DNA of 33,639 nucleotides, taken from contig JAAZFE010000048.1 in the NCBI GenBank assembly GCA_012511885.1, positions 1-33,639 on the forward strand, written 5' to 3'. Shown one piece after another: positions 1 through 33,639 of this stretch. Origin of the DNA: Lentisphaerota bacterium (lineage in GTDB: Bacteria; Verrucomicrobiota; Kiritimatiellia; CAIQIC01; Lenti-01). Position 1 is the stretch's first letter. The number at the start of each line of letters is the position of its first letter. The translations under genes were made by a program, and so were the position numbers. Under the pieces are notes generated by a model that worked only from the letters and a program-made list of their open reading frames with translations, was not told where the DNA came from and ran no database searches.

Positions 1-117
1 ACATGGGCTTACAGCTCCCTACACGCCCCAAAACAATCCAAAATGTAGTGGAGACTTTCAGGGGGTGACGAGCAAAAACCCCTGTAAATCCCCACTTTTC
101 ATCTCGTAACTGTCGAA

Positions 118-355
118 CTTGGGCTAACACGGACGAACACGGACGGACACGGACATTTGGGACGCCGCTTTCGCGGCGGAAACAGACGCAAAAACGAGAC
201 GTTTTTTGGGCGCTCCCGCGCCTTGACCGTGGCACAACCGGCAACTGCCGACGAAGGGCGGAAAATGGTGGGAGGGGGGGTGAGTATTACGATTGTGTAG
301 AATCGTAATACTGGGGGGCGATAACGGGCGACTGCCGGATTGGGTAGGGGGGGCG
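118..355. repeat. Mosaic intergenic repeat island A: 3x CACGGACNNN decamers, CGCCGC hairpin, GGCGC-TCCC-GCGCC hairpin, 12-bp AT-rich palindrome
   Basis: Decamers at 128-157; CGCCGC-tttc-GCGGCG at 163-178; GGCGCtcccGCGCC at 209-222; AGTATTACGATT-gtgtag-AATCGTAATACT at 283-312. Decamers and hairpins recur in island B. Confidence 0.85.
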
Positions 356-817
356 TTAGGTGCGCAGGCCGAGGAGGTTGATGGCGCGGACCGGATCGAT
401 GCGGTAGCGGGAGCCGTGGCCCTGGTAGAAGTCGTGGCGCTCGATGAGGGCGAGGCCAAGGGCGGTTAGGACGAGTTCTTCGCCGTCGGCGGAGGTGATG
501 ACGACATCGCCTTTTTCGAAGACGCCGTCGCCGCGGAAGGGGGAGGGGATGCGGCCCATGGACTCGTGGGCGCGGGCGGTGATGCCGGGGCGGATGTTGA
601 CTTCGCCACCGAGGGCGGCGCGGGCCTTTGCGAAGGCGTCGTGCAGGGCGGCGAGGAGAGTGTTTTTGTCCACGCCGAGTTGTTCGAGGGTGCGCTGGTC
701 GGCGGCGATGATCTGGGTGAGGGGGCGTCGATCGGTGCCGAGGAAGCCATCGCCGGAGAATTTGGAGGCGCTGAGTCGTTGTTCGAGGGCTTGGTCTCGT
801 GGGGATTCTTTCATGGG
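356..817 (-). CDS. Conserved-looking hypothetical protein at the 3' end of the nqr operon
   Basis: ORF 356..895; likely start at MKESPRDQ, about 10 nt after the nqrF stop. No family recognised. Confidence 0.75.
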   Translation of the reverse strand, partial: PMKESPRDQALEQRLSASKFSGDGFLGTDRRPLTQIIAADQRTLEQLGVDKNTLLAALHDAFAKARAALGGEVNIRPGITARAHESMGRIPSPFRGDGVFEKGDVVITSADGEELVLTALGLALIERHDFYQGHGSRYRIDPVRAINLLGLRT

Positions 818-827
818 GGACTCCAGC

Positions 828-1931
828 TTAGAATTTGTCGTAGAAGATGTGGTGTTCGGGCATGCCGTTGTTTTGGAGGACGGCGATGGCGGCATCGATC
901 ATGCCGGGGGAGCCGCAGAGGTAGGCTTCGTGTTGGGAGGCGTCGGGGAAGTGGCGGTTGACGACGTCGGTGATGAGGCCGCGTTCGCCGGTCCAGTCGG
1001 AATCGGCGGGTTCCTGGGAGAGGGCGGGGACGAACTTGAACCAGGGGGCATCTTTTTCGATCTGCTTGAATTCGTCGAGGAAGAAGAGGTCGCGTTGGGT
1101 GAGGGCGCCGAAGAAGTAGGTGGTGGGTCGGTGGGTGATGCCCCGGGCTTGCATGTCGCGGATGATGGACCAGATGGGGGCCATGCCGGATCCGCCGGCG
1201 ATGCAGATGATGGGGGCGTCGGTGTCGGCGAGATGGAAGAAGCCGTAGGGGCCGGAGAAGTTGACTTCCTGGTGATTTTTGAGGTGGTGGAAGACCCAGG
1301 TGGAGCAGATGCCGTCGGGTACGAGGCGGATGATGAGCTCGATGTGGGAGGTTTCGGTGGGGAGGGAGGAAATGGAGTAGCCGCGCATGACGGATTCGCG
1401 GCCTTTGTATTCGGCGGATTCGAGCTGGACGTATTGGCCGGCTTCGAAGGTGAGGGCGGGGGGATCGAGGAGCTTGAGGCGCAGCTCGACGATGTCGTGG
1501 GTGAGGGGGCGTTTGTGTTCGACGCGGGCACGGTAGCGCGACACGCTGAAGAGCTCTTCGGGGATGGCGATGTCGAGGTCGCGGCGAACTTTGACTTGGC
1601 AGGCCAGGCGGACGTTGGCGGCGATTTCTTCGGGGGTGAGGTAGGGCTCTTCGACGGGATGGATGGCGCCGCCGCCTTCGTGGACGGTTACTTTGCAATA
1701 GCCGCAGGTGCCGCGCCCGCCGCAGGCGGAGGGGATGAAGACGTTGTGTTCGGCGAGGGAGGTGAGTAGGGAGGAGCCGCCGGCGACTTCGAGTTCTTTC
1801 CGGCCCGCGTTGATCTGGATGCGGCAGATGCCGTAGTTGAGGATTTTCTTTTCGGCCAGGAGCAGCAGGGCGGCGAGGAAGAGTCCGCACCCGAGCAGGA
1901 ACCCGACGGAGATGAGGACAGAGAGGAGCAT
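828..1931 (-). CDS. nqrF: Na+-translocating NADH:quinone reductase subunit F
   Basis: N-terminal TM, 2Fe-2S ferredoxin motif (CGGRGTCGYC...C), FAD/NADH reductase domain (RGYSISS, GGSGMAP). Confidence 0.95.
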   Translation of the reverse strand: MLLSVLISVGFLLGCGLFLAALLLLAEKKILNYGICRIQINAGRKELEVAGGSSLLTSLAEHNVFIPSACGGRGTCGYCKVTVHEGGGAIHPVEEPYLTPEEIAANVRLACQVKVRRDLDIAIPEELFSVSRYRARVEHKRPLTHDIVELRLKLLDPPALTFEAGQYVQLESAEYKGRESVMRGYSISSLPTETSHIELIIRLVPDGICSTWVFHHLKNHQEVNFSGPYGFFHLADTDAPIICIAGGSGMAPIWSIIRDMQARGITHRPTTYFFGALTQRDLFFLDEFKQIEKDAPWFKFVPALSQEPADSDWTGERGLITDVVNRHFPDASQHEAYLCGSPGMIDAAIAVLQNNGMPEHHIFYDKF

Positions 1932-1934
1932 AGC

Positions 1935-2543
1935 TCAGATTTTGATCATGCCGGAGAAGCCGATGAAACCGAGGGCCATGATGCCGATGATGATAAGGGT
2001 GATGCCGGGGCCTTCGAGGCCGCGGGGCAGGGTGGCCTCGTTGATGCGTTCGCGGATGGCGCCGATGAGGGTGATGGCCAGAAACCAGCCGAAGCCGCCG
2101 CCGAGGCCAAAGCTGAAGGCCTGGAGGAAGCTGTAGGGCTTGTTGAGCATGAAGAGCGAGATGCCCAGGATGGCGCAGTTGACGGTGATGAGCGGTAGGA
2201 AAATACCGAGTGCGTTGTAAAGTTTTTCGGAGACGCGCTCGATGACCATTTCCACAAATTGGGTGAAGGCGGCGATGACCACGATGAAGGTGATCAGGCG
2301 CAGGTAGTCGAGGCCGAGGGGCACGAGCAGGTAGCGGTACACCAGGTAGTTGAGCGCGGCGGTGCAGGCGGTGACGAAGATCACGGCGGTGCCCAGCCCG
2401 ATGCTGGTGTCGACCTTTTTGGAGACGCCCAGGCAGGAGCACATGCCCAAAAAGCGCGCAAGAAGGATGTTGTCGGTGAAGGCGGCGGAGACGAAAATGA
2501 GCAGGAAGGAGCTCAGTAGGGACATGTCGGCAAGGGGTGTCAT
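1935..2543 (-). CDS. nqrE: Na+-translocating NADH:quinone reductase subunit E
   Basis: Hydrophobic NqrE/RnfA family sequence (NILLARFLGMCSCLGVSKK; FLPLITVNCAILG). ATG overlaps the nqrD stop. Confidence 0.93.
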   Translation of the reverse strand: MTPLADMSLLSSFLLIFVSAAFTDNILLARFLGMCSCLGVSKKVDTSIGLGTAVIFVTACTAALNYLVYRYLLVPLGLDYLRLITFIVVIAAFTQFVEMVIERVSEKLYNALGIFLPLITVNCAILGISLFMLNKPYSFLQAFSFGLGGGFGWFLAITLIGAIRERINEATLPRGLEGPGITLIIIGIMALGFIGFSGMIKI

Positions 2544-3151
2544 GAGGCCTCCTGTTTGACGAGTCGCGCGCGCGCGATCCAGGTCATAATGGCGAACATG
2601 AAAAAGGCGCCGGGGGGCATGACCATGATGGTCCATTGGGTCCACCAGAGGTCGCGGGCGGGGAGGGCCACGCCCAGGATGGTGCCGAAGCCCATGACTT
2701 CGCGGACGACGGCGATGGCGATGAGGACGACGGAGTAGCCCAGGCCGTTGGCGAGGCCATCCACCAGCGAGGGCAGCGGCTTGTTCTGGCTGGCGAAGGC
2801 TTCGGCGCGCCCCATGATGATGCAGTTGGTGATGATGAGCCCGACGTAGGGGCCAATGAAGCGGTGGACATCGGGGGCGACGGCCTTGATCAAGATATCA
2901 ATCATCATGACATAGGCGGCAATGATGATGACTTGCACGATCATGCGGATGCGCACGGGGATGTAGTTGCGCAGGAGCGAGATGGTGAAGCTGGTGAGGG
3001 CGGTGGTGAAGGTGACCCCGAAGCTCATGAAGAGCGTATTGGTGACGAGGTTGGTGACGGCCAGCGCCGAGCAAATGCCGAGGACTTGGCGGAAGATGGG
3101 GTTTTCCACCAGGAGGCCGTCTTTGAGGATTTTGCCGTATGAGGATGCCAT
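2540..3151 (-). CDS. nqrD: Na+-translocating NADH:quinone reductase subunit D
   Basis: NqrD/RnfE family (NPIFRQVLGICSALAVTNLV; YVGLIITNCIIMGRAEAFA). Confidence 0.93.
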   Translation of the reverse strand: MASSYGKILKDGLLVENPIFRQVLGICSALAVTNLVTNTLFMSFGVTFTTALTSFTISLLRNYIPVRIRMIVQVIIIAAYVMMIDILIKAVAPDVHRFIGPYVGLIITNCIIMGRAEAFASQNKPLPSLVDGLANGLGYSVVLIAIAVVREVMGFGTILGVALPARDLWWTQWTIMVMPPGAFFMFAIMTWIARARLVKQEAS

Positions 3152-3156
3152 GTCAG

Positions 3157-3834
3157 TTAGGGGGGGTGGGGGGGGGGCTGGTCGGATTCGTCGGGCGAGG
3201 AGGCGGGCGGGGGGGGCGTTGCGGCGAGGTAGGCGTCGCGGAAGCGGTCGAGTTCTTCGCTGAGAAAGCGGCCCAGCGCCATCGAGGTTTGGGTGGCGCC
3301 AGTGATGGCGTCCACGCGGTTGCGCGCGGCGGGATCGGGCGAGGCGCCGACGATGACGCGCGCGCGGCCGGGGTCGGCCCAGTCCACGCGCAGCCCTTTG
3401 AATTGGTCGGTGAACCAGGCTTCTTCGATGCGCGCGCCGAGTCCGGGGGTTTCTTTTTGGTCGAGGAATTGGAGGTTGTGGACGGTTTCGAGATCGGAGG
3501 AGAGCACCATGACGCCCTCGATGCGATCCCAGAAGCCCAGGCCGCTGAAGATGAAGCCGACGCGTTCGAGGTCGGGGGTGGTTTGGCGGTAGATGACGCG
3601 TCCGTCGAGATTGTCTGCTGCGAGGTGCTGGTCCACGGCCTGCTGATAGGCTTCGGCGGTGTTGCCCTCGACGGGCAGGTCGAAGGCGCGGCAGAGGACC
3701 TGGTTGTGGTGCATGACGGCGTTTTTGGCGAGCAGGCCCTGGGTGGCATAGTTGACGATGGCGATGCCGGTGCCGAAGACCAGGCAGATGGCGGCCATGA
3801 AGCCGAGGACGTAAGCGGGTGATTTTTTGTTCAC
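3157..3834 (-). CDS. nqrC: Na+-translocating NADH:quinone reductase subunit C
   Basis: FMN-binding motif DAITGATQTS, N-terminal TM; GTG start overlapping the nqrB stop (GTGA). Confidence 0.88.
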   Translation of the reverse strand: MNKKSPAYVLGFMAAICLVFGTGIAIVNYATQGLLAKNAVMHHNQVLCRAFDLPVEGNTAEAYQQAVDQHLAADNLDGRVIYRQTTPDLERVGFIFSGLGFWDRIEGVMVLSSDLETVHNLQFLDQKETPGLGARIEEAWFTDQFKGLRVDWADPGRARVIVGASPDPAARNRVDAITGATQTSMALGRFLSEELDRFRDAYLAATPPPPASSPDESDQPPPHPP

Positions 3835-4871
3835 GCCTTGGCCGCCTTCTTGCGCGCCTGATAGCGCTTGATCCAGAGGTCGAGGGAGGGCGCCAGCATG
3901 TTGCCGATCAAGATGGCAAAGCCGACGCCGCCGGCAAAGACGGCTTTGTAGCGGAAAAAGACGATGAGCGCGCCGATCAGGATGCTGTAGGCCCACATGG
4001 AGGGGCGTAGGCGGGGGGCTGAGATGGGGTCGGTGACCATGAAGACGGCGGCATAGAGAAAGGCGCCGGAGAAGAGGGTGAAGCCCAGCGGCGGAACCAG
4101 ATCAATGCCCAGGGCGTTGCGCAGGAGCAGGTTGGTGGCGGTTGCGCCGAGGAGGGTACCGAGCATCAGCCGCCAGTTGGCGGTCTTGGTCCAGAGCAGG
4201 TAGATGGCGCCGAGCAGGATGGCGATGGCGCAGGTTTCGCCGACGGAGCCCGCCGCCAAGACGCGAGCGTGGCCCGCGTGGTCGAAGAGTCCACCGATTT
4301 GGCCGGTGAAAAGGTCCCAGAGGCGCGTTTCGAAGGCGTAGTCGCGTCGGGACCACATGGGGGTGGCCGCGGTGATGGCGTCCACCACGCCGAGACCCGG
4401 GGCGGTCAGACGGGCGGGCAGCTCCTCGAGGGCGGCGAAGCTCCAGCGGGCGAACCCGCCGGGAAAACCACGAAAGGCTGGCGCGAATTTCGAGGTGAGC
4501 TCGACCGGGAAGCAGACATAGACGAAGGCGCGGCCCACGATGGCCGGGTTGAAGATGTTTTTGCCGAAGCCGCCGAAGACCATTTTGCCAAATACGATGG
4601 CGAAGACAGCGCCGACGGCCACAATCCAGAAGGGGGTGGCGGGAGGCAGGGAGAGCGCATAAATGGCGGCAGTGACCCAGACCGCCTGCGACAGTTTGCC
4701 GGGAGGGGTGGGCACCATGATCCATTCGGCCAGAAAAGCAAACAGGGCGGCCACCGCCACCTGCGCCATGACGCGCCAGCCGAACAAATAGACGGCGGCG
4801 AGGGCGACGGGTGCCAGCGCGTAGAGGACGCGCTGCATCATGGGTTGCTTCAGGAAGGCCAGCTTTTTCAT
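3831..4871 (-). CDS. nqrB: NQR subunit B (NqrB/RnfD family), short N-terminus
   Basis: Start MKKLAFLKQP; GFGKNIFNPAIVGRAF, DAITAATPM flavinylation-like motif, GSVGETCAIAILLGA. Upstream part of the 454-aa ORF is repeat-derived. Confidence 0.88.
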   Translation of the reverse strand: MKKLAFLKQPMMQRVLYALAPVALAAVYLFGWRVMAQVAVAALFAFLAEWIMVPTPPGKLSQAVWVTAAIYALSLPPATPFWIVAVGAVFAIVFGKMVFGGFGKNIFNPAIVGRAFVYVCFPVELTSKFAPAFRGFPGGFARWSFAALEELPARLTAPGLGVVDAITAATPMWSRRDYAFETRLWDLFTGQIGGLFDHAGHARVLAAGSVGETCAIAILLGAIYLLWTKTANWRLMLGTLLGATATNLLLRNALGIDLVPPLGFTLFSGAFLYAAVFMVTDPISAPRLRPSMWAYSILIGALIVFFRYKAVFAGGVGFAILIGNMLAPSLDLWIKRYQARKKAAKA

Positions 4872-4924
4872 GAAGATGGGGTCAGAATATCCAACCTGGG
4901 CGGCCAGTTCAAGCGCAACTGCGG

Positions 4925-5421
4925 GGCAATCGGAATTGCGTGATTGCGGGAATGCGGGATTGCACGATTTTTGGGGAGTGAACCGTAAATGGGCGCGATT
5001 ATTTGGGAGAAGGGGTAGAAAGGGTCGAAAACGGGACAAAATGGGCGAGAAATGGGCGGTTCTGGGTGAAAATGGGGTATTTTTTGGTATTTTTGTAGAG
5101 CTGTGGGGCGGCGGAACAGCCACACGGACGTACACGGACGAACACCGACAAACACGGACATTGCGGACGCCGCTGCGCGGCGGAAACAGGGGCACAAGAG
5201 GAGCGTTTTTGGGGCGCTCCCGCGCCTTGTCCCGGGGTTTGTCAGCAGCTGCGGACGCCGCTGACGTGGCGTGGAAAAAAGGGTCAAAAACGGGTCAAAA
5301 TGACGAAAAATAGGCCGAAATAGGCAAAAAACGGCCGAAAATGGGCGTTTTTGGGTGAAAAGGGGTCAAAAACGGCGAAAATGGGGGATAACGGGCGACT
5401 GCCGAATTGGGTAGGGGGGGG
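4925..5421. repeat. Mosaic intergenic repeat island B: 8-bp ATTGCGNG repeats, phased A-tracts, 4x CACGGACNNN decamers, hairpins
   Basis: Octamers 4935-4974; A-tracts about every 10 bp at 5019-5094 and 5286-5381; decamers 5123-5162; CGCCGC-tgc-GCGGCG 5168-5182. Confidence 0.85.
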
Positions 5422-6405
5422 TTAGAGGATTTTGAATTTGGGCAGGTCTTGGAGGTCGATGATGCCGGCGAGAGTGCCGTCGTCGTGGGTGACGATGAGG
5501 TCGTCGAAACGGTGTTGCTGGAAGATGGCGAGGGCGTCGGCGGCGAGTCGGCCGGTCTGGATCATGTGGGGCTGGTGGGTCATGAGATCGCTGACGGTGC
5601 GGGTCTGGAAGTCGGTGGCGCCCGCGGCGAGATAGCGGCGTAGATCGCCATCGGTGAGCAGACCGAGCACCTTGCGGTTTTCATCAATGATGACAACGGC
5701 GCCGGCCTGGGCTTTGGTCATGGCGATGAGGGCGTCGCGGATGGCGGCGGTGGGGGCTACGACGGCGAGGCGCTCGTCGGTGCGCATGATGTCGTCCACT
5801 TTGAGCAGGAGGGCGCGGCCGATGGCGCCGCCGGGATGGAGGCGGGCGTAGTCGTCGCGGGAGAGTCCGCGGGCTTCGAGCAGGGCCACCGCGAGGGCGT
5901 CGCCGATGGCCAGCGCGACGGTGGTCGAGGCGGTGGGCACCAGGTTGAACGCGCAGGCTTCGCGTTCGACGGAGGCATCGAGTACGATGTCGGAATGCCG
6001 CGCGAGGGTGGAGTCGGGGCTGCCGGTGAGGGCGATGATGCGCGCGCCGGCTCGTTTGAGCATGGGCAGGAGGTTGACGAGCTCGTCGGATTCGCCGGAG
6101 TAGGAGAGGGCGACGACGGCGTCTTCGGGCCGGACAAGGCCGAGATCGCCGTGCATGGCTTCGGAGGGATGCAGGACGGTAGCGGGCGCGCCAGTGCTGG
6201 TGAAGGTGGCGGCAATTTTCTGGCCGATGTGGAACGACTTGCCGACGCCAGTCACAATGAGTTTGCCGCCGGCCTCGAGGGCGGCGCGCAGGAGGTTGAC
6301 CGCGGCATCAAATTCGCCGTCCAGGCGCGCGCGGGTGCGCTGGAGGGCGGCGATTTCGACATCGAAGACATCCTGGGCTTTTCGGAAATAGGTTGGGGAT
6401 TGCAT
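5422..6405 (-). CDS. kdsD: Arabinose-5-phosphate isomerase (KpsF/KdsD: SIS + 2 CBS)
   Basis: GVGKSFHIGQKIAATFTSTG, LHPSEAMHGDLG, SYSGESDE, LHPGGAIG, CBS repeats. Confidence 0.95.
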   Translation of the reverse strand: MQSPTYFRKAQDVFDVEIAALQRTRARLDGEFDAAVNLLRAALEAGGKLIVTGVGKSFHIGQKIAATFTSTGAPATVLHPSEAMHGDLGLVRPEDAVVALSYSGESDELVNLLPMLKRAGARIIALTGSPDSTLARHSDIVLDASVEREACAFNLVPTASTTVALAIGDALAVALLEARGLSRDDYARLHPGGAIGRALLLKVDDIMRTDERLAVVAPTAAIRDALIAMTKAQAGAVVIIDENRKVLGLLTDGDLRRYLAAGATDFQTRTVSDLMTHQPHMIQTGRLAADALAIFQQHRFDDLIVTHDDGTLAGIIDLQDLPKFKIL

Positions 6406-6547
6406 GGGGAGTTAGCGTAGCGCAGGGGGGGCGGGGGGGCAAGCGGGGATGTGGGCGCGCGCGGGGCGGCTGGGGGGGGCGGTTGGTTTTGGCTTTACGA
6501 GGTGGGCGTGGTATAGATGGGACGTTGCCCCAATCCAAGGAGTTCCC

Positions 6548-7504
6548 ATGACGACTCGTTTTGCATCCAGAAAAGTGGCGATTGTCGGTGCCGGCGCGGT
6601 TGGCTCGAGCTTTGCTTTTGCGCTAGCTCAAGCGGGACTGGCCGAGGAAATTGTTTTGACGGACGTTAACGTCAATTTGGCGAAGGGTCAGGCGCTGGAT
6701 TTGGCGCACGGGATTCCGTTTTATCCCACGGTGCATATTCGCGCGGATGAGTCGTCGGTGGCCTATCGGGATGCCACGGTGGTTGTGGTGACTGCGGGCA
6801 AGCCGCAGGCGGGGCCGGGTCAGAGTCGTCTTGAGCTGCTGCAAATTAACGCCAAGATTGTGACATCGATTGTGGAGGATATTTTGACGGTGAATTCTGA
6901 GGCGATTATTCTGATCGCGACGAATCCGGTGGATGTGCTTACGCATGTGGCCTGGCGGCATTCGGGGCAGCCGCGCGGACGCATTTTGGGGTCGGGCACG
7001 GTGCTGGATACGGCCCGTTTCCGCTGGCTGTTGTCCGAGAATTGCGGGGTGTCGGCCCAGAACATTCACGCGCCGATTCTGGGGGAGCATGGCGACAGCG
7101 AGTTTGCGCCGTGGTCGCTGGTGCATATTGCCGGCGTTCCGGTGGATGAATACTGCCCGATTTGCCGCAAGTGCAACTTTGTGAAACGCCGCCCGGAAAT
7201 TTTGGAGGAGGTGCGCCGCTCAGCCTATCATATTATTGATTATAAGGGTTCGACCAGTTTTGGCGTGGCGATGGCCATGACCCAGATTGTCCGCGCGATT
7301 CTGCGCAATGAGGAAGGTGTGCTGACGGTTTCCGCTCCGCTGGAAGGCGAATACGGTCTGCGGGATGTCACGCTGGGCATTCCCTGCCTGATCAATGCCA
7401 AGGGGATTGTGAGCGTGATTGAAGCGCCCCTAACCGAGGAGGAACGGAGCTTGCTGGCACACTCCGCCGGTATTCTCAAGGAGAGCCTGGCCAGCCTGGC
7501 TTGA
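6548..7504 (+). CDS. ldh: L-lactate dehydrogenase
   Basis: VAIVGAGAVGSSFAFAL, TAGKPQAGPGQSRLELLQIN, GSGTVLDTARFR, GEHGDSEF; AAGGAG upstream of ATG. Confidence 0.93.
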   Translation: MTTRFASRKVAIVGAGAVGSSFAFALAQAGLAEEIVLTDVNVNLAKGQALDLAHGIPFYPTVHIRADESSVAYRDATVVVVTAGKPQAGPGQSRLELLQINAKIVTSIVEDILTVNSEAIILIATNPVDVLTHVAWRHSGQPRGRILGSGTVLDTARFRWLLSENCGVSAQNIHAPILGEHGDSEFAPWSLVHIAGVPVDEYCPICRKCNFVKRRPEILEEVRRSAYHIIDYKGSTSFGVAMAMTQIVRAILRNEEGVLTVSAPLEGEYGLRDVTLGIPCLINAKGIVSVIEAPLTEEERSLLAHSAGILKESLASLA

Positions 7505-7509
7505 GTGAT

Positions 7510-8442
7510 TCATCGGCCGGTTTCATCCGGCTGCCTTGGGGGTGGGACGAACTTGGCGCGTGCAGCATCCAAGCCGGGTGGCTTGACCTGGTTTTCAGGA
7601 AGGAGTGGGGTGGAAGGGGGCGGTTCGCTTTCGAGCGGGGGCGCGGCCACCCAGCGGTTGAGCAGGGTGGAGAGGCCGAAGCCGCCCGTCAGGAGCGCCA
7701 GACAAAGGATTTTGGCGCGTCCTTCGGGCCATCCGGGAAAGACCAGCCAGAGGGAGCCGGTGATCAGTCCCAAAATGCCCCGCACGGTGGGGACTTCGGC
7801 GCGCAGGAAGAGCCAGTTGGCCAGTCTCGCGAAGAGCAGGATGGTGGTCACGGCACCGAAAGCCACGGGCAGCAGGATGGCCAGATCGAGATGGGCTACG
7901 CCATGCAGCAGGGGGGAGTAGACGCCCAGATAGATGATGAGAAAGGAAACGCTCAGGCCCGGCAGGATACTGCCGAGGCCGATGCCCGCGCCGATGACCG
8001 TCCACAACGGCCAGCCGGGCGTCAGGGCGGCATCGGGCGGCGCCAAGTGGCGGCGATACCATGCCAGGGCCGCGCACAGGCCGAGAGTGACAACGAAAGG
8101 CAGCCAGGCGGCCCGGGAGCGGGTCGAGCCCCCGGCCTGGCGGATCAGATTGGGCAGCAGTCCCAGCATGAGCCCCATGAACAGGAAAGTGGTGGGCACC
8201 GCGTGGCGGGTGAAGACGACAGCCAGCAGGCGGCTGGCCAGCAGCAGGCCGATCGCCGCCGCCAGAAAGAAGGGGCCGAACCGGCGCAGGTTGCCGGCCG
8301 GGTTCACGGTGGGCTGGGCGAGGGCGGTCGTAAGTGGGCGATAGACGCCGAAGAGCACGAGGAACGCGCTGCCGGATACGCCGGGCATGAGGCCCGCCAC
8401 GCCCACCCACAAGCCGAGGAGCAATTGAAGCGGCAGGGACAT
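7510..8442 (-). CDS. DUF368 family membrane protein (family linked to undecaprenyl-phosphate translocation, PopT-like)
   Basis: GVAGLMPGVSGSAFLVLFGVY signature near the N-terminus and its internal echo (GLGSILPGLSVSFLIIYLGVY); polytopic. Confidence 0.85.
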   Translation of the reverse strand: MSLPLQLLLGLWVGVAGLMPGVSGSAFLVLFGVYRPLTTALAQPTVNPAGNLRRFGPFFLAAAIGLLLASRLLAVVFTRHAVPTTFLFMGLMLGLLPNLIRQAGGSTRSRAAWLPFVVTLGLCAALAWYRRHLAPPDAALTPGWPLWTVIGAGIGLGSILPGLSVSFLIIYLGVYSPLLHGVAHLDLAILLPVAFGAVTTILLFARLANWLFLRAEVPTVRGILGLITGSLWLVFPGWPEGRAKILCLALLTGGFGLSTLLNRWVAAPPLESEPPPSTPLLPENQVKPPGLDAARAKFVPPPRQPDETGR

Positions 8443-8454
8443 GCCGGTGAAAGG

Positions 8455-10077
8455 TTAGATGGAGCCGCCGCCGGGCAGGTCGTGGATGACGGTGTCGCGG
8501 CACATGCTGGGGACGGGTTCGGGATAGTCCAGCGTGTAGTGCAGGCCGCGGCTTTCGCGGCGTAGCATGGCGGAGCGGATCACCAGCTCGGCCACGGCGG
8601 CAATGTTGCGCAGTTCGAGGAGATCGGAGGTGACGAGATAGTCGCGGTAATAGGTGCGGATTTCCTGGCGCAGGTTGTGGATGCGGCGCAGGGCACGGGT
8701 GAGGCGGCGGTTGGTGCGGACAATGCCGACATAGTCCCACATGACGGTGCGGACTTCGTTCCAGTTGTGGGCCACGACAACGGCTTCGTCGGAGGGCACC
8801 GCGTGGCCGATTTTCCAGGCGGGGATGCGGATGCGTCGTTTCTTGGGGCGGGGCTGTTCGAGGATGTGGCGGGCGGCCTGGTGGCCGCAGACGAGGGCTT
8901 CGAGGAGCGAATTGCTGGCGAGACGGTTGGCACCGTGCAGGCCGGTGCAGGTGACCTCGCCGACGGCGTAGAGGCCTTCCATTTCGGTGCGACCATGGAT
9001 GTCGGCGCTGACCCCGCCGCAGAAGTAGTGCTCGGCCGGCACCACCGGGATGGGCTGGCGGGCCATGTCGAAGCCAAAACGTTGGCAGGTGGCATAGATG
9101 TTGGGGAAACGCTGGCGCAGGAACTCTTCGCCCCGGTGGGTGATGTCGAGATAGACACACGGGATGCCGTGGGTTTTCATCTCGTGGTCAATGGCGCGGG
9201 CCACGATGTCGCGGGGGGCGAGTTCGGCGCGGGGATCATAACGCTTCATGAAGAGTTTGCCGGCATGGTCGAGCAGGCGGGCGCCTTCGCCCCGGACGGC
9301 CTCGCTGATGAGGAACGACTTGGCCTCGGGATGATAGAGGCAGGTGGGGTGGAACTGAACAAATTCCATGTTGCGGATTTCCAGTCCAGCCCGCCAGGCC
9401 ATGGCCATGCCATCGCCGGTGGCGATATCGGGGTTGCTGGTATAGAGATAAACCTTGCCCGCGCCGCCGGTGGCCAGAATGGTGCGGGGTGCGCGTACGG
9501 CGAGGATTTCGCCGCTGATTTGTTCGAGAAAATACGCGCCGGCGCAGGAGTTTTCGCCGGGAATTTTGAGCCATCCGGTGGTGATTAAATCGATGGCCAT
9601 GTGATTTTCGAGAATCTGGATATTGGGCTGGGCGCGGACGCGTCGGGCCATGACGCGAATGATGGCCGCTCCGGTGAAGTCGCCGCTATGCAGGATGCGG
9701 CGGGCGGAGTGGCCGCCCTCGCGGCCGAGATCATAGGGGCTGTGGTCGCTGCGCGACTTGGCGGGTTTGCGCTCGAAGCGCACGCCCCAGCTTTCGAGGG
9801 TGGCGATGCGCGCGGCGCCGGCGGCGATGATTTCACGGGCAACATCGGCATGGGTTAGGCCGGCGCCAGCCTCGATGGTGTCGCGCAGGTGGGCTTCGAT
9901 GGTGTCGTTGCGGGCCATGGGCACGGCGATGCCGCCCTGGGCGTGGGAGGAATTGCTTTCGCCCAGGTCGCGTTTGGTGCACAGGATGACCTGTCCGTGG
10001 GGAGCCAGCTCCATCGCCGCGGAAAGCCCGGCCAATCCCGCGCCAATGACCAAATAGTCGCAATCGAGGATTCGCAT
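8455..10077 (-). CDS. nadB: L-aspartate oxidase
   Basis: FAD GAGLAGLSAAMEL, SNSSHAQGGIAV, EFVQFHPTCLY, GLYAVGEVTCTGLHGANRLASNSLLEALV. Confidence 0.96.
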   Translation of the reverse strand: MRILDCDYLVIGAGLAGLSAAMELAPHGQVILCTKRDLGESNSSHAQGGIAVPMARNDTIEAHLRDTIEAGAGLTHADVAREIIAAGAARIATLESWGVRFERKPAKSRSDHSPYDLGREGGHSARRILHSGDFTGAAIIRVMARRVRAQPNIQILENHMAIDLITTGWLKIPGENSCAGAYFLEQISGEILAVRAPRTILATGGAGKVYLYTSNPDIATGDGMAMAWRAGLEIRNMEFVQFHPTCLYHPEAKSFLISEAVRGEGARLLDHAGKLFMKRYDPRAELAPRDIVARAIDHEMKTHGIPCVYLDITHRGEEFLRQRFPNIYATCQRFGFDMARQPIPVVPAEHYFCGGVSADIHGRTEMEGLYAVGEVTCTGLHGANRLASNSLLEALVCGHQAARHILEQPRPKKRRIRIPAWKIGHAVPSDEAVVVAHNWNEVRTVMWDYVGIVRTNRRLTRALRRIHNLRQEIRTYYRDYLVTSDLLELRNIAAVAELVIRSAMLRRESRGLHYTLDYPEPVPSMCRDTVIHDLPGGGSI

Positions 10078-10138
10078 GCCCCTAAACTATCATTGGCGGT
10101 CGTGGGGGGCAAGGGCGCGGGCGACTGCCGGCCGGGGC

Positions 10139-10750
10139 TCAGGCTTGGCGCGTGGCGGGTTCGGGTCGGGTCGGCTCGGGCGTGTCGGTCAGCAGGAACT
10201 CGACTTGGATTTTGCGGGAGATGGGGAGGATCCAGTCACGATAGATTTCTCGGACGCGTTCGGCGGTGGCGGCGTTGGCCGTTTTTTTGGTCGCGCGGTT
10301 GACGGCGCGTTTGAGGACGTTGGCTTCGACTTCGGGGAGGGTGATGGCTTTTTCCACGCGCTGGGGATCGCCGGCCTCGAGGGCGGTCTGGAGGCGTCTG
10401 GATAACGACGCGCGTTTTTGGTCGGCAACCTGGATGGAGAGGAGCAGGCGCTGGTTGAGGGCGTCGAGGCAGGCCAGATCGGCGGCGGGGGTGGCGTTGG
10501 CCTGGGGCGCATCGCCGCAAAGGATGGGCAGTCCGTAAAGGATGCAGGCCGGATGCAGGATATTGATCCGGGCGGTCAGGGAGCCGGCCTGGACATAGCT
10601 TTGGGCAATGGTTTCGGCGTCGGGGAGGGTATGTCCGTTGTGGCGGTAGTGGCCGGGGTCATAGCCCAAGGCCGCCCGGGCGCAGAGGGTGTCCACAAGG
10701 ATGATGTCGCAGGCGGCGATTTGCTGGCGGAGTTCGTGAAGGGTGGCCAT
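10139..10750 (-). CDS. Chorismate mutase, eukaryotic-type (AroQ-beta-like)
   Basis: LRQQIAACDIILVDTLCARAALGYDPGHYRHNG; CLDALNQRLLLSIQVADQK; C-terminal IYRDWILPISRKIQVEFLL resembles LY..W..PLTKEVEVEYLL of yeast/plant enzymes; directly follows pheA. Confidence 0.75.
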   Translation of the reverse strand: MATLHELRQQIAACDIILVDTLCARAALGYDPGHYRHNGHTLPDAETIAQSYVQAGSLTARINILHPACILYGLPILCGDAPQANATPAADLACLDALNQRLLLSIQVADQKRASLSRRLQTALEAGDPQRVEKAITLPEVEANVLKRAVNRATKKTANAATAERVREIYRDWILPISRKIQVEFLLTDTPEPTRPEPATRQA

Positions 10751-10751
10751 G

Positions 10752-11588
10752 TCAGGTGATGGGATAAGTGCCGAGGATACGGCCTGACTCGGCCAGAGCG
10801 CAAATCATTTTCCACGCGGCTTTGGCGGGTTCGCTTTGCCAATCGGTGACGGCCTCGATGAAAAAGCCGTATTCCCAGGGTCGTCCGGCGAGCGGGCGGC
10901 TTTGGATGAAGGTGAGGTTGACCCCGGCGGCGTCGAAGGGAGAAAGCACGTGGAGGAGGGCGCCGGGGCGGTTGCCGATGACCAGATAGATCAGCGAACG
11001 CACGTCGTTCTTGGCGGTTGAGCGGGGGGGGCGGGTTCTGGCCAGAGTAAAGAAACGGGTGGTGTTTGCGTCGCCATCCTGCACATCGGGACGGAGGATT
11101 TCGAGTCCGTGCAGACGGGCGGCGGTTTCGGAGGCGATGGCGGCGGTGCCGGGCTCGCGCGCGGCCCGTTGGGCGGCGGCGGCGGTGCTGGCCTCGGGGA
11201 TGAAGTCGGCCTTGGGTAGATATTTCTTCTGGAGGTTACGGCACTGGCCCAGAGCCTGCGGGTGGCTGACGACCCGGCGGATGCTCTTCAGCGTAGCGCC
11301 GGGCAGGGCAAGCAGATGCTGGCGCACGGGCACGGAAAAGCTGTCGAGGATGGTCAGGCGCTGATGGCTGGCGAGCTGGTCGAGGGTTTGAGTGACCGGG
11401 CCCTCGATCGAGTTTTCGACCGGCACTATGGCAAGGGGGCGGTCCGTGGCGCGGGTGGCGAGCAGGCGCGCAAAGATGTCGTAATGCGACAGGCAGGGGG
11501 TCAGGCGCGCCTTGTCGCCGAAGCGGCGCTGAGCCGCTTCGTGCGAGTGGGTGCCTTCGGGGCCAAGATAGAAGATGGGGCGAGGCAT
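10752..11588 (-). CDS. pheA: Prephenate dehydratase with C-terminal ACT domain
   Basis: FYLGPEGTHSHEAAQRRF, IVPVENSIEGPV, SHPQALGQC, DGDANTTRFF, ACT-like tail (NRPGALLHVLSPFDAAGVNLTFIQSRP). Confidence 0.95.
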   Translation of the reverse strand: MPRPIFYLGPEGTHSHEAAQRRFGDKARLTPCLSHYDIFARLLATRATDRPLAIVPVENSIEGPVTQTLDQLASHQRLTILDSFSVPVRQHLLALPGATLKSIRRVVSHPQALGQCRNLQKKYLPKADFIPEASTAAAAQRAAREPGTAAIASETAARLHGLEILRPDVQDGDANTTRFFTLARTRPPRSTAKNDVRSLIYLVIGNRPGALLHVLSPFDAAGVNLTFIQSRPLAGRPWEYGFFIEAVTDWQSEPAKAAWKMICALAESGRILGTYPIT

Positions 11589-11603
11589 GGCGTTCCTTTC
11601 GGG

Positions 11604-12644
11604 TCAGGAGGTGGTCGGTTGGGGCCGTTGGCGTTCGCGCATGGCCAGTTCGATCCAGGGGGCGAGTTCATCGAGAAATTCGTTGAAGCGTCCGCTTTCG
11701 AGCTGCTGGGCGGCGTCGCTGAAGGCCTTGAGGGGGTCGGGATGGGCTTCGACGATCAGGCCATCGGCGCCGACGGCGAGGGCGGCGCGGGCCAGCGGGG
11801 GAACCAGCCGGCGGGTGCCGGCGGCGTGGGAGGGGTCCACGATGACCGGCAGGTGGGTGAGCTGTTTGGCCACGGCCACCGCGCCGAGATCGAGCAGGTT
11901 GCGCGTGCTGGGGTCGAAGGAGCGCAGGCCGCGCTCGCAGAGGACCACCTGCGGGCAGTTGTTGACAATCAGATATTCGGCGGCGGTGAGCCATTCCTCG
12001 ACGGTGCTGGCGAGGCCGCGTTTGAGCAGCACGGGTTTGCCGGCTTTGGCGATCTGTTCGAGCAGGTCATAGTTCTGGGCATTGCGCGTGCCGATTTGGA
12101 ACATGTCGGCCAAATCCATCAGTGGCTCGATTTTATCGGGGCCGGGCACTTCCGAGACCATGGCCACATCGAATTCCTCGCGGATGCGGCGCATGATGTC
12201 GAGGCCGTCGCTCTTGAGGCCCTGGAAGTCATAGGGTGAGGTGCGGGGTTTGAAAGGCATGGCGCGGATGATGCGGACGCCGCTTTCGGTGAGGTCGCGG
12301 ACAGCGGCATGGAACTGCTCATAGGTTTCGATGGCGCAGGGGCCGGCCATGATGGTGATGTTGCCGTTGCCGATTTTGACGTCGCGCACCTGCACGACGG
12401 AGTCGGTCGAGTGATACTCGCGCGAGACGAGCTTGAATTTCTTTTGAACGGGCAGGACGGCCTCGACGGCGGGCAGGTTCTCGAGGATCGAGAGGGACTG
12501 CAGGTTGAGCTCGTCGCCGATACAGGCCACGACGGTCTGTTCGGTGCCGCGGATGACGCGCGGCTGATAGCGCAGGGTGGTGACCATTTCGCTGACGGAG
12601 GCCACATCGGCGTCGCTGCTATTGCGTTTCAGAACGATAATCAT
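11604..12644 (-). CDS. aroF: 3-deoxy-7-phosphoheptulonate synthase (DAHP synthase, type I-beta with N-terminal regulatory domain)
   Basis: MAGPCAIETYEQ, FKPRTSPYDFQGL, VSEVPGPDK, LLKRGLASTVEEWLTAAEY, VIVDPSHAAGTR. Confidence 0.95.
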   Translation of the reverse strand: MIIVLKRNSSDADVASVSEMVTTLRYQPRVIRGTEQTVVACIGDELNLQSLSILENLPAVEAVLPVQKKFKLVSREYHSTDSVVQVRDVKIGNGNITIMAGPCAIETYEQFHAAVRDLTESGVRIIRAMPFKPRTSPYDFQGLKSDGLDIMRRIREEFDVAMVSEVPGPDKIEPLMDLADMFQIGTRNAQNYDLLEQIAKAGKPVLLKRGLASTVEEWLTAAEYLIVNNCPQVVLCERGLRSFDPSTRNLLDLGAVAVAKQLTHLPVIVDPSHAAGTRRLVPPLARAALAVGADGLIVEAHPDPLKAFSDAAQQLESGRFNEFLDELAPWIELAMRERQRPQPTTS

Positions 12645-12696
12645 GATTTTTCTCCAATTTCAGGGGGTTAGGGGGTTCAAGGGAAAATGGCGGGCA

Positions 12697-12732
12697 CAAA
12701 AAATCCGCGCATCCATTTCGCCGGACACGCGG
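12697..12732 (-). terminator. Intrinsic terminator in the aroF leader (attenuator terminator)
   Basis: Minus strand CCGCGTGTCC-GGCGAAAT-GGATGCGCGG followed by ATTTTTTG: 10-bp stem (two GU pairs), 8-nt loop, T6 run; about 50 nt before the aroF ATG. Confidence 0.8.
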
Positions 12733-12789
12733 TTTCGGAAGGACTACCGGCAATAGCTCACCGGGTCGCTCCGGACCGTGCGTCCGGCG
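12719..12789 (-). promoter_or_regulatory. Antiterminator stem of a putative attenuator upstream of aroF
   Basis: CGCCGGACGCACGGT (12789-12775) pairs with ACCGCGTGTCCGGCG (12733-12719) at 14 of 15 positions. The second arm contains the 5' arm of the terminator, so the structures are mutually exclusive. Confidence 0.72.
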
Positions 12790-12829
12790 ACCTAAAGGTG
12801 AAGCTAAAATAGACCTTCCAGTGGTTCAC
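12758..12829 (-). CDS. Putative attenuator leader peptide (V/M)NHWKVYFSFTFRSPDARSGATR
   Basis: GTG-initiated 23-codon ORF with Trp, Tyr and three Phe codons clustered at codons 4-12, just upstream of the antiterminator arm; no clear SD. Confidence 0.6.
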   Translation of the reverse strand: MNHWKVYFSFTFRSPDARSGATR

Positions 12830-12866
12830 GGTCGAAAATCAACCACACCCCCTTGGGGTTGTCAAA

Positions 12867-13661
12867 TTATTTTGAGGACGGCTCGTTGGTCAGCTCGGGC
12901 AGGCGGGACTGTTCGTTTTGCTCCCAGGCGGTCAGGGTGGCGCGGACGGCGCCAAAGCGGGTTTCAACATCGGCAAAGAGGATGACGGGCAGGCGGGCGG
13001 CGACCCATACGGCGCGGGGGCGGTTGCGCGAGAAAAGAACCGGGGATTTCGAGATGGCTTTGACCCGGATGGCTTCGAGACGGCCATAGGGAGTGCGGAT
13101 GACCCGGGGGGCATCGGTTTGGATTTCGAGCGCGTGGAGGTCGTCATCCATGACGAGTTGATAGTCGCCGGCCCATTGGCCGTTGGCGGCGGCGTCGCGC
13201 AGATCGAAGAAGAACGACACAAAGTCTCGGGCGTCCGGGGGAACCGTAAATTCGTGGGCGGTTTGCCCGACGGCATCCTCCCAGCGTGCGCGTCCGGCTT
13301 CGGGCCAGAGGATGAGGGTGTCGTTTTGGACAAAATTCTTTTCGCCCATGATTTTGGCGACGGTGTGCCGATAGCCTTGGGGGGTGGTTTCGAGGCGGCA
13401 CTCGATGGTGTTGTCCACGGGATAGATCCGGGCAATCCAGGGGCGGTTCCAGATGCGGATGCGGCGGGTGATGACGCCGGCTGAATCGGTCTGGCTCTGG
13501 ACGGTCATGGCGCCGACAGAAAGGCCAATCCAGGTGATGTCATATTCCATGAATTCATCGGGATTGGCTCGTGCCGAGCTGCCCGGGCAGGCCAAGGCCA
13601 GCGCTGCGGCCAGGCAACCGGCGAGGCGCAATCGAAGCGGAATGCCAACGAAAGAAGACAT
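12867..13661 (-). CDS. DUF3108-like exported protein
   Basis: Signal peptide; MEYDITWIGLSVGAMTVQ... and C-terminal RNRPRAVWVAARLPVILFADVETRFGAVRATL typical of DUF3108. Confidence 0.75.
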   Translation of the reverse strand: MSSFVGIPLRLRLAGCLAAALALACPGSSARANPDEFMEYDITWIGLSVGAMTVQSQTDSAGVITRRIRIWNRPWIARIYPVDNTIECRLETTPQGYRHTVAKIMGEKNFVQNDTLILWPEAGRARWEDAVGQTAHEFTVPPDARDFVSFFFDLRDAAANGQWAGDYQLVMDDDLHALEIQTDAPRVIRTPYGRLEAIRVKAISKSPVLFSRNRPRAVWVAARLPVILFADVETRFGAVRATLTAWEQNEQSRLPELTNEPSSK

Positions 13662-13792
13662 GGCGCCAATCTGCCTGAATTGGCGGCGGCTGGCGATGAG
13701 AATTGCAACGGGGCGGCAAGTTGATGTCGCCGCGGCTTGCGTATCCGGGGGCGAGGTGCCAGACTGATCGCGGTCAATCAGGGAGAGCAATT

Positions 13793-14560
13793 ATGCGTAT
13801 ATGGATATTGGCGGCTTTGGTTTGGGGAAGTGTGGCGGGCGGGGCGGTGGCCGAGACGGTGGCCGCGCGACTCATGGCTTCCTATGACGCGGTGCAAACC
13901 CTGAGCTGCGCCATCCGGCGCGACATGCCGCTGCCCGACGGCAACACGATGCGCATGCTCAGCCGCGTGTATTATCAGCGCCCCGACAAGCTGCATGTCG
14001 AGAACCATAGCCCCGTCAAGCGGCGGACGGTGTCGGATGGGACGGTGTTTCGCCAGTACGCGGAGGGTGCGCCAAGGGGATTTTCGCGGCCGGTGGGGGA
14101 GTTGAACGAGGAAATGCTGTTCAACTTGCGCATGGTGCCGGGATCGGCCATGAACCTGCTGGCCATGGTGCAGGACTCGCCGGAGACACTTCTGGACGGC
14201 ACCGCGGAGTTTCCGGTGCGCGCGGCCTATGACCGGGGCCATTCCTACGCGGTGGTCAGTCTGGATGCCGAGGGGCGGCTGGCGCGGTTTGAGATGTTTT
14301 CTTCGGCGGCCATGACGGATTTGCAAGCGCGCACGGATTATTCGGTGTTCGTCGAAGTGCTGCCGGGCGTCTGGATCGCCTGTTTGCAGCAGGCCCGGAT
14401 TTGGATGGAGGGGCTCGAGCGGACGGACACCACCCGGGTGGACAACCCCGTGGCCAACGAGGAAATTCCGGCCGGGTTGTTTGACGGCGCTGGTTTTTTT
14501 GCCGGGGTGGAGTTTGTGGACGATTACAAAAAAATCATGTCGGGCCCGGTAAGCCGTTGA
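13793..14560 (+). CDS. LolA-like / outer-membrane lipoprotein-sorting-like exported protein
   Basis: Signal peptide, LMASYDAVQTLSCAIRRDMPLPDGNTMRMLSRVYYQRPDKLHVENHS resembles the LolA-like fold start; family call by pattern only. Confidence 0.55.
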   Translation: MRIWILAALVWGSVAGGAVAETVAARLMASYDAVQTLSCAIRRDMPLPDGNTMRMLSRVYYQRPDKLHVENHSPVKRRTVSDGTVFRQYAEGAPRGFSRPVGELNEEMLFNLRMVPGSAMNLLAMVQDSPETLLDGTAEFPVRAAYDRGHSYAVVSLDAEGRLARFEMFSSAAMTDLQARTDYSVFVEVLPGVWIACLQQARIWMEGLERTDTTRVDNPVANEEIPAGLFDGAGFFAGVEFVDDYKKIMSGPVSR

Positions 14561-14641
14561 CATCGGGGCATGGGCTGGGTCAAAATCCGTGGTGAAAGTT
14601 GACAAGAAAAATCCCCCCGAGGGAGAAAGGACAAAGAGACG

Positions 14642-14926
14642 ATGAGAACCGTTGCATGTCTGTTGATTGGGTTGATGATTTTGCTGGCTGTTGCGCCGGC
14701 GGCTTCGGCACAGGGCCGGGGCGGATTCATGGGCTTTATCGCCGGATGCTGCTTTGGCATTCGCGCGGGCGCGGCCTACAACGATGGCAAGGAGCTGCAC
14801 TGGCGCGAGTGGTGCCTGCTGATTCCCTATGCGAACATCGTGTTCATGATCTGGAACGGTGTGGATGGTGCCAACGGCGTGAACAGCGGTGAGCTGGCGG
14901 CCCGTTACGGTGCGATCTATTACTAA
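14642..14926 (+). CDS. Small exported/membrane protein, unknown function
   Basis: 94 aa with signal peptide (MRTVACLLIGLMILLAVAPAASA) and hydrophobic C-terminal half; followed by a terminator-like hairpin. Confidence 0.7.
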   Translation: MRTVACLLIGLMILLAVAPAASAQGRGGFMGFIAGCCFGIRAGAAYNDGKELHWREWCLLIPYANIVFMIWNGVDGANGVNSGELAARYGAIYY

Positions 14927-14991
14927 TCTGAATTATTCATCGCTTTGCGTGTATAATTCAGGCTGAACGATTGCCGCATTCGCGCCTATCC

Positions 14992-15891
14992 ATGTTGCGC
15001 AAAAAGATTCCGGGCCTTTTGCCCGGAATCTTTTTTTGTGTCTTGATGATTTTTCTCGTGGAGGGGGGCGCGGTCCGGGCTGAGGGCGGGAACGCGGTCG
15101 GCCGTGCGGAGTCCGCGAGCGGCGTGGCGCTGGAGCTGGGCAACGAATTGCTGGCCGAGGGGCGCTGGGCGGCGGCGCGCGTCGAGGGGCTGCGGGCGCG
15201 CGAGGCGGCGGAGAACGCCATCGAGACGGCCCGGGCGAATCTGCTGATTGGCCAAGCCGCATTGCGCGAGGATGGCGGTGACTCAGCCGCCCGTGATCAT
15301 CTTGAGGCGGCCTGGCTCGAGACGGAGGCTTGTCCGACGGTTCGTTGCGAGGCCGCGCTCGAGTTGGGCCGCGCGGCCTGGGCCGCGGGCGACCGTGCCG
15401 GCGCTTTTCTGCCGCTGAAGTACGCGTTCCAACATGCCGACAACGCGCCGCTGTTCTGGCGCTCGGGCGCCGCGCTCTACTTCTTTATGAAAGGCGACAA
15501 GCGGTTGTGCCGCGCGGAGCCGATGCTGTGGCAAGCGTTGCAGAGCAGCCGCGATGCCTGGCCGCTGTGGGTCTGGCGCGAAGGACGTTTGCCTGCGACC
15601 CGCGGCCCATCGCTGCTCTCCATGCCGGGGCGATGGATTGTGCGGTTGTATCGCACACAAATCGCACCGGCCATTGGAGCGCGGTGCGATCTCGAACCGA
15701 GCTGCTCGGAGTATTTCCGTCAGGCCAGCGCGGCGCACGGGTTGTTGGGATTTCCGATCATGGCCGACCGCTTCGTGCGCGAGCCATCCGTGGTGGTGAC
15801 CAAGGAGAAGCCGGTGGTGATGCCTGATGGACGCATCCGTTATGCCGATCCGCTGGCTGACCATGATTTCTGGCTGAGGAGAAAACAATGA
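14992..15891 (+). CDS. Exported TPR-like protein with C-terminal YidD-like domain
   Basis: Signal peptide MLRKKIPGLLPGIFFCVLMIFLVEGGAVRA; helical repeat-like N-terminal part; RWIVRLYRTQIAPAIGARCDLEPSCSEYFRQASAAHGLLGFPIMADRFVRE matches the YidD pattern. Confidence 0.75.
   Translation: MLRKKIPGLLPGIFFCVLMIFLVEGGAVRAEGGNAVGRAESASGVALELGNELLAEGRWAAARVEGLRAREAAENAIETARANLLIGQAALREDGGDSAARDHLEAAWLETEACPTVRCEAALELGRAAWAAGDRAGAFLPLKYAFQHADNAPLFWRSGAALYFFMKGDKRLCRAEPMLWQALQSSRDAWPLWVWREGRLPATRGPSLLSMPGRWIVRLYRTQIAPAIGARCDLEPSCSEYFRQASAAHGLLGFPIMADRFVREPSVVVTKEKPVVMPDGRIRYADPLADHDFWLRRKQ
15001..15037 (+). terminator. Perfect intrinsic terminator hairpin overlapping the signal-peptide region of the YidD-fusion ORF
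   Basis: AAAAAGATTCCGGGC-CTTTT-GCCCGGAATCTTTTTTT: 15-bp perfect stem and T-run. Confidence 0.85.
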
Positions 15892-16787
15892 GTCGCAACA
15901 TGAGATTCCGCGGAGTTCGATCAGCCCGGGGCATGTGTCTGGTTGGCCTGATGCTATGGTTGGCGGGGGCGGGGTGGGTGTTGGGGGAAGAGGCCGGCCG
16001 TCTCGCGTTGAATTTGAGCAATGAGGGGCGTCACGAGGCGGCGGCGACAGAGTATCGCCGTCTGGCATTGGCAGTGGCTGATCCGATTGCGGCCGGACAA
16101 TGGTATTGGTGGGCGGCTCACGAGTACGCGCGAGGGCGGCAGGTCGAGGCGTCGAACCGAATGCTCGATCGGGCCGAGGATGCCGCGCCGCTGGCGTTGA
16201 ACATGCCGGTGGCCTGGCTGAGGGCGGAGAATGCGTCAGTGGCCGGCGATTGGGCGGCGGCCCGGTTTCACTATGACAGTTTGCGGCTCGCGGCGGATGC
16301 CGAGTCCCTGCACGAAACGGCGTTGCGCGGCGCTGCCGCGGCCCGCCTGCGCGAGGGGGACGCGGATGGCGCGCGGCAGACGCTGGCGGGGGACGGGCCG
16401 GAGCTGGTGGCGGCGCGTGAAGCCATGGCGAAGTATGCCGGGCGACGCGACAAGAAACCCTGGGTGGGGGGAGTGCTGGGGCTGGTTCCGGGGCTGGGCT
16501 ATGTCTATTCGGGGGAATATGCCAGCGCGACGCGGTCGTTGATCCTCAACAGCCTGTTCATTTGGGGGATGGTGGAAGCGGCGGATCGGGATTTGTGGGG
16601 AGTCTTTGCCGTGGTGACTTTTGCCGAAATGACCTGGTATTCCGGCAGCATCTATGGCGGGATTGATGCCGCCCACCGGCACAACGCCCGCCGTTTGAAT
16701 GAGACCGCAACCGTCGTGCGCGGCTCCGGCCGCGCCGCGCCCGACATGGCCGCCTGGCCTCTGGTGACTCTGCACTTCCAGTATTAA
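15888..16787 (+). CDS. Exported TPR-like protein with C-terminal multi-TM (TM2/DUF5683-like) region
   Basis: Signal peptide; repeat-like middle; KKPWVGGVLGLVPGLGYVYSGEYASATRSLILNSLFIWGMVEA; ATGA overlap with the preceding gene. Confidence 0.7.
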   Translation: MSRNMRFRGVRSARGMCLVGLMLWLAGAGWVLGEEAGRLALNLSNEGRHEAAATEYRRLALAVADPIAAGQWYWWAAHEYARGRQVEASNRMLDRAEDAAPLALNMPVAWLRAENASVAGDWAAARFHYDSLRLAADAESLHETALRGAAAARLREGDADGARQTLAGDGPELVAAREAMAKYAGRRDKKPWVGGVLGLVPGLGYVYSGEYASATRSLILNSLFIWGMVEAADRDLWGVFAVVTFAEMTWYSGSIYGGIDAAHRHNARRLNETATVVRGSGRAAPDMAAWPLVTLHFQY

Positions 16788-17020
16788 TCCTTTTGCTGTT
16801 CTCTCGCCAAAGGGTCCCGTCAAACCGCTCAAAACCATTCTCATATATTATGTGAGAATAAAGCTGTGGGAAGATGCCAGCCTGAATTGCTTTTCAGCAT
16901 GGCTAACCTGATTCGTGGGCTCGCGGGTTGTCATTACAGCTTAGTCCCGCCCGTTCTGCATCCGGGCCGGGCTTGTCGCGTGCATAATCCAGGCAAGGCG
17001 TCCGTTGTGAGGGAAGAACC

Positions 17021-17391
17021 CTTTTTTAACGCAAAAGGCGCAAGGGGCGCAAAAGAAACGCAAGCGAGGGATAGGCGGGGGGGGACAAGGAGGGGACGCA
17101 GGGGACGAATGGGACAGAAGGGACGATGGGATGATTATGAAGGATTGGAGAGTTGCGGGGTTTGGGGGAGCAGGGCGGGGGGGGAGTGGTGGAAGGTGGA
17201 AGGTGGAAGGTGGGAGGGGGGGGAGGGGGATTCCGCCTGAAGGCGGGACTACGAACGGGGGGCGGGGGGGGCGGGAACAGCCACACGGACCAACACGGAC
17301 CCACACCGACAAACACGGACGCTGCGGACGCCGCTGGCGCGGCGGGGGAAAAATGGGGGAGGGGAGTTGCGAGATTGCGTGAATGGGGGAT
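17021..17391. repeat. Mosaic intergenic repeat island C (upstream of ppdK)
   Basis: CGCAA-rich decamers 17026-17066; GGTGGAA heptamers about 17187-17216; CCGCCTgaAGGCGG hairpin; 4x CACGGACNNN 17284-17323; CGCCGC-tggc-GCGGCG 17329-17344; ATTGCGTG octamers. Confidence 0.85.
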
Positions 17392-17525
17392 TGGTTTTGT
17401 GCGGGGTTCTCTTGACAATGGGCGGGGGATGGTGGACACTGCCGCCGATTTGCCACGTTCCGTCGCGTGGTATTCTTTTAGACAGAAGCGGCCCGCGAGG
17501 GTCTTAATAATAAACGGAGAAGAAG

Positions 17526-20273
17526 ATGGCCAAGAAGAAGTATGTGTATTTTTACGGCTTCGGCAAGGAGCACACCGAGGGCGACCAGACGATGCGGGCA
17601 ATTTTGGGGGGCAAGGGCGCGAATTTGTGCGAGATGGCGAACGCGGGTTTGCCGGTGCCGGCGGGGTTTACGATTTCGACGGAGGCGTGCGCGTATTATT
17701 CGTCGCATGATGGGAAGTATCCCGAGGGGATGATGGACCAGTTGAAGGCGCAGTTGCGCAAGCTGGAACGGCTGATGGGCAAGAAGCTGGGGGATCCGAA
17801 GGACCCGTTGCTGGTGTCGGTGCGCTCGGGCGCGGCGATTTCGATGCCGGGGATGATGGATACAGTTTTGAACCTGGGGCTGAACGACAAGTCGATCCTA
17901 GGCTTTATCGAGCGGACGGGCAACGCGCGCACGGGGTGGGACTCGTACCGGCGCTTTATTGACATGTTCGGGGACGTGGTGATGGGGCCGGAGACGGGTC
18001 TGACGCACGGCGACTTTGAAGTGGCGATGGACGCCCTGAAAAAGAAGTACGGCGCGAAGGAGGACACGGACCTGACGGCGGAGCAGCTCAAGGAGTTGTG
18101 TGACATCTATAAGAAGGTGTATCAGCAGAAGGTGAAGAAGCCTTTTCCGCAGGATCCGATGGAGCAGTTGCTGGCGTCGGTGAACGCGGTGTTCAGCAGT
18201 TGGAACGGGGAGCGGGCGGTGAAGTACCGTCAGATTAACAAGGTGACCGGCCTGTTCGGCACGGCGGTGAACGTGCAGGCGATGGTGTTCGGGAACATGG
18301 GCGAGGAGTCGGGGACGGGCGTGGCGTTTACGCGCGACGGTTCGACGGGCTCGGAGCATCCGATGGGCGAATATCTGCTGAACGCGCAGGGCGAAGACGT
18401 GGTGGCGGGCATCCGCACGCCGAAGCATCTGGACGACATGCCGAACGAGGCGAGCCCGATCTGGAAGAAGGCGCACGCGCAGTTGATCAAGATTATGAAG
18501 CGCCTGGAGGAACACTACAAGTATCCGCAGGACGTGGAGTTTACGGTGGAGCAGGGCACGCTGTGGATGCTGCAGACGCGCAACGCGAAGCGCACCGGTT
18601 TGGCGGGCATCCGCTGGGCGGTGGAGATGGCGACGGGCAAGGACTTCTTTACGGGCAAGCGCCAGAAGAAGATTCTGACCGCCGAGGAGGCGCTGGCGAC
18701 GGTGAGCGGCGCGGATCTGGAGCAGCTGCTGTTCCCGATTTTTGACGTGGCGGCGGAGAAGAAGGCCGACTTGCTGACGACGGGGCTGCCGGCGGGTCCG
18801 GGAGCGGGCGTGGGGCAGATCATGTTTACGGCGGGCGACGTGGAAGCGGCCGTGAAGGCGGATGCGAACGCGAAGCTGATTCTGGTGCGCCACGAGACGA
18901 GCCCCGAGGACGTGGGCGGCATGTGGGCGGCGCAGGCGATTCTGACCAGCACCGGCGGCATGACCTCGCACGCGGCCGTGGTGGCGCGCGGCTGGGGCAA
19001 GTGCTGCGTGGCGGGCGCGGGGGCGCTGCAGATTGACTACAAGGCCAAGACGGTCAAGGTGGGCGGCAAGACACTGAAGCAGGGCGACTGGATCAGCCTG
19101 AACGGGACGACGGGCGCGGTGTATGCCGGGCAGATTCCGTCGCAGGCGAGTCCGGTGGTGAGCGCGGTGGTGGGGGGCCGGAAGGCGGCGCAGAAGCATC
19201 CGATTTATCTGATGTACAAGCAGGTGAGCGACTGGGCCGACAAGTACCGCAAGGTGAAGGTGCGCACGAACGCGGACAGTCCGAGCGACGCGGCCGCGGC
19301 GCGCGCCTTTGGGGCGGAGGGCATCGGTCTGACCCGCACCGAGCACATGTTCTTCGAGGGCGAGCGCATTTGGGCCGTCCGCGAGTTTATTCTGGCGGAG
19401 GAACCGAAGGCGCGCAAGAAGGCGCTGGCGAAGCTGCTGCCGCTGCAACGCAGGGACTTCGAGGGCATTTTCAAGGCGATGGACGGCTACGGCGTGACGA
19501 TTCGTCTGCTGGATCCGCCGCTGCACGAGTTTGTGCCGCAGGATGCCGCCGGGCAGGCCGAGATGGCCAAGCGCCTTGGGCTGACGAAGGCGGCGGTGGC
19601 GGCGCGGGTGCAGCAGCTTCATGAGCTGAACCCGATGCTGGGGCATCGCGGCTGCCGGTTGTCGATCACCTATCCGGAGCTGTGCGTGATGCAGACCAGC
19701 GCGATTATCGAGGCGGCCTGCAACGTGGCCAAGACGGGCCGCAAGGTGCTGCCGGAGATCATGGTGCCGCTGATCGGGACCCGCGAGGAGTTCGACTATC
19801 TGGCGGAGATCATCCGCGAGACGGCCGACGCGATCATCAAGGCCAAGAAGGCCAAGGTGAAGTATCTGGTGGGGACCATGATTGAGGTGCCGCGGGCGGC
19901 TTTGGTGGCCGACGAAGTGGCGGAGAGCGCCGAGTTCTTCAGCTTTGGCACCAATGACATGACCCAGATGGCGTTCGGGTTCAGCCGGGACGACATCGGC
20001 AGCTTTCTGCCGGACTACATTGACAAGAAGATTCTGCCGGCGGATCCGTTCCAGACGCTGGACCAGGTTGGCGTGGGCCAACTGGTGGAGATGGGCGTGA
20101 AGCGCGGCCGCAGCAGTCGCCCGACACTCAAGTGCGGGATCTGCGGCGAGCACGGCGGCGATCCGGCGTCGGTCAAGTTCTTCTGCAAGGTGGGTCTGGA
20201 CTACGTGAGCTGCTCGCCGTACCGCGTGCCAATCGCGCGTCTGGCCGCGGCGCAGGCCGCGCTGGGCAAGTAA
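17526..20273 (+). CDS. ppdK: Pyruvate, phosphate dikinase
   Basis: ILGGKGANLCEMANAGLPVPAGFTISTEAC; TSTGGMTSHAAVVARGWGKCCVAG; GTMIEVPRAAL; FFSFGTNDMTQMAFGFSRDD; CGICGEHGGDP. Confidence 0.98.
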   Translation: MAKKKYVYFYGFGKEHTEGDQTMRAILGGKGANLCEMANAGLPVPAGFTISTEACAYYSSHDGKYPEGMMDQLKAQLRKLERLMGKKLGDPKDPLLVSVRSGAAISMPGMMDTVLNLGLNDKSILGFIERTGNARTGWDSYRRFIDMFGDVVMGPETGLTHGDFEVAMDALKKKYGAKEDTDLTAEQLKELCDIYKKVYQQKVKKPFPQDPMEQLLASVNAVFSSWNGERAVKYRQINKVTGLFGTAVNVQAMVFGNMGEESGTGVAFTRDGSTGSEHPMGEYLLNAQGEDVVAGIRTPKHLDDMPNEASPIWKKAHAQLIKIMKRLEEHYKYPQDVEFTVEQGTLWMLQTRNAKRTGLAGIRWAVEMATGKDFFTGKRQKKILTAEEALATVSGADLEQLLFPIFDVAAEKKADLLTTGLPAGPGAGVGQIMFTAGDVEAAVKADANAKLILVRHETSPEDVGGMWAAQAILTSTGGMTSHAAVVARGWGKCCVAGAGALQIDYKAKTVKVGGKTLKQGDWISLNGTTGAVYAGQIPSQASPVVSAVVGGRKAAQKHPIYLMYKQVSDWADKYRKVKVRTNADSPSDAAAARAFGAEGIGLTRTEHMFFEGERIWAVREFILAEEPKARKKALAKLLPLQRRDFEGIFKAMDGYGVTIRLLDPPLHEFVPQDAAGQAEMAKRLGLTKAAVAARVQQLHELNPMLGHRGCRLSITYPELCVMQTSAIIEAACNVAKTGRKVLPEIMVPLIGTREEFDYLAEIIRETADAIIKAKKAKVKYLVGTMIEVPRAALVADEVAESAEFFSFGTNDMTQMAFGFSRDDIGSFLPDYIDKKILPADPFQTLDQVGVGQLVEMGVKRGRSSRPTLKCGICGEHGGDPASVKFFCKVGLDYVSCSPYRVPIARLAAAQAALGK

Positions 20274-20296
20274 GCTCGCCGTTTGGTTATGGCGCA

Positions 20297-20325
20297 AGCC
20301 GCCCCTGGTTCAGGGGCGGCTTTTT
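20297..20325 (+). terminator. Intrinsic terminator of ppdK
   Basis: AGCCGCCCCTG-gtt-CAGGGGCGGCT followed by TTTT, 24 nt after the stop. Confidence 0.93.
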
Positions 20326-20336
20326 CGTGGTTGTGT

Positions 20337-20887
20337 TCAATATTCAAGATTCAATATTCAACAACCAATATTCAAGGGGGGGGGGGCGCCGCTGTGCGGC
20401 GAGCGGGGAGCAGGGAGCGGGAGAGGGGGGACAATTTTTAACGCAAACGACGCAAGAGGCGCAAAAGGAACGCAAACGGGCGCCGCTGCGCGGCGAGCGG
20501 GGAGCAGAGAGCGGGGGAGCGGGGCGGGGGGGGGGAGTGGTGGAAGGTGAAAGGTGAAAGGTGAAAGGTGGAAGGTGTGGAAAGTGGAAGGGGGGAGGGG
20601 GATTCCGCCTGAAAGCGGGACTACGAACGGGGGGCGGAGGGGGCGGGAACAGCCACACGGACCAACACGGACGAGCACGGACGGACACGGACGCTGGGGA
20701 CGCCGCTGACGCGGCGGGGAAAAGAGCCCAAAACAGGCCGAAACAGCTCAAAAACGGTCCAAATTGGCCAAAAACTGGCGAAAATTGGTGAACAACAGTG
20801 GTTGGGGGGGAGGCAATTGTCAATTGTCAAAGACTGACCCCGAGGGGATACCGAGAGGATAATGGGCGACGGACTGATTCGGGAGGG
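20337..20887. repeat. Mosaic intergenic repeat island D (between ppdK and comEC)
   Basis: 3x (T/C)CAATATTCAA 20337-20376; duplicated GCGCCGCTG(T/C)GCGGCGAGCGGGGAGCAG; CGCAA decamers 20436-20478; GGTGAAA heptamers; 4x CACGGACNNN 20656-20695; CGCCGC-tgac-GCGGCG 20701-20716; phased A-tracts 20721-20792. Confidence 0.88.
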
Positions 20888-23800
20888 TTACCAGCAGATT
20901 TCGAGGGAGGTGGGGGTGTCGACGTAGCCAACGGCGGCGTCGTATTGGGCGGTGAGGGTGTAGGTGTGGCCGTCGGAGAGGATGGTGATGGCGCCATCGG
21001 TGTCGGTGGCGAGATGACGGGCATCGGGGAGCTGGTCTTCGACGATGCGGCGGGCGGCGCCATGGAGTTTGGCGGCGACTTTGTATTTGTCGCCCACGAC
21101 GGGGCGGGGGTTGCCGAATTCGAAGATGACGGCTTCGGCGCCCGCTTTTTGGAGGAGGGCGGCGGTGATTTCGGTGAGGGAACGTTCGTAGTTTTTGGGC
21201 ATGCCGACGAGGATGCCTTCGAGTCCGGGGGTGCCATGGCCGGGGGCGATGACAACTTGGGAGGCGAGCTGCTCGGCGGGGGTGGTTTCGAGCAGCTGCT
21301 GTTGCTGGGCGTAGGTGAGGTCGGAGGGGATGAGCATGGCGAAGTCGCCGTAAACCACGCGGAGGGTAAGGGGGGCCTTGGTGTCGCCGGGGGCGGGGCC
21401 GAGGACTTCGATGGCGAAGGGCTTGCCTTGGACGGTGCTGGCGAAGAGGCGCTCGCCGGCAACGAGGGTGCGGGGCTGGATGGCGGTGCCGGAGAAGCGA
21501 TGCTTGAGGCGGCGGGGGGAGCGCTCGGCGAGCAGCTCGGCCAGCGGGCCTTCGGCGAGCTTGGCGTCGAGGGAGGCGGGGTGGCCAAGCTGGCCGACGT
21601 GGAAGTGCTGGAGGACGGTGGGTGCGCCGGCGATGTGTTCGGGTTCGGGGGAGGTGAGGATGAGGGCGTCGAGCTTGCGGATGCGTTTGTGGCAGACGTG
21701 GGGGATGACGGTGCGCTCGGCGTCGTTGCGGCGTCCGCGGTCGGTTTGCACGTAGGCGGTATCGATGAGGATGGCCTTGTTGTCGGGGGTGTCAATGAGG
21801 ATGGCGGAGCCGTAGCCGACGGAGAGGACGGAGATGGCGAGTTCGCCGCCGTGGCGGATGGCCTTGGTTTCGGCGTGGCCGGCGGCAAAAACCGAGGCGA
21901 CGACGAGGGCGACGGCGGTGAGGGCGATGGCGCGTCCGGCACGGGTGGCTTTGTTCCAGCGGGGGCGCAGGAGGCGGAACCAGATGGGTCGCCACCAGAT
22001 GAAGAGGGCGACGGCGGCGTAGTAGGTGAAGAGCCAGCGCAGGGTGGGCTTGACGACGAAGGGATAGGTGAACCAGCGCGAGAAGTAGTGGCCGATGAGG
22101 AGGAAGAGGGTGGAGAAGATCCAGTTGGCGGCGGCGAGCAGGAGGGCGATGTAGATCCCGATGCCGGGGATGAGGCCGATGAGGCCGGCGAGCATGGAGA
22201 GCTGCAGGACGACGCCGACGAGGGGGATGGCGAGCAGGTTGGCATAGGCGCCGGCGACGGGCCAGCGGTAGAAGTAGTAGGCGCTGAGGGGGATCATCAT
22301 GCCGATTTGCATGCCGAACTGGGCGGCGATGAAGCCGGCGACGCCGGGGGTGATGTTGGCGAAGCCGTAGGAGCCGATGGGCTTGATGTTGCGGCGATCG
22401 AGGAGGCGCGCCAGCCAGAAGAGGACGGCGGCGAGCAGGCCGTAGAGGACCCAGAAGCGGACGGTGACCACGAGGAGCCAGTGGACGGCGAAGGCCCAGG
22501 TGAGCAGGGAGACGAGGATGGCGAGGGCGATGAATTGGTTGCCCTGGAACTTTTTGAAGATGTCGAAGAAGGGCTGGGTGAGCAGGGCGAGGGAGAGGAT
22601 GGCACCGAAGGAGAGAGTGAAGGAGGGGTCCACGGCCATGGCCGGGTTCTGGAGGAGGATGATGAAGGCGGCGACGGGGACGCCGAGGAGCGCGGAGGAG
22701 CGAACACCCTGGCCCATGTAGCCCCAGGTGAGCAGGAAGAGGGAGTTCATGATGACCGCGCGCAGGGTCGAGGGGCGCGCGCCGGTGATGATGGCGAAGA
22801 TGACGAGGGCGAAGATGACGAAGGGGACGTAAACCCGGCGGGAGACTTTGAGGAGGGCGAAGATGCCCATGAACATGATGGTGATGATGGTGACGTGGAG
22901 GCCGGAGACGGCGAGGACGTGATTGATGCCGGAGGCGCGGAATTCGTCGGCGATAAGTTCGTCGGTGTCGCGGCCGAGTTCGAGGATGGGGCGCACGGAG
23001 GTGTCGTCGTAGCGCTCGGAGGCGATGGAGAGGGTGTTTTGCATGCCGTAGCGCAGGCCGAGGGTGAGGGCGCCGAGGAAGGCGGAGTTGGGCTGGGGCA
23101 TGGTCTGCTTGATGACGCGGACGATTTCATCGCGCAGGTAGAGGGAAAATTCGACGAGGCCGTTGCCTTCGCGGGGGACATCGTGGCCCTGAGGGATGAT
23201 GATATCAATGGGCAAGGCGCCCTCGAGGGGGGTGCGCAGGAGCATTTGGCCGCCGATGTTGTAGTTGCGGAGGTATTTGGCCTGGTCGAAGGCGCCGACG
23301 TTGGCGGCGGCGGGGGGGGCGATCAGTTCGCCGGAAAGGGCGATATCGTAGCCATAGGCGGCGGAGCGGGCGAGGCTGTCGTAGATGGGCAGGTCGGGGT
23401 TGATGGTAACGCGGATGGTTTGGCGTTCGACGGGGAAGTAGGGGCCGTCGGGCTGATACTGGATGTAGTCGGGGGTGATGGCGAGGACGGTTTTGAAGGA
23501 ATAGACCCAGGGATCGGCGGTGATGCGCCCGAGGGCGCGGATGGGCACGACATTGCGCCCGCTGCGGGCGAAAAGAGAGACAGCGTTGACGGGCTTGAGG
23601 ATGGCGAGGACGCCGGTCGAGGGCTGGTTGAGGGGTTCGACCTGGTCGAGGTGGGTGAAGGGCTGGGCCACGAGCACTTCGGCGCCGGCGGGGGTGCCGG
23701 CGGGGATGCGGACGGGGTCGCTGGTTTGGGGGAGGTCGGTCTGGGTGAAGTTCCAGCGGCCCTGGTCGTCGAGGATGGGCAGGCCGTTGTCATCGAGGAC

Positions 23801-24259
23801 GGGGCGGAGGGCTTCGAGGCGGCCGACGAGGCGCAGTTCGATGTCTTCGGTGACGGGGGCGATGGTTTTGATTTTGAGGAAGGAGGTGGCGGCCATCTGG
23901 TCGGTGGGCTTCCAGGTGGCGCCTTCGGCGGTGAAGCGGACGCGCCCGAGGGTCTGATCGGGCGGCTGGATCATGGCGAGGTAGCGGGTGTAGCCGAGGA
24001 AGAGGGCGGCGGCGAGGAGGAGGGCCCAGGCGCCGACTTGGAGGGCGTCGAAGCGCGGGGGGGGGGCGTAGAGGGCGTCGCGGGCATCGGCGGGCTGGCG
24101 TCGGCGGACGAAGTGGAGGGCGGTGCCGGCCAGGAGGCCGAGGATGGCGGTGGCGGCCCAGAGCGGCACGACGGCGGTGGAGCCCAGCGGGAAGGCCATG
24201 GCCAAGGCGATGCCGATGATGAAGAGGTAGCAGAAGCTGATCAGTTTATTCTGCGTCAT
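20888..24259 (-). CDS. comEC: ComEC/Rec2-family DNA uptake channel protein with degenerate MBL-like C-terminal domain
   Basis: FRASGINHVLAVSGLHVTIITIMFMGIFALLK, GARPSTLRAVIMNSLFLL, QNPAMAVDPSFTLSFGAILSLALL; C-terminal LSVGYGSAILIDTP...LTSPEPEHIAGAP. Confidence 0.92.
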   Translation of the reverse strand: MTQNKLISFCYLFIIGIALAMAFPLGSTAVVPLWAATAILGLLAGTALHFVRRRQPADARDALYAPPPRFDALQVGAWALLLAAALFLGYTRYLAMIQPPDQTLGRVRFTAEGATWKPTDQMAATSFLKIKTIAPVTEDIELRLVGRLEALRPVLDDNGLPILDDQGRWNFTQTDLPQTSDPVRIPAGTPAGAEVLVAQPFTHLDQVEPLNQPSTGVLAILKPVNAVSLFARSGRNVVPIRALGRITADPWVYSFKTVLAITPDYIQYQPDGPYFPVERQTIRVTINPDLPIYDSLARSAAYGYDIALSGELIAPPAAANVGAFDQAKYLRNYNIGGQMLLRTPLEGALPIDIIIPQGHDVPREGNGLVEFSLYLRDEIVRVIKQTMPQPNSAFLGALTLGLRYGMQNTLSIASERYDDTSVRPILELGRDTDELIADEFRASGINHVLAVSGLHVTIITIMFMGIFALLKVSRRVYVPFVIFALVIFAIITGARPSTLRAVIMNSLFLLTWGYMGQGVRSSALLGVPVAAFIILLQNPAMAVDPSFTLSFGAILSLALLTQPFFDIFKKFQGNQFIALAILVSLLTWAFAVHWLLVVTVRFWVLYGLLAAVLFWLARLLDRRNIKPIGSYGFANITPGVAGFIAAQFGMQIGMMIPLSAYYFYRWPVAGAYANLLAIPLVGVVLQLSMLAGLIGLIPGIGIYIALLLAAANWIFSTLFLLIGHYFSRWFTYPFVVKPTLRWLFTYYAAVALFIWWRPIWFRLLRPRWNKATRAGRAIALTAVALVVASVFAAGHAETKAIRHGGELAISVLSVGYGSAILIDTPDNKAILIDTAYVQTDRGRRNDAERTVIPHVCHKRIRKLDALILTSPEPEHIAGAPTVLQHFHVGQLGHPASLDAKLAEGPLAELLAERSPRRLKHRFSGTAIQPRTLVAGERLFASTVQGKPFAIEVLGPAPGDTKAPLTLRVVYGDFAMLIPSDLTYAQQQQLLETTPAEQLASQVVIAPGHGTPGLEGILVGMPKNYERSLTEITAALLQKAGAEAVIFEFGNPRPVVGDKYKVAAKLHGAARRIVEDQLPDARHLATDTDGAITILSDGHTYTLTAQYDAAVGYVDTPTSLEICW

Positions 24260-24482
24260 GGCTTGTCTCCTGAGTGGCGGACTTGTCCGCAGCCTGCGTG
24301 GCGGGCAGGGTGATATCGGTATAGTAGTCGCGGTTGGAGCGCCAGATGGGCGATTTGGCGGGTTCGTCGCGCAGTAGGGCGAAAAAGGCCTGGCGATAGG
24401 CCGGGTTGAAGGCGACCACCAAGGTGCCCAGCAGCAGGGCGGTGATCAGAATGATCAGCAGGGTTTTGGCTCCTTGTTCCAT
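24246..24482 (-). CDS. Small single-pass membrane protein, hypothetical
   Basis: 78 aa, N-terminal TM; overlaps the comEC start by 14 nt. Confidence 0.6.
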   Translation of the reverse strand: MEQGAKTLLIILITALLLGTLVVAFNPAYRQAFFALLRDEPAKSPIWRSNRDYYTDITLPATQAADKSATQETSHDAE

Positions 24483-24526
24483 GGCGGCGTCTTTCTATGT
24501 CGGGGTTTTTTCCAGCGATAAAATAA

Positions 24527-25411
24527 CTAGCTAGGATAGGGTTCGAGATGCAGGTTGACAATAGTTTCCTTGCCGAAGCGGTGGTGCAGGGTTTTTTCGA
24601 GGTCGGTGGAGATGGTGTGGGCCTTGTGGAGGGGGAGGTCGGCGGGGAGCTGGATGTGCAGGTCGATGACGGGGGTGCGGCCGACCATGCGGGTGCGCAG
24701 GTCGTGGGGATTTTGGATTTCGGGGATGGCTTGAGCCATGGCGATAATTTCCTGGCAGAGGGCGGGCTCGAGGCTGGAGTCGGTCAGTTCGCCGACCTGC
24801 TGGCGCAGGATGCTCCAGGCCACGCGGAGGAGGAAGGCGCTGACGAGGAGGGCGGCGACGGGGTCGAGGATGACCCAGCGGTTGCCGAGGAGGGCGGCGG
24901 CGCCCACGCCGATGGCGGTGGCGATCGAGGAGAAGGCGTCGGAGCGGTGATGCCAGGCGTTGGCGCGCAGGGCGGGGCTGCCGGTGGTGCGGGCGACGCG
25001 CATGGTGACGCGGTAGAGCGCCTCTTTGAGGGCGATGGAGAAGAGGGCGATCCAGAGGACATAGAGGGCGGGGGGGGGGAGCGGGTTGCCGCGCAACGTG
25101 GCCGCAATGAGCACGATGGCCCGGTGGGCGATTTCGACGGCGACGACGCCGAGGGCGAGGCCGATGATGGCGGCGACGAGGGTTTCATATTTGCCGTGGC
25201 CGTAGGCGTGGTCGTCGTCGCAGGGTTTCGAGGAGAAGCGCAGGCCCCAGAGGACGCCGAAGTCGGTGGCGGCGTCGGAGAGGGAGTGGACGGCATCGGC
25301 GATGAGGGCCTGGGAGCGGCCGAGCAGGCCGCCCGCGATTTTGGCGGCGCTGAGGCCGAAATTGATCCAGATGGAGATATGGGTGATGCGGCGTTCGCGG
25401 AAGGCGCTCAT
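24527..25411 (-). CDS. Cation diffusion facilitator family transporter
   Basis: ADAVHSLSDAATDFGVL, DDDHAYGHGKYETL, ANAWHHRSDAFSSIATAIGV. Confidence 0.93.
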   Translation of the reverse strand: MSAFRERRITHISIWINFGLSAAKIAGGLLGRSQALIADAVHSLSDAATDFGVLWGLRFSSKPCDDDHAYGHGKYETLVAAIIGLALGVVAVEIAHRAIVLIAATLRGNPLPPPALYVLWIALFSIALKEALYRVTMRVARTTGSPALRANAWHHRSDAFSSIATAIGVGAAALLGNRWVILDPVAALLVSAFLLRVAWSILRQQVGELTDSSLEPALCQEIIAMAQAIPEIQNPHDLRTRMVGRTPVIDLHIQLPADLPLHKAHTISTDLEKTLHHRFGKETIVNLHLEPYPS

Positions 25412-25677
25412 GACTCGGGCGGGGCGGAGAAGTGGTCATCAATGGAATCGGGGGTGGAGTCGGGGGGAGAATCGGTGGGGGAGCCGGAGGGGGGGGGCGG
25501 TTTGGGGGAGAAAAGGAGCATATAAACGAAAAAGAAGGGGATGACGGGGAGGAAATAGACGATGCCGTCCTGTTCGCGCAGGATGTGCTGGTTGCTCATG
25601 GTGGCCAGCCAGACCAGATAGAAGACGAATCCGGCCGTGTTGAGCAGCCAAATCACGCGCTTGAGGGTCGGATTCAT
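25408..25677 (-). CDS. Small membrane protein with Pro/Ser-rich tail, hypothetical
   Basis: 89 aa, two hydrophobic segments; stop overlaps the CDF start (ATGA). Confidence 0.6.
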   Translation of the reverse strand: MNPTLKRVIWLLNTAGFVFYLVWLATMSNQHILREQDGIVYFLPVIPFFFVYMLLFSPKPPPPSGSPTDSPPDSTPDSIDDHFSAPPES

Positions 25678-25787
25678 GGCGGGGAATGTACCTTGGATGG
25701 GATGGGGAAAGCAATCGCCAAGGGCGCGGACCGCTTCATGCCCACTTCCGGCTTTTCAAGCGGGGGCGGGTGGCGGATACTGGCGGC

Positions 25788-27587
25788 ATGAAGAGGTTGA
25801 CAGGCTGGGCGCTGGCGGTCGGGGCGGGTTGGGCGCTGGTATCGGGCGCGGGGGGGGCGGAGGTGTTCCCGCGCGAGGGGTGGGTGGAGGCGCCGAATCC
25901 GCTGGCGTCGGAGTGGGCGGAGAAGGGGGGCATGCTGGTGGCCTATATGGGGCCGTATCCGAAGAGCTTCAACTATTATCTCGACCAGAATGTGATGTCG
26001 GCGGAGGTGTTCGGGCAGTTTTTTGAGACGCTGATGACGCAGCATCCTTTGACGCTGGAGCTCGAGCCGCTGCTGGCGGAGCGGTGCGTGCTGGAGGATG
26101 ACCGGCGGACGTTCACGTTTTATATGAATCCGCAGGCGCGGTGGAGCGACGGTCGGCCGGTGACCGCCGAGGACGCGCGCTGGACGTTCGAGGCGGTGAT
26201 GGATCCGAAGCACCTGACCGGACCGCACAAGATCGGCCTGGAGCGCTTCGAACCGCCCGAGGCGCTGGACGAGATGACGATTCGTTTTAGAGCCAAGGAG
26301 GAGCACTGGCAGAATCTGCTGACGCTGGCCGGCTTGCAGGTGCTGCCGAAGCACGCGTTCGAGGGGCGGGACTTCAATTTGCAGAACTTCGAGTTTCCGG
26401 TGGTGTCGGGTCCGTACCGGCTGGGGGTGATTCGCGACGGCCTGCAGGTGACGCTCGAGCGGCGGGCCGACTGGTGGGCGGCGGATTTGCCGAGGTTCCG
26501 GAAGCTGGCGAACTTCGACCAGTTGCGTTTTCGTTTTTTTGAGGACCGGGAGAACGCGTTTCAGGCGTTTCAGAAAGGGGAACTGGACTTGTTCCCGGTG
26601 TACACGGCCCATGTGTGGCGCAACCAGACCACTGGGGAGCGGTACGCGCGCAACTGGATTGTGAAGCAGGAAATCGCCAATCAGAAACCGGTGGGTTTTC
26701 AGGGGCTGGCGCTGAATTTGCGGCGGCCGCCGCTGGATGATCCGCGCGTGCGGCGGGCGCTGGGGCATTTGTATCACCGCGAGAAGATGAACGCGACGCT
26801 GATGCACAACGCCTATGAGCTGCACCGTTCTTATTATGAGGATTTATATGACCCGGCGCAGCCCTGTCCGAACGAGTCGCTGGCGTTTGACAAGGACCGG
26901 GCGCGGGCGTTGCTGGCGGAGGCGGGGTGGCGGGCGGACTCCGGCACGGGCATTTTGATGAAGGACGGGCGGCCGCTGCGCCTGCGCTATTTGTCGCGCG
27001 GGGGGACGGACGACAAGTTTACGGCGATTTTCCAGGAAGACCTCAAGGATGTTGGCATCGAGCTGGTGGTGGACAAGAAGGATTGGGCGGCGTGGTCGAA
27101 GGATATGGACGAGTATCATTTTGACATGACCTGGGCGGCCTGGAGCGCGGGGTTGTTCAAGAATCCGGAGAGCATGTGGTCGTCGCGCGAGGCGGACCGG
27201 CCATCGGGGCAGAACATTACGGGGTTTCGGAATCCGGTGGTGGACGCGCTGATCGAGGCACAGCGCACCGAGTTTGACGTGCAGGTGCGCCATGGCCTGG
27301 TGCGGGAGATTGACGAGATTCTGGCGCGGGAGATTCCCTATGTGCTGCTCTGGTTTACCCGGGGCACGCGGCTGCTGTGGTGGAACAAGTTCGGGATGCC
27401 GGAGGCTCCGCTGGGCAAGTACGGGGACGAGCGCAGCGCGTTCAGCCTGTGGTGGTATGACCCCGACCCGGCGGCGGATCTTTCGCACGCGCGCAAGACG
27501 GGGCGGGTGCTGGCGCCGAGGCCGGCGCGGGCGGTTTACAAGGAGCCGCAGGTGGGCAGGGCGGAGGGGGGTCAGGGGGCGGAGTAG
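25788..27587 (+). CDS. ABC transporter extracellular solute-binding protein, family 5 (peptide-binding type)
   Basis: Signal peptide; EPLLAERCVLEDDRRTFTFYMNPQARWSDGRPVTAEDARWTFEAVMDP; DPRVRRALGHLYHREKMN; RARALLAEAGWR. Confidence 0.92.
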   Translation: MKRLTGWALAVGAGWALVSGAGGAEVFPREGWVEAPNPLASEWAEKGGMLVAYMGPYPKSFNYYLDQNVMSAEVFGQFFETLMTQHPLTLELEPLLAERCVLEDDRRTFTFYMNPQARWSDGRPVTAEDARWTFEAVMDPKHLTGPHKIGLERFEPPEALDEMTIRFRAKEEHWQNLLTLAGLQVLPKHAFEGRDFNLQNFEFPVVSGPYRLGVIRDGLQVTLERRADWWAADLPRFRKLANFDQLRFRFFEDRENAFQAFQKGELDLFPVYTAHVWRNQTTGERYARNWIVKQEIANQKPVGFQGLALNLRRPPLDDPRVRRALGHLYHREKMNATLMHNAYELHRSYYEDLYDPAQPCPNESLAFDKDRARALLAEAGWRADSGTGILMKDGRPLRLRYLSRGGTDDKFTAIFQEDLKDVGIELVVDKKDWAAWSKDMDEYHFDMTWAAWSAGLFKNPESMWSSREADRPSGQNITGFRNPVVDALIEAQRTEFDVQVRHGLVREIDEILAREIPYVLLWFTRGTRLLWWNKFGMPEAPLGKYGDERSAFSLWWYDPDPAADLSHARKTGRVLAPRPARAVYKEPQVGRAEGGQGAE

Positions 27588-28231
27588 ATCTGCCAGAGGG
27601 CTTGCCAGGCGGCGGACTCGGTGAAGGGGGGCAGGAGGGCCTCGAGGGCGGGGGGGAGTTCGGCGGGGGCATCGGTGAGAGCGATGGCGCCAGCAAGGGG
27701 CGGGGTGCCTTCTTCGGCGCTGCGCCAGAGCAGGAGGGTGGCGGTGGCGGGGCCGGCCGCGCCGAGGTGATAGGGGGTTTCGATGACCCATTCGGGAAGG
27801 GGGGCGGGGGCGACGGCAAACGGTCCCGGTTGGAGTTTGTCGCCAAAGGTCTCGATGGCGCCCGGACGGGTGAGGGTCGTTTTCCATGTTCCGTCTTTTT
27901 GGGGTTTGCGCCGGTGGAGGGTGCCGGTTTCGGCGGGGGCCATCTGGTCGGGCAGCATGTCGCCGCGCCAGAAGAAGACGGTCCGGGTTTTCGGCGGGTC
28001 GGATTCGACGGGGGCGAGGGGCACGATGACCCGCGGGGGGAGGGGGCGGGGGGCGGGGTCGAAGGCCAGTTGGGCGTCGGTGGCGGCGCGGGCCACGAGC
28101 TGTTCGGCAAGGGTGAAGACATCGGCGCCGCCCAGGGTGGCGGGATCGAGCGGGAAGAGATGAGGCTCGGCGCGGGCGAACGGGGGGAGCAAGGCGAGGA
28201 GAGCTGCAGCTAAGATGAAGCGTGGGAGCAT
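27572..28231 (-). CDS. Hypothetical exported protein
   Basis: 219 aa with signal peptide MLPRFILAAALLALLPPFARA; ends 2 nt from the folE stop; convergent overlap with the SBP gene. Confidence 0.6.
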   Translation of the reverse strand: MLPRFILAAALLALLPPFARAEPHLFPLDPATLGGADVFTLAEQLVARAATDAQLAFDPAPRPLPPRVIVPLAPVESDPPKTRTVFFWRGDMLPDQMAPAETGTLHRRKPQKDGTWKTTLTRPGAIETFGDKLQPGPFAVAPAPLPEWVIETPYHLGAAGPATATLLLWRSAEEGTPPLAGAIALTDAPAELPPALEALLPPFTESAAWQALWQIYSAP

Positions 28232-28233
28232 GG

Positions 28234-28788
28234 TCAGGCGGATGCGCCCAGGCGAGCCAGTTGGAGGAATTCGTCGCGGATGGCGGGGGTGGTCTGGAAG
28301 CTGCCCAGCATGGCGGAAGTGACCATGCGGGAGTTTTGCTTCTCAGCGCCGCGCATGATCATGCAGAGGTGACGGGCCTCGATGATGACGCCCACGCCTT
28401 CGGGGTCGAGGGCTTCCATGACGGCGCCGGCAATCTGGTCGGTGAGGCGCTCCTGCACCTGGAGGCGGCGGGCGAAGATGTCGGCCAGGCGGGCAAGCTT
28501 GCTGACGCCGACGATGTGATTTTTGGGGATATAGCCGATGTGGCAGACGCCGAAAAAGGGCAGGAGGTGGTGTTCGCACATGGAATAGATGGCGATATCG
28601 CGCACGAGGACCATTTGCCCGGCGGTGGCCTCGAAGAGGGCGGAACGGAGCATGGCGAGGGGGTCCTGTTGATAGCCGCGGGTCATATAGGCCCAAGCTT
28701 CGGCGGTGCGCCGGGGGGTGTCGCGCAGGCCGTCGCGGGCGGGGTCCTCGCCGATGGATTCAAGCCACGTGGAAATGAGTTGTTGCAT
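28234..28788 (-). CDS. folE: GTP cyclohydrolase I
   Basis: YSMCEHHLLPFFGVCHIGYIP, GVSKLARLADIFARRLQVQERLT, ARHLCMIMRGAEKQNSRMVTSAMLG. Confidence 0.97.
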   Translation of the reverse strand: MQQLISTWLESIGEDPARDGLRDTPRRTAEAWAYMTRGYQQDPLAMLRSALFEATAGQMVLVRDIAIYSMCEHHLLPFFGVCHIGYIPKNHIVGVSKLARLADIFARRLQVQERLTDQIAGAVMEALDPEGVGVIIEARHLCMIMRGAEKQNSRMVTSAMLGSFQTTPAIRDEFLQLARLGASA

Positions 28789-28897
28789 GGGGGGGATTAA
28801 GGCACAAGGCGGAGAAGGCGGCAACCATGTTTCCGGTGGGAAACCGGGAAACTGAGGCTTGGCGGGAAGGTGATGGTAGGGTAGCATAACTCTCTTC

Positions 28898-29791
28898 ATG
28901 GCTAATTTTTTGCGAGGTTTGGCAAAGTTTTTCGCCTGGCTGCCCATGAGATGGGCGTATGCGGCGGGGCGGGGGGCGGCTTGGATCATTGTGCATGTGA
29001 TCCGCTACCGGCGGAGCTATGTGCTGAACGTCCTGCAGCGGAGTTTTCCGGAAAAAACGCCCAAGGAGCTGCGGGCGTTGTACGCGTCCATGTTACAGCA
29101 CCAGGTCCGGAACATGGTGGAACTGCTGCAGTTTGCGGGGGGGCGCGAGGCCGATCTGGCCAAGCGGCTTGAGTTTATCAGCGAGGAGATTGTGAAACAG
29201 GCTCTGGAGCTGGGCAAGGGGGTGCTGATTCTAATCGCGCACATCGGCAATTATGACCTGATGGGGTTGTTTGCGGCGCGGGTGCTGGGATATCCGGTCA
29301 CCATCATCACCAAAACCATCTCGAACGAGGGGCTGCATGAGGTGATTTGGGAGCTGCGCCAGAAGGCGGGGCTCAAGGCGGTGCCGCCGCAGAACGCCTA
29401 TCGCGCCTGTTTGCGGGCGTTGCGGCAGAAGGAGCTGGTGGGGTTCATGCTGGACCAGAACCGGCCCACCCAGCAGGGGGTGTTTGTGGAGTTTTTCGGC
29501 GAGTTGGCGTCCACGACGCCGGGGCTGGCGCTGATGTCGGCGCATACGGGCGCGCCGGTGGTGCCGGTGTTCATGTTGCGCGCGGCGGATGGCCGCCACG
29601 TGCTGGAGGCCAAGCCGATGATCGAGCCGCCGCCGGACCGCAAGGCGGAGACGTTGCGGGACTATACGGCCCGCTATACCCGGGTCATCGAGGAGGAGAT
29701 CCGGCGGGATCCGGCGCAGTGGCTCTGGTTGCACAAACGCTGGAAGAGCCGTCCGCTTGAAGAGGGCGGGGGCGAAGACAAAGAGAACTGA
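28898..29791 (+). CDS. LpxL/HtrB-family lipid A (lysophospholipid) acyltransferase
   Basis: HIGNYD (HX4D), FMLDQN, GVFVEFFGELASTTPGLALMSAHTGAPVVPVF. Confidence 0.9.
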   Translation: MANFLRGLAKFFAWLPMRWAYAAGRGAAWIIVHVIRYRRSYVLNVLQRSFPEKTPKELRALYASMLQHQVRNMVELLQFAGGREADLAKRLEFISEEIVKQALELGKGVLILIAHIGNYDLMGLFAARVLGYPVTIITKTISNEGLHEVIWELRQKAGLKAVPPQNAYRACLRALRQKELVGFMLDQNRPTQQGVFVEFFGELASTTPGLALMSAHTGAPVVPVFMLRAADGRHVLEAKPMIEPPPDRKAETLRDYTARYTRVIEEEIRRDPAQWLWLHKRWKSRPLEEGGGEDKEN

Positions 29792-29858
29792 CCGGGGCCG
29801 GGGCGGTGCGGCGGGAACATGAGTTGCATGGTACCTTGAGCGGGCGGCGGATCCTTCA

Positions 29859-30821
29859 ATGACACGTAAATATTCTTTGTCCAAACGGATCCGGCTTGCG
29901 GCGGAGACGCCCCTGCTGCGGCTGGGGCTGGTGGTGGTGCCGCGTCTGCCGCGGCGGGTGATCCTGGTTCTGGCGCGGGTTCTGGGGACGCTGGGCTACT
30001 ATCTTTCGACCCGCAGCCGCCGGTTCGGGCTGGAGAATCTTGATCTGGCCTTTGGGGATGAGAAGACGCCAGCGGAAAAGCGGCGGATTCTGCGGCAGGC
30101 GCTCAGGAACTTTCTGCTGGTGATGCTGGATTTGCTGTGGTTTACGCGCGATTCGGCGGTGCGCATGGAGCGCTGGTTTGTGCCGGAGCCGGACTTCAAG
30201 GCCTCGATGGACAGGCCGGGGGCCAAGGTGGGGGTGACGGCCCATTTTGGCAACTGGGAGATGGCGGGGCGCTATTGGTCGTTGGCATCGGGTGCCATGA
30301 TGAGCGTGGCGATGCCGGTCAAGAATCCAAAGGTGGATGATCTGATCCACCGGCTGCGGGAGAACACCGGGCAGCAGATTGTGGCGCGGCAGGGGGCGCT
30401 CAAGAAGCTGTTGCGGCACCTGCGCGACGGCGGCATTGTGGGGCTCTTGCTGGATCAGAACACCAAGCCGGCCGACGGCGGCATTTTTGTGACGTTTTTC
30501 GGGCGGCCGGTGGCGGTGTCGCCGGCGGCGGGGGTGCTGGCGGCGCGGACGGGAGCGGAGATTGTGATCGGCTTTGCCCTACCACAACCTGACGGCAGCT
30601 ATCGGGGCGAAATGCCCCATTGCATTGCCCCGGAGGAGATCGCCGCGATTCCGCCCAAGGATGCCGCCCGCGAGATTACCCAGCGCATCACCTCGTTTTA
30701 TGAAGAAACCATCCGCGCCCGGCCCGATTACTGGCTTTGGTCCTATCGGCGCTGGCGCTACATCCCGGCGGGCATGTCGGCGGAGGGCTTCCCATCCTAT
30801 GCCCGCCCCGCAGGAGACTGA
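29859..30821 (+). CDS. LpxL/HtrB-family lipid A acyltransferase, second copy
   Basis: HFGNWE (HX4E), GLLLDQNTKPADGGIFVTFFGRPVAVSPAAGVLAARTGAEIV, PDYWLWSYRRW. Confidence 0.92.
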   Translation: MTRKYSLSKRIRLAAETPLLRLGLVVVPRLPRRVILVLARVLGTLGYYLSTRSRRFGLENLDLAFGDEKTPAEKRRILRQALRNFLLVMLDLLWFTRDSAVRMERWFVPEPDFKASMDRPGAKVGVTAHFGNWEMAGRYWSLASGAMMSVAMPVKNPKVDDLIHRLRENTGQQIVARQGALKKLLRHLRDGGIVGLLLDQNTKPADGGIFVTFFGRPVAVSPAAGVLAARTGAEIVIGFALPQPDGSYRGEMPHCIAPEEIAAIPPKDAAREITQRITSFYEETIRARPDYWLWSYRRWRYIPAGMSAEGFPSYARPAGD

Positions 30822-30823
30822 CC

Positions 30824-31159
30824 ATGCCAGATTTCGCGACCTATCAGAAGCAAGCCGGCACGACGGCGATTTATCCCGGCCGGGGGACGGGCAATTTTGT
30901 TTATCCCGCGCTGGGGCTGGCGGGTGAAACGGGGGAAATCTGCGAAAAAATCAAGAAGGTGATTCGCGATGACGGCGGGGTGGTTTCGCCGGAGGTTCGC
31001 GGCCTGCTGGCCAAGGAGCTTGGCGACGTGCTCTGGTATCTGGCAACGCTGGCGAGCGAGCTGGGGCTGGACCTGGATCAGATCGCGGCGGACAACCTGG
31101 CCAAGCTGAGCAATCGCAAGCAAACCGGCCGGCTGCAGGGCAGCGGCGATTTGAGGTAG
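30824..31159 (+). CDS. MazG-like nucleotide pyrophosphohydrolase
   Basis: YPALGLAGETGEICEKIKKVIRD...LAKELGDVLWYLATLA: EXXE..EXXD MazG motif. Confidence 0.9.
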   Translation: MPDFATYQKQAGTTAIYPGRGTGNFVYPALGLAGETGEICEKIKKVIRDDGGVVSPEVRGLLAKELGDVLWYLATLASELGLDLDQIAADNLAKLSNRKQTGRLQGSGDLR

Positions 31160-31858
31160 ATGATGAACATTCCTGCGGCGATTATTTTCGATTTTGACGG
31201 GGTTTTGGTGGACAGCGAGAAGCTGCACTGCCAGACCATGGCCGAGGCCATGGGCGCGGACGGCCCCCCGCTGGACTGGGAGACCTATCAGACCAGCCTG
31301 ATCGGGTTTGATGATCGCGGGGCGTTTGCCTGGCTGCTCGAGCGGGCGGGGGTGGAGCCCACGCCGGAGGAGGTCCGGCGGCGGGTCGAGAACAAGGCCG
31401 GGCGTTTCGCGCGCTATGCGGCCGAGGGGCGGGTGGCGGCGATGCCCGGGGCGGTGGAGTTTGCGCGCGCGTGCGCGGCGGCCTATCCGCTCGCGCTTTG
31501 CAGCGGCGCCTTGCGCAGCGATATCGAGCCCGTGCTGGCGGGCATCGGGCTGGAGGAGGTATTTCCGATCCGGGTGACGGCGGATGACGTGCCCCGGAGC
31601 AAACCGGATCCGGCAGGATATGTGCTGGCGCTGGAGCGTCTGGCGGAACGGCATCCGGAGGCGGGGATTGCGGCGAAAACCTGTCTGGCGATCGAGGACA
31701 CGGTGGACGGGATCACCTCTGCCCTGGGCGCAGGCATCGTGACTTTGGGGGTGGCTTCGTATCTGCCGCCCGGGCGTTTGCTGCAAGCGGGGGCGATTGC
31801 CGTGGTGGACACGTTCAAGGGGCTCGGTCCGGGGTTTCTGGCCATGTTGTTGCAGTAA
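31160..31858 (+). CDS. HAD-superfamily hydrolase (beta-phosphoglucomutase-like)
   Basis: IIFDFDGVLVDSE, LALCSGALRSDI, KPDPAGYVLAL, AIEDTVDGITSALGAG. Confidence 0.92.
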   Translation: MMNIPAAIIFDFDGVLVDSEKLHCQTMAEAMGADGPPLDWETYQTSLIGFDDRGAFAWLLERAGVEPTPEEVRRRVENKAGRFARYAAEGRVAAMPGAVEFARACAAAYPLALCSGALRSDIEPVLAGIGLEEVFPIRVTADDVPRSKPDPAGYVLALERLAERHPEAGIAAKTCLAIEDTVDGITSALGAGIVTLGVASYLPPGRLLQAGAIAVVDTFKGLGPGFLAMLLQ

Positions 31859-31864
31859 CCTGGA

Positions 31865-33397
31865 TTATTCCGCCCTGGGCGTGCCGTTGGTGCTGTCGGC
31901 GGGTTCGGCCCAGCGGACGGTGCGGGCGACGGCCTTGTGCCAGCCTTCGAGGAGTTGGCGGCGCTGGGCGGGGGGCATGGCGGGTTCGAAGCGACGGGCG
32001 GGAGGGCGGTTGGCCAGGGCGGCTGGATCGTGCCAGCCGAGATGCAGGGCGGCGAGGGCGGCGGCGCCAAGGGCGGTGCTTTCCATGTGGCCGGGGCGCT
32101 CGATGGGGCAGTCGAGAAGATCGGCCTGGAACTGCATCAGGAAGTTGTTGGCGGACGCGCCGCCATCCACGCGCAGGAGGGTGAGGGGGTGGGGATAGTC
32201 GGCCTGCATGGCCCGGACCACATCCGCGCATTGATAGGCGATGGCTTCGAGGGCGGCGCGGATGATCTGGGGACGGCCCGTGCCGCGGGTGAGGCCCAGG
32301 AGGGCCCCGCGCGCGTACATGTCCCAGTGGGGCGCGCCAAGGCCGGTGAAGGCCGGCACGAGATAGACGCCGCCGGTGTCGGGGATGCCTGCGGCCACGG
32401 AGTCGGAGTCGGCGGCCGTGGCGAGGATGCCGAGTTCGTCGCGCAGCCACTGCAGGATGGCGCCGCCGATGAAGACGCTGCCTTCGAGGGCGTATTGGGG
32501 GGCGCCGGGCAGGGTTTGGGCGGTGAGGGTGGTGAGCAGGCCCTGATTGGATTCGACGGCCCGGGGGCCGGTGTTCATCAGGAGGAAGCAGCCGGTGCCA
32601 TAGGTGTTTTTGGCCTGGCCCGCTTCGAAGGCGCCCTGGCCGAAGAGGGCGGCCTGCTGGTCGCCGGCCACGCCGAGAATGGGCGGGGTGTGGGCGCCGA
32701 ACTCGGGCAGGCGGCAGGGGGCGATGACGCCGGAGGAGGCGACGACTTCCGGCAGCATGGAGGCGGGGATGTTGAAGAGCTCGAGCAACTCGGGGTCCCA
32801 GCGCAGCTCGTGGATGTTGTAGAGCATGGTGCGCGAGGCGTTGGTGAAATCGGTGGCGTGGACTTGTCCGCCGGAAAGCTGCCAGAGCAGCCAGGTGTCC
32901 ACGGTGCCGCAGACCAGATCACCGCGTTCCGCCGCGGCGCGCGCGCCGGGAACCTGATCAAGGATCCATTGGATTTTGGTGGCGGAGAAATAGGCGTCGA
33001 GGAGCAGGCCGGTTTTGGCGCGGATGAGCGGCTCGCGTCCGGCGGCTTTGAGCGCCTGACAGGCATCGGCGGTGCGGCGGCACTGCCAGACGATGGCGGG
33101 GTGGACGGGTTCGCCGGTGCGGCGGTTCCAGACGATGACGGTTTCGCGCTGATTGGCGATGCCGAGACCGGCCAACTGTCCGGGGGAGACGCCGGCCTGA
33201 TCGAGGGCGGCAAGCATGACCTCGCGCTGAGACTGCCAGATGGCGGCGGGATCGTGCTCGACCCAGCCGGGGCGCGGATAGAGCTGGGGGAATTCCTGCT
33301 GGACGGCGGCCACGGCCTCGAGATTCCGATTGTAGAGAATGGCGCGGGAGCTGGTGGTGCCCTGATCCAGAGCCAGGATGTAGGTCGCGGTGCTCAT
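31865..33397 (-). CDS. glpK: Glycerol kinase
   Basis: YILALDQGTTSSRAI, GVAGDQQAALFGQ, KNTYGTGCFLLMNTG, LEGSVFIGGAILQWLRD, DGGASANNFLMQFQADLL; GGAGGAGATC before ATG. Confidence 0.97.
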   Translation of the reverse strand: MSTATYILALDQGTTSSRAILYNRNLEAVAAVQQEFPQLYPRPGWVEHDPAAIWQSQREVMLAALDQAGVSPGQLAGLGIANQRETVIVWNRRTGEPVHPAIVWQCRRTADACQALKAAGREPLIRAKTGLLLDAYFSATKIQWILDQVPGARAAAERGDLVCGTVDTWLLWQLSGGQVHATDFTNASRTMLYNIHELRWDPELLELFNIPASMLPEVVASSGVIAPCRLPEFGAHTPPILGVAGDQQAALFGQGAFEAGQAKNTYGTGCFLLMNTGPRAVESNQGLLTTLTAQTLPGAPQYALEGSVFIGGAILQWLRDELGILATAADSDSVAAGIPDTGGVYLVPAFTGLGAPHWDMYARGALLGLTRGTGRPQIIRAALEAIAYQCADVVRAMQADYPHPLTLLRVDGGASANNFLMQFQADLLDCPIERPGHMESTALGAAALAALHLGWHDPAALANRPPARRFEPAMPPAQRRQLLEGWHKAVARTVRWAEPADSTNGTPRAE

Positions 33398-33525
33398 GAT
33401 CTCCTCCGGTCTTGGACGTGAGCGTGGATCGCGCGAGGGCCGTTGGCAAGCCGGAAGTGGGCCTCGGGGAGGCGGGCAGAATGTTGTCGAATGTTGCGAA
33501 ATAATAAATGAAGGGCTGTCGCGGG

Positions 33526-33565
33526 GATAACAAAACTGGACAAAAAGTGTAGTTATCAAAACTGG
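33526..33565. promoter_or_regulatory. Possible operator region upstream of glpK
   Basis: Inverted GATAAC (33526-33531)/GTTATC (33552-33557), overlapped by direct repeat CAAAACTGG (33531-33539, 33557-33565). Confidence 0.3.
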
Positions 33566-33639
33566 AATTTTTCGTTGAGGGGCTTGACAACGCAAAAGGT
33601 GTGGTAGGCTTTGGGGTGGCACTTGCAGGATACGGCTCT

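Follow-up and report, generated by a model that had tools for sequence, protein, structure and literature searches.

What controls the aroF operon of a Lentisphaerota bacterium from the class Kiritimatiellia? On the minus strand of the stretch analysed here (the window, a contig of 33,639 nucleotides), the interval between a DUF3108 gene and aroF holds a short open reading frame with clustered aromatic codons, followed by a hairpin and a run of T residues. A sequence-only reading of the window had taken this arrangement for a transcription attenuator. Having followed that proposal into related genomes, into folding models and into the literature, we consider it very probable that the element is a ribosome-mediated transcription attenuator which senses charged tRNA-Phe, probably also charged tRNA-Tyr, and which controls the aroF-pheA-chorismate mutase operon. 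The locus has the parts by which such attenuators are recognised: an aromatic leader ORF, an operon for the cognate amino acid (pheA alone in family f23), an intrinsic terminator and an alternative antiterminator.

The operon and its leader ORF

Domain and family matches confirmed the gene set that had been named from the sequence, and nadB comes after the chorismate mutase gene.

11604-12644, minus strand: aroF, class I-beta DAHP synthase with a ferredoxin-like N-terminal domain (PF00793, PF18152, NF006421)
10752-11588, minus strand: pheA, prephenate dehydratase (PF00800, NF008865)
10139-10750, minus strand: chorismate mutase type II (PF01817)

The order of the window, aroF and then pheA, recurs in the f34 and f12 loci that were read. 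The window's genome has a second DAHP synthase gene (L211, G000:C99:350-890); the sequence read upstream of it shows no aromatic leader ORF, and the two DAHP synthase isoenzymes of this genome may be differently controlled.

The leader ORF, described as 23 codons beginning with GTG, has exactly the codon sequence reported: from 12829 to 12758 on the minus strand it reads GTG AAC CAC TGG AAG GTC TAT TTT AGC TTC ACC TTT AGG TCG CCG GAC GCA CGG TCC GGA GCG ACC CGG TGA, which translates to (M)NHWKVYFSFTFRSPDARSGATR.

12758-12829, minus strand: leader ORF, GTG to TGA, 23 codons, MNHWKVYFSFTFRSPDARSGATR (sequence reading and orthologs)
12794-12811, minus strand: control codons Tyr7 Phe8 Ser9 Phe10 Thr11 Phe12 (ortholog comparison)

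The cluster of W, Y and F codons reported for codons 4-12 is there, with Trp4 and four Phe or Tyr codons among codons 7-12, but it is not extreme when taken alone. It goes beyond chance because it is conserved in orthologs, and not by virtue of the count in the window.

Conservation of the leader in the class Kiritimatiellia

A search for DAHP synthase in 346 Kiritimatiellia genomes gave 48 close orthologs at E<=1e-165, and the upstream regions of 47 were read (G150 was left out). The leader stands before 44 of these 47 aroF genes, and in two genomes of family f23 it stands directly before pheA; it was not found upstream of aroF in the three family f33 genomes among the 47. In G046, an f23 genome in which the leader directly precedes pheA, no class I-beta DAHP synthase was detected at E<=1e-30. 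A leader placed before pheA where aroF is absent ties the element to phenylalanine supply. All 46 leaders have a short Phe/Tyr-rich ORF and then a stem-loop with a T-run; the terminators of G141 and G143 fell below the threshold of our script and were recognised by eye. The leader peptides are of several types, with those of group A (the window's family) like MNLQRYYFSFIFRSPDARSGSAR, those of group B (f34) like MNSKRVYFYFSYFRSPDTRFGSAR and those of group C (f12) like MNRYFSFGFYFGPRAARPSR.

A covariance model built on groups A and B recovers the leader across the class. Its weak matches (E above about 1e-9) were mostly rejected as tRNA-Asp genes with their terminators (L114-L116) or as unrelated terminators of the same style, and its matches on the opposite strand arise because the stems are palindromic. 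At L114, L115 and L116, terminators of the form AACCGCG...CGCGGTTTT lie behind the tRNA-Asp genes, a terminator style that recurs in the class.

Across the 46 orthologous leaders the enrichment in aromatic codons is conserved and is confined to the ORF frame, which encodes per leader 4.2 aromatic residues in group A, 6.8 in B, 6.0 in B2, 5.9 in C, 6.0 in f31 (one leader) and 4.5 in f23, against 0-2.8 in the other two frames. Tyr and Phe exchange for one another between species at leader codons with the frame kept, as are the places of the start and stop codons. The start codon is ATG in 39 leaders and GTG in 7, a tally of 46 that leaves out one f20 leader, which was set aside. The GTG start of the window, counted earlier as a weak point, is mostly answered by the ATG that stands at the same place in some orthologs.

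Within family f1, to which the window belongs, Phe10 and Phe12 are invariant in all 11 leaders, and two of these (G010 and G015) have only two Phe codons left and no Tyr codon. The stretch TTCAYCTTTAG (12794-12804 in the window) is fixed in 11/11 f1 leaders, wobble positions included, and this is beyond what the choice or the sensing of Phe codons alone explains or requires. Such very high nucleotide conservation in f1, which extends over the RNA arms called regions 1-3 below, would suit an RNA that mainly binds a protein, a tRNA or a small molecule and controls the terminator in the manner of a riboswitch or T-box, with the ORF incidental. We regard this as very unlikely, since an incidental ORF would not stay open, hold its start and stop in fixed places and interchange Tyr and Phe in frame. 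Moreover, no Rfam family, T-box, Phe_leader and Trp_leader included, matched the window or 12 related loci at gathering score. A single sub-threshold match, to Giardia U4 at E 1.6, was put down to chance.

A conserved -35 box and the predicted start of transcription

The sequence-only reading had noted that neither a Shine-Dalgarno site nor a promoter was evident. A conserved TTGAC box largely meets these doubts. It lies 35-45 nt 5' of the leader start codon in 42/46 leaders (36 nt in the window) and is invariant across the window's family, but the -10 element is still poor.

12860-12865, minus strand: -35 box TTGACA of the leader promoter, one base past the DUF3108 stop codon (conserved TTGAC)
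12837-12842, minus strand: probable -10 element TTGATT behind TGG (12845-12843), 17 nt from the -35 box (inferred from spacing)

The TTGATT of the window matches TATAAT at 3/6 positions. At the -10 region TGGTT is invariant in family f1, and other groups have TTTAAT or TATTAT there. The leaders that have no TTGAC box (G139, G141, G142 and G143) are close relatives within group C.

From the spacing of the TTGAC box, transcription is predicted to start at ~12830, at the leader start codon or a few nt before it, which suggests that the ORF is leaderless or nearly so; the 36-nt spacing of the window would place the 5' end at the start codon itself, as in a leaderless message. On such a message no Shine-Dalgarno site is expected. 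If the ORF is leaderless, as promoter spacing suggests, this would be attenuation without a Shine-Dalgarno site.

The terminator and its competing RNA arms

The clean intrinsic terminator that had been described, CCGCGTGTCC/GGATGCGCGG with six T residues, was recovered by a terminator scan at 12732-12698, and the arms that compete for its 5' side were delimited as follows.

12775-12792, minus strand: region 1 (GGTCGCCGGACGCACGGT), within the ORF, which pairs with region 2 or region 3 (folding and homologs)
12764-12776, minus strand: region 2 (GTCCGGAGCGACC), at the ORF end, which forms a protector hairpin with region 1 or, in the antiterminator, a helix with region 2' (folding)
12736-12751, minus strand: region 2' (GCCGGTAGTCCTTCCG), past the stop codon, which pairs with region 2 within the 1:3 hairpin (folding)
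12723-12733, minus strand: region 3 (ACCGCGTGTCC), the 5' arm of the terminator and alternative partner of region 1 (folding, pairing, covariation)
12698-12732, minus strand: intrinsic terminator, with a stem at 12732-12705 (region 3 with region 4, GGATGCGCGG) and a T-run at 12703-12698 (terminator scan, covariation)

The leader of 146 nt folds better than 200/200 dinucleotide shuffles (z -3.9). The proposed pairing of CGCCGGACGCACGGT (12789-12775) with ACCGCGTGTCCGGCG (12733-12719) is complementary, but with one A.C mismatch. Folding also brought out two elements absent from the earlier description, a hairpin wholly inside the ORF (GGTCG-CCGGAC / GTCCGG-AG-CGACC, 12792-12764) and, formed by regions 2 and 2', a helix of CCCGG with CCGG that spans the stop codon; on inspection, the 2:2' pairing is preserved despite changes in orthologs. 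Region 1 pairs with region 3 more strongly than dinucleotide shuffles of the ORF tail do, with z about -4 and p 0.002 in the window, this p being the floor for 500 shuffles, and with a median z of -3.1 over 45-46 leaders.

On a rival account, the hairpin would do no more than terminate transcription of the upstream DUF3108 gene, and the ORF would have arisen by chance. Stems of the AACCGCG...CGCGGTTTT kind are common in these genomes, where they appear as weak model matches behind tRNA-Asp and other genes. We nevertheless judge this account extremely unlikely. The -35 box, the ORF and the terminator keep their order before aroF and the sequence farther upstream varies between orthologs, the complementarity between ORF tail and terminator arm exceeds that of shuffles, and aromatic ORFs of this kind are scarce where no DAHP synthase gene is near. 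When 1.63 Mb of fetched sequence was scanned on both strands, short ORFs with at least five F/Y/W in eight codons proved to be mostly DAHP synthase leaders, and the remaining ones came mainly from AT-rich loci of other phyla.

Covariation and lineage-matched pairing

For covariation, 29 distinct leaders from A, B, B2, f31 and f23 were compared together, and group C was handled apart. The sequence-only reading had called for covariation in both stems. For the terminator this was borne out: 97.6% of cells preserve the helix, and none of 500 shuffles reached its covariation. For the 1:3 antiterminator it was not: 92.4% of cells preserve the helix, but double changes are few and, since most positions show no variation at all, the covariation score is no higher than in shuffles. 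Pairing in the 1:2 hairpin is preserved in 91.5% of cells of the same 29 leaders. The 1:3 helix has two double-changed pairs in the 29 leaders and three in group C, where 91.5% of cells preserve it. Since related sequences were counted separately, such counts lend support but do not stand for independent events. Three replacements are telling. Two of them are a C to U in region 1 with a G to A in region 3 that retains the pairing of region 4 (G186/G187), and a concerted change in regions 1, 3 and 4 (G148). The third lies beyond the terminator stem, where C-G gives way to U-G in G139/G141 and to U-A in G142/G143.

When the ORF tail of one group was paired with the terminator arm of another, in a comparison of A/B with C, each tail paired best with the arm of its own group. 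The duplex energies were -29.6 kcal/mol for A x A, -27.6 kcal/mol for B x B and -22.9 kcal/mol for C x C, against -15.4 kcal/mol for B x C.

The C-terminal part of the leader peptide, RSPDxRSGSAR, is conserved in groups A and B, as it might be if a small functional peptide, or a terminated RNA acting in trans, were the main product and attenuation secondary; rnTrpL/peTrpL of Sinorhizobium meliloti offers a precedent in the literature (PMC7298713). This seems to us very unlikely indeed. The conserved part overlaps regions 1 and 2, whose codons are constrained by pairing, and the end of the group C peptide is unrelated (GPRAARPSR), yet the pairing logic is retained there. A role in trans would in any case add to attenuation, not replace it.

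Ribosome position and the proposed mechanism

Nascent RNA was folded to the end of region 3 with the part covered by the ribosome omitted. The switch logic that had been claimed, in which a stalled ribosome leads to antitermination and reading through the ORF leads to termination, is supported by this folding model in its direction in 46/46 leaders, and against a shuffle control in A (the window's group), B, f31 and f23 only. For groups A and B the model predicts that region 3 is sequestered with a mean probability of about 0.8-0.9 when the ribosome is on the control codons and of about 0.35 when it has moved past them. The control, in which the tail was shuffled, was added because a shorter RNA pairs less anyway; the switch was not above shuffles in the divergent subgroups C and B2 at the codon tested. 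In group C, region 1 starts closer to the aromatic cluster, so that it stays open only with the ribosome on the earlier aromatic codons. With region 4 included, equilibrium folding lets the terminator win in several orthologs at every ribosome position, and the decision must therefore be assumed to be kinetic, taken during transcription as in known attenuators.

We propose that transcription begins at the leader start codon or a few nt before it, and that a ribosome would load on the leaderless, or nearly leaderless, message. Were Phe or Tyr short, this ribosome would stall on the codons from Tyr7 to Phe12 and leave region 1 open, and region 1 would pair with region 3 once the latter had been made, with regions 2 and 2' folded inside the long hairpin. 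Held in this way by region 1, region 3 could not pair with region 4, and RNA polymerase would continue into aroF. Were Phe and Tyr plentiful, the ribosome would mask region 1 as it moved on to the stop codon, or would leave, in which case region 2 would tie up region 1. Region 3 would then be free to pair with region 4, and transcription would end at about 12698.

Relation to known attenuators

The pheA and trp attenuators of E. coli have a leader peptide rich in the amino acid that the operon produces, and the position of the ribosome selects the antiterminator or the terminator. The element described here resembles them in its leader peptide, rich in the product amino acid, and in the proposed choice of structure by ribosome position. 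It differs in that the arm which pairs with the 5' arm of the terminator is part of the leader ORF and follows the control codons directly, in that the ORF appears leaderless, in an operon that starts with DAHP synthase, in its phylum and in having no sequence match to Rfam leaders. It would share its logic with the pheA, trp and his attenuators (PMC1183508).

For the gene, the nearest precedent is uORFC-13-1, a motif upstream of aroF in Acholeplasma that is a computational prediction and that its authors describe from Acholeplasma and environmental sequences only (PMC8632094). As here, a promoter, a short ORF with one or more Phe codons and an intrinsic terminator are predicted before a DAHP synthase gene. 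Compared by description, uORFC-13-1 is unlike the present leader in belonging to Mollicutes, in having a ribosome-binding site according to its authors and in containing at least one Phe codon (PMC8632094). A precedent for a leaderless leader ORF is rnTrpL, the trp attenuator of S. meliloti, an RNA that starts at the ATG and stops at the attenuator (PMC7298713). That system senses Trp and belongs to another operon and phylum, and its 5' end was determined experimentally, whereas the one proposed here comes from promoter spacing (PMC7298713).

At the time of a 2010 survey, leader-peptide systems were known only in Proteobacteria and Actinobacteria, to which the survey added bacilli (PMC2965389). 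In the open literature we found no leader-peptide attenuation for Verrucomicrobia or Planctomycetes, which is weak evidence of novelty, as subscription papers lay mostly outside the scope of the search. Judged by its sequence, the element is very probably a real attenuator; its mechanism would be classical, and its occurrence is new to this phylum as far as the searchable literature goes. With it, a class that is known mostly from metagenomes gains a predicted switch for sensing amino acids whose parts are defined.

Aromatic leaders at other DAHP synthase genes

Upstream regions of 72 further DAHP synthase genes of the phylum were screened; 22 had an aromatic ORF and, under a strict filter, 16 of these had a terminator as well; the reverse complements of the 72 regions gave 0/72. 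Aromatic leaders occur in other families of Verrucomicrobiota, and they were also seen in Planctomycetota, Syntrophales/Deltaproteobacteria and Peregrinibacteria, next to the Acholeplasma case. On this account we lean slightly towards the view that aromatic-codon leader-peptide attenuation is a widespread and repeatedly remodelled control of class I-beta DAHP synthase in the Planctomycetes-Verrucomicrobia group and beyond. Leaders outside the 46 were analysed at lesser depth.

In Verrucomicrobiota, aromatic leaders with terminators lie before other DAHP synthase genes at L202, L204, L207, L209, L217, L220, L225, L238, L241, L242, L243, L183, L248, L251 and L253, and the sequences of these fifteen are unlike that of the window's leader. 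The Planctomycetota leaders at L074 (Aeoliella straminimaris), MANKFWYYFWFSFTRPGSGAGGCA, and L075, MSNKYRYFWFSFTPPGSGAGGDA, stand about 125-250 nt before the DAHP synthase gene, and behind each comes a strong terminator with a 5' arm that is apparently complementary to the ORF end. DAHP synthase leaders of Syntrophales/Deltaproteobacteria (L062, L063, L065, L066, L082 and L083), such as MKSNYFSYYYWYFYMEICPLSRVG, are followed by terminator-like hairpins. On a contig labelled Woesearchaeota (archaea), MQNNSISQELSSFYFFGYYF lies upstream of 3001 in L069, 66 nt before a duplicated DAHP synthase gene; it has no terminator, is possibly due to chance and was left uncounted. A Peregrinibacteria contig has MNNRIKNTFFYFYFFAD before a DAHP synthase gene (L077, upstream of 2478). 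Finally, a member of the window's own family (G004, L024) carries MSRWYQFSYAYSFAFAGGAGSRTPE on the minus strand, in an ORF ending near 1410 of the reversed locus, before a distant DAHP synthase of 41% identity.
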